Assembly (NCBI RefSeq): GCF_020630935.1 | Contig: NZ_JAHDIG010000040.1 | Location: 1 to 42,432, forward strand | DNA length: 42,432 bases | Source: Bernardetia sp. | Lineage (GTDB): Bacteria > Bacteroidota > Bacteroidia > Cytophagales > Bernardetiaceae | Direction of reading: 5' to 3' | Shown here: positions 1-42,432 of the stretch, piece after piece | Position numbering within the stretch: position 1 is the first letter of the stretch | How the letters are laid out: the number at the start of each line of letters is the position of its first letter | The notes under the pieces: generated by a model | What the model was told of the DNA's origin: nothing | Database searches by the model: none | The model's input: only the letters and a program-made list of their open reading frames with translations | Translations under genes and position numbers: made by a program

Positions 1-941
1 TGTAGCTTTCATCACACTACATTTTCTAATTTCAATTCTACCATGGGTGCTGTCTCGCTGTCGCTTAAACACCAACAACGGTGGGAATTTCGTAGTTGTT
101 TTGGTATAAATGTACGAAATCTCAGTTGTATTTTTTTTACAGTTGTCCTCGCTTGGCTTTGCCGAGTGAGTAATATGTATTTAGGCTTCCAACCTGTATT
201 TTTTAGTTGCTGCAAATACCTATGTTTTTTGAAACGCCAGCCAGAGGCTTCCAAGATAGTTACTCACTCGCTTAAAAGCAAGCGAGAGCATACTTTTTCA
301 TTTTTTGACAGCCGAGATGGAACAGGGAACGAGCGAGAGCCTACTTTTTTATTTTCTGACAGCCGAGATGCAGCAGGGGAAGGTAAAGAAGTAAATAATA
401 ATCAACTCTCCATTGATAAAACTGACTTCCCAAAACTCATAGAAGTTATTTTTGAAGCTGATTTGACTTTAGAAGACGAAAGGAAAGGCAAAAAATCAAT
501 CTTGTTTCATAAAAACATAGAAGCCACTTTTATTGCAATCTTTGAAATTAGACGTGTTACAAGCAAGAAGAAAAAGAAACATAGCCGAATTATGCTCCAA
601 ACACTCTACAAGAAAAAGCCCTCTAATAACTGAAAAAATCAGCTAAAGAAGGCTTAAAAAATCTCACCGACGTAGTTATGCCTAAAAGCCCAACTACTCA
701 CGCCCAAAAACGACTTCGGTTACTGTCTTTCATACAAATATACGAAATTCAAATACGAGAAGTTGCATTTGATGTCTAGCTACTCAAATCTAAGATTTGC
801 CTAACTGATAGGTCGTAGTCTTCACTTCGTTAAAAACTACGCCCAACAATTATTTTTTTTATTTTTTTGTTGATGGAAGACTACGAGGAACGGGGGTTAA
901 CACTTATAATATATTCAATATTCATCACGTATTATCTTTTT
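1..941. other. repeat-rich region without a confident gene
   Basis: No gene here can be supported. An open frame exists at 43-633 on the plus strand, but its first half is made of repeat sequence that recurs near 23.8-24.5 kb, and its low-complexity Lys-rich C-terminus matches no family I recognise. A second stretch at about 630-770, in another frame, also reads open for some 45 codons before a stop. The region could hold a decayed gene. The 10-bp inverted repeat at 813-822 and 877-886 (TCGTAGTCTT and its complement) encloses a T-rich loop and could form a hairpin. Confidence 0.5.
282..381 (+). repeat. two tandem copies of a ~51-bp repeat with AGCCGAGATG core
   Basis: Two adjacent, imperfect copies (about 282-330 and 333-381) share GCGAGAGC, then a T-rich stretch, then GACAGCCGAGATG and an A-G rich tail. 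The same core appears in reverse orientation at 23797-23814 and 24449-24466. A companion motif (GCCGAGTGAGTAATATGTAT, from 161) recurs inverted at 23957-23979. This is a dispersed intergenic repeat family and carries no coding signal. Confidence 0.7.
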
Positions 942-1388
942 TCAACCTTCTGAATATTTGAATCTGAATCCTTCATGATGTATCATAACAATAAAACTCA
1001 AATCTTGATTTATTAGAATATAGTCCATAGGCTGCATGAACTCTATGTTTTCATCTACAATTTTATCATAATTATTTATCAATAAAAGAAATTCGCTAAT
1101 ATTTCTAAACTCAAACGAAATATTTTTAGAGTAGCTCTCCATAGTTATTAATGTCAGTTCACTCTGTAACAACTGAATGCTATCAATAAAAAACATGTCC
1201 CTTATTTCTTCTTCTGTGTACTCTTTCAGTCCTTGTTCAAATTCTCTCCAACTTTCTATTGGAAACCATTTAGGTTTTTTACCCTCTTCGGATAGATAGT
1301 TATATATACTATTTATTGTAATTGTAGAGTTTTGTATGACTTTTTTATCTAATGTTTTACAGAAGTCCATAAAATTAGTTACTCTCAT
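942..1388 (-). CDS. putative immunity protein paired with the upstream Hint-domain toxin
   Basis: A 148-residue protein that I do not recognise at family level. It is soluble, acidic, rich in Ile, Glu and Phe, and has no signal peptide or membrane segment. Its ATG lies only 3 bases after the stop codon of the toxin-like gene on the same strand, so the two are almost certainly co-transcribed and translationally coupled. A small acidic protein directly 3' of a polymorphic toxin gene is the usual place for the cognate immunity protein, and that is the basis of this call. The context is seen in the sequence; the function is inferred. It could instead be an unrelated hypothetical protein. Confidence 0.6.
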   Translation of the reverse strand: MRVTNFMDFCKTLDKKVIQNSTITINSIYNYLSEEGKKPKWFPIESWREFEQGLKEYTEEEIRDMFFIDSIQLLQSELTLITMESYSKNISFEFRNISEFLLLINNYDKIVDENIEFMQPMDYILINQDLSFIVMIHHEGFRFKYSEG

Positions 1389-1391
1389 AAT

Positions 1392-2609
1392 CTATAACTC
1401 TTCTTGACCTTCTATAAAGTATTTAGCTACAGTACGCCCCTTCGGTTTGCCTTTCGCACTAATTTTGTCATAATCAACAACTTTGACATGTGGACCTTCT
1501 CCCATTACTGGTTCGCCAGTCATCTGAAACTCTACTCTTCTTTTAGTTCCATCTGGCAAAATACCCTCAAACCAACCATCTTTTATTTCTTTGTATGACT
1601 TCATCTGACCCAAATAGTGTTCTGCTACTTGAAAAAGGTCGTCACCGTTAGCAACAAGCCTACGTTCTACCATATTACCTCCATTGTCCATAACTTGTCT
1701 AGTATTATAATCTGGGAGACAGGTATTATGCACCAAAATCCCTTGTTTGGTTACTTGGAAATTGTGGTCTCTATAAATTTCTAAGTTATAGACTTTATGG
1801 TAGCCTTTCTTATCTTTTACTCTCTTTTTTAACTTAGCTACTCCAGTACCTTCCATAGTACGAACGTGTTCGCCTATCTTTAGCTCAGTAGCAGGAATCC
1901 AATCTTTTCTATCTTCCGACCAAATCAAATGTCCTCCTGTAACGCCTAGTGGTTTTGAATCTCCACTAAAAGTAAGATGATATAGGTCTTTAGATTCGTG
2001 TATAAACTTTCCTGTAATCGGACGAGCAAGATAATCTCCTTCTCTATGTTCTTCCCAAAAGCGAGTGTCTAGTTGATTTACTCGTATGGCTTTTAATTTA
2101 GCCCAGCCTTTAGCTCCAAGTTCTGGTATGTCTAAATATACGCTATCTCCTGCTTTCGTTGCATTATGTTTTTTTAGCCACCAATTCGGGCGACGTAGTT
2201 TGGCAGTAGTTAGTGTTCCGTCCACTTGAAGTAGTTCAAAGTCTGCCCACTTCCAAGTGTAAGGTGTAATTTCTTCCTTATCAATCTCTGTCCATTCTAT
2301 TTCCTTATCCACAGGAGAATAGGTCATTATTCCATCTGTGGTTTTCTTATTGATTTTTTGTTGCGTTTTAATGTCTTTTTCTGAATAAAAAGACTTAGCA
2401 ATAGGCTCTCCTCCCCACAGTCCTAACAATTCATAAGGGTTTACATGGTAGTAATTAGGTGTATAATTACTCTTTGTAAATAGTGGAGGAAGCGTAGCTG
2501 CTTCTAATTGTAAAGTGTTATCTACAACTTTACCTTTATCATTTTTACAACCAAAAAGAGTAAAAGGTAAAAGAAGGAGAAGACTGTAAAGTAGTTTGTA
2601 ATTGTTCAT
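1392..2609 (-). CDS. lipoprotein with pretoxin Hint domain and C-terminal toxin-like domain
   Basis: A 405-residue protein. Residues 1-21 form a lipoprotein signal peptide (hydrophobic core, lipobox LFGC, lipidated Cys 21). The middle (about 150-300) is a Hint-type pretoxin domain: the block ending in VTGGHLIWSEDR carries the TxxH motif, and the domain closes with the typical LEIYRDHNF ... VHNTC, including the HN pair. Hint domains of polymorphic toxins are thought to cleave themselves and release the C-terminal toxin. The last ~105 residues form a separate basic domain with a GPHVKV motif, which would fit a nuclease, although I cannot assign its family. There are no Rhs or YD repeats, so this is an unusually short carrier. 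The neighbouring 942-1388 gene is the likely immunity partner. Confidence 0.75.
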   Translation of the reverse strand: MNNYKLLYSLLLLLPFTLFGCKNDKGKVVDNTLQLEAATLPPLFTKSNYTPNYYHVNPYELLGLWGGEPIAKSFYSEKDIKTQQKINKKTTDGIMTYSPVDKEIEWTEIDKEEITPYTWKWADFELLQVDGTLTTAKLRRPNWWLKKHNATKAGDSVYLDIPELGAKGWAKLKAIRVNQLDTRFWEEHREGDYLARPITGKFIHESKDLYHLTFSGDSKPLGVTGGHLIWSEDRKDWIPATELKIGEHVRTMEGTGVAKLKKRVKDKKGYHKVYNLEIYRDHNFQVTKQGILVHNTCLPDYNTRQVMDNGGNMVERRLVANGDDLFQVAEHYLGQMKSYKEIKDGWFEGILPDGTKRRVEFQMTGEPVMGEGPHVKVVDYDKISAKGKPKGRTVAKYFIEGQEEL

Positions 2610-2643
2610 AATGTCTTGTTATACTTAATGAGTTTTTCATCTG

Positions 2644-2651
2644 CAAAAGTA
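2644..2651 (-). promoter_or_regulatory. candidate -7 box (TACTTTTG) for the toxin-immunity pair
   Basis: On the minus strand this reads TACTTTTG, matching the Bacteroidota consensus TAnnTTTG. It lies 34 bp upstream of the toxin ATG and just after the icmF terminator, so the pair probably has its own transcript with a short leader of about 28 nt. No clear -33 box was identified. Confidence 0.45.
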
Positions 2652-2653
2652 AG

Positions 2654-2691
2654 AAAAACCTACAAGATTAAAGATATTCTTGTAGGTTTTT
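2654..2691 (-). terminator. intrinsic terminator of icmF
   Basis: A 14-bp perfect stem (AAAAACCTACAAGA and its complement) with a 10-nt loop lies 13 bp after the icmF stop. In the minus-strand transcript it is followed by U-rich sequence. Its A/T-flanked symmetry would also let it work in the other direction. Confidence 0.75.
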
Positions 2692-2703
2692 GTAAATAGT
2701 TAT

Positions 2704-5700
2704 CTACATATTCCTCCTATACTGTCCTCCAACTTCAAACAATGCTCTGGTTATCTGTCCGAGTGTACAGATTTTGGTAGCTTCCATAAGCTGCTCAAAG
2801 AGATTTTGGTGTTGAATAGCTGCTTTTTGAAGGTTTTTGAGCGTTTGTTTGCTCTTTTCCTCATCAAAAGTATGTAGCTTTTTGCGTGTCTGAATTTGGT
2901 ATTCCTTTTCTTCTTCTGTTGAGCGAATCACTTCGGCAGGAACAACCGTCGGCGAGCCTTTCGAAGAAAGGAAGGTATTTACACCAATAATCGGATATTC
3001 GCCTGTGTGCTTGAGCATCTCGTAGTGCATACTCTCCTCTTGGATTTGTGTGCGTTGGAACTGTCTTTCCATTGCTCCCAGTACGCCCCCACGCTCCGTA
3101 ATTTGGTCAAAGATTTTCAAAACGGCTTCTTCTACCAAATCGGTTAGCTCTTCGATAATAAACGAGCCTTGAATCGGATTTTCATTTTTTGCAAGTCCTA
3201 ATTCCTTATTGATAATAAGCTGAATCGCTACGGCACGGCGAACAGAATCTTCCGTTGGTGTCGTGATGGCTTCATCGTAAGCGTTGGTGTGAAGCGAGTT
3301 ACAGTTGTCGTAAATGGCATACAAGGCTTGTAGCGTAGTACGGATGTCGTTGAAGTCAATTTCTTGTGCGTGAAGCGAACGCCCAGAAGTTTGAATGTGG
3401 TATTTGAGTTTTTGCGAACGGTCGTTTGCTCCATATTTGTATTTCATCGCCTTTGCCCAAATACGACGAGCCACACGCCCAATCACTGAATATTCTGGGT
3501 CGATGCCATTGGAGAAAAAGTAAGAGAAGTTCGGTGCAAAATCATCGATATTCATTCCTCTACTCAAATAATATTCGGCAAAGGTAAAGCCGTTGCTAAG
3601 CGTAAAGGCAAGTTGCGTAATCGGATTTGCTCCTGCTTCGGCAATGTGATAACCAGAAATAGAAACCGAATAGAAATTACGAACGCTTTTATCGATAAAA
3701 TACTGCTGAATGTCGCCCATTAGTTTCAAAGAAAACTCTGTGCTGAAAATACACGTATTTTGAGCTTGGTCTTCCTTCAAAATATCAGCTTGTACCGTTC
3801 CACGAACTTGTATAAGCGTCTTGGCTTTGATTTGCTCATAGACTTCTTTTGGCAACACTTCATCGCCTGTTACACCTAAAAGCATCAAGCCCAAGCCGTC
3901 GTTTCCTTCTGGTAAATCGCCGTAGTATTGTGGTCTTGTTTTTCCTTCATATTTCTTAGCAATTTTCGCCTCAACTTCTTCTACCAAATCGTTTTCTTTG
4001 ATATAAATTTCGCATTGCTGGTCAATGGCGGCATTCATAAAAAAGGCACATACCGTAGCAGCAGGACCGTTGATGGTCATCGAAACCGAAGTCGTAGGAT
4101 CAGAAAGGTTAAAGCCAGAATAGAGCTTCTTGGCATCATCTAAACAACAAACACTTACACCAGAGTTGCCAATTTTTCCATAAATATCTGGACGATAATC
4201 TGGGTCTTCGCCATAGAGCGTTACCGAATCAAAAGCCGTAGAAAGACGAGCCGCAGGCATTCCTTTTGAGAGATAATGGAAACGTCGGTTGGTACGTTCT
4301 GGGTGTCCTTCTCCTGCAAACATACGAGTTGGGTCTTCACCTGTGCGTTTGAATGGAAAAACTCCAGCCGTGTAAGGAAACTCTCCCGGTACGTTTTCTT
4401 GTAAATTCCATTTCAAAATATCTCCCCAACTTCTGTATTTTGGTAGGGAAATTTTAGGAATTGGAGTGTGTGAAAGCGATTCAGTATGCGTTTTTACCTT
4501 GATTTCTTTGTTTCTGACTTGATAAGTAAAAACATCAGCTTTGTATGAAGCTACCTTGTCTTTCCAGTCTTCAATGATTTTCCAGTTTGTACCCTCCAAA
4601 CCTAATTTTACTTGCTCAAAAGTATCTTTCAAACCTTCCAAAATTGGCGTTTTGATGTCTTCACTCATTTCTTTGTTATCCTCAACCGTTTGGATAGCTT
4701 GGTGCAATCCGTAGAGTTTATCAGCAATTTCGGACTGTGTTTCTACTGTTTCATCATAACGGCGATTATTTTCGCTGATTTCAGACAGATAACGAACTCT
4801 TGCAGGTGGAATAATGTACTGCTTTTCAGAAGTGGCAGCCGAAAGCTCAAAAGAAGAGTCAAAATCTGAACTTGTTTTTTCATTGATTAAATCAATGATA
4901 GCACGGTAAAGCGTGTTTGTTCCCACGTCGTTAAACTGTGAAGCGATTGTTCCATACACTGGCAAGGTGTCGTCTGAAACGTCCCAAAGGTTGCGATTTC
5001 GCTTGTATTGTTTCTTTACATCACGCAAAGCATCTAAAGCACCACGCTTATCAAATTTATTAAGAGCAATAATATCAGCAAAATCAATCATATCGATTTT
5101 CTCTAACTGCGAAGCTGCACCATATTCAGGTGTCATGACATAGAGAGAAGCATCAGAATGGTCAATAATTTCTGTGTCAGACTGACCAATACCAGAAGTT
5201 TCTAAAATAATCAAGTCATATTCGGCAGCTTTAAGAATATCTAAGGCATCTTGAACGTATTTTGAAAGTGCTAAATTAGACTGACGAGTAGCTAAAGAAC
5301 GCATATAAACACGACCATTTGTAATCGAATTCATACGAATACGATCGCCAAGTAAAGCTCCACCTGTACGACGACGAGAAGGATCGACCGACACAATCGC
5401 AATCGTTTTGTCTTCAAAATCCATCAAATAACGACGTACTAGCTCATCTACCATCGATGATTTACCTGCTCCACCTGTTCCTGTAATTCCCAAAACTGGG
5501 GCAGATTTCTCTGGAATAAGTGTTTTTACTTTTTCTAAAAGATGCTTGTTCTCTTCTGGGTAATTTTCTACTGCCGAAATAATACGAGCAATATGTTTTG
5601 AATCTTTTTCTTTGATTTTTTCTACCTCATCTTCCGTTACATCATCGCCTGTTGGGTAGTCTGACTTTTGTAAAAGGTCGTTTATCATTCCCTGCAAACC

Positions 5701-6102
5701 CATTGCACGTCCATCGTCTGGATGATAAATTCTTGTAATGCCATAATTATGTAATTCTTCGATTTCGGTAGGCAAAATCACACCTCCACCACCTCCAAAG
5801 AGTTTGATATGTCCTGCTCCTCGTTCTTTCAGAAGGTCGTGCATATATTTAAAAAATTCTACATGTCCACCTTGATAGGAAGTAATGGCGATAGCTTGTG
5901 CATCTTCTTGAATGGCACAATTTACAATTTCTTCTACCGAACGGTTATGCCCTAAGTGGATAACTTCTGCACCCGAAGACTGAATAATTCGGCGCATTAT
6001 ATTTATAGCTGCATCGTGTCCATCAAAAAGAGCGGCTGCTGTAACGACACGCAGTTTGTTTTTGGAAACGTAAGGACTTTGAACTGGAGGATTTGTACTC
6101 AT
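2704..6102 (-). CDS. icmF: fused isobutyryl-CoA mutase (IcmF)
   Basis: An 1132-residue adenosylcobalamin-dependent mutase that interconverts isobutyryl-CoA and n-butyryl-CoA (or related branched acyl-CoAs), with its own G-protein chaperone in the same chain. Domains in order: B12-binding domain at about 1-145 with the cobalt-ligand His 29 in FDGHDAA; MeaB/ArgK-type GTPase at about 200-400 with Walker [13 protein letters not shown] (205-216), ETSGIGQSD (301-309) and base-recognition NKFD (348-351); a linker; and the acyl-CoA mutase TIM-barrel domain from about 560 to the end. Length and order match IcmF rather than methylmalonyl-CoA mutase. FPF at 582-584 sits where MutA-type enzymes have a Tyr-containing loop, as expected for isobutyryl specificity. 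It stands alone, with its own promoter and terminator. Confidence 0.93.
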
Positions 6103-6153
6103 AATGTATTTTATGTATTTATTGGAATGGCTTTTTTTACTTGTATTATTTTC

Positions 6154-6197
6154 GCACTCTGAAGAGTACGCTATACTTTCACACTCTAAAGAGTGTG
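6154..6197 (-). repeat. two adjacent palindromes in the icmF leader
   Basis: CACACTCTAAAGAGTGTG (6180-6197) is a near-perfect palindrome with 8-bp arms. A second, weaker copy lies at 6154-6169. The first begins 9 nt after the candidate icmF -7 box on the minus strand, so it would sit at the very 5' end of the mRNA. The same motif occurs at 26313-26330. Confidence 0.7.
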
Positions 6198-6206
6198 CTA
6201 CAATTA

Positions 6207-6214
6207 CAAAAATA
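6207..6214 (-). promoter_or_regulatory. candidate -7 box (TATTTTTG) for icmF
   Basis: The minus-strand reading TATTTTTG fits TAnnTTTG and lies about 105 bp upstream of the icmF ATG. The predicted transcript start falls at the palindrome at 6180-6197. No convincing -33 TTG box was fixed. Confidence 0.4.
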
Positions 6215-6299
6215 CTAAGAAAAAATGAAGTGGGATTGTTTTGTGTCTCTCAAATCAAAATGTGTATATTTATCTTTTCAATCTCAATACAAACAAATT

Positions 6300-7058
6300 A
6301 TGAAATATCTTTCTTTAATCATTTTTTTAGTTGCTTTTTCATCCTGCTCTTCTTCTAAAGTTTCCTATTACGAAGATATTATAAAAGGAACTTGGTATCC
6401 AGACAAAAGAGACTTCTTAGGTCGTATCCAATTTCAAGACAAGCAAGCCCTTTATGAAAGACAAGAAATCATTGATAAAACGGAGAAATGGAAAGTAAGA
6501 GACACTATAAAAATTATAGAGAAGGTAAAGCAAGGCAAAAATGCTGTTATTTTAATCTTGGAAAATAAAAAGAATCATGAAGAAATAGTTTATAATGCTT
6601 TTATGATAGAAAATACAAGCAGTTCAACTATTAAAACTGTCGTGATGCCGAGCAGAAAAGGCTACCCTACGGCAGTAGAAGCAAAAGAAGCTATCCAAAA
6701 TTATGAGTTTAAGCATATCAAACATCAAGTGATGCTTTCTAAAAAACTCATAGATGATATAGACAACACTTTGAAACCTCTCTACGAAATTACAAGAGAA
6801 GACTATGTGAAAGTCATCAAAAAGCTAAATTCAATGAAAGAAGAATTGGATAAGTATGCAGAATATCAAGCTAAGGAAAGCTACAACAGCGCAGAAACTA
6901 TTGTAGGAAAAGTAGGTAAAGAACTTTTCAGAAAAGAACTGTTCTTAATGGGATATAATCCTTACTTAGACCTTGATGAAAATGGAAAGCATTATTCTAA
7001 AAAATTTAAAGACGACAAAGAAATACAAGAACTAATGAAGGAAGTAGAAGATAGATAA
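6300..7058 (+). CDS. hypothetical lipoprotein
   Basis: A 252-residue protein from the ATG at 6300. The open frame extends 25 codons further upstream, but this ATG places a lipoprotein signal directly at the N-terminus: MKYLSLIIFLVAFSSC, with Cys 16 as the lipidation site. The mature part starts with a short region (GTWYPDKRDFLGRIQF) like those of small lipocalin-type Bacteroidota lipoproteins. It then becomes helical and highly charged (Lys and Glu rich, about 145-252). I do not recognise a family. The protein is expected to be membrane-anchored on the periplasmic side or outer membrane. It ends 9 bp before the aspS promoter, so the two genes are probably transcribed separately. Confidence 0.7.
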   Translation: MKYLSLIIFLVAFSSCSSSKVSYYEDIIKGTWYPDKRDFLGRIQFQDKQALYERQEIIDKTEKWKVRDTIKIIEKVKQGKNAVILILENKKNHEEIVYNAFMIENTSSSTIKTVVMPSRKGYPTAVEAKEAIQNYEFKHIKHQVMLSKKLIDDIDNTLKPLYEITREDYVKVIKKLNSMKEELDKYAEYQAKESYNSAETIVGKVGKELFRKELFLMGYNPYLDLDENGKHYSKKFKDDKEIQELMKEVEDR

Positions 7059-7067
7059 AAAAAACTT

Positions 7068-7075
7068 TACCTTTG
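7068..7075 (+). promoter_or_regulatory. candidate -7 box (TACCTTTG) for aspS
   Basis: TACCTTTG followed by C matches the Bacteroidota -7 consensus, 64 bp upstream of the chosen aspS ATG. Nine nt later the 16-bp weak palindrome 7085-7100 (ATAC ... GTAT arms) would lie at the 5' end of the transcript. Confidence 0.5.
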
Positions 7076-7139
7076 CACTATTCAATACATTTTAGTGTAT
7101 CAGAAAAGAAACTTACAGCTTATATCAATTATAGATTTT

Positions 7140-8912
7140 ATGTTAAGAACACATACTTGTGGAGAGCTTCGTCTTTCCGATGTAGAAAAAAATGAAGAAA
7201 TCATCCTTTGTGGATGGGTACGCCGTATTCGTGATAAAGGAAAGCTCCTTTGGATAGATTTGCGTGATAGATATGGAATCACACAGCTTTTCTTAGAAGA
7301 AGATAGCACCGACCCAGCACTTTTAGAGCTTGTTAGAGAAAAATTAGGTAGAGAGTGCATAATTAAAGCTACAGGAAAACTTATTGAGCGCACCTCTAAA
7401 AACCCAGACCTTCCAACAGGAGATGTCGAACTCAAAATTTCTGCCTTAGAGATTTTGAATGGTTCTAAAGTTCCTCCATTTTTGATTGAAGAAGAAACTG
7501 ATGGAGGCGATGAGCTTCGTATGAAATATCGCTACTTAGATTTGCGTCGTCCGAATTTGCAAAAAAATATGATGCTTCGCCACAAGATGGCACAGGCAAT
7601 GCGTAGATATTTGGATGGAAAGGATTTTATGGAAATCGAAACACCATTTCTGATTAAATCTACACCAGAAGGTGCAAGAGATTTTGTTGTGCCTAGCCGT
7701 ATGCACCCTGGAGAATTTTACGCCTTGCCACAAAGTCCACAGACCTTTAAGCAAATTTTAATGGTTTCGGGATATGATAAATATTTCCAAATTGTTCGTT
7801 GTTTTAGAGACGAAGATTTGAGAGCCGACCGTCAGCCAGAATTTACACAAATAGACTGTGAAATGTCTTTTGTCTCACAAGAAGATATTTTAAATAATTT
7901 TGAAGGACTTTTGAAGTATCTTTTCAAAGAACTCAAAGGAATTGATATTGATTACGATTTTCCTAGAATGACGTATGACGAAGCGATGAAAAACTATGGC
8001 AACGACAAGCCAGATATTCGCTTTGGAATGAAGTTTAAGGAAATGAATGAAGTTACAAAAGGCAAAGACTTCAAAGTTTTTGATGATGCAGAGCTTATTT
8101 TGGGAATTAATGCAGAAGGTTGTGCAGGCTATTCTCGCAAGCAACTAGATGCACTTACTAATTTTGTAAAGAAACCTCAAATCGGAGCAACTGGACTTAT
8201 CTACTTAAAGTGCAACGAAGACGGAACATTCAAATCTTCAGTAGATAAATTCTTTAATGAGGAAGACTTGAAAAAATGGGCAGACCTTTGTGATGCAAAA
8301 GCAGGCGATTTGATTTTGGTGTTGGCTGGAGAAGCTAACAAGACTAGAAAAGCAATGAGCGAACTCCGTTTGGAAATGGGCAATCAGCTTGGCTTTAGAA
8401 AAGACAACGATTACAAACCTCTTTGGGTAGTAGATTTCCCTCTTTTAGAATGGGGCGAAGAAGAAAACCGTTGGTTTGCGATGCACCATCCATTTACATC
8501 TCCAAAGAAACAAGATATAGAAAAACTAAATACCAATCCTGCCGATGTACGTGCAGATGCGTATGATTTGGTTCTGAATGGCGTTGAGATTGGTGGAGGT
8601 TCTATTCGTATTTATGATAGAGCTTTACAGGAAAAAATGCTTTCATTCTTAGGTTTTTCAGACGAAGAAGCAAAGGCTCAGTTTGGTTTCTTGATGGATG
8701 CCTTTGAATACGGCGCACCTCCTCACGGTGGAATTGCCCTTGGCTTTGACCGTCTGTGTGCTTTGTTTGGTGGCGAGCAGAGTATTAGAGATTTTATCGC
8801 TTTCCCTAAAAACAATGCAGGAAAAGACCTTATGATAGACGCACCTGCTCCAATCGACGAAAAACAGCTTGAAGAATTAGAGATTAAAGTAGATTTGAAA
8901 GCAAAAGTGTAA
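7140..8912 (+). CDS. aspS: aspartate--tRNA ligase
   Basis: A 590-residue class II aminoacyl-tRNA synthetase that charges tRNA-Asp (cytosolic). The N-terminal OB-fold anticodon-binding domain (about 1-110, [20 protein letters not shown]) is followed by the catalytic core. The core has class II motif 2 [18 protein letters not shown], the bacterial GAD insertion domain (about 290-420), and motif 3 [15 protein letters not shown] near the C-terminus. The size is normal for bacterial AspRS. The open frame reaches back to 7095, but [14 protein letters not shown] from 7140 is the conserved AspRS start and leaves a leader of about 55 nt after the -7 box. A hairpin terminator follows at 8948. Confidence 0.97.
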
Positions 8913-8930
8913 CGCATACTTTAGTGTGCG
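8913..8930 (+). repeat. palindrome directly after the aspS stop codon
   Basis: CGCATACTTTAGTGTGCG starts on the base after the TAA of aspS. It resembles the palindromes at 26183-26200 and 6180-6197. No T-tract follows, so it is not a classical terminator; the real terminator lies 18 bp further on. Confidence 0.6.
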
Positions 8931-8947
8931 AAAAAAATCATAATGAT

Positions 8948-8987
8948 AAAACTGCTTGATAACTTTCTGTTATTGAGCAGTTTTTTT
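8948..8987 (+). terminator. intrinsic terminator of aspS
   Basis: A 16-bp stem (AAAACTGCTTGATAAC against GTTATTGAGCAGTTTT, with a single G-U pair) has a 5-nt loop and ends in a run of T. It lies 35 bp after the aspS stop. Confidence 0.85.
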
Positions 8988-9052
8988 ATAAATCTTCATT
9001 GATGGCTGCATTTTGAGCCTCAACAACGGTTATTTTCTCCAACCGTCACATA

Positions 9053-9094
9053 AAAAAATAAGCAACTACACTATACTGTAATTGCTTATTTTTA
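9053..9094 (-). terminator. probable bidirectional terminator between aspS and the OMP gene
   Basis: The arms AAAAATAAGCAA and TTGCTTATTTTT pair around a 16-nt loop. The A/T tails on both sides make it functional in either direction. It lies 64 bp after the stop of the minus-strand barrel protein. Confidence 0.6.
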
Positions 9095-9157
9095 AATTAA
9101 TAGGAAGAGATATTTGTTCTAGGCGAACTACTTACCTTCTCATAGTTGGTTTTATTT

Positions 9158-10267
9158 TTAAAGTCTTATGCCAAAGCTAAATGCATTGAGTTCTGGTAGA
9201 TTAGAATTTTCTCTAAAGAGTGTATTGAGGTCGTAATTGAAAAATAAACGAAGACCACTATCAAACTTACCTTCTCCAACACCAACTTCTGCTCTTACAC
9301 CGTATCTCCAATCATTAAGACGGAAATTTGAATGTTCTTTGTCTTTCTGACGGTCTCCATCTTCGTGATAAACGATTTTGGTATAACCCCCAACTCTGTA
9401 TCCTGCATAGCCTCCAAATGCTAATTTTAAGCCTTTTCTGTCATTGTCTGCAAAATCTAAATGCACCATAATAGGTAAATTGATGTAAGCAGCTGTTAGC
9501 TTAGATTTGTCTAATGAACTTTCATATTCTGGAAAAGATACGCCATTTTCTGTTTCTAAAGCGTAGTTATCTCCAGAGAACATAAAGTTATTCCAAGAGG
9601 CTTCTAATCCATATTGTAATATGAGTGGACTTTTTCTTCCTCCAATCTGTGTTTTGAAAGATGTTCCTATGGCAAAATAACGAGAACCCCACGTACGCAA
9701 TTCATAAGGTTTCCCAGAAGGAATTTCTCCAAAATTGCCATTTTCAAAATAATTATTCAACCCAAAATCAATCGGAATTTGATGACGAGTGCGTGTCCAA
9801 AACCTTTTTCTGCGTTTTTCATCATCATCACGTTCAATGCGAATACCACTTGTTCCAATAATAATTGTTCGTGTTTTGGAGTTATCTTTTACTTCATAGA
9901 CATCTTCGTTGTCAGATATTTCGTTTTGTTGATTCTGATTATCTACCGAAGGCTTTCCCTCTGTATTTTCACCGTCGCTATTTTGATGTGCATTTTCAAG
10001 ATATACGGCTGTTTTTTCCATGATTAGATTCCAGTCAATATCTCGGATTTCTTGTGCATCCTTCTGATTCTGAACTTGGATAGTTACCTTACTACTATCT
10101 CCAAAATCAATCACGACAGTATCGGGTTTTGATTGTGCCAAAGACGTTGAGGCAGTAGCTAGAGTAAATATTCCTAGTAAGAACATCCAAAGACCATTTT
10201 TAGGAATAAAATTAGTCTGCCTCAACAGGAGTTGTTTGTTGGTTGTGATTTGCTTTTTCATTTTCAT
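9158..10267 (-). CDS. outer-membrane beta-barrel protein in a sigma/anti-sigma operon
   Basis: A 369-residue protein. A hydrophobic stretch at about 27-44 ending in STSLAQ looks like a signal peptide with an unusually long N-terminal region, so MFLLGIF further in is an alternative start. Residues about 45-150 are acidic and Asn/Gln rich. From about 170 the pattern of alternating aromatic and hydrophobic strands (ILQYGLEASW, INLPIMVHLDF, GYAGYRVGGY, ending in FSFGIRL) is that of a PorT/OmpA-like beta-barrel with a C-terminal strand. The first 56 bp overlap the 3' end of the anti-sigma gene, so translation is probably coupled. The barrel may be the target or the sensor of the ECF system; this is inference. 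Confidence 0.7.
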   Translation of the reverse strand: MKMKKQITTNKQLLLRQTNFIPKNGLWMFLLGIFTLATASTSLAQSKPDTVVIDFGDSSKVTIQVQNQKDAQEIRDIDWNLIMEKTAVYLENAHQNSDGENTEGKPSVDNQNQQNEISDNEDVYEVKDNSKTRTIIIGTSGIRIERDDDEKRRKRFWTRTRHQIPIDFGLNNYFENGNFGEIPSGKPYELRTWGSRYFAIGTSFKTQIGGRKSPLILQYGLEASWNNFMFSGDNYALETENGVSFPEYESSLDKSKLTAAYINLPIMVHLDFADNDRKGLKLAFGGYAGYRVGGYTKIVYHEDGDRQKDKEHSNFRLNDWRYGVRAEVGVGEGKFDSGLRLFFNYDLNTLFRENSNLPELNAFSFGIRL

Positions 10268-11159
10268 TATTCGGAAGTATTTTTTGTAAATTAACTTTTT
10301 TGCCAGTTTTGAAATTCCAAACTTCTTTCAATACATCTTTTGCCTTGTCAAACTGCGAAGGATTTTGATTTGTGTTGTAATCAGTAGTATGTCTTGAGCT
10401 ACCGTATTCATTGTTCCCTAGCTTCACGGTAATAGCAACTGCATGATTATCAACATTAAGCTCATGTACATTTGCTGTTTTTTCGTTTTTCTTAAAAGAA
10501 ACATCTGAACTTTGCACTACAAAATCACTCGCCCAAACATTATCAGCAATATGCGTACTTGGGCTTTTTAGCCTCATCTCTTCTTCTGCCTGCTGCTTTT
10601 TGATTTTGGTTTGGTCTTTATCCATACTGGCGACTGCCTGCTCAATATGCTTTTGCGTAACAGTCTGTTTTATAGTAATTGTTGGTCTTTTTGTTTGCTT
10701 ATTAGATGCGACAACTTTTGAAGAGGTTGCTTCTATATTTTGAATTTCTTGATTATTTTTTTCTGCTTTACCTAAACTTTCATCAGAAGAAATAGCTGCA
10801 ACTTGTGAATTTTTATTTTCTTCATCAATACTCTTATCTTTTATTTCTACTTTATTTGTATTGGCTGTAGTCGAATTATCTTCTACGATTTCTGTAGTAG
10901 AAGGGGCAAAGAAAATTGCCCAAATTAGAAGCGAAGCAGCCACTCCACTTACAGCTGACCAAATAGGAAGGTAAGTACGTTTTGTAATCGTTTTGGTAAT
11001 GGGAGCAACTTCTTTATCTGCCAGTCCATTTTGGATTCTTCTCCAAACGTGGTCATCTGTCGGAACGCTATGATGCTGCAATACTTCTCTAAACAAAGTA
11101 TCTAACTCTGTATCAGCGTTCTGATTATTTCCAAAAAAGTTATTTTTTTGATTGTCCAT
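10212..11159 (-). CDS. membrane-anchored anti-sigma factor-like protein
   Basis: A 315-residue protein. The N-terminal ~65 residues are cytoplasmic and acidic, with VPTDDHVWRRIQNGL, the short helical motif common at the start of Bacteroidota anti-sigma proteins. One membrane segment follows (about 68-88, LPIWSAVSGVAASLLIWAIFF). The rest is a low-complexity periplasmic region rich in Lys, Glu, Asn and Thr. It lies 77 bp downstream of an ECF sigma gene and overlaps the barrel gene. This order (sigma, single-pass protein, outer-membrane protein) supports an anti-sigma role. There is no zinc-binding HxxxCxxC motif, so it is not the ZAS type. Confidence 0.7.
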   Translation of the reverse strand: MDNQKNNFFGNNQNADTELDTLFREVLQHHSVPTDDHVWRRIQNGLADKEVAPITKTITKRTYLPIWSAVSGVAASLLIWAIFFAPSTTEIVEDNSTTANTNKVEIKDKSIDEENKNSQVAAISSDESLGKAEKNNQEIQNIEATSSKVVASNKQTKRPTITIKQTVTQKHIEQAVASMDKDQTKIKKQQAEEEMRLKSPSTHIADNVWASDFVVQSSDVSFKKNEKTANVHELNVDNHAVAITVKLGNNEYGSSRHTTDYNTNQNPSQFDKAKDVLKEVWNFKTGKKVNLQKILPNNENEKANHNQQTTPVEAD

Positions 11160-11236
11160 TATGACTATATTTTTGAAAAGATTTTTTTAGAATCTTTATG
11201 TAAAAATCAAAATTTTTATTGTTGTATTTTTTTGCC

Positions 11237-11866
11237 TTATAGTACGAAACTATGCGTTGGCTTATTATTATCTGTTGGATTGTTGAATGTATTATCTAAA
11301 TTATCATCTATCTGTTCCAACCATTTTTTGAGCAATGCTCTTGCTCTACTAAGTTGTGATTTTGACGTATTTTCAGAAATATCTAACTTTTCAGCTATTT
11401 CTTTGTGCGAAAATCCCTCAATAGCATACATATTAAAAACTGTTCGATAGCCGTCTGGTAATTGCTTTACCAACGCTAATAAATCATTTGTCTCTAAAGC
11501 TGTTGAGGCAGGATTATTTTTTCCTTTATAGTCTGCGTTTTCGATTTCTTCCATAAAGACTTTCTTGCGCTTACGAATAAGACCTAAAGCTTCATTACTG
11601 ACAATTCTACGAATCCAGCCCTCAAAGCTCCCCTCTCCTTTAAAGGTGTGTAGATGTTCAAATACTTTCATAAAAGCAGAAACAAGTACGTCTTCTGCTT
11701 CATGATGATTGCCTACATAACGCAATGCTACACTAAACATCTTGCCAGAGTGCTGTTCATAAAGTTGTTTTTGAGCCTTACTACTGCCGTTCTTACAGGC
11801 TTCTATCAGTTCGCTTTCTGATAGTTCTTTAGTAGAGCGTTCTTTATTGCGAAGAAATCCGAACAT
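11237..11866 (-). CDS. ECF RNA polymerase sigma factor
   Basis: A 209-residue sigma-70 family (ECF) protein. Region 2 covers about 20-100 (LYEQHSGKMFSVALRYVG, EDVLVSAFMKVF, GSFEGWIRRIVSNEAL), and region 4 about 130-185 (LPDGYRTVFNMYAIEGFSHKEIAEKLDISENTSKSQLSRAR), with a recognisable helix-turn-helix. The N-terminal ~15 residues and the C-terminal tail are extra. It heads a three-gene minus-strand set with a membrane anti-sigma protein and an outer-membrane barrel protein, and probably drives its own operon in response to an envelope signal. Confidence 0.92.
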   Translation of the reverse strand: MFGFLRNKERSTKELSESELIEACKNGSSKAQKQLYEQHSGKMFSVALRYVGNHHEAEDVLVSAFMKVFEHLHTFKGEGSFEGWIRRIVSNEALGLIRKRKKVFMEEIENADYKGKNNPASTALETNDLLALVKQLPDGYRTVFNMYAIEGFSHKEIAEKLDISENTSKSQLSRARALLKKWLEQIDDNLDNTFNNPTDNNKPTHSFVL

Positions 11867-12155
11867 AAAATTATCTCATAAAAAAGGTGGAATACGTACT
11901 TTTAAACAATTACGAATGAAAAATTACGAATTAAGAATCAAGGAAATAGCTATGTTAACTACAATTTTTGAGTTTAAAAACGTAAAACAAGTTTTATCCG
12001 ATTACTCATTTTTAAAGACGTCTAAATTAAGTTGTTTTTGTTTCTTGCTTTATGAGATGCAGAAAGGTTGCAAGAGGTTGCTTGAGGATGTAGATTTTTT
12101 TAAAAAAAGTTTGTCAACTAATTTAAACGAAAATCTCTTCAATGAAACATATAGG
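11867..12155. repeat. intergenic region with a 14-bp-period repeat
   Basis: No convincing gene lies between the sigma gene and the RDD gene. The plus-strand frame at 11847-12176 is low-complexity and begins inside the sigma gene. At 11909-11931 the nonamer ATTACGAAT occurs twice with a 14-bp period, just upstream of the sigma start codon. This resembles the heptad-based repeats at 14713-14746 and 30996-31023. Confidence 0.5.
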
Positions 12156-12881
12156 TTAGCACTCCTTTTTCTGTAAAAGCTTAATTTTTAATAAACTATC
12201 TATAATGCTCCTTTTGCCAATTAAAAAAGATAAGGGATAAACAAAAACATTAAAAATGCCCACAACTAGGAGGGAAATCATAGCAGTAATCATTAAAAAG
12301 TCATTATTTCTTGGACGAATAAAAAATAGAGTAAAAAGTAAAAAAACTGGAATCCAATAGATAAGGTTTCTAAAGAAAATTTGTACGTAAATAGGCTTTT
12401 TTTCTTTTTTGGAGGAAACGAAATACAAACCAAATATTTTTTTTCCTAAACTGCCTTTTAATGTAAAAATATCTCTGAAAACCATATAGAGAGTAAAAAT
12501 AAACCACATCGCCATATCATTTTTGATAATAAAGCCAACATTTTTAAACCCAAGTTCTACTAAAAATGCAAGTAAACCTCCAATAATAATATCGAACATA
12601 AATGCTCCCAAGCGATTGCCAATATCAGCTTTTTCAAAGTTTTGAACTTCTCTTTTCTTTAGTTTGAGCGCAGAGGTAGAGGGGAAGTTTTTTAATGTTC
12701 GTCTCTGATTACAATGCTTCGCCCCCATATATTCCCAACTCTCTTTTGTGAAAGCAGATTTGCATTCAGCACAAAAAACAATTGTATCTCCCAAAGAAAA
12801 TCCATCACCAGTAATGGGGTCTTTACGATTTTCTTCTAAAAAGTGAATTTGTTTTTCGGTAAGTTTTAGTGTATTTGCCAT
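12156..12881 (-). CDS. RDD-family membrane protein with N-terminal Cys-rich motif
   Basis: A 241-residue protein from the ATG at 12881. The frame runs on to 13022, but only through a stem-loop repeat, so the inner start is preferred. The N-terminal part (about 1-70) has TGDGFSLGDTIVFCAECKSAFTKESW followed by HC, a putative zinc-binding module. The C-terminal part is an RDD domain with four hydrophobic segments, including IGNRLGAFMFDIIIGG (R and D of the signature) and LKGSLGKKIFGLYF. RDD proteins are small multi-pass membrane proteins, some proposed as ion exchangers. The role here is unknown. It follows the ViaA-like gene on the same strand. Confidence 0.75.
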   Translation of the reverse strand: MANTLKLTEKQIHFLEENRKDPITGDGFSLGDTIVFCAECKSAFTKESWEYMGAKHCNQRRTLKNFPSTSALKLKKREVQNFEKADIGNRLGAFMFDIIIGGLLAFLVELGFKNVGFIIKNDMAMWFIFTLYMVFRDIFTLKGSLGKKIFGLYFVSSKKEKKPIYVQIFFRNLIYWIPVFLLFTLFFIRPRNNDFLMITAMISLLVVGIFNVFVYPLSFLIGKRSIIDSLLKIKLLQKKEC

Positions 12882-12886
12882 GATGA

Positions 12887-12894
12887 CAAATTTA
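12887..12894 (-). promoter_or_regulatory. candidate -7 box (TAAATTTG) directly before the RDD gene
   Basis: The minus-strand reading TAAATTTG ends 5 bp before the ATG at 12881. If used, transcription would start at or next to the ATG and give a leaderless mRNA. Confidence 0.3.
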
Positions 12895-12923
12895 ACGAGA
12901 AAACGGATAAATACGTTTTTAGA

Positions 12924-13045
12924 AGAGTACTGGACATTTGATAAAATCCTTATTTTCTCGGACACCTCAAAGGTGTCAGGACAGTTAGGTGTGTAAATTG
13001 TCCGACACTTTAAAAGTGTCATGACAAATTCATGTCCAGTACTCT
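12924..13045. repeat. 122-bp stem-loop element with nested palindromes
   Basis: AGAGTACTGGACAT at 12924-12937 is perfectly complementary to 13032-13045. Inside lie two further hairpins, GACACCTCAAAGGTGTC (12961-12977) and GACACTTTAAAAGTGTC (13004-13020). The element fills the gap between the ViaA-like and RDD genes and would fold into a cloverleaf-like structure. No coding signal is seen. Confidence 0.75.
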
Positions 13046-13053
13046 AACACGTT

Positions 13054-14706
13054 TTAATCTTCCAATGTCTGCAAGTCTTTCCAAATTTTCTGAATTATGT
13101 TTTGCTGCTTGGGGTTATAAACCCAGTTGTGGTCAAAGACTTCCAAAATTTCGGCGTTGGCATTTTGAGCGATAGCAAGGCTATGAAAACGAGTGTCTTT
13201 TTGGCGTTCAGTTTCCATTCGTTTTACAAAATCTTCCCTAAGCGAATACATCACAAAGTCAGAAACCATAAGTACATCGGCATCTCTAAAGTCATTTTCT
13301 TTCAATATCGTTAGCGTTTCGGAAAGAGCTGGCGTGGCATCTGTTCCTCCGTCGAAAGACATAGAGAGGAAATCTACAATACGGTCTAAAGATTCGGCAA
13401 TGTCATCTAATCTGATTTTCTTTATTCCGACAGAAAAAGAAATCAAGTAGGCTTTTCGACTTTCCTTAGCAGCCATTTTCATAATGGCAAAACAAAGCGT
13501 TTTGGCAATCTGTGAAGGAGTTCCTTGCATTGAACCACTCGTATCAATACAAACTATAAAAGGACCTTTTTCTTTCTTTTTCTGATGCTGACGAGAAAAA
13601 GTCTCTTCATCTGCATTGAAAATAGTCTTTGTTCCCTCATACTGAAATGATAAAAGCTGACTGTCAGCGTATTTTTTCAAAAATAGCCATTCGGTTTCTG
13701 GTTTTCCTAACAGAGCAATTTCAGAAGGCAAAATGGTGTTTAAGTCATTACTCATTCGTGTTCCATTGATTTCAGAACGCAAATTTGGGTCTTTTACTTT
13801 TGACTGATACACCACCACTTCCTTATACTCCTCTTCTTCGGTTTCGATTTGCGCCTCACGCATTCTGCCGAGCAAATCTACAAGTTCTTGAATGGCAGTT
13901 TCATTTTCTAAGATAGAAGCGTATTTTTCTAAGGCTTCAAATCCTGTTTTTTTCCAAAGAGCTTGCGACAAATCCCAATAACGTCCTACTTCCATTGCAA
14001 AAGGAGAAATCAGACTGCCTAGTTTCTCTAAGTCATCTGCCTTCTGATAGAGTTTTTGAGAAAACTCTTCACTTTCTTCTTCCAAATATTGCGCTTGAAA
14101 CTCTAACCATTTTGCTGTCAAGAGTGCATCCCATTGCGCCAAAAGGTCTGCAATCAAGATGTCTAAGGGGAGTTTTTTTTCTGCTTGTGGGTCATATTCT
14201 TTTGAAAGGACAAACTCTTTGCTTTTCGGAACAAGCTCCTTAAATTTTTGTGTATAAAAATCTGTGTCTAGTTCTTCTCTGTCGTAGCGAATAGAAAGGT
14301 AGTTGATAAGGTTATCCCAATCTGTCAGGTACAGATGAGTAGGTTTGTGTGACCACGCATCAAATTTGTCTTGTTCTTCTTGAAATGGATTTTTAGCATT
14401 GATTTTTTTGTCTGTGTCTTTTATCCACTTGATAGTATCTTTTATGATTTGAGTAGTCAGAGACTCGTTTTCTTTGGCAAGTTTTACAATCGTCTGATTC
14501 TCAAAAATTTTATCTAATGTTTTTCTTAAATATGAAAAATACGAAGCGCCGAATTCTTCTTGTTCTATCCCTAGCTCATTTTTTTCTCCGTCTCCTTTCA
14601 GAATCGAATACAGATAAAATACCAAAAACTTCCGTGTGGGTTTGTCTAATACTTTTCCAAAATCTATAAAACGGCTAAAGGTAAGTTCTAATTCTTCGAA
14701 GGACAT
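13054..14706 (-). CDS. viaA: ViaA-like VWA domain protein
   Basis: A 550-residue protein. The C-terminal ~190 residues are a von Willebrand factor A domain with an intact MIDAS (DTSGS, 388-392; GGTDATPA; and the SDF motif). The block FIVCIDTSGSMQG, FDGGTDATPAL, DADVLMVSDF, RFHSLAIA and EVFDHNWVYNP matches the pattern of E. coli ViaA, the partner of the MoxR AAA+ ATPase RavA. The N-terminal ~370 residues are alpha-helical and hydrophilic, as in ViaA. No RavA/MoxR gene is adjacent: the upstream neighbour is a methyltransferase and the downstream one an RDD membrane protein. The family assignment is good; the exact name is less certain. Confidence 0.75.
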   Translation of the reverse strand: MSFEELELTFSRFIDFGKVLDKPTRKFLVFYLYSILKGDGEKNELGIEQEEFGASYFSYLRKTLDKIFENQTIVKLAKENESLTTQIIKDTIKWIKDTDKKINAKNPFQEEQDKFDAWSHKPTHLYLTDWDNLINYLSIRYDREELDTDFYTQKFKELVPKSKEFVLSKEYDPQAEKKLPLDILIADLLAQWDALLTAKWLEFQAQYLEEESEEFSQKLYQKADDLEKLGSLISPFAMEVGRYWDLSQALWKKTGFEALEKYASILENETAIQELVDLLGRMREAQIETEEEEYKEVVVYQSKVKDPNLRSEINGTRMSNDLNTILPSEIALLGKPETEWLFLKKYADSQLLSFQYEGTKTIFNADEETFSRQHQKKKEKGPFIVCIDTSGSMQGTPSQIAKTLCFAIMKMAAKESRKAYLISFSVGIKKIRLDDIAESLDRIVDFLSMSFDGGTDATPALSETLTILKENDFRDADVLMVSDFVMYSLREDFVKRMETERQKDTRFHSLAIAQNANAEILEVFDHNWVYNPKQQNIIQKIWKDLQTLED

Positions 14707-14712
14707 GCTTTT

Positions 14713-14746
14713 CAGTTATCAGTTATCAAGAAACAGTTACCAGTTA
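14713..14746. repeat. heptad repeat (AGTTATC) abutting the viaA-like start codon
   Basis: CAGTTATCAGTTATC followed by degenerate copies (CAGTTACCAGTTA) gives a 7-bp period. It begins 7 bp upstream of the viaA-like ATG on the minus strand. Confidence 0.6.
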
Positions 14747-14822
14747 AATACTTCTTGTATTAAAAATTGTTGTACGATTTTCAACATCTTTCTAAACTAG
14801 ATTATATCAGTTTATAATTTTA

Positions 14823-15533
14823 TTAATTTTTCTCTACAATTACTTGATAGCGAAATGCCCATTGCCATTTTATCCTATACTTTTTTATTCCTGCTTGTTC
14901 TAAAAGATTGGTTAGCTCTTGTTTTTTAAAGGCTCTCAAAACAGAGAGAGGCGCATCATGTCGTACTAAATATGAACCTTTGAAAAGTCTTGTGAGGAAA
15001 TAAATACTATAATAAGCTATTGGGTTTCTGTGTAAATCATTAATAATAAAACCCTTTGAGTTTAATTTATAAACATTTTTAAAAATAGAAATGAGTTCCT
15101 GATCTGTAAAATGATGACAAAAAAGAGACATAGTCGCCCACTCGTATTTGTTTTCATTTTCTGCATCAATATCAAAAACATTGAGTTTTTCATAGCTGAT
15201 TTGAGGAAAACTCTGTGATTTGTTTTGAGCATAGCTTATCATAAAATCATTGGCATCAATACCCACTAAATCAGCTTTAATATTTCTTTTTTCAAACCAT
15301 TTGGCAATCTGCCTAAGCGTATCTCCTCCTCCACTTCCAATATCGGCAAGAGAAGTTTCTTTGTTTAGTTTATTTTCTTTGTGAAGTGTTGAGAGGGCAG
15401 AAGTCAAGACCTTATAGCCTCCTAAAGTTGTGTTGATAAACTCTAATTCATCAAGATTTTTTTTGAGGTCGGTAGATGCTAAATTGAGATCGTCCATAAG
15501 TTCCTTTTTGTAAGAACGAGTGTTGAAATTCAT
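14823..15533 (-). CDS. class I SAM-dependent methyltransferase
   Basis: A 236-residue protein from the ATG at 15533. The frame reaches 15578, but the extra codons lie in a palindrome, so MNFNTRSYKKELMDDLN is preferred. SAM-binding motif I is seen as LADIGSGGGDTLR and motif II as VGIDANDFMISYA. It also has WATMSLFCHHFTDQEL and a strand with NDLHRNPIAYYSIYFLTRL, features of methyltransferases near pigment or lipid genes in Bacteroidota. The substrate is unknown, and no biosynthetic partners lie next to it. A 76-bp spacer separates it from the Big2-DM13 lipoprotein upstream. Confidence 0.85.
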   Translation of the reverse strand: MNFNTRSYKKELMDDLNLASTDLKKNLDELEFINTTLGGYKVLTSALSTLHKENKLNKETSLADIGSGGGDTLRQIAKWFEKRNIKADLVGIDANDFMISYAQNKSQSFPQISYEKLNVFDIDAENENKYEWATMSLFCHHFTDQELISIFKNVYKLNSKGFIINDLHRNPIAYYSIYFLTRLFKGSYLVRHDAPLSVLRAFKKQELTNLLEQAGIKKYRIKWQWAFRYQVIVEKN

Positions 15534-15563
15534 TTTGGGATTTTTAGAATGAAAAAACAGTGT

Positions 15564-15592
15564 AGTAGAACCAAGCATGCCTTGGCTCTACA
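15564..15592. repeat. hairpin GTAGAACCAAG...CTTGGCTCTAC
   Basis: An imperfect palindrome with a central CATG lies in the leader of the methyltransferase gene, between it and the lipoprotein gene. The transcript would fold into a stem of about 12 bp. No T-tract follows. Confidence 0.5.
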
Positions 15593-15619
15593 AGCTATGT
15601 AAAACAAAAATACATTTTT

Positions 15620-16549
15620 CTATTCTCCCATATCAGCCACGCCATAAACACCACCAAACTGCTTACACCAAATCATTACATAACGATAATCTGTAATAGA
15701 AATTTCAGAAGATACATTGACTATCTGTCTACCACTAGAAGAATCCAAATTAGCTAATTCTACAGCATCATTTACATTGTCATTATTTTGACTCAAATAA
15801 ATTCTCAAATCTGGTGGCGACGAAGAAGTAGAAAAATCATCTGCCAAGACAACTTGTAAAACATCATTTTCGATACGAAGTTTTGCCGTTCCAGAACCTC
15901 TATTAGTGAATGTTCCTCTACGGATTACTTGTATTGTTGCTGGGCTACTTTGAATGCCATCTACAGTAGCTGTTACATTTGCTGTTCCGTAGTTTTCTGC
16001 TGTTACTTCTCCATTTTCTACAGTTACAAGTTCTATGTTTCCACTATTCCAAGTAGCTGTTTTGCCTGTGATTTCCTCTCCTAAATTATTTTTGACAGAA
16101 ATTCCTAAAGTAGCCATTTCTGTAAGTGTAATTTCACTAACTGAGGGTGTAATAGTTACGGTAGCTACCTCATCATTGCTTGTTACAACAGTCAGAAGTG
16201 CTGTAGCTTCTACACTTTGATAGGTTGCTTTGATAGTTGTCTGTCCTGCTGAAAGCCCACTAGCTACTCCATCTTGATTGATACTAGCTACTGATAAATT
16301 ACTGCTTTCCCAAGTAATATCTGACGGAGACGCAACAGGATTACCCATATTGTCAAAAAAAGCTGTGGTAAATGTAACCGTTTCGCCAATCATTACGCTC
16401 TGAGAAGCAGGAGAAATTTCCAAACGCTCTGGAATTTCTATAGGAGCAACCTCTTCCGTTTTCTTATTACAAGATACTAAAAGAAGTGAAAATAAGCCTA
16501 AAAAGACAATAAAATGAAATTGATTTGTGAATGAATGATATAATTGCAT
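15620..16549 (-). CDS. lipoprotein with two Big2 domains and a C-terminal DM13 domain
   Basis: A 309-residue secreted lipoprotein with signal LGLFSLLLVSC, the lipidated Cys being about residue 27. Two bacterial Ig-like group 2 domains follow: about 42-122 (LEISPASQSVMIGETVTF ... GLSAGQTTIKATY) and about 128-208 (VTITPSVSEITL ... YGTANVTATVDG). The C-terminal ~100 residues (GSGTAKLRIENDVLQVVLADDF, PDLRIYLSQNND, YRYVMIWCKQFGGVYGVADM) match the DM13 domain, named for proposed electron-transfer roles, including its conserved C-terminal WCxxF motif. It is probably displayed on the cell surface. Its partner and substrate are unknown. Confidence 0.82.
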   Translation of the reverse strand: MQLYHSFTNQFHFIVFLGLFSLLLVSCNKKTEEVAPIEIPERLEISPASQSVMIGETVTFTTAFFDNMGNPVASPSDITWESSNLSVASINQDGVASGLSAGQTTIKATYQSVEATALLTVVTSNDEVATVTITPSVSEITLTEMATLGISVKNNLGEEITGKTATWNSGNIELVTVENGEVTAENYGTANVTATVDGIQSSPATIQVIRRGTFTNRGSGTAKLRIENDVLQVVLADDFSTSSSPPDLRIYLSQNNDNVNDAVELANLDSSSGRQIVNVSSEISITDYRYVMIWCKQFGGVYGVADMGE

Positions 16550-16676
16550 TTGAGATTGTAAGTTTTGATAAACGTATTTAAAAAGTTACACTCTCCCCTT
16601 GTTTTTATTTGTTAGAACTCCTTTTTGATGGATTTAGTTACTAACACTTCCTAAAATTATTCATATTTTTTCGTTA

Positions 16677-16684
16677 CAAAAGTA
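16677..16684 (-). promoter_or_regulatory. candidate -7 box (TACTTTTG) for the Big2-DM13 lipoprotein
   Basis: The minus-strand reading TACTTTTG lies 128 bp upstream of the ATG, in the divergent intergenic region (16550-16904) shared with uvrA. Apart from the two candidate promoters and the hairpin at 16811-16829, that region shows nothing else. Confidence 0.35.
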
Positions 16685-16788
16685 TAATGTTAGTAGTTTT
16701 AATTTTTTTTAAAGAACTCTATTCAAACTCATCTTTGCTATCTCTAGTCAAATTTAGATTCTTGCTAACTTTTTTGGCTAAAATTGGT

Positions 16789-16796
16789 TATTTTTG
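16789..16796 (+). promoter_or_regulatory. candidate -7 box (TATTTTTG) for uvrA
   Basis: TATTTTTG fits TAnnTTTG and lies 108 bp upstream of the uvrA ATG. A TTG lies 24 bp before it, wider than usual for a -33 box. A hairpin (GACAG at 16811-16815 with CTGTC at 16825-16829) follows near the predicted 5' end. Confidence 0.35.
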
Positions 16797-16904
16797 CTAG
16801 GTTTGATTTTGACAGTCTTCTAGTCTGTCCAAAAAATAACAATAAGGTAAAAAACACTCTATCAACAGGCGACAAGCCTATTCTACATCATAGATTTTTC
16901 AAAA

Positions 16905-19900
16905 ATGTCCACTACCACAGAAAAAGCCCTCTCAAAAGCCGAACAAGAACGCATTGCAGCACTAGAAAATTACGATACCAAACAAAATATTGTTATTAAA
17001 GGTGCAAGAGTAAACAATCTCAAAAATATTAGTCTTGCCGTACCAAGAAATAAGCTCATTGTCATTACAGGCGTTTCGGGTTCGGGCAAATCGTCACTTG
17101 CTTTTGATACACTTTTTGCAGAAGGGCAGCGTATGTATGTGGAGAGCTTAAACAGTTATGCTCGTCAGTTTTTGGGTAGAATGGAAAAGCCAGATGTAGA
17201 TTGGATACGTGGCGTTTCTCCAGCCATTGCTGTAGAACAGAAAGTAAATACAAGAAATCCACGCTCTACCGTTGGAACAACAACAGAAATTTATGACTAC
17301 CTAAAACTTCTTTTTTCAAGAATTGGCATTACCTATTCGCCTGTTTCTGGAGAAATAGTTAAGAAAGATAGCGTTTCTGATGTAGTTGATTTTATTGAGA
17401 GTTTTGAGGAGAATACAAAGTACATGGTACTTGCGCCTTTGGTCGTGCCAGAAGAAAGAACACTTGAAGACCAATTAAATATCTTGTTACAACAAGGTTT
17501 TACAAGAATCAAGGCAGGAGACGATGTTATTTTCATAGAACAGCTTTTACCTAAAGAAATTGACCCTGAAGCACATACAGGAAAAGACCAAACTGAACAG
17601 AACCTAGAAGCATTTTTAGACCAGCACAAAGGCGAAAAGCAAAAAGATTACGAAGAAGAGAAGAAAAAGCTAAAAAAAGCAAGCAAAGCTAAAAACACAA
17701 CTACGAAAAAAACCAAAACCCCAGTTTCTCAACTGACTAAAGAACAACAAGCCGAACTCAAAAGAATTTCAAAACTCTCTTTGTTTATCTTGATTGATAG
17801 AGGTGTAGTTCGAAAAGACGATGAGCAAAACCGTTTTCGTATTGCTGACTCTGTCCAAACTTCATTTTATGAGAGTAAAGGCGATTGTGTAGTAGAAATT
17901 TATCAACGTGGAAAAGATGTAGAAACAAAGTCGTTTTCAGATAGATTTGAAGCTGATGGAATGCTTTTCGAAGAGCCAAACATCAACTTTTTTAGTTTTA
18001 ACAGTCCTTATGGAGCGTGTCGTACGTGTGAAGGATTTGGGACAGTCTTGGGAATTGATGAAGATTTGATTATTCCAGACAAAACAATGTCAGTTTATGA
18101 GGGAGCGATTGCGCCTTGGCGTACTCCAAAAATGAGCAAATGGCTCAACCCACTTATAAAAAAAGGAATTGATTTTGATTTTCCTATTCATCGTGCCTAT
18201 CAAGATTTGACAGAAGAGCAGCAAAAACTTCTTTGGACAGGTAATGAATATTTCAAAGGATTAGATGAGTTTTTTGAGTTTATAGAAAGTGAGAGTTATA
18301 AGATTCAATACCGTGTATTGCTTTCCAAATATAGAGGCAGGCGTATTTGTCCAGACTGCTTGGGAACACGCATCCGAAAAGAGGCTTCGTATGTCAAAAT
18401 TGGAGGAAAATCTATTCAAGAACTTGTTTTACTTCCTTTAGATGAACTGATAGAATTTTTTAATGAACTCAAACTAACAGAACATCAAGAAAGCGTTTCG
18501 AAACGAATTTTGATAGAAGTCAGAAATCGTCTGCAATATTTGGATGAAGTAGGATTACAATATTTGACTTTAAATAGAAAAACGGCGACCCTTTCTGGTG
18601 GAGAATTTCAACGCATTAAATTAGCTACTTCTTTGGGTTCGGCGTTGGTAGGTTCGATGTACATTTTAGATGAGCCAAGTATTGGACTTCACCCAAGAGA
18701 CACACAAAACCTTATAAAAGTTTTGAAAAAGCTGCGTGATTTGGGAAATACGGTTATCGTAGTCGAACACGAAGAGGAAGTAATGAAGGCTGCCGACCAA
18801 ATCATCGATATTGGATTAGATGCAGGTTCGAACGGTGGAAACCTTACTTTTCAAGGCACTTTAGAAGAACTCATAAAAGATGCAGGTAGCTACACAGCTA
18901 AATATTTGCGTGATGAAATGCAGGTTATCAAGCCTCAAACGCCACGAAAATGGAATGAATATATTGAAGTAGTCGGAGCAAGGGAACACAACCTTAAAAA
19001 TATTTCGGTCAAATTTCCTTTGGGAATCTTGACGACTGTTACAGGCGTTTCGGGTTCTGGAAAATCTACTTTAGTTAGAAAACTGCTTTACCCTGCTCTT
19101 TCAAAGCACCTCGGCAACCACAACGACGAGAGTGGAAAAATGGACAAACTTAGTGGCAATCTCAAAACGGTAACGAGCGTAGAGATGGTCGACCAAAATC
19201 CGATTGGAAAGTCGTCTCGTTCCAACCCTGTAACCTATGTAAAAGCCTACGATTATATCCGTGCTTTGTTTGCCGAGCAACCGATGTCGAAACAACGTGG
19301 TTTTACACCTGCTTATTTTTCATTCAATGTAGAGGGAGGACGCTGCGAAAACTGCCAAGGCGAGGGCAAGATAAAAATTGAAATGCAGTTTATGGCAGAT
19401 ATTTATCTGACCTGTGAATCTTGTAAGGGAAAGCGTTTTCAATCAGAAGTTTTGGAAGTAGAATACAAAGGAAAAAACATTGCTGATGTCTTGGATATGA
19501 CGGTAGATGAAGCTGTAGAAATTTTTGCAGACTCAAAGCCGATTATGGCACGTTTGAAGCCTTTGCAGGAGGTTGGTTTGGGTTATATTCAATTGGGACA
19601 GTCTTCTAACACACTTTCTGGAGGCGAGGCACAGCGTGTAAAACTAGCGGCTTTTCTTACCAAAAGTGCCAGCGACAGAGCCAACCGAGAGCATATTTTA
19701 TTCATTTTTGATGAGCCTACCACAGGTTTGCACTTCCACGACATTTCAAAACTCCTAAAATCCATTAATGCTCTCATAGAACACGGACATTCTGCCCTCA
19801 TCATCGAACACAATGTAGAGGTTATTCGTGCAGCCGATTGGGTGATTGATTTAGGAAAAGAAGGAGGAAAAAATGGTGGACATCTTTGTTTTGAAGGAAC

Positions 19901-19952
19901 ACCACAAGAACTGGCTAAAGCAGAGGGAAATTATACTGGGGAGTTTTTGTAA
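16905..19952 (+). CDS. uvrA: excinuclease ABC subunit UvrA
   Basis: A 1015-residue damage sensor of nucleotide excision repair, which loads UvrB at lesions. It has two ABC ATPase halves: Walker [10 protein letters not shown] (56-64) and GVSGSGKST (714-722), signatures [12 protein letters not shown] (563-574) and [12 protein letters not shown] (904-915), and Walker B with DEPSIGLHP and DEPTTGLHF. Zinc-binding CxxC pairs appear as CRTC and CPDC in the first half and CENC and CESC in the second. It is longer than the usual ~940 residues. Part of the excess is a Lys-rich, low-complexity insert at about 242-285, in the region of the UvrB-binding and insertion domains. It runs convergently into the recombinase gene, with only 6 bp between stops. 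Confidence 0.97.
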
Positions 19953-19958
19953 GGAAAA

Positions 19959-20702
19959 TCACATAATATCTAAAGGGCTTCTGATTTTATTCTTGCTGCC
20001 TTTGGTAATATGCGTGTAAATCTGGGTAGTTTTAATTGAGTTATGTCCCAAAAATTCTTGAATAAAACGTATATCTGTACCATTCTCTAGCAAATGTGTA
20101 GCAAAGCTATGCCTAAGTGTGTGTACAGTAGCTTCTTGTTTGATATTAGCTTTTTTGAGGGCTTTCTTAAATATTTTCTGAATGCTTGTCGTAGAGTATT
20201 GTCCTCCATTTTGACCTTCAAATAACCACTCTTTAGGCTTGTAAGCCTTATAATATTCTCGTAGTAAAACTAAAAACTGCTCAGACAACATCACTTCTCT
20301 ATCTTTGTAGCCTTTTGCTCCTTTTATCCTGATTATCATTCTTTTTGAATCAATATCATTTATTTTGAGTTTAGTAATTTCGCTTATTCTCAAACCAGCA
20401 CTATAAATACCTGTAAGAATAGTTCTATGTTTTAGATTCGTAGGACTACTTATCAAACGTACAACATCTTCTTTTGATAATACATTGGGTAGTTTGTGTT
20501 CCTGTCTATTAGGATATAGGTAGTCAATTTGTAAATCTTTCTTATACATTTCTTTATAAAAAAGCTTGATTGCTCCTACAGTTTGCTTTTGGGTAGAAAA
20601 GGATATTTTCTCTTCTCTTATTTTTTGATAGAGATATTCTTGTACTTCTTTTTGTGTTATTTTTTCAATAGGTTTCTCAAATTGGCTAAAAAACTTCTCC
20701 AA
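19959..20702 (-). CDS. 5'-truncated tyrosine recombinase (integron-integrase-like position)
   Basis: A 247-codon open frame beginning at a TTG, interrupted upstream by an in-frame TAG at the edge of an inserted element. The catalytic domain is complete: Arg in SAGLRISE, the Lys hairpin RIKGAKGYKDRE, HTLRHSFATHLL, LGHNSIKTTQIYTH with the nucleophile Tyr. The N-terminal SAM-like domain starts abruptly at EKFFSQFEKPIEKI. Its missing first ~27 residues are found on the far side of the element (20853-20936). The family resembles XerC/D and lacks the extra domain typical of IntI. It reads away from the cassette-like genes at 21.1-23.7 kb, as intI does in an integron. It is probably inactive unless TTG initiation yields a working protein. 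Confidence 0.8.
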   Translation of the reverse strand: MEKFFSQFEKPIEKITQKEVQEYLYQKIREEKISFSTQKQTVGAIKLFYKEMYKKDLQIDYLYPNRQEHKLPNVLSKEDVVRLISSPTNLKHRTILTGIYSAGLRISEITKLKINDIDSKRMIIRIKGAKGYKDREVMLSEQFLVLLREYYKAYKPKEWLFEGQNGGQYSTTSIQKIFKKALKKANIKQEATVHTLRHSFATHLLENGTDIRFIQEFLGHNSIKTTQIYTHITKGSKNKIRSPLDIM

Positions 20703-20709
20703 TACAGAC

Positions 20710-20852
20710 TAGGGTAAACGCACGAAACTTTTTATACTAGCTCACTTAGCTTTAAATAAACTTTACTTGTCAGAGTAATATAAATAATCAAAGTAAAAAA
20801 GAGCTTCTATTTGATTTAAATGGCTATACTTTTTTTTCGTGCGTTTACCCTA
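20710..20852. mobile_element. 143-bp MITE inserted in the recombinase gene
   Basis: The ends are perfect 18-bp inverted repeats: TAGGGTAAACGCACGAAA at 20710-20727 and its complement at 20835-20852. The 9-bp sequence AATACAGAC flanks both sides (20701-20709 and 20853-20861) as a target-site duplication (10 bp if the shared T is counted). The interior is AT-rich with no open frame. Removing the element and one duplicate rejoins the two recombinase pieces. The transposase that moved it is not in the window. Confidence 0.92.
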
Positions 20853-20936
20853 AATACAGACTGATATGTTTTTTTGAGTGCTGTAAGCATAGCGTTTGAT
20901 TTTTAATAGTTGTACAAATTTTTCTATCTCTTCCAT
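20853..20936 (-). pseudogene. detached 5' end of the tyrosine recombinase
   Basis: From the ATG at 20936 the minus strand reads MEEIEKFVQLLKIKRYAYST, then continues QK-TYQSV-LEKFFS into the main frame once the MITE is removed. One extra base in the run of seven T at 20869-20875 puts the two parts out of frame; with six T the fusion is perfect. The intact ancestor would have been about 275 residues, normal for this recombinase family. A sequencing error in the homopolymer is possible. Confidence 0.8.
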
Positions 20937-21065
20937 AATAACTCTTTTTTTAGATGGATATATGTAACTGTAAATAAAGGTACGTAATAACGGCTAATTT
21001 GGTTTGTTATGTAAACCTTTCTTGTTAAAATTATGTGGATTGTGTAGTATTGAGTTTATATAAAC
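20937..21065 (+). other. attI-like region between recombinase and first cassette
   Basis: A non-coding segment upstream of the divergent recombinase. It ends at the core GTTGTGTGCA (21066-21075), where the first cassette begins. Unlike the attC-like site at 22708-22840 it shows no long inverted repeat, as is also true of attI sites in integrons. This assignment is inference from position. Confidence 0.45.
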
Positions 21066-21127
21066 GTTGTGTGCAATTTGAACCGACCACTTCCCTATTA
21101 AAATTTCCCTAAAAATTTAAAATAAAT

Positions 21128-21172
21128 GTAACCAGTTACAATAATATTTTATACATTTGCGTAACCAGTTAC
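21128..21172 (+). promoter_or_regulatory. marR promoter flanked by two identical operators
   Basis: The palindromic 12-mer GTAACCAGTTAC occurs at 21128-21139 and again at 21161-21172, 33 bp apart (three helical turns, so on the same face). Between them lies TACATTTG (21152-21159), a -7 box of the TAnnTTTG type. One operator covers the -33 region and the other lies just after the -7 box. This layout suggests that the MarR-family product represses its own operon. Confidence 0.75.
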
Positions 21173-21185
21173 AAATATTTAGGAA

Positions 21186-21665
21186 ATGGACTTTTTACAA
21201 CAGATAGGTTTTGCAGGATTGAACAGTAGAATAAAACGTTTAAGCGATGAACTTTTGTACAGTACAAAAGACTACTATAAAAACGCAGGGCTTGACATTG
21301 AACCCAATTGGCATCTGATTTTTCTGTTATTGGAAAAACACAAATCATTGACGATTACAGAAATATCACAGGAGTTAAGAATGTCGCATCCTGCTTGCGT
21401 GAAAATCATCAACAAGATGAAGAAAAAGGGTTATATCGACACTAAAAAGGACGAAAATGACTCACGAAAACAACTTTTGGAGCTTTCCGACAAAGCCAAA
21501 AATAAACTTCCCGAATTTCACAAGCATTGGGATGCTTGTATAAAAACAACCGAAGAACTTATTGAACAAAGTCCAAATTTTATGCAAGAATTGACCGAAT
21601 TTGAAAACTTGGTAGCTGACAAGAATTATATGGAAAGAACTTTAAAAAACTTTAATGAATTATGA
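21186..21665 (+). CDS. MarR-family transcriptional regulator
   Basis: A 159-residue winged-helix protein. The DNA-binding part is at about 50-100: LTITEISQELRMSHPACVKIINKMKKKGYI, then the wing DTKKDENDSRKQLLELSDKA. Flanking helices would make the dimer interface. It has no Cys pair of the redox-sensing OhrR type. It begins 13 bp after the second operator and its stop overlaps the next start (ATGA), as does the following pair, so it heads a three-gene operon. It forms the first part of cassette 1. Confidence 0.9.
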   Translation: MDFLQQIGFAGLNSRIKRLSDELLYSTKDYYKNAGLDIEPNWHLIFLLLEKHKSLTITEISQELRMSHPACVKIINKMKKKGYIDTKKDENDSRKQLLELSDKAKNKLPEFHKHWDACIKTTEELIEQSPNFMQELTEFENLVADKNYMERTLKNFNEL

Positions 21666-21904
21666 CTTTATTGACCGAAATTTTAGGGTATTTGGCAATT
21701 GCCACAGGCTTTTTTGCCATCACAAAAAAAGAAATGGGTGCTTTTCGTTTATGGCATCTAATTTCAAGTTTTTTCTACATCATTTACGGATTTCTATTGC
21801 AATCAAGTCCGTTAATTATTGCAGGTATAATTTTCTGTATCATACACCTTTATCATTTAAGAAAACTGAAAATGGACACTAAAAGCAAAACACAAGCATT
21901 ATGA
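21662..21904 (+). CDS. small YgjV-like membrane protein
   Basis: An 80-residue protein with three hydrophobic segments (about 4-20, 31-49 and 50-66): LLTEILGYLAIATGFFAI, then a short loop KKEMGAFRLW, then LISSFFYIIYGFLL and IIAGIIFCIIHLYHL. The arrangement is like one half of the YgjV family of inner-membrane proteins, whose function is not established. It overlaps the genes on both sides by 4 bp (ATGA), so it is translated in step with marR and the dapB-like gene. Confidence 0.65.
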   Translation: MTLLTEILGYLAIATGFFAITKKEMGAFRLWHLISSFFYIIYGFLLQSSPLIIAGIIFCIIHLYHLRKLKMDTKSKTQAL

Positions 21905-22701
21905 TAAAAGTATTTATAGCAGGCGGAACAGGTTGGGCAGGTTCTGCATTGGGCAAAGGCGTTTTCAATAGCCAAAATATGGAACTTGTTGGAGCAATGT
22001 CAAGAAAGCACAAAGGACAAAACTTGGCTGAAATTCTTGATTTGGGTTCGGCTAATATTCCTATTTACGACAACATAGAAACGGCTCTGAATGAAACCGA
22101 CTTTGATGTTCTTGTAGAATATACAAAACCAAATATTGCCAAAACAAACATTATATCGGCACTCAAAAAAGGAAAAAAAGTTGTTATTGGAACTTCAGGT
22201 CTGACTGAAACAGATTATACCGAAATTGAGAAAATAGCCAATGAAAATAATACTTCGGTTTTGGCAGTTGGCAATTTTGCGATAACGGTTGTACTACTTC
22301 AAAAGTTTTCGGAAATGGCGGCAAAGTATATTCCCAATTTTGAAATTATCGATTATACCCACGAAGATAAAATTGATGCACCAAGCGGAACAGCAAGGGA
22401 ATTGGCTTACCGACTTTCAAAAGTCCAAAAACCGAACAAATTCGTAACCGAAGATGAACTGATTGGAGAAAAATCAAGTCGTGGTGCAAATCTAAATGAG
22501 GTTCAAGTCCATTCGGTCAGACTTCCAGGACACGTTATTTCCATAGAAACCATCTTCGGACTTAAAGACGAAAAACTATCCATTAGACACGATTCGGGAG
22601 CGAGTGCAGAACCGTATGTAAAAGGCGGACTTTTGGCCATCGAAAAAGTTGGAACATTTAAAGGATTAAAAAGAGGTCTTGATAGTGTAATGGAATTTTA
22701 A
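21901..22701 (+). CDS. dapB: DapB-like dihydrodipicolinate reductase homologue
   Basis: A 266-residue protein of the 4-hydroxy-tetrahydrodipicolinate reductase fold, an NAD(P)H-dependent enzyme of lysine and diaminopimelate synthesis. The N-terminal nucleotide-binding loop is GGTGWAGSALG (8-18). The substrate loop DAPSGTA follows at 159-165, and Lys 157 corresponds to the catalytic Lys 163 of E. coli. However, the E. coli motif HHRHK reads THEDK here, so the proposed proton donor His 159 is replaced by Thr 153. The gene is last in a marR operon inside a mobile cassette, without other lysine genes. A paralogue with altered chemistry is therefore as likely as a true DapB. Confidence 0.8.
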   Translation: MIKVFIAGGTGWAGSALGKGVFNSQNMELVGAMSRKHKGQNLAEILDLGSANIPIYDNIETALNETDFDVLVEYTKPNIAKTNIISALKKGKKVVIGTSGLTETDYTEIEKIANENNTSVLAVGNFAITVVLLQKFSEMAAKYIPNFEIIDYTHEDKIDAPSGTARELAYRLSKVQKPNKFVTEDELIGEKSSRGANLNEVQVHSVRLPGHVISIETIFGLKDEKLSIRHDSGASAEPYVKGGLLAIEKVGTFKGLKRGLDSVMEF

Positions 22702-22707
22702 AAAAAC

Positions 22708-22840
22708 TGCACACAACAACGTATATAAAAAATAGCGGTTTAAGTGCTTAAATCAAAGTGTTTTCGATAAATTTATCGTCAGTACCAAACCGAAAAGTCC
22801 GTGAGTAAAATCCGCTACTTTTCATATACAAGACCGTTGT
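22708..22840 (+). other. attC-like recombination site between cassettes 1 and 2
   Basis: A 133-bp imperfect inverted repeat. The outer boxes are ACAAC (22713-22717) and GTTGT (22836-22840). The inner arms are 18 bp, 22721-22738 (GTATATAAAAAATAGCGG) and 22812-22829 (CCGCTACTTTTCATATAC), pairing at 16 of 18 positions, with unequal spacers (3 and 6 nt). The loop holds two smaller perfect palindromes, TTTAAGTGCTTAAA (22739-22752) and CGATAAATTTATCG (22765-22778), and CGGTTT/AAACCG arms. Its left end TGCACACAAC is the exact complement of the start of cassette 1 (21066-21075). This is the rule for integron attC sites. Confidence 0.75.
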
Positions 22841-22847
22841 AAAACAT

Positions 22848-23735
22848 TTGAGAGAAACATTGAAACATATAATTTTAATAATGGGAATACTATCTTTTTT
22901 CGGAGCAAATAGTCAGAACAACAAAAAGGAAAATTTTGAAAATCTGACTTCTGAATTAAAAGAACAGTTTAGAAAGGAACTTCAAAGAGATTCGGAAAAG
23001 GAATTTAACCCAGAATTTATCCGAACCACAAATTTGGAAAACGAAATCATAAATAAATATGGTTTTGACGGAATCAAACTTGTTTTTGAATCAAGAAATA
23101 GTTCAAACTTTCACGAACTCGGAGAATTACCAGAAGACTGTCCTTGGAAAAACTTAAATGATAAAACAATTGCGGAATTCATAACCGAAAACTTTAAACC
23201 AATTTCTAAGAAAATTCCAAATTTGATATCTTCATTAAAAGAGCGTTGTAAATTCATTTTCGCAGAGAAAAAAGAAAACACTTGGCATTTACATTACTTG
23301 CTGAATATGAAGCTTTATGATGATAGAGATTATTTCAAAATTTATATAGGAGGAGCACCACTCTTAAATGCAGAACCAAATAAAAATTTAAAAACCTTTA
23401 ATTGGAACGTTCCTAATGACTTGAAAACTTTCTATAAAATACATAACGGATTTGGAGAAATATATGACGCTTATTTTGTTATGGCTAATGACGATATAAA
23501 AGTAATGGCAGAAATGATGAATCCAATTTGTAAAGAACAAAATGTACAACCCGAAGGTTATTCTTTTAATGACTTACTTGAGTTCTATCCAGATGGAGCT
23601 GGAAATGCCCAATGCTTTTATAAAAATAATGGAAATTCGACTGTAGATTGGGACCACGAAGTTTGGGAAATTTCTGGAGAAATCGGATTTTTTGAGTTTA
23701 TTAACGAACGAATGTCTGAAATAGACGAGGAATAA
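22848..23735 (+). CDS. exported SUKH (SMI1/KNR4) domain protein, cassette 2
   Basis: A 295-residue frame opening with TTG at 22848. A second TTG at 22860 gives MKHIILIMGILSFFGANSQ, an ideal signal peptide, and may be the true start. The middle part is Lys/Glu rich. The C-terminal ~120 residues look like a SUKH domain: VPNDLKTFYKIHNGFGEI, then the long loop and TVDWDHEVWEISGEIGFFEF with the conserved W and D/E. SUKH proteins are frequent immunity proteins against nuclease and other toxins, though usually cytoplasmic. It is the only gene of its cassette, with its start within ~10-25 bp of the cassette boundary, as is typical of integron cassettes. Confidence 0.7.
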   Translation: MRETLKHIILIMGILSFFGANSQNNKKENFENLTSELKEQFRKELQRDSEKEFNPEFIRTTNLENEIINKYGFDGIKLVFESRNSSNFHELGELPEDCPWKNLNDKTIAEFITENFKPISKKIPNLISSLKERCKFIFAEKKENTWHLHYLLNMKLYDDRDYFKIYIGGAPLLNAEPNKNLKTFNWNVPNDLKTFYKIHNGFGEIYDAYFVMANDDIKVMAEMMNPICKEQNVQPEGYSFNDLLEFYPDGAGNAQCFYKNNGNSTVDWDHEVWEISGEIGFFEFINERMSEIDEE

Positions 23736-23736
23736 A

Positions 23737-23770
23737 AAATGTTTTACAACAATGGCTATAAGTAATTGCT
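23737..23770 (+). other. left half of a second attC-like site
   Basis: AAATGTTTTACAAC (23737-23750) is the exact 14-bp complement of the beginning of cassette 2 (22836-22849). It is followed by AATGGCTATAAGTAATTGC, which resembles the left arm of the first site (spaced ACAACAA, TATAA, AAT and GC blocks). The matching right arm is not found; the sequence runs into a dispersed repeat instead, so the array seems to be cut off here. Confidence 0.6.
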
Positions 23771-23796
23771 TCTTCTCGCCTACTTCTGAAAATCCT

Positions 23797-24000
23797 CCTG
23801 CTCCATCTCGGCTGTTAAAAAACAAATAAAAAAAATAGGCTCTAGCTTGGCTCTGCCGAGTTAGGGCTATGTATTCGGCTTCCAGCCGTGGTTTTTGTAT
23901 TTGTTTTGTCCAAAAATTTCAATATTTGTAGCTATATTTAGAACTGCAAAATACAGTAAATACATATTACTCACTCGGCACAGCCGAGCGAGAGCAGGCA
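23797..24000. repeat. dispersed intergenic repeat with imperfect inverted arms
   Basis: CCTGCTCCATCTCGGCTG (23797-23814) is a reverse copy of the motif at 282-381. From about 23838 to 24000 a larger imperfect inverted repeat follows. Its left arm contains TTGGCTCTGCCGAGTTAGG and its right arm contains CTCACTCGGCACAGCCGAGC; stretches of it match 161-183 in inverted orientation. No gene lies between 23736 and 24033. Confidence 0.65.
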
Positions 24001-24033
24001 GTGCATTTAAAAAAACATACGCCAGAGATTGAA

Positions 24034-24396
24034 ATGGAAACAAATACACACGAGATAAATAACATAAAGATTGCTGAACTATCATCAGAACAAATCCTGA
24101 TAAACAACATAGATGATGGACTGAATTTATTAGGGAACGTTTATTACCAAGGATTTGATAAAGTTGTCATTCATCAAAAAAATATTACTCCAAACTTTTT
24201 TGAACTCAAAAATCGAATGGCAGGAGAAATCCTTCAAAAATTTTCAACTTATCGTGTTCAATTGGCTATTGTGGGAGATTTTTCGACATTCAACAGCAAG
24301 AGCCTAAAAGATTTCATATATGAAAGCAATAAGGGAAACCAAATTAACTTTGTCTCATCAACAGCTGAAGCATTAACAAAATTATCAGGAAATTGA
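24034..24396 (+). CDS. DUF4180 domain-containing protein
   Basis: A 120-residue protein from the ATG at 24034. The frame opens with GTG at 24001, but those codons lie in the repeat, and METNTHEINNIKIAELSSEQ gives the expected family length. The DUF4180 pattern is clear: DDGLNLLGNVYYQGFDKVVIH, ITPNFFELKNRMAGEILQKF, YRVQLAIVGDF, SKSLKDFIYESNKG. The fold resembles STAS-like or AAT-type small domains. The molecular function is unknown. It stands alone between two repeat clusters, consistent with a horizontally acquired gene. Confidence 0.85.
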   Translation: METNTHEINNIKIAELSSEQILINNIDDGLNLLGNVYYQGFDKVVIHQKNITPNFFELKNRMAGEILQKFSTYRVQLAIVGDFSTFNSKSLKDFIYESNKGNQINFVSSTAEALTKLSGN

Positions 24397-24623
24397 ATGT
24401 AACAAAACTAGACATAGAAGCAATTATTACTGAGCAAATGATTCAAATCCCTGCTCCATCTCGGCTACTAAAAAATGAAGAAAAAAACGGCTTCGAAAAC
24501 TATGGTAAAACCAAGCCTATCCTTTAGAAAAATAGTTGAAATTTATTCCGTTTCTATCGTATAGTGTTTTGTTTTTTACAGACACTATCCCACGAAGTCT
24601 TTACTAAGTTTTTTTATTAGTTC
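24397..24623. repeat. intergenic stretch with a copy of the CTGCTCCATCTCGGCT repeat
   Basis: No gene is seen. CCCTGCTCCATCTCGGCT at 24449-24466 is a third clear copy of the dispersed motif, in the same orientation as 23797-23814. The two copies thus bracket the DUF4180 gene. Confidence 0.6.
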
Positions 24624-25481
24624 TTAGTTCACCTCCTTCACTTCCCACTTCCGTATTTTCGGATAATAACGCAAAAATTGATTTTCTTTTAAGTTTGCTA
24701 ATGTATCAGAAATAGTATAAACGGTAACATTTCCTTCCTTTACCAAAACAAATAAACTATCTTGACTAGATACGTTAAAAATGCCCTCTTTGGTTCTGAC
24801 CTTGAAACTTCCTGCATCCAACACAAAAGAAGTAAGTTGTTTTTTTACATCAAATTCTGCCAACCCAGCAAGTTGAACGTCTCTTTCCTCACTTCTAAAC
24901 TCTGTTGGAAAGACAAATCTTGAATCAGTCGTATAACGCACCTTTGAACTATCTGAAAGAATTTTGGTTTTCCATTCTTTAGGCTGACTTTCTAAATATG
25001 TGTTTAAATATTGAAGTCCAATACCTAAAGCCACAGCAAAAATTATAACTACTCCGAAAGCAGACCACGAATTTTGCGACTTTCTTCTCTTGAGTCGCTT
25101 CTGAAACTCACTTTCTTCAAATTCTTCATATTCTATACGTTCAGATAAAGCTGTGGCTGACGGAACAGTTCGGTTTTGTGTTGTTTTTGCTTGTTCTTTC
25201 TTAGAGTTTTCAGTCGTTTTGTTTTCTACTTTATCAAAACCTGTTTTCTGATTGATTTGATGAATAATCTTTTCATATTTTTCATCCTCAAAACTAGGTA
25301 GTTCTAAAGCTGTGCGTTGCCAAATTTCTTCCCAAGATAATATTTTTTGAGGAGGCAAAGCTCCATTTGTTTCATCTTCTTGGCTCTCTTCAACAATACG
25401 CATCAAAATCACTCGCTCCTGTGGCGTAATCGTATTTTGTAGGTGTTTGAGTAATAACTGTTCGCTTTCTGTAACTTTCAT
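24624..25481 (-). CDS. FecR-like single-pass anti-sigma protein
   Basis: A 285-residue protein. The N-terminal ~60 residues are helical (EQLLLKHLQNTITPQERVILM) as in FecR anti-sigma domains. A linker rich in Lys, Glu and Thr leads to one membrane segment (about 143-162, SAFGVVIIFAVALGIGLQYL). The periplasmic part fits the FecR beta-domain: FPTEFRSEERDVQLAGLAEFDV, then FVLDAGSFKVRTKEGIFNVSS and VLVKEGNVTVYT. FecR proteins usually sit next to a sigma factor gene and a TonB-dependent receptor; neither is adjacent here. Confidence 0.72.
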   Translation of the reverse strand: MKVTESEQLLLKHLQNTITPQERVILMRIVEESQEDETNGALPPQKILSWEEIWQRTALELPSFEDEKYEKIIHQINQKTGFDKVENKTTENSKKEQAKTTQNRTVPSATALSERIEYEEFEESEFQKRLKRRKSQNSWSAFGVVIIFAVALGIGLQYLNTYLESQPKEWKTKILSDSSKVRYTTDSRFVFPTEFRSEERDVQLAGLAEFDVKKQLTSFVLDAGSFKVRTKEGIFNVSSQDSLFVLVKEGNVTVYTISDTLANLKENQFLRYYPKIRKWEVKEVN

Positions 25482-25606
25482 TTTTATTTCATTGAATATA
25501 AAAACGAAGATAAAAAAAGATAGAAGAAGTTTGGGTAAATAGCACCTTTTTTGTGTAAATTATGACATAAAAGCAAAAGATTTTTTATCTAAAAAACTAC
25601 TTACTT

Positions 25607-26182
25607 ATGAACCGTCGTAAATTCTTAAAAGTTGGAGCTATATCAGCAGGAGCAGTTTTGGTAGGAGGAGTTGGAGGAAAATTTGCCCTAGATTACCGAC
25701 TTTCTACTAAAAATGAAGTCTTGCGCCCTATCTCTTTTTCTTCACTCAAAGAAGCACAACTAGAACTAGACAGACTAGAAAAAATGGCACTCCTAGACCC
25801 ACAGAAAATTCAGCTTTTAGGCGATTGGTCGCTACATCAAAATTTGGTGCATTGCGCTCAAAGTATTGAGTATTCTCTGATAGGTTTTCCGAAAAATAAG
25901 CCAAAACTCATTCAAAATACCATAGGAAAAATTGTCTTTGAAAAGTTTGATGCACAAGGCTATATGAGCCACGACAGAAACGACCCTATTCCAGATGCTA
26001 CACCTATTGAAAAAGAAGGAAATTTAAAGGCTGCTTTTGAAAGAGTAAGAAAGTCTATTTCAGATTTTGAGAATCATAAGACAGCTTACGAACCTCATTT
26101 CATGTACGGAAAACTGACCAAATCGCAGTATGAAAGAGCGCACTATCTTCATCTTGCAGACCATCTTACAGGAATAATGTAG
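25607..26182 (+). CDS. Tat-exported DUF1569 protein
   Basis: A 191-residue protein. The N-terminus MNRRKFLKVGAISAGAVLVGG is a twin-arginine signal (RRKFLK) with a Gly/Ala-rich hydrophobic core. The mature part fits DUF1569, a DinB/YfiT-like four-helix family: WSLHQNLVHCAQSIEYSLIGFP and, near the end, HFMYGKLTKSQYERAHYLHLADHL. These contain the His residues that in related proteins bind a metal. Tat export suggests folding with a cofactor before export. A palindrome begins on the base after its stop. It is divergent from the FecR-like gene, with a 125-bp spacer. Confidence 0.8.
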   Translation: MNRRKFLKVGAISAGAVLVGGVGGKFALDYRLSTKNEVLRPISFSSLKEAQLELDRLEKMALLDPQKIQLLGDWSLHQNLVHCAQSIEYSLIGFPKNKPKLIQNTIGKIVFEKFDAQGYMSHDRNDPIPDATPIEKEGNLKAAFERVRKSISDFENHKTAYEPHFMYGKLTKSQYERAHYLHLADHLTGIM

Positions 26183-26200
26183 CACACAGTTTAACGTGTG
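26183..26200 (+). repeat. palindrome directly after the DUF1569 stop codon
   Basis: CACACAGTTTAACGTGTG begins immediately after the TAG. It resembles the palindrome after aspS (8913-8930). There is no T-tract. Confidence 0.6.
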
Positions 26201-26273
26201 AGCTAAATTTAATAGGTAAAATACATAACATTGACTTGTGAAAAACTATTAGAATAGTATTTGTGTGATATGA

Positions 26274-26304
26274 TTGTAAACTGGTTTTTGAAGTAGTATC
26301 TTTG
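26274..26304 (+). promoter_or_regulatory. promoter of the M61 peptidase gene
   Basis: TTG (26274-26276), 20 bp, then TATCTTTG (26297-26304) match the Bacteroidota -33/-7 pattern. A strong palindrome begins 8 bp later, at the predicted transcript start. Confidence 0.6.
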
Positions 26305-26312
26305 TACTTGCT

Positions 26313-26330
26313 TACACTCTGAAGAGTGTA
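26313..26330 (+). repeat. palindrome at the predicted 5' end of the M61 peptidase mRNA
   Basis: TACACTCTGAAGAGTGTA has 8-bp perfect arms and is followed by CTACA, as is the copy at 6180-6197 (GCTACA). It lies between the -7 box and the start codon. Confidence 0.75.
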
Positions 26331-26356
26331 CTACATAAAATCATAAACCAAAAATT

Positions 26357-28324
26357 ATGTCGTTTCATTCCCTTACAAAACATAAAAAATCGTTTTTCGC
26401 AGCTTTGTTTTTTCTACTTAGCATAAATTTCTCGTGTGTACAGGCACAACAAAATACAGACAATGAGACAAAAGTTGCCTATCATTTCAATTTTTCTAAT
26501 CGTGTACATCACGAAGCAAAAGTTACGATTTCTGTTCCAACTGCTCCTAAAGATGAGCGTTTGAAGTTGCGTATGAGTAGAAGCTCGGCAGGGCGTTATG
26601 CACTTCATGAGTTTACCAAAAATGTCTATTCAGTAAAGGCTTACGATGAGCAAAATAAAGCATTAGAAGTAATTCGTACTTCTCCCTATTCTTGGGAAGT
26701 TTTGAAACCAACTGACGGAATGAGGGTAGAATACACACTTTTTGCTGATTATGCAGATGGTACATACTCTGGAATAAATACTATTCAAGCACACCTCAAT
26801 GCGCCAGCAAGTTATCTTTTGGTAGATAATTTTTATGATGAAAACTTTGAGAAAAATGCTTCTATCAGGAGTACAAAAGAAAATAAAGAAACAAAAACTA
26901 TTGAGGTAACATTTTCATTGCCTCAAAACTATAAAGATTTAGCAGGTTATAGTGATAGAAACACAGACAACTGGACAGTTGCCACACAACTTCCACAAGT
27001 GAATGATTCAGTGTTTTATGCTCCAAATTATTATTATTTATTGGATTCTCCTGTTTTGATAGGAAATTTGTTTTGGAGTGAGTGGCAAGAAGACAACCAA
27101 AAATATAGAGTTGCCCTCAATAAAACTACCACAGAAACGACAGAAGAAGAAGCAAACGATTATGTAGAGAAAATTAAGAAAATCGTAAAAGAAGAAATTG
27201 CTCTTTTCGGAGAAGCTCCCCTGTTTGATTACGGAACTTATACTTTTCTTCTCAACTACCAACCTACTGCTCACGGCGATGGAATGGAACACCGAAATTC
27301 TACCATCATTACAGATGCTGATAAACTTACGGATAACCATTTATTTACAGTTGCTCATGAGTTTATCCACGCTTGGAATATTGAGCGTTTGCGTCCTGCT
27401 TCGTTAGAGCCATTTGATTTTTCTTCGACCAATATGTCTTCTGAACTTTGGTTTGGAGAGGGTTTTACGTCATATTACACCAATTTGGTTATGCTACGTG
27501 CAGGTTTGATTGATGAGACAACCTACGCTGGGCGAATGAATGGAATGCTAAATTATGTTTTGACTTCCCCTGGTCATAACTTTCACTCTCCTTCAGAGAT
27601 GAGCCAGCAAGCAGCTTTTGCAGATGCAGCCACAGCCAACGACCCACTTTCGCATCACAATACTTTTATCACTTACTATTACTATGGTGGAGTAATGGGA
27701 TTGGCTTTAGACTTAGAAATGAGGAAACGCTTTGATAAATCTTTAGACGATTATATACAAGCTTTGTGGCAACAGTTTGGAAAGAAGGAAAAACCATATA
27801 CAACAGACAATTTGAAGCAAGCACTTGCCGAAGTAGTGAGTGATAAGCAATTTGCAGAAGATTTCTTTAATAATCACATCTTGGGAAATAAGTTACCAGA
27901 TTATAATGCTCTTCTAAATACAGTCGCAATGGATTTTCAGCTTGTTCAGAAGGGAAAATTATGGTTTGGAAAACTAGGTTTAGATATTGATGAGAGAAAA
28001 GAAATGAAAAATGCTACTATTTCAAATTATATGCTTTACGGCTCTCCACTTTACAACGCAGGACTGGAAAAAGGCGATGTTTTGGTAAGCATTGACAACA
28101 AACTTATTAATTCAGTAAATGCGTACAGAGAAGTTCTTGCAACACTAGAAAAAGACAAAGCTGTAATGGTTACTTTTGAGCGATTTGGACAAAAAAACAC
28201 TGTAGAAGTTGTTCCTGTGCAGATTCCTTATCGTGCTTTAGTTTACCTTTCTGAAAATGAGCCTATCACAACAAAAAAACAAGTGGAAGAGCGTAAAAAA
28301 TGGCTTTCTACAAAGCAGAAATAA
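26357..28324 (+). CDS. secreted M61-family peptidase with PDZ domain
   Basis: A 655-residue zinc peptidase of the M61 (glycyl aminopeptidase) family. A signal peptide (about 1-30, KKSFFAALFFLLSINFSCVQAQ) could also be a lipoprotein signal with Cys 27. The N-terminal beta-sandwich precedes a thermolysin-like catalytic domain with HEFIH (334-338) and the third zinc ligand Glu 368 in WFGEGFTSYY. A PDZ domain follows (about 530-630: GKLGLDIDERKEMKNATISNYMLYGSPLYNAGLEKGDVLVSI). The order catalytic domain then PDZ is usual for the family. The start ATG at 26357 is fixed by the promoter 50 bp upstream and by the signal peptide. Confidence 0.9.
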   Translation: MSFHSLTKHKKSFFAALFFLLSINFSCVQAQQNTDNETKVAYHFNFSNRVHHEAKVTISVPTAPKDERLKLRMSRSSAGRYALHEFTKNVYSVKAYDEQNKALEVIRTSPYSWEVLKPTDGMRVEYTLFADYADGTYSGINTIQAHLNAPASYLLVDNFYDENFEKNASIRSTKENKETKTIEVTFSLPQNYKDLAGYSDRNTDNWTVATQLPQVNDSVFYAPNYYYLLDSPVLIGNLFWSEWQEDNQKYRVALNKTTTETTEEEANDYVEKIKKIVKEEIALFGEAPLFDYGTYTFLLNYQPTAHGDGMEHRNSTIITDADKLTDNHLFTVAHEFIHAWNIERLRPASLEPFDFSSTNMSSELWFGEGFTSYYTNLVMLRAGLIDETTYAGRMNGMLNYVLTSPGHNFHSPSEMSQQAAFADAATANDPLSHHNTFITYYYYGGVMGLALDLEMRKRFDKSLDDYIQALWQQFGKKEKPYTTDNLKQALAEVVSDKQFAEDFFNNHILGNKLPDYNALLNTVAMDFQLVQKGKLWFGKLGLDIDERKEMKNATISNYMLYGSPLYNAGLEKGDVLVSIDNKLINSVNAYREVLATLEKDKAVMVTFERFGQKNTVEVVPVQIPYRALVYLSENEPITTKKQVEERKKWLSTKQK

Positions 28325-28336
28325 AAATTAAGTTAT

Positions 28337-28813
28337 TTATTTTTCTCTAATCGGAATCCATATTTCTTCTTCTGAATTTGGGTCGTTATTTTTATATTTC
28401 TCTCCCAAAATTTCAAAGTGAGGTCGGTTGTCTAGCTCGTAGGCAGAGTTAGGCAACCATTTCGTAAAGATATATTGAAAAATACTATTGTCATTACTAG
28501 AACCTTTGTATTCGAAAACAGCATATTTTCCACCTTGCAGTATAAATGTTTCTAGCTCTTTTTCCACATCATCAAAACTCTCTACTTCAACAGCTGCCCA
28601 TTTTTCGAAGTCGTTAGTAGGATTAAATTCTCTAAAATATTCTTTATCATAAACTTGCATAGAAATTTTATCTGTGCTGATTCTATTTTTGATATTTTTT
28701 ATTTTTAGTGCAAAACTTCCCCATAAAACTCCTGTTTGGTTATTGATTAGGTTCATTTTGACTTTTTTTCCAACTAGCTTTTTTTCTGTAATGATGTTTA
28801 TTTTTGGGTTCAT
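28337..28813 (-). CDS. GyrI-like effector-binding domain protein
   Basis: A 158-residue protein that fits the GyrI-like / AraC effector-binding (SHV) fold: KKLVGKKVKMN at the N-terminus, then KISMQVYDKEYFREFNP, WAAVEVESFDDV, LQGGKYAVFEYKG, IFTKWLPNSAYELDNRPHFEIL and a C-terminal strand EEIWIPI. There is no DNA-binding domain, so it is a stand-alone small-molecule-binding protein. It is the last gene of a minus-strand set of four, 29 bp after the Imm35-like gene, and it meets the M61 gene tail to tail. Confidence 0.85.
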   Translation of the reverse strand: MNPKINIITEKKLVGKKVKMNLINNQTGVLWGSFALKIKNIKNRISTDKISMQVYDKEYFREFNPTNDFEKWAAVEVESFDDVEKELETFILQGGKYAVFEYKGSSNDNSIFQYIFTKWLPNSAYELDNRPHFEILGEKYKNNDPNSEEEIWIPIREK

Positions 28814-28842
28814 GTAATTTTATTTTTCCAATATGAAAGGCA

Positions 28843-29352
28843 TTAGTTTAGTGGATAAGATAACTTAAAACCGTTTTCTATAAGTTGATTTCTTTGTTCA
28901 TCAGTGATTTCATTTAAAATTATGACACTCCCTCCTCTCATCAAATTTTCAAACACTTTTTTTGCATCGCTAACTCCCAGTTTGGTTACAGCTTTAATGA
29001 GTTGTATTTGCATCAATCTACTACCCAACGAACTATCTTCAAGTTCTACATTTAGCCTACTTTTATCTTCTTCTAAAAATGGGTCGCCATACAATTCATA
29101 GGATTTGATATAACTTTCAGCAGGTCTGCCAGAGCCTGTATGATATATTTTTTTAGTTATTTTATCTACCAATACAGCACCTTGTCCAATCGCAAAATGT
29201 TCAAAACTTCCTGTCTCAATATATTTCTTTGTTTGATAGAATACAGCAAAACATTTTTCAGATTCTAATATAGAGTTAGGTATTACAGCAAATACATCAG
29301 ACTCTGCTTCTAAATCTTTTGTTACTATTTCTTCTGCTTCTTTAGCCGTCAT
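28843..29352 (-). CDS. Imm35/YrhB-like domain protein
   Basis: A 169-residue protein. The first ~90 residues fit the YrhB/Imm35 family: EKCFAVFYQTKKYIETGSFEHFAIGQGAVLVDKITKKIYHTGSGRPAESYIKSYE, with its conserved G-x-A/G and GSG motifs. The second part (LIKAVTKLGVSDAKKVFENLMRGGSVIILNEI) looks like the L7/L12-type C-terminal fold (LGxxxAK motif). Imm35 members are predicted immunity proteins, but here no toxin is adjacent; the neighbours are GNAT and GyrI-like genes. The family call is moderate. Confidence 0.65.
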   Translation of the reverse strand: MTAKEAEEIVTKDLEAESDVFAVIPNSILESEKCFAVFYQTKKYIETGSFEHFAIGQGAVLVDKITKKIYHTGSGRPAESYIKSYELYGDPFLEEDKSRLNVELEDSSLGSRLMQIQLIKAVTKLGVSDAKKVFENLMRGGSVIILNEITDEQRNQLIENGFKLSYPLN

Positions 29353-29382
29353 AAACTGTACTTTTTGAATTTCTTTTTAAAA

Positions 29383-29790
29383 TCATTTCAAATCAGCTTC
29401 ATCTTTCAAAAGAAAACAAGCATTATGCTTTTCCATTCCAATACGAGGGTAATACTCTACAGCCTTTGGAGCAGAAAGAAGAATGGTAGTGGCTTTAGGA
29501 GTTTGCTTTTTTGTCAGTCGAATAAGTTTTTTTCCTATGCCTTGTCTTTGGTAATCTTCATCAACAGCCAAATCAGAAAGGTAAGTACAGTACACAAAGT
29601 CAGTTATAGACCTTGCTACACCAATTAACTTGTCATCATCTCTAGCTGTGATAATTAAGTTAGCATTTTCTACCATTGCCTTAATTCTTTCAAAATCATC
29701 TATAGGTCTTCTCTCTGCCAGTGTCGATTTTATGAGTAATTCTTGAAACTCGGTTGCAGAAAGGTTATTTTCTATTTGATATTGTATCAT
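29383..29790 (-). CDS. GNAT-family N-acetyltransferase
   Basis: A 135-residue acetyltransferase from the ATG at 29790. An alternative ATG at 29814 overlaps the stop of the upstream universal stress gene and would add eight residues; translational coupling favours neither clearly. The acetyl-CoA loop is DEDYQRQGIGKKLI, preceded by the beta-4 strand FVYCTYLSDLAV and followed by LSAPKAVEYYPRIGMEKH, which is typical of the small GNATs. The substrate is unknown. It lies in the operon behind the stress protein. Confidence 0.85.
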   Translation of the reverse strand: MIQYQIENNLSATEFQELLIKSTLAERRPIDDFERIKAMVENANLIITARDDDKLIGVARSITDFVYCTYLSDLAVDEDYQRQGIGKKLIRLTKKQTPKATTILLSAPKAVEYYPRIGMEKHNACFLLKDEADLK

Positions 29791-29803
29791 TTTTTTATTC
29801 AGA

Positions 29804-30664
29804 TTACCCAGCATTTCCTGCTTTCATAATTAAGAGAGGACTATTAGCGTGAAATGCCATTTGTTTGGTAATACTTGTTCCAAAAATACGCTCCCAAAAG
29901 TTACGACGATTTCTGCGAAGCATCACAAAAAGTGTCAGAGGATTGGTGTTGATGTACTCTATGAGCGTATCTTCTACCTTTTGATTGGGAGCAAGAGGAA
30001 GTTTTTGGAAGTTTACAAACTGATTTTCAGAGAGCTTCTTCTTAGCTATTTTTTTGTCATAACTTGCCTTAAATTCGTCAAACCATGCACTTGTTTCAGC
30101 ATCTTTTTCTACATGAATACCCTCCAAACTTGCCTTAAAATTAGAAGCCAACCCTTGTAAATAGTCCAAGACTTCTTCGTCTTCTGGCAGCATCGAAACG
30201 CCATATACAATTCGTTCATACGTTCCCTCTTGACTGCCTTCTGGTACAATCACGACAGGACAAGAAGCATCAGAAATTACTTTTGCAGCCACACTTCCCA
30301 AAAATACTTCTGTTAAGCCACTTGCTCCTTTTGTCCCCATTACTATCAAATCAGCATTATAACTTTCAGAATAGTAACGAACTCTTTGCAACGGGTCGCC
30401 ATCTACTACTAAATGTTCAAAGTCCAAATTAGGATGTTCTTCTTTCGTTTGCATCACTACTTTATACATGTTGTCTTCAGCTTCTTGTTTTCCTAGTTCA
30501 GAGAGTTTTTTACGTCCTGTAAAACTTCCTCCTCCCATTTGTGGAGGCTGATACGAATGAAAAATAATAATTTTAGCATCCGATTCTTTGGCAAGTTCAA
30601 TAGCATGACGAAGAGCTAACAAGGAATTTTGAGAGAAATCTAAAGGAACAAAGATAGTTTGCAT
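29804..30664 (-). CDS. tandem universal stress protein
   Basis: A 286-residue protein with two UspA domains. The first (about 1-145) is complete: FVPLDFSQNSLLALRHAIELA, then DLIVMGTKGASGLTEVFLGSVAAKVI, carrying the ATP-binding G-x-x-G-x9-G-S motif. The second (about 150-283) keeps the fold but not the nucleotide loop: LFVMLRRNRRNFWERIFGTSITKQM. It heads a four-gene minus-strand operon. A candidate -7 box lies at 30812-30819. Confidence 0.93.
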   Translation of the reverse strand: MQTIFVPLDFSQNSLLALRHAIELAKESDAKIIIFHSYQPPQMGGGSFTGRKKLSELGKQEAEDNMYKVVMQTKEEHPNLDFEHLVVDGDPLQRVRYYSESYNADLIVMGTKGASGLTEVFLGSVAAKVISDASCPVVIVPEGSQEGTYERIVYGVSMLPEDEEVLDYLQGLASNFKASLEGIHVEKDAETSAWFDEFKASYDKKIAKKKLSENQFVNFQKLPLAPNQKVEDTLIEYINTNPLTLFVMLRRNRRNFWERIFGTSITKQMAFHANSPLLIMKAGNAG

Positions 30665-31027
30665 AGTGTATTTTTTAGTAGGCTTCTTATTGGTAGATAA
30701 TTACTTTTCAGTTCAATTAACAAAAGAGTATTTAAAACTCCTAACTAATATACAGAATTTCTTTTGAAAACGACATACCTGTATTAGAGTAAACGCCTAA
30801 ACTGACTATGACAAAACTACTTTACTAAATCTTTCGAAATAAAAAACTATTTGGTAGAAATAGCATCTAAACTTCAATAAGAAGTTATAAAAAAATCCGT
30901 ATTTTTGAAACTGTCTTTTTTTAAGCAAGATAGTTTTTCTGTGTTTTTGTTTCTTTTGAAATATTGTTTGATGTGTGAAAATAATTTTTGATTTTCCATT
31001 CATCATTTACCATTCATCATTAAAAAA
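30665..31027. other. divergent intergenic region of the stress-protein operon and SNF2 gene
   Basis: No gene is supported. TAGTTTTG on the minus strand (30812-30819) is a candidate -7 box for the stress operon. At 30996-31023 a 14-bp unit (CCATTCATCATTTA, then CCATTCATCATTAA) is repeated in tandem and ends 4 bp before the SNF2 start codon. Confidence 0.5.
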
Positions 31028-34018
31028 ATGAACGTTTCGCCTAATGAATCTTTTAAGGTAGTCTATTCGCTTTATGAACATCAGTTTTTGGGCTGCTTGT
31101 TTGAATCTTTTGTAGTACAAGTCAAGAATAACAAACTAACCTATAAGTATCAAAACATTTCCTCTCGCAATGCACATGAGTTTGATAATGGACTTTCTAC
31201 GTCAGATTATGAACTCATAAAACTGATGGATGCAATTCAGCAAGATGCCATAATGAAAAAATTTGGAAGTGCTTCTTCCAAATCTAGTAGAACAAAATCT
31301 ACAAAAAAACTAACTATTTTCGACTTTGCTGAAAAAGTATATGACAAAGAAAAAGGTGACAAAACTACCCAAAAACTCATTGAAGATTATATAGAAACAA
31401 GACGAGTAAAGATTTTGAATCTTTTAAAGGAAAAAAATAAGCTCGTCTATACCATGAAAAAAGATGGCACTCCAACAGGCGAGTTTGTTGAAGTTCCAAA
31501 AAAGTCAGCTACTATTCTTTTCCATGTCTATAAAAATCCAGACAATACGCAATATTACCCTACCATTCGCCACGATGGAAAAACAATAGAATTTCGTCAG
31601 TCGGATGCAAAAATTGTTTGTAATTCACCTGCTTGGCTACTGCACAACAATATTTTATACCATTTTGACAGACCATTAGAAGGTGCAAAACTGAAACCTT
31701 TTCTTCGTAAAAAGTTCATTTTGGTAAACAAAAGTGTAGAGAAAACCTATTATGAAAAATTTGTTGCTTCTCTCATTTCTTCTTATGATGTAATTGCAGT
31801 AGGTTTCAAAATTGATATTGAAAGATATGACCCAACAGCCGAGCTACATTTCAAAATACTCTCTTCTACATTAGGTTCTCTTTTTGATAGTTCTACACCT
31901 TCTGTTGCTAATCAAGGAGAAAAAGAGAGTACAGTCATATTTGAACTCAATTTTAGATATGATAATGAAGTTTATAAAGTTTCAGAGTTAAATGAAAATC
32001 AAAATAGCCATGTCATTTTTGAAGAAAAGGAAGAAGAGTTTGTTTTTACAAAATTTGTAAGACAAATTTTGATAGAAAAAGCAGTCATTTCAAAACTAAA
32101 AGAGCTAGGTTTGCCAATTCAGAAAGGAAAAACTACACTTGCTCGTGCTAAGGCTTTTTCTTGGATGGCTGATAATGAAAATATCCTTCAAGAGTTAGGA
32201 ATAAAACTCAAACAGCATCAAAGCGAAGAAGGGCAACGTTATTTTATTGGAAAATCTCAAATCAGTATTGCCATCAATGAAAATAAAGATTGGTTTGATA
32301 TAAATGCAAAGGTTTTTTTTGGAGAGTATCAAATTCCATTTATGCAAATTCGTCAGTATATTTTGAAAGGGCAGCACGAATTTACACTTCCCAACGGAGA
32401 AATTGCTGTAATTCCAGAAGAATGGTTTGTAGAATATAGTGAGCTTTTTGAGTTTATGCAGTCTAAAAATGATGATTTTTCACTCAAAAAACACCACTTG
32501 GCACTTGTTCAAAACCTAGAGCAAGGAAACTTAGCCAACGTAACAATGAACCGAAAACTTCAAAAACTCTATGATGCTGATAATTTTGGAGAGATAGAAG
32601 ATTTTGCTTTGCCAAAAGATTTTAAGGGAGAATTACGACCATACCAAAAGGCTGGTTATAACTGGCTTCGCTTTTTGCAAGAATTTAATTTTGGTGGGTG
32701 TTTGGCTGATGATATGGGACTAGGAAAAACAGTTCAAACACTTGCTTTGCTTCAAGCACAAAAAGAAAAAGAGGGAGAAATTGCCCCTTCGCTACTCATT
32801 ATGCCTACTTCACTCTTGTATAATTGGGCTGTTGAGGCAAAAAAGTTTGCTCCTAAGCTCAAAGTTTGGCGTTATACAGGGACAGACCGAAACAAAGATA
32901 TTGCAACATATTTTCCAAAGTATGATGTAATCTTAACCTCCTACGGAACTGTCCGAATAGATGCTGATATTTTAAATAAGTTTTATTTCAATTATGTCAT
33001 TTTAGATGAATCACAAGCAATCAAAAATCCAACTTCTGGTATTTCGAAGGCTGTAAAAACACTCAAATCTCGCTTCAAACTCATCTTGACAGGAACACCA
33101 ATTGAAAACTCAACACTTGATTTATGGTCGCAGATGTCGTTTGTCAATGGAGGACTTTTAGGAAATCAGAAATTCTTCAAAACACATTATCAGTTTCCCA
33201 TAGAAAAGCGAAGTGATATTGATAAATCTAAAAAATTACAGACGATTATTAAGCCGTTTATCCTTCGTAGAACGAAAAATCAAGTGGCGACAGAACTTCC
33301 TCCAAAAGTAGAGAATGTCATTTACGTAGAGATGAGTAAGGCACAAGAAAAAGTTTATGAAGAAGCTAAGTCGTATTATAGAAACGAGATTTTGAAGCAC
33401 ATAGAAATACAAGGAATGGCAAAGTCTCAAATTATGCTTTTACAAGGCTTAACACGGCTTCGCCAACTTGCCAATCACCCAAAAATGTTAGATGAAGACT
33501 ATGAAGGTGATTCGGGTAAATTTTCAGACCTTACCGAAAAACTAAAATCTGTTTTGAGCGAAGGGCATAAAGTTTTGGTCTTTAGTCAGTTTGTCAGACA
33601 TTTAACGCTGGTTAGAAAGGAATTAGACAAACAAAAAATAAAATATTCTTATTTGGATGGAGGAACAAAAGACCGAAAAGCTGAAGTAGATAATTTTCAA
33701 AATAATAAAGACATCAAAGTGTTTTTACTTTCTCTAAAAGCAGGTGGAGTTGGGCTAAATTTAACAGCTGCCGATTATGTTTTTATGTTAGACCCGTGGT
33801 GGAATCCAGCCATTGAGGCACAGGCTGTCGATAGAGCGCACCGAATTGGACAAGAAAACCGAGTTTTTATTTATAAATTTATCACTCAAAACTCTGTTGA
33901 GGAAAAAATATTAGCTTTGCAACAGCACAAACTGGCACTTTCACAAGACTTGATTACCACAGAATCTAGTTTTGTCAAAACGCTTTCAAAAGACGATATT
34001 GCCGATATTTTGAAGTAA
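31028..34018 (+). CDS. SNF2-family DEAD/DEAH-box helicase
   Basis: A 996-residue SWI2/SNF2-type ATPase that translocates on double-stranded DNA. The C-terminal half is the motor: motif I LADDMGLGKT (559-568), motif II DESQ (660-663) in place of DEAH (a common bacterial variant), motif III LTGTPIEN, motif V LSLKAGGVGLNLTAAD and motif VI QAVDRAHRIGQ. The N-terminal ~520 residues form the SNF2-associated region seen in full-length bacterial homologues, without a SWIM zinc motif. It lies 20 bp upstream of a restriction-modification pair on the same strand and may be co-transcribed with it, but it resembles the general bacterial family rather than a defence helicase. Confidence 0.92.
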   Translation: MNVSPNESFKVVYSLYEHQFLGCLFESFVVQVKNNKLTYKYQNISSRNAHEFDNGLSTSDYELIKLMDAIQQDAIMKKFGSASSKSSRTKSTKKLTIFDFAEKVYDKEKGDKTTQKLIEDYIETRRVKILNLLKEKNKLVYTMKKDGTPTGEFVEVPKKSATILFHVYKNPDNTQYYPTIRHDGKTIEFRQSDAKIVCNSPAWLLHNNILYHFDRPLEGAKLKPFLRKKFILVNKSVEKTYYEKFVASLISSYDVIAVGFKIDIERYDPTAELHFKILSSTLGSLFDSSTPSVANQGEKESTVIFELNFRYDNEVYKVSELNENQNSHVIFEEKEEEFVFTKFVRQILIEKAVISKLKELGLPIQKGKTTLARAKAFSWMADNENILQELGIKLKQHQSEEGQRYFIGKSQISIAINENKDWFDINAKVFFGEYQIPFMQIRQYILKGQHEFTLPNGEIAVIPEEWFVEYSELFEFMQSKNDDFSLKKHHLALVQNLEQGNLANVTMNRKLQKLYDADNFGEIEDFALPKDFKGELRPYQKAGYNWLRFLQEFNFGGCLADDMGLGKTVQTLALLQAQKEKEGEIAPSLLIMPTSLLYNWAVEAKKFAPKLKVWRYTGTDRNKDIATYFPKYDVILTSYGTVRIDADILNKFYFNYVILDESQAIKNPTSGISKAVKTLKSRFKLILTGTPIENSTLDLWSQMSFVNGGLLGNQKFFKTHYQFPIEKRSDIDKSKKLQTIIKPFILRRTKNQVATELPPKVENVIYVEMSKAQEKVYEEAKSYYRNEILKHIEIQGMAKSQIMLLQGLTRLRQLANHPKMLDEDYEGDSGKFSDLTEKLKSVLSEGHKVLVFSQFVRHLTLVRKELDKQKIKYSYLDGGTKDRKAEVDNFQNNKDIKVFLLSLKAGGVGLNLTAADYVFMLDPWWNPAIEAQAVDRAHRIGQENRVFIYKFITQNSVEEKILALQQHKLALSQDLITTESSFVKTLSKDDIADILK

Positions 34019-34037
34019 AAATAAACGAAAGATAAAA

Positions 34038-35393
34038 ATGAAAAAAAATTTAGTTTCCCTCTTTTCTGGGTGTGGTGGAATGGATATTGGTTTTGAGGGA
34101 GGTTTTAAGGTTCTCAAAGAAATCATAAACACGAAAATAAATAAAGATTGGATTGAGAAAGAAGATGACTTATATTATCACCTTAAAGAAACCATTTTTG
34201 AAACAAAACTTGCAAATGACATTAATGAGTATGCAAAAAAGACTTGGAATGATTATTTTTTAGCGAAAAAAGAAATTCAAAAAGATAAGGAAAATGAAAT
34301 TTTTAAAGTGGGTAGTATTGTCGATATTGTAAAGGAGTTTGAAAATGGAAATACAGCACTTTTTCCTCAAAATGCAGAAATTGTTACAGGTGGTTTTCCG
34401 TGTCAAGATTTTAGTGTTTCTGGAAAAAGAAAAGGATTCAATTCGCACAAAGACCATAATGGAAAATTGATCGAAAATAATTCAGATGATGATAATATAG
34501 AAAATACGATTCCTTCTGAAGAAACACGAGGTAAATTGTATATTTGGATGAAAAAAGTCATAGAAATTACAAAACCTAAAATTTTTATTGCTGAAAATGT
34601 CAAAGGACTTACTAATCTAGGAGAAGTAGAAAAGATAATTCAAAGTGATTTTGCAGACATTGATTCAAATGATGGAAAAAAAGATGGATATTTAGTACTT
34701 ACAAAAGTTCTTCACTCGGGGATGTATGGCGTTCCACAGTCAAGAGAGCGTATATTTTTTATTGGGTTCAAAAAATCAGCTTTGACAAAAGAAGCCTTAG
34801 AAGAATTAAGTAAAACTACGATTTCAGAAAGATACACACCTTACCCAATTCCTACGCATCGTTTAAATGGCGAAATTCATAATTCTTCTTTACAAGATTT
34901 GATGATAAATTTCACTAAAAGCAAAGTTGTTTTGAAGGATTTGGAAGAACCTGAAAATAGTACAGATATATCCCAAAAATATTATTCAAAAGCTAAATTT
35001 ATGGGTGTACACTGCCAAGGTCAGAAAGAAGTAGATTTAGAAAAACTTGCTCCTACTATTCGTGCAGAACATCACGGAAATATAGAGTACAGAAGGTTGA
35101 GTAAAGAAAATGGAGGAAAAATTAATGAAGAACTAGAAAAAGGTTACAAAGAGCGACGTTTGACACTTAGAGAATGTGCTAGAATTCAGACTTTTCCAGA
35201 TGATTATAATTTTGTTATTCCAAAAAAAGGAATGAAAAATAGATTTGAAGTAAGTGCTTCGGTAGGCTATAAATTAGTAGGAAATGCTGTTCCTCCCCTT
35301 TTAGCCTATCATTTGGCTAAGAAAATTGAAAGTAATTGGGAGTTGTATTTTGGAAAAGAAAAAGTTAAAAGCGAACTCAAAGAAATATTTTAA
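34038..35393 (+). CDS. DNA (cytosine-5) methyltransferase, type II
   Basis: A 451-residue 5-methylcytosine methyltransferase. Motif I is LFSGCGGMDIGFEGG, and motif IV is GGFPCQDFSVSG with catalytic Cys 122 in the PCQ triplet. Motif VI is IFIAENVKGL and motif VIII SRERIFFIGF. A variable target-recognition region (about 270-370) precedes motif IX (RRLTLRECARIQTFPDDY) and X (YKLVGNAVPPLLAYHLAKKI). An extra ~50-residue acidic stretch (about 140-165) with many Asp and Asn follows motif IV. The recognition site cannot be read from the sequence. It is paired with the adjacent PD-(D/E)XK gene 9 bp downstream. Confidence 0.95.
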   Translation: MKKNLVSLFSGCGGMDIGFEGGFKVLKEIINTKINKDWIEKEDDLYYHLKETIFETKLANDINEYAKKTWNDYFLAKKEIQKDKENEIFKVGSIVDIVKEFENGNTALFPQNAEIVTGGFPCQDFSVSGKRKGFNSHKDHNGKLIENNSDDDNIENTIPSEETRGKLYIWMKKVIEITKPKIFIAENVKGLTNLGEVEKIIQSDFADIDSNDGKKDGYLVLTKVLHSGMYGVPQSRERIFFIGFKKSALTKEALEELSKTTISERYTPYPIPTHRLNGEIHNSSLQDLMINFTKSKVVLKDLEEPENSTDISQKYYSKAKFMGVHCQGQKEVDLEKLAPTIRAEHHGNIEYRRLSKENGGKINEELEKGYKERRLTLRECARIQTFPDDYNFVIPKKGMKNRFEVSASVGYKLVGNAVPPLLAYHLAKKIESNWELYFGKEKVKSELKEIF

Positions 35394-35402
35394 TCAACTC
35401 TT

Positions 35403-36278
35403 ATGAATAAATTTAATTTACTGAACTGCTTTTTATATGTCTATTTTTATGAAATTGAACAAAAATTAAATTCTACCAAAAATGAGCTTGATTTAATAAA
35501 ATTTCAATCAGAAGAAGCAAATACAGATGAGTTTTTGAAACGTTATTTTAAAAAGTTTCTATCACTTCATAATTCGATAAGAGAAACCAAAATTGAAAAA
35601 CTTAACTTACAAGTTGATTCAGAAAAACATCAGATTGAAACAAAAGAACTTTTCAATTATCAAATAAAGAATGTTTTTCTGCCAGAAGAACTAACAAACA
35701 GCCAAAAACAAGAAATTACAAAATCTAAGAGTTCTGTCTACACTAATCTAGATTTATATTTGGAAATAAGTGATAGTAAAACTATTTTTTATGAATCTGT
35801 TGAACTGAAATCCACAAAAACAGATACAATTCCTGGTTCAAGTATTCAACAAGTTTCACTTTTTGAATGGGTAATTTTTATTAAACGAAATACTAGTTCT
35901 GTTTCGGTTGCGACAGGTTTCTATATCAACAGTATTACTGAAAAATTACCTTTTCCAGATAGAAGCCCTAGACCACAAGTAGGCTTCAAAAATTTAGTAA
36001 ATTGGAACAAAAAGTACAGAAAAACAGAAAACAATATTCTCTTAATAGAAAATAGAAGTGAAATTAATAGTGAGAAAATAAAACTATTGACTGATTGGCA
36101 AGATTATTTAGCTGCTGAGTGGCTGGAAATTATTCAATCAGATTCTTCTAAAAAGAATGAAAAATGGTTTAATAATGCACTAAGAAAATTTTCTCTTAAA
36201 TTTTTAGAGTATATAGAAAATCTAAATGAAGAAGAGAAAAATAATTTGAAAATAAAATTGAGAAATTTAATCAAATAA
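35403..36278 (+). CDS. putative type II restriction endonuclease (PD-(D/E)XK)
   Basis: A 291-residue protein, AT-rich and Lys-rich. The likely catalytic core is NLDLYLEIS followed by FYESVELKST, with Asp 117 and Glu 134-x-Lys 136 as the PD-(D/E)XK triad. The segment after it (IPGSSIQQVSLFEWVIFI) is also typical of type II enzymes. Its position 9 bp behind a 5mC methyltransferase makes it the matching endonuclease. I cannot name the subtype or the target. The N-terminal ~100 residues are helical and coiled-coil-like. Confidence 0.72.
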   Translation: MNKFNLLNCFLYVYFYEIEQKLNSTKNELDLIKFQSEEANTDEFLKRYFKKFLSLHNSIRETKIEKLNLQVDSEKHQIETKELFNYQIKNVFLPEELTNSQKQEITKSKSSVYTNLDLYLEISDSKTIFYESVELKSTKTDTIPGSSIQQVSLFEWVIFIKRNTSSVSVATGFYINSITEKLPFPDRSPRPQVGFKNLVNWNKKYRKTENNILLIENRSEINSEKIKLLTDWQDYLAAEWLEIIQSDSSKKNEKWFNNALRKFSLKFLEYIENLNEEEKNNLKIKLRNLIK

Positions 36279-36314
36279 CTTGATTAGCAGGGTAACAAAT
36301 AAAATAACCATACA

Positions 36315-37322
36315 ATGTCAAATAAAACTACTATCATTCCTATATTTTCTCTTCAAGAAGCCCAAAAAGCTCTTGAAAATCATATCAAAAATCTAAATAC
36401 AGAAGGCAAGCCTAAAGATTTGTATGCTCCGATTGAGTATATTATGTCTTTGGGAGGAAAAAGAATGCGCCCTTTGCTTGTTTTGTTAGGCTATTCTTTA
36501 TATGATTCAGAGTGGAAGAATGCAGTTGCTCCTGCTATCGTAACAGAGGTTTTTCATAATTTTACACTTCTTCACGATGATATTATGGATAATGCTCCCA
36601 TTCGTAGAGGACAACCCACAGCCCACGAAAAATGGAACGAAAATACAGCTCTTTTGTCTGGTGATTTAATGCTTATCAAGACTTACCAATGGTTTGGAGC
36701 AGCTATTCCATCAGATAAACTACCAACTATTTTAGAGCTTTTCAACAAGTGTGCTATCGGAGTCTGTGAAGGTCAACAATTTGATATGGAATTTGAAAGC
36801 CGAAATGATGTAACCATAGAAGAATATTTGGAAATGATAAAGCTCAAAACAGCTATTTTATTGGGTTTTTCATTAGAGCTAGGAGCGATTTTAGGAGGAG
36901 CAAAACCTTTTGAAGCACAACAACTTAGAGAAGTAGGGATTTTGGCAGGAATTGGTTTTCAACTTCATGATGATATTTTGGATGTTTACGCCAATCCAGA
37001 AACATTTGGCAAACGAGTAGGAGGGGATATTACAGAAAACAAAAAAACCTATTTGATGCTAACAGCTTTACAAAAAGAAAAAGAAGCAAGAAGTTCTGCC
37101 CTGCAAAAATGGATAAATAAAACTAGTTTTGATGAAGCAGAAAAAGTAGAAGCCGTTACAAAAATTTATAATGACTTAAATATTCGAACTCTGACAGAAG
37201 AAAAAATGAATGAATATTTTGAAAATGCTTATAACAAATTGGATGAGCTTTCTGTCAGACATAAAAATCAAAAACAAGTTTTGAAGCAGTTTTTGCTGAT
37301 GATACAAGAAAGACAAAAGTAA
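36315..37322 (+). CDS. polyprenyl (probably geranylgeranyl) diphosphate synthase
   Basis: A 335-residue all-alpha isoprenyl diphosphate synthase. The first Asp-rich motif is LLHDDIMD (D88, D89, D92) and the second is LHDDILD (D219, D220, D223). IMSLGGKRMRPLL binds IPP. The first motif is the short DDxxD form, not the DDxxxxD of bacterial FPPS, and Phe lies five residues before it. This suggests a C15-C20 product for carotenoid, quinone or lipid synthesis. It lies 36 bp after the endonuclease gene but looks unrelated to it; a hairpin terminator follows. Confidence 0.9.
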   Translation: MSNKTTIIPIFSLQEAQKALENHIKNLNTEGKPKDLYAPIEYIMSLGGKRMRPLLVLLGYSLYDSEWKNAVAPAIVTEVFHNFTLLHDDIMDNAPIRRGQPTAHEKWNENTALLSGDLMLIKTYQWFGAAIPSDKLPTILELFNKCAIGVCEGQQFDMEFESRNDVTIEEYLEMIKLKTAILLGFSLELGAILGGAKPFEAQQLREVGILAGIGFQLHDDILDVYANPETFGKRVGGDITENKKTYLMLTALQKEKEARSSALQKWINKTSFDEAEKVEAVTKIYNDLNIRTLTEEKMNEYFENAYNKLDELSVRHKNQKQVLKQFLLMIQERQK

Positions 37323-37347
37323 GCTAAATCAATGAGACAAAAAGTTC

Positions 37348-37379
37348 GTAATAGGACAAGGTCTCCCTTGTCCTATTAC
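37348..37379. terminator. hairpin between convergent genes
   Basis: A perfect 13-bp stem (GTAATAGGACAAG and its complement) with a 6-nt loop lies between the prenyl synthase and the minus-strand GNAT gene. There is a short T-run on the minus side (CTTTTTG), so it could terminate both. Confidence 0.7.
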
Positions 37380-37390
37380 TAAAACCTAAA

Positions 37391-37855
37391 CTACTCATTC
37401 GTGTTTTTCCATCTCATTTCTAAGTATTTATTAGTAAACCCTAGTCTTTCATAAAGCTTTTTAGCTGGGTTGTCTGGCTCTACGTGTAGTGCAACTGAGC
37501 CTTTTACACTACTCAAGGCTTCTTCCATAATTTTTTTTCCGATTCCTTTTCCACGCTGTGAACCATCCACAGCAATATAAACTAAGATATTTTCTGGAAT
37601 GTAATCTTTCATTCCAGTTTCGTTGATGACAGTTGCACCTACTATTTTATCATTACCATCTTCGTTTTCTGTAGCATAAAAAATATACCCTCCTTTTCCT
37701 TCTTCTTTTGAAAGCGAATACTCCATTGCTTTTCTGATGTCTGCTTTAGGGTCGCCATATTGTTCTAAATGCTTAAAGAGAAAATCATTGATTTCCTCTA
37801 TAAGAGAGTTTTCAAAATTAGAATTAGGAGTAAGTTTTTTTATGGAAATAGCCAT
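37391..37855 (-). CDS. GNAT-family N-acetyltransferase
   Basis: A 154-residue protein from the ATG at 37855; an upstream ATG at 37885 adds ten residues and looks less natural. The GNAT core is ILVYIAVDGSQRGKGIGKKIMEEAL (beta-4, then the acetyl-CoA loop Q/R-x-x-G-x-G/A), followed by VALHVEPDNPAKKLYERLGF, with the Tyr-containing motif of the C-terminal part. The substrate is unknown. It is convergent with the prenyl synthase. Confidence 0.85.
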   Translation of the reverse strand: MAISIKKLTPNSNFENSLIEEINDFLFKHLEQYGDPKADIRKAMEYSLSKEEGKGGYIFYATENEDGNDKIVGATVINETGMKDYIPENILVYIAVDGSQRGKGIGKKIMEEALSSVKGSVALHVEPDNPAKKLYERLGFTNKYLEMRWKNTNE

Positions 37856-38195
37856 TGAACTGTTGTTTAACTTGTAAAAAATCAAAAATTGTAAAGATAA
37901 CTAAAAAAAATCCTATTTTCAAAGAGAATGAAGCACTTATCAAAATTCAGTTTATACTTTGTTAGTAAAACCTTTAACAAGGTGTAAGCTAAAAGAAAAT
38001 ATTTGTGTTTTTTATTAGGAAAATGCAACCTAAAGCACGAACTTTGAGTACTAAATTAGTACATTAAGTTATTTTCACAACTATTTAGCTTTTTTAATCC
38101 CACAAAAAATAACAAAGCAATTCAATCAAAAAGTAATTTACTTCTTTTGATTGCTGCACTCGCATTTATTTTATTTTAATCCTACTACTTTAACC
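37856..38195. other. intergenic region upstream of the M43 protease
   Basis: No gene is seen in these 340 bases between divergent genes. It is AT-rich. TATACTTTG at about 37953-37961 is close to, but has one base too many for, the TAnnTTTG box. No clear operator or hairpin stands out. Confidence 0.4.
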
Positions 38196-41100
38196 ATGTA
38201 CAAAAACTACATAGCAGGTCTTGTCTTATCATTTCTGTTCTTGATAAGTCAGAGTGCCTATTCGCAATTTGGAGATTTTTCTCCGACTCAAAATGGCACA
38301 GAACCTTGTGCCACAGACAATATTCATCAACGCAAACTAGCTCAAGACCCCGAATATCAAACTAGATTTGATAAACTTCAAGAAGATTTGCGTAAATACA
38401 TCGCAAACAAACAAAACTCTGCTACCGAACGTACGGAAGCAACAGTATATCAGATTCCTCTAGTTGTTCATATTGTTCATACAGGAGAAGCTCAAGGAGT
38501 TGTAGTTGATGGTGCAGTATATAACCCTACTGATGCTACAATTACGAGTTTAGTAGCAGGACTAAATCAGCACTTTCGTAATCAAGCTCCTTATAATTCG
38601 GCTACTGGCGCAGATATAGAAATAGAGTTCGTATTGGCTCAAAGAGACCCTAATTGTAATTCCACAAATGGAATTGTAAGAGTAGATGGTTCTGGAGTTA
38701 CCAATTATGATGCAGATGGTATTTCTACTAACTTTGGCGTAAATCCAGGTGCTAACGAAGAAGATGTTAAAGCCTTAAGTCGTTGGTCTAATACAGATTA
38801 TTACAACATTTGGATAGTAAAAAAAATAAATGGGAATAATGGAACAAGTGGTTCTTTTACAGCAGGGTACGCCTATTTTCCAGGTGCAGGCGCAGATATA
38901 GATGGAACAGTAATGTTAGCCTCTCAATTAGACCCAGCAGATATTACTTTGGCACACGAAATAGGTCATGCTCTAAACCTTTATCATACTTTTCAAGGAA
39001 GTACAGGAAGTGGTAACTGTCCTACAAATACAGATTGTACTACAGATGGAGACCGAATTTGTGATACAGATCCTCAAGATGCCAATCACTTTCAGTGTTC
39101 TACAAATGCTTGTGGAGGAACAGATGTTTTTTTGAATTATATGTCTTACTCACAATGTCAAGAAAAGTTTACAAATGATCAAAAAACACGTATGCGTGCA
39201 GCTTTAGAGACACAAAGAGGGGGACTTATTTCTTCTTTAGGAGGCACTGCTCCTAGTGGTTCGCTACCTACAGCAGCTACTTGTACTACAACTTCTTCTA
39301 CTCCACACTCAGCCATAGGAGTAGGTAGAGTTAGGTTTAATACACTAGATGTATCCTCAGTAGGTTCAGAAAGTGAAGGTGCTTATGTAGATAGAACCTG
39401 CTCACAAAGAACAACTGTAAATGCAGGAGATACCTATACGCTTACTGTAAATGGTTTTTCTTCTAATTCTCATCGTGTAAGAGCATATATAGATTATAAT
39501 AACAATGGAGATTTTACAGATACAGGAGAAGAAGTATTAGTATCAAACTCAGGAAGTGGAGATCATACAGCTAGTGTTACAATTCCTGCAACTGCTGTAA
39601 CAGGAACACCATTACGTATGAGGATAGTGGCTGATTTTTCATCTGGAGGTGGTACAATAAGTTCTTGTTCTGCTGGGCAATATGGACAAGGAGAAGATTA
39701 TTCTGTTACAGTACAAAGTGCAGCAACGTGTTCTATTACAGCCATAAGTGCAGGAACTCAAACAGCTTGTGTTCCAGCTTCTAATACTTATACGCAAGAA
39801 ATAACAGTTACATATTCAAATGCTCCTGCAAGTGGCACATTGAATGTCAATGGACAAACATTTGCTATCACTTCTAGCCCTCAAACAGTAACTCTTACAG
39901 GACTTACAGCCGATGGAAATTCAGTAGATGTAGTAGCTGTTTTCTCTGCTGATGCAGGTTGTACATTTACAGAAACCAATGCTTTCACTGCACCTGCAAG
40001 TTGTACGCCTACTACACCAGCAACTGCACTAGATTTTGATGGTGTTAATGATTTTGTAGACATTGATACACCTTTTACAGGTTTTAGTAGTGCTATTACA
40101 GTAGAATGGTGGGTTCGACCTGTCTCTTTAGTGGTGGGGGCTTCAATTGGACAAGCATTACCAAACATTAATGATATGAATTCTAATGTTTGGTTAATGC
40201 ATAAAAACTCTGCTGCAAACGGAGGAGGAATAGGATTTTATGTCAATGATGGAGGTGTTTGGCGTATAGCATCTGCTAGTTATACTACAGGCGACTGGGT
40301 ACATTTTGCTGGAGTATCTGATGCTTCAGGTACTAAATTATATAAAAATGGAATATTAGTGGATGAAACTACAGGTATTATTAACGGAATTATAGATTCT
40401 CCTAATGCACATATTCAATTTGGAAAAGATATACGCTATATTTCTGGGAGGTTTGACCAAATGGAGATAGATGAAGTTCGTATTTGGAATATAGCTAGAA
40501 GCTGTTCAGAGATAAAAGCAAACATGAATAATGAATTGAGTGGTACAGAAACAGGTCTTGTTGCTTATTATAATTTTAATCAAGGTACTGTTGGAGGAGA
40601 TAATACAGGTGTTACAACACTAAATGATTTGACTTCTAGCAATAATGATGGTACTCTTAATAATTTTGCCCTTACAGGAACTACCTCTAATTGGATAGAT
40701 GGAACAGCAAATGGAGTTAGTGGAACTGTACCAACACCACAAGCAGAAATTAATACTCAAGGTAATAACACAGATATAGCAGATGGTGATGCTACACCAA
40801 ATACTGTAGATGATACTGACTTTGGAAGTGTAAACACAGGTTCTTCAATTACTAAAACTTATACTATCCAAAATACAGGAGGAGCAGACTTAACTGTTTC
40901 AAGTATAGTAGTTGGTGGAACAAATAACACTGAATTTGTAGTAAGTAATATTACTTTACCTAATACTGTCTCTGGAAGTGGAAATATAACCTTTGATGTA
41001 ACATTTACTCCCACAGCTACAGGAATCAGAACAGCTACTATTACTGTAAACAACGATGACTGTGATGAAGGAGTTTACGATTTTGCTGTACAAGGAAATG

Positions 41101-42432
41101 GTACAACTGCTCCAACACCTACAGGTAAGGTATTAGATTTTGATGGTTCAAATGATTATATAAATACTCCTGTAACTGCAAATCCTAATGTAGGAACAAT
41201 AGAATATTGGTTTAATACTGGAAGCGTAAATTCTGCTCAGATTCCTTTTTACTTTACCAATGGAGTTGCTGCTCATGATGGATATGGGGATTTTTCAAAC
41301 TTTTTAGAGGTAAATACGGGTATAGAAAATGGAGAAGTACGATTTTTCTATCAAAATGGGAATAATGGCTCTAGTTCTGTGTTTCTGAATTTAGTTGTTG
41401 CTCTTTGTCCTAATACGTGGTATCATTATGCTGCTACCTATGATAGAAATGGTTTTGCTAAGCTATATTTGAATGGAGCTCTAATTGCTGAAGAAGATAT
41501 GTCCTTAAAAACTTTCCAAAATCATACTCCGACTACACAGCATATTGGTAAACCAAGAGCTAATAGCCGATATGCCGATGGGTTGTTGGATGATATGCGT
41601 ATTTGGAATACAGTTCGTACTTGTGAGCAAATTCAAAGTAATATGTCTAATGAACTTGTAGGTAATGAAACAGGCTTGGTTACCTACTATAATTTTAATC
41701 AAGGAGTGGCAGGAGGAAATAATGCTACTATCACTTCCTTAGATGATGTTACAGTATCTGGTAATGATGGCACATTAAATAACTTTAATCTTAATGGTAG
41801 TGCATCCAACTGGCTTTCTACTACTAATGATATAGCTGGCACTACACCAACAACACCTACTCAAATTGATGTTCTAGGTAACTCAGTTTCTATAACAAAT
41901 GGAGATATAACACCTGATACAAGTGATGACACTGACTTTGGCACGGTTGCTACTTCAGATACTCATACTTTCACTATTCGTAATACAGGTGGTGCTAAAC
42001 TATATGTATATTCTATTGAAGTTAGTGGTGCTAATGCGAGTGATTTTGTATTAACGGGTTTTGATTGTACGAAACAAATAATAGATACAGGAAATGATGT
42101 TACTTTCAATATAGTATTTACTCCATCTGCTGTTGGAGTGCGAAATGCTACTTTAACTATACGAAATAGTGATTGTGATGCATCACCTTATACCTTTGAT
42201 TTACAGGGTAACAAGGGATCTTCTGGCGATGTTTTGATAGTGGAAACAGGGATTTTTTATCCAACTATTCAACAAGCAGTGGATGCAGCACTAGTAGGAC
42301 AAACTGTAAAGCCGACTGTAGCTAGAAACTACCCAGAAAATGTAGTTGTAGATAAAAACTTGACCTTCACATCCGACTTTACAGATTATAATAATGTAAA
42401 TATCAATCAAATTCTAGTGGAGGATGGAAATA
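38196..42432 (+). CDS. giant secreted M43 (cytophagalysin-like) metalloprotease, 3' end outside the window
   Basis: At least 1412 codons, open to the window edge with no stop. A signal peptide (1-24, ending SAYSQ) leads into a pro-region (about 25-85). The peptidase domain has HEIGHALNLYH (254-264) and Met-turn MSY (Met 316), the metzincin pattern of M43/pappalysins. A GEVED domain follows (about 414-508), then an Ig-like region. LamG 1 (about 609-845) and a choice-of-anchor-D domain (about 849-970) are followed by a second copy of both (LamG 2 about 977-1208; anchor D about 1222-1338). A beta-helix-like stretch begins at about 1345 (PTIQQAVDAALVGQT). It is probably secreted and surface-attached through type IX secretion, whose C-terminal signal would lie beyond the window. 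Confidence 0.9.
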   Translation, partial: MYKNYIAGLVLSFLFLISQSAYSQFGDFSPTQNGTEPCATDNIHQRKLAQDPEYQTRFDKLQEDLRKYIANKQNSATERTEATVYQIPLVVHIVHTGEAQGVVVDGAVYNPTDATITSLVAGLNQHFRNQAPYNSATGADIEIEFVLAQRDPNCNSTNGIVRVDGSGVTNYDADGISTNFGVNPGANEEDVKALSRWSNTDYYNIWIVKKINGNNGTSGSFTAGYAYFPGAGADIDGTVMLASQLDPADITLAHEIGHALNLYHTFQGSTGSGNCPTNTDCTTDGDRICDTDPQDANHFQCSTNACGGTDVFLNYMSYSQCQEKFTNDQKTRMRAALETQRGGLISSLGGTAPSGSLPTAATCTTTSSTPHSAIGVGRVRFNTLDVSSVGSESEGAYVDRTCSQRTTVNAGDTYTLTVNGFSSNSHRVRAYIDYNNNGDFTDTGEEVLVSNSGSGDHTASVTIPATAVTGTPLRMRIVADFSSGGGTISSCSAGQYGQGEDYSVTVQSAATCSITAISAGTQTACVPASNTYTQEITVTYSNAPASGTLNVNGQTFAITSSPQTVTLTGLTADGNSVDVVAVFSADAGCTFTETNAFTAPASCTPTTPATALDFDGVNDFVDIDTPFTGFSSAITVEWWVRPVSLVVGASIGQALPNINDMNSNVWLMHKNSAANGGGIGFYVNDGGVWRIASASYTTGDWVHFAGVSDASGTKLYKNGILVDETTGIINGIIDSPNAHIQFGKDIRYISGRFDQMEIDEVRIWNIARSCSEIKANMNNELSGTETGLVAYYNFNQGTVGGDNTGVTTLNDLTSSNNDGTLNNFALTGTTSNWIDGTANGVSGTVPTPQAEINTQGNNTDIADGDATPNTVDDTDFGSVNTGSSITKTYTIQNTGGADLTVSSIVVGGTNNTEFVVSNITLPNTVSGSGNITFDVTFTPTATGIRTATITVNNDDCDEGVYDFAVQGNGTTAPTPTGKVLDFDGSNDYINTPVTANPNVGTIEYWFNTGSVNSAQIPFYFTNGVAAHDGYGDFSNFLEVNTGIENGEVRFFYQNGNNGSSSVFLNLVVALCPNTWYHYAATYDRNGFAKLYLNGALIAEEDMSLKTFQNHTPTTQHIGKPRANSRYADGLLDDMRIWNTVRTCEQIQSNMSNELVGNETGLVTYYNFNQGVAGGNNATITSLDDVTVSGNDGTLNNFNLNGSASNWLSTTNDIAGTTPTTPTQIDVLGNSVSITNGDITPDTSDDTDFGTVATSDTHTFTIRNTGGAKLYVYSIEVSGANASDFVLTGFDCTKQIIDTGNDVTFNIVFTPSAVGVRNATLTIRNSDCDASPYTFDLQGNKGSSGDVLIVETGIFYPTIQQAVDAALVGQTVKPTVARNYPENVVVDKNLTFTSDFTDYNNVNINQILVEDGN

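What the first reader, a model, noticed from the sequence alone, without database searches (positions are those of the whole stretch)
19959..23770. Integron-like cassette platform with an XerC/D-like recombinase
A tyrosine recombinase on the minus strand reads away from two plus-strand gene units. Each unit begins with a GTTGT core (21066 and 22836) and carries, after its last gene, an exact reverse complement of its own first bases: 10 bp (GTTGTGTGCA, complement at 22708-22717) and 14 bp (GTTGTAAAACATTT, complement at 23737-23750). This is the signature of integron cassettes, in which the two outer ends of attC come from the same cassette circle. The site between the units (22708-22840) folds as a long imperfect hairpin with unequal spacers. 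The core does not fit RYYYAAC/GTTRRRY, and the recombinase lacks the IntI extra domain. It may therefore be an integron analogue that arose from a different recombinase.
Basis: partly seen in the sequence, partly recalled or inferred. Interest (0 to 1): 0.9.

Follow-up and report, generated by a model that had tools for sequence, protein, structure and literature searches.

The report
Integron-like gene-cassette system of Bacteroidota
Many Bacteroidota bacteria appear to carry their own kind of integron, a platform that collects genes as cassettes, built around a recombinase that lacks the part thought to define integrons; the copy in this window is a small one whose recombinase gene is interrupted.

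Summary
Confirmed, and larger than the window. The 118-base site between the two units belongs to a family: a covariance model matches 221 of 295 genomes of the class, in arrays of up to dozens of sites. Units have their own two ends complementary over 9 or more bases in 106 of 154 units found without using that property. In 39 of 40 recombinase loci with sites, the nearest site points away from the recombinase. The recombinase lacks the roughly 40-residue IntI-specific segment; the sites mostly lack the extrahelical bases of classical attC. In a quick tree it groups with IntI, support 90. A cassette shared at 99% between two classes begins exactly at the GTT core. A published transformation experiment (PMC13148043) inserted a unit whose ends lie one base from those predicted here. 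In the window a MITE splits the recombinase and the second site is cut. Reading: a sister class of integrons without the IntI segment; that this enzyme does the reaction is inferred.

The parts
19959..20709 (-). Tyrosine recombinase, main part (rest of the SAM-like domain and whole catalytic domain). 20701-20709 is one copy of the target duplication.
   Evidence: Pfam Phage_integrase 3.1e-43; NCBIfam XerA-like 208.5 bits and integron integrase 197.3 bits, both below cut-off; motifs GLR, KGYKDR, HTLRH, LGH..Y found in the 247-aa ORF
20710..20852 (.). 143-bp MITE inserted into the recombinase gene, 18-bp terminal inverted repeats
   Evidence: the repeat finder I3; target duplication; 3 further identical copies, 2 at 99%, 1 at 68% in the genome
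20853..20937 (-). Separated start of the recombinase gene (MEEIEKFVQLLKIKRYAYSTQKNIS..)
   Evidence: translation with the stops left in; not rejoined
21020..21068 (+). Putative attI-like entry point before the first cassette (inferred from position only)
   Evidence: lies between recombinase and first GTT core; first-cassette starts of 30 loci listed, no consensus computed
21066..22835 (+). Cassette 1: MarR-type regulator, YgjV-like small protein, DapB-like reductase, then the site
   Evidence: own-end complement 10 bp; Pfam
22706..22847 (+). Recombination site 1: R'' 22708-22717, L'' from 22721, loop, L', core GTT at 22836
   Evidence: R1 model 99.3 bits, E 3.4e-20, but this site is one of the 67 that R1 was built from; folds; covariation
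22836..23750 (+). Cassette 2: SMI1/KNR4 (SUKH-1) family gene
   Evidence: own-end complement 14 bp; Pfam PF09346 2.7e-6
23737..23771 (+). Left half of site 2 (R'' and L''); right half not seen
   Evidence: same L'' letters as the full site at G000:C50:34226-34367

Best explanation
This is a small, probably decayed member of a widespread integron-like system of Bacteroidota. A tyrosine recombinase (grouping with IntI but without the IntI-specific segment) recombines an attI-like site beside its gene with folded attC-like sites at the ends of gene cassettes. The site of the cassette circle forms a long bottom-strand hairpin because the two ends of one cassette are complementary over 9-10 bases, then have a fixed mismatch at position 11, then some more pairs. 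Strand exchange takes place in the GTT core, so a cassette enters the array from one GTT to the next. Strand choice cannot rest on extrahelical bases, which are mostly absent; it may rest on the unequal spacers and on wobble pairs that favour the bottom strand. Shown here: sites, arrays, end complementarity, adjacency, recombinase grouping, shared cassettes with exact starts. Inferred: that this enzyme does the reaction, that it uses the single bottom strand, and the attI function. In the window the recombinase is split by a MITE, so activity would have to come in trans.
For: Covariation: 22 pairs, 18 with at least one sequence changed on both sides and still paired. Own-end complement of 9 or more in 106 of 154 units defined by model hits only; other ends of the same array reach 8 or more in 3.9%. 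Nearest site points away from the recombinase in 39 of 40 loci with sites, within 3 kb in 34 of 40. Co-occurrence odds ratio 17.9, p 5e-18, related genomes not corrected for. Long arrays beside recombinases in G194, G215, G295 (two) and G298. Longest ORF points towards the unit's site in 105 of 113 units. Cassette 99.1% identical in G040 and G349 (different classes), no shared 10-mers in the flanks, identity starting at the G of GTT. Bottom strand of the circle form more stable than the top in 63 of 70. Box I-box II spacing 89-96 in 91 of 97 array-locus recombinase ORFs, 131 in 30 of 33 IntI-locus ORFs. Left-arm bulges in 5 of 70 and 3 of 168 new sites, 57 of 66 classical sites. Published insertion of aph(3')-IVb without flanking homology, with 27 and 140 bp of flanks and an attC-like fold (PMC13148043, section 11 read); prediction here 28 and 139.
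Against: No experiment links this recombinase to these sites. 77 of 144 genomes without a recombinase hit at 1e-40 still carry sites, and 7 of 151 with one have none. 21 of 61 recombinase loci show no site; 14 of these have under 1.5 kb of contig on the 3' side, 7 have more. 48 of 154 units lack the long end match. For the two other good sites of the window's own genome no unit with complementary ends was found (L134's site lies at a contig end). Relatives of the recombinase are on 297 plasmid records, many of Proteobacteria, of which two regions were looked at. In G308 four strong R1 sites lie a few kb from a true IntI (L157). Support for array recombinases + IntI is 90, below the starred level, and with three more rows kept the array group was not one group. 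R1 was not run on other phyla.
Confidence: 0.83

Rival explanations
1. It is a classical integron whose IntI and attC have drifted.
For: Same layout, same GTT core, similar spacer asymmetry and own-end complementarity in IntI arrays of the same phylum. PMC8138268 (passage) says that the insertion is not fully conserved in its integron-like subgroup.
Against: IntI-type spacing was seen in none of 97 array-locus ORFs, six values of 194 being taken as motif artefacts; array recombinases and IntI form separate groups, 97* and 99*; extrahelical bases mostly absent; R1 gives 27 bits or less in IntI loci except L157; A at position 11 in 70 of 70 new against 37 of 118 classical units.
Confidence: 0.09
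2. The sites are intergenic repeats (terminators, REP-like or MITE-like) behind genes, and genes move with them only by homologous recombination.
For: Sites are hairpins behind genes, some alike even in the loop; many genomes have sites without a recombinase hit.
Against: End complementarity is specific to the unit; identity of shared cassettes starts at the GTT core with unrelated flanks; sites point away from the recombinase; the published insertion occurred without flanking homology.
Confidence: 0.04
3. The recombinase is a chromosome-dimer (Xer) or pdif-type enzyme that happens to lie beside the arrays.
For: Similar scores to XerA and IntI profiles; no XerC/XerD match at 1e-40 other than the array recombinases in the window's genome and in G295.
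Against: It groups apart from XerC/XerD; several copies in one genome, each with sites near (G040, G295); its gene is split in the window's genome; the sites are 118-base hairpins.
Confidence: 0.04

Closest known systems
Integrons with IntI and attC
   Same: Head-to-tail cassettes, GTT/AAC cores, hairpin sites with cassette-specific end complementarity and unequal spacers, recombinase at the head, units mostly in one direction
   Different: Recombinase without the IntI-specific segment and in a separate group; sites mostly without extrahelical bases; A at position 11 nearly always
Integron-like subgroup of tyrosine recombinases in PMC8138268 (passages seen)
   Same: The passage says the IntI insertion is not fully conserved in that subgroup, so recombinases like these may already be in it
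   Different: No arrays or sites for insertion-free members are mentioned in the passages seen
XerA / XerC / XerD recombinases
   Same: Fold family, catalytic motifs, box spacing
   Different: Different tree group; long hairpin sites; cassettes
xerD-tet(X3) modules of Acinetobacter and xerD beside tet(X14) in Empedobacter stercoris (PMC7494873, PMC7473080; passages seen)
   Same: A recombinase 50% identical to the window's lies directly before tet(X3); that tet(X) unit starts GTTATGTGCCATTT like both tet(X) units on the Riemerella plasmid
   Different: Described as xerD of unknown role; behind tet(X3) only what looks by eye like a left half of a site, no R1 match
Homology-independent insertion of aph(3')-IVb in Riemerella anatipestifer (PMC13148043, section 11 read)
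   Same: Predicted cassette ends agree with the inserted stretch to one base each; the authors note an attC-like fold
   Different: That section names no recombinase or array and calls the mechanism not fully elucidated

Membership tests
Integron (IntI/attC, as described in PMC2727003 and PMC9668308) | IntI with the IntI-specific additional segment | tested here: not met
   Spacing 89-96 in 91 of 97 measured ORFs of array loci against 131 in 30 of 33 of IntI loci; six array values of 194 taken as a motif artefact, not checked one by one; overlapping loci count some genes twice
Integron (IntI/attC, as described in PMC2727003 and PMC9668308) | attC with two or three extrahelical bases on the L'' arm | tested here: not met
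   Any left-arm bulge in 5 of 70 and 3 of 168 new sites, 57 of 66 classical; with a cheaper gap 8, 21 and 59
   GTTR 70 of 70, GTTRRRY 4 of 70; in the classical units here also only 27 of 118, so a weak criterion
Integron (IntI/attC, as described in PMC2727003 and PMC9668308) | Array of cassettes each with a folded site, ends complementary | tested here: met
Integron (IntI/attC, as described in PMC2727003 and PMC9668308) | Recombinase gene and attI at the head of the array | tested here: inconclusive
   Head position met: 39 of 40; first GTT 49-151 bp from the recombinase match in 17 of 30 loci; attI function not tested
Integron (IntI/attC, as described in PMC2727003 and PMC9668308) | Recombination of the single bottom strand of attC | not testable with these tools
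   Only fold stability: bottom favoured in 63 of 70 circle forms
XerC/XerD/XerA | Groups with Xer in a tree | tested here: not met
   Array recombinases one group 97*, with IntI 90; only two XerA rows
XerC/XerD/XerA | Acts on a dif-like site | not tested
   No dif search was made

The most novel reading that the evidence does not exclude
Bacteroidota use a second class of integrons, sister to the IntI class, that recombines folded sites without the IntI segment and without extrahelical bases. It may keep the state before IntI gained that segment, and it is the hidden vehicle of cassette clusters that carry tet(X), aph(3')-IVb, erm(F)-like and other genes in Flavobacteria.
Probability: 0.5. Interest if true: 0.95.

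Novelty: new variant of a known kind. Interest (0 to 1): 0.9.

Why it matters
The IntI-specific segment and the extrahelical bases are held to be needed for an integron to recognise a folded single-strand site (PMC2727003). A related system that lacks both would show that this is one solution, not the only one, and gives a way to study how integrons began. IntegronFinder 2.0 names one complete integron in Bacteroidetes proper, in Salinibacter ruber (PMC9024848, passages; numbers of lone attC clusters not seen), yet 221 of 295 genomes of this class carry R1 sites. It also offers a testable answer to open questions in print: how resistance genes enter Riemerella without homology (PMC13148043), and whether xerD moves tet(X) (PMC7473080).

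Tried and rejected
A pattern search for the left end found one place in the own genome and was replaced by a structure model. A scan of genome contigs with the single protein gave 3 loci, of which only L003 was used. A viral scan gave one partial match. Rfam had no match at these sites; its one match in 5 sources was a cobalamin riboswitch. The idea that end complementarity is special to this system was rejected after the same test on IntI arrays. No structure was predicted: I took the box spacing as enough. The 82 oriented detector sites were cut to 70 by length and spacer, and 67 of the 70 went into the model. Three rows were dropped from the second tree: L036_-2175 and L046_+5243, second recombinases of those loci, and L003, whose frame is broken. 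In the first tree L179 and L181 bore the label xer and L147 the label intI; the second tree regroups them by where the first had put them. L157 was left out of the classical set because it holds R1 sites. In the classical set 66 of 114 sites passed the score and orientation filter.
Full report
What is in the window. Unit 1 (21066-22835) holds a MarR-type regulator, a YgjV-like protein and a DapB-like reductase; unit 2 (22836-23750) an SMI1/KNR4 gene. The site between them folds better, against shuffles, on the bottom strand. The recombinase is of the Phage_integrase family and scores about equally with the XerA and integron integrase profiles, below both cut-offs. Its gene is split by a 143-bp MITE with a 9-bp target duplication; 3 more identical copies, 2 at 99% and 1 at 68% lie elsewhere in the genome. 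Of the second site only the left half can be seen. So the window holds a decayed copy.

The wider family. A search with the recombinase found relatives at 1e-40 in 151 of 295 genomes of the class. In 63 sources (62 loci and the window) a detector that asks for a GTT start, its reverse complement downstream and a hairpin to the next GTT found 82 oriented sites in 32 sources, 70 after filtering, in 30. Between the cores most sites have 115-121 bases. A model R1 from 67 of them has 22 pairs, 18 with compensating changes. R1 matched 221 of 295 class genomes (10 candidates scored per genome) and 90 of 148 phylum genomes (21 scored). In 15 genomes chosen for few contigs, 12 had matches: G295 74, G215 55, G194 29; G290, G082 and G057 had none. 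The window's own genome has three good matches. E-values of R1 are rough. No other phylum was scanned.

Are the ends complementary? The 70 detector units cannot answer this, because the detector asks for 8 or more. So 178 sites found by R1 in eight arrays were used; 172 have both cores. Of 154 units between neighbours 106 have own ends complementary over 9 or more bases; of other ends in the same array 3.9% reach 8 or more. Position 11 is A in 153 of 154 and is paired in 2%. Whether the 48 units without the match hide missed sites was not checked.

Recombinase and array. Of 61 loci 40 have sites; the nearest points away from the recombinase in 39 and lies within 3 kb in 34; 34 lie on its 3' side and 6 on its 5' side, as in the window. 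Of the 21 without sites 14 have under 1.5 kb of contig on the 3' side. Among the 46 of 148 phylum genomes with a true IntI only G142 is listed as of the window's class; G142 has no R1 match.

What sets it apart from IntI integrons. As yardstick I took 20 IntI loci of the phylum and one of G142. There too ends are complementary: 100 of 155 chained units have 9 or more, 48 have 7, and the spacers are unequal. But the classical sites have left-arm bulges in 57 of 66, mostly at 6-7 and 13-14 bases into the stem, which agrees with the spacing that PMC2727003 (introduction, first part read) gives for the extrahelical bases; the new sites have them in 5 of 70 and, in the R1 set, 3 of 168. Other gap costs gave 8 and 4 of 70, 21 of 168 and 1 of 167, and 59 of 66 and 50 of 58. 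The spacing between the two catalytic boxes is 89-96 residues in 91 of 97 array-locus ORFs and 131 in 30 of 33 IntI-locus ORFs; 16 of 113 and 4 of 37 ORFs could not be measured, and overlapping loci count some genes twice. R1 finds strong sites in one IntI locus, L157 of G308, an exception I cannot explain; the other matches there have 27 bits or less. A quick tree puts array recombinases in one group (97*), IntI in another (99*), the two together with support 90 against XerA and XerC/XerD. In the first tree, with three long or broken rows kept, the array group was not one.

Strand. In the stem, positions 6-14, mismatches that are wobble pairs on the bottom strand outnumber those on the top 105 to 3 (sums of the table), though positions 5 and 21 go the other way (27 each); over 24 positions it is 142 to 81. 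The bottom strand of the circle form is more stable than the top in 63 of 70, of the linear form in 55 of 70, and the circle form more stable than the linear in 69 of 70.

Movement. Of 573 detected units (both orientations) there are 42 matches that cover 70% or more of a unit in another genome, reciprocal pairs included; many are between G295 and G298, of one genus. The clearest is a 1029-bp unit with a gene of Pfam's streptomycin adenylyltransferase family, 99.1% identical in G040 and G349, with unrelated flanks and identity beginning at the G of GTT and ending about four bases before the next GTT. A second, in G081 and G215, is 99.7% identical over about 908 bases from the GTT on, with an ORF that I recognise from memory as ErmF-like; its site end differs between the two.

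Link to resistance clusters, described only. Blast with two sites against plasmids found 4 and 3 records, all of Bacteroidota genera. On the Riemerella anatipestifer plasmid NZ_CP073240 (first 19.8 kb fetched) R1 matches 12 sites, all on one strand; 9 lie directly behind genes annotated as aph(3'), a phosphotransferase, estT, tet(X), blaOXA, a HTH/RelE pair, lnu(I), tet(X) and aadS. Ends are complementary over 9-10 bases in 9 of 11 units tested; of the other two, one had 3 and for one the script did not find the start. For the aph(3') unit the model predicts 28 bases before and 139 after the gene; PMC13148043 (section 11 read in full) reports 27 and 140 in its transformants, the same sum, with an attC-like fold and no flanking homology. 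That the plasmid gene is the paper's gene rests on the paper naming the plasmid-borne copy of strain RCAD0416 and on the length of 262 residues. On an Acinetobacter plasmid a recombinase 50% identical to the window's lies directly before tet(X3), whose unit starts with the same 14 bases as both tet(X) units of Riemerella; no R1 match there. PMC7473080 (passages) says it would be interesting to test whether XerD moves tet(X). Beside a recombinase on an Arenibacter plasmid there is one weaker R1 match (40 bits).

Known or not. Ten paper searches of an open-access library showed in their listings no paper whose title or abstract start describes a recombinase without the IntI segment with attC-like arrays in Bacteroidota; preprints and most subscription papers are not held. 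PMC9024848 (passages) names one complete integron in Bacteroidetes proper; PMC8618304 (one passage) lists Bacteroidota among phyla with integrons; PMC8138268 (passages) says the insertion is not fully conserved in its integron-like subgroup. Verdict: new variant of a known kind, since logic and layout are those of integrons while two defining features are not met.

Noticed in passing
window 20710-20852: A 143-bp MITE with 18-bp inverted ends and 9-bp target duplication; 4 identical copies in the genome in all, 2 at 99%, 1 at 68%.
   Followed up: partly
window 23797-23834 and 24450-24487: A 38-base direct repeat at 87% on either side of a DUF4180 gene just behind the array.
   Followed up: no
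L157 (G308:C1:1200800-1220700): Four strong R1 sites a few kb from a true IntI; G308 also has an array-type recombinase about 140 kb away.
   Followed up: no
L128-L132 (G295): Two arrays with repeated cassettes of about 355 bases starting GTTAGGCACAATTT, and site variants of about 71 and 180 bases.
   Followed up: no
plasmid records: Relatives of the recombinase are frequent on plasmids of Sinorhizobium, Acinetobacter, Rhizobium and Bradyrhizobium.
   Followed up: partly
G000, G295, G327: No XerC/XerD match at 1e-40 apart from array recombinases, unlike the other 7 of 10 genomes searched.
   Followed up: no
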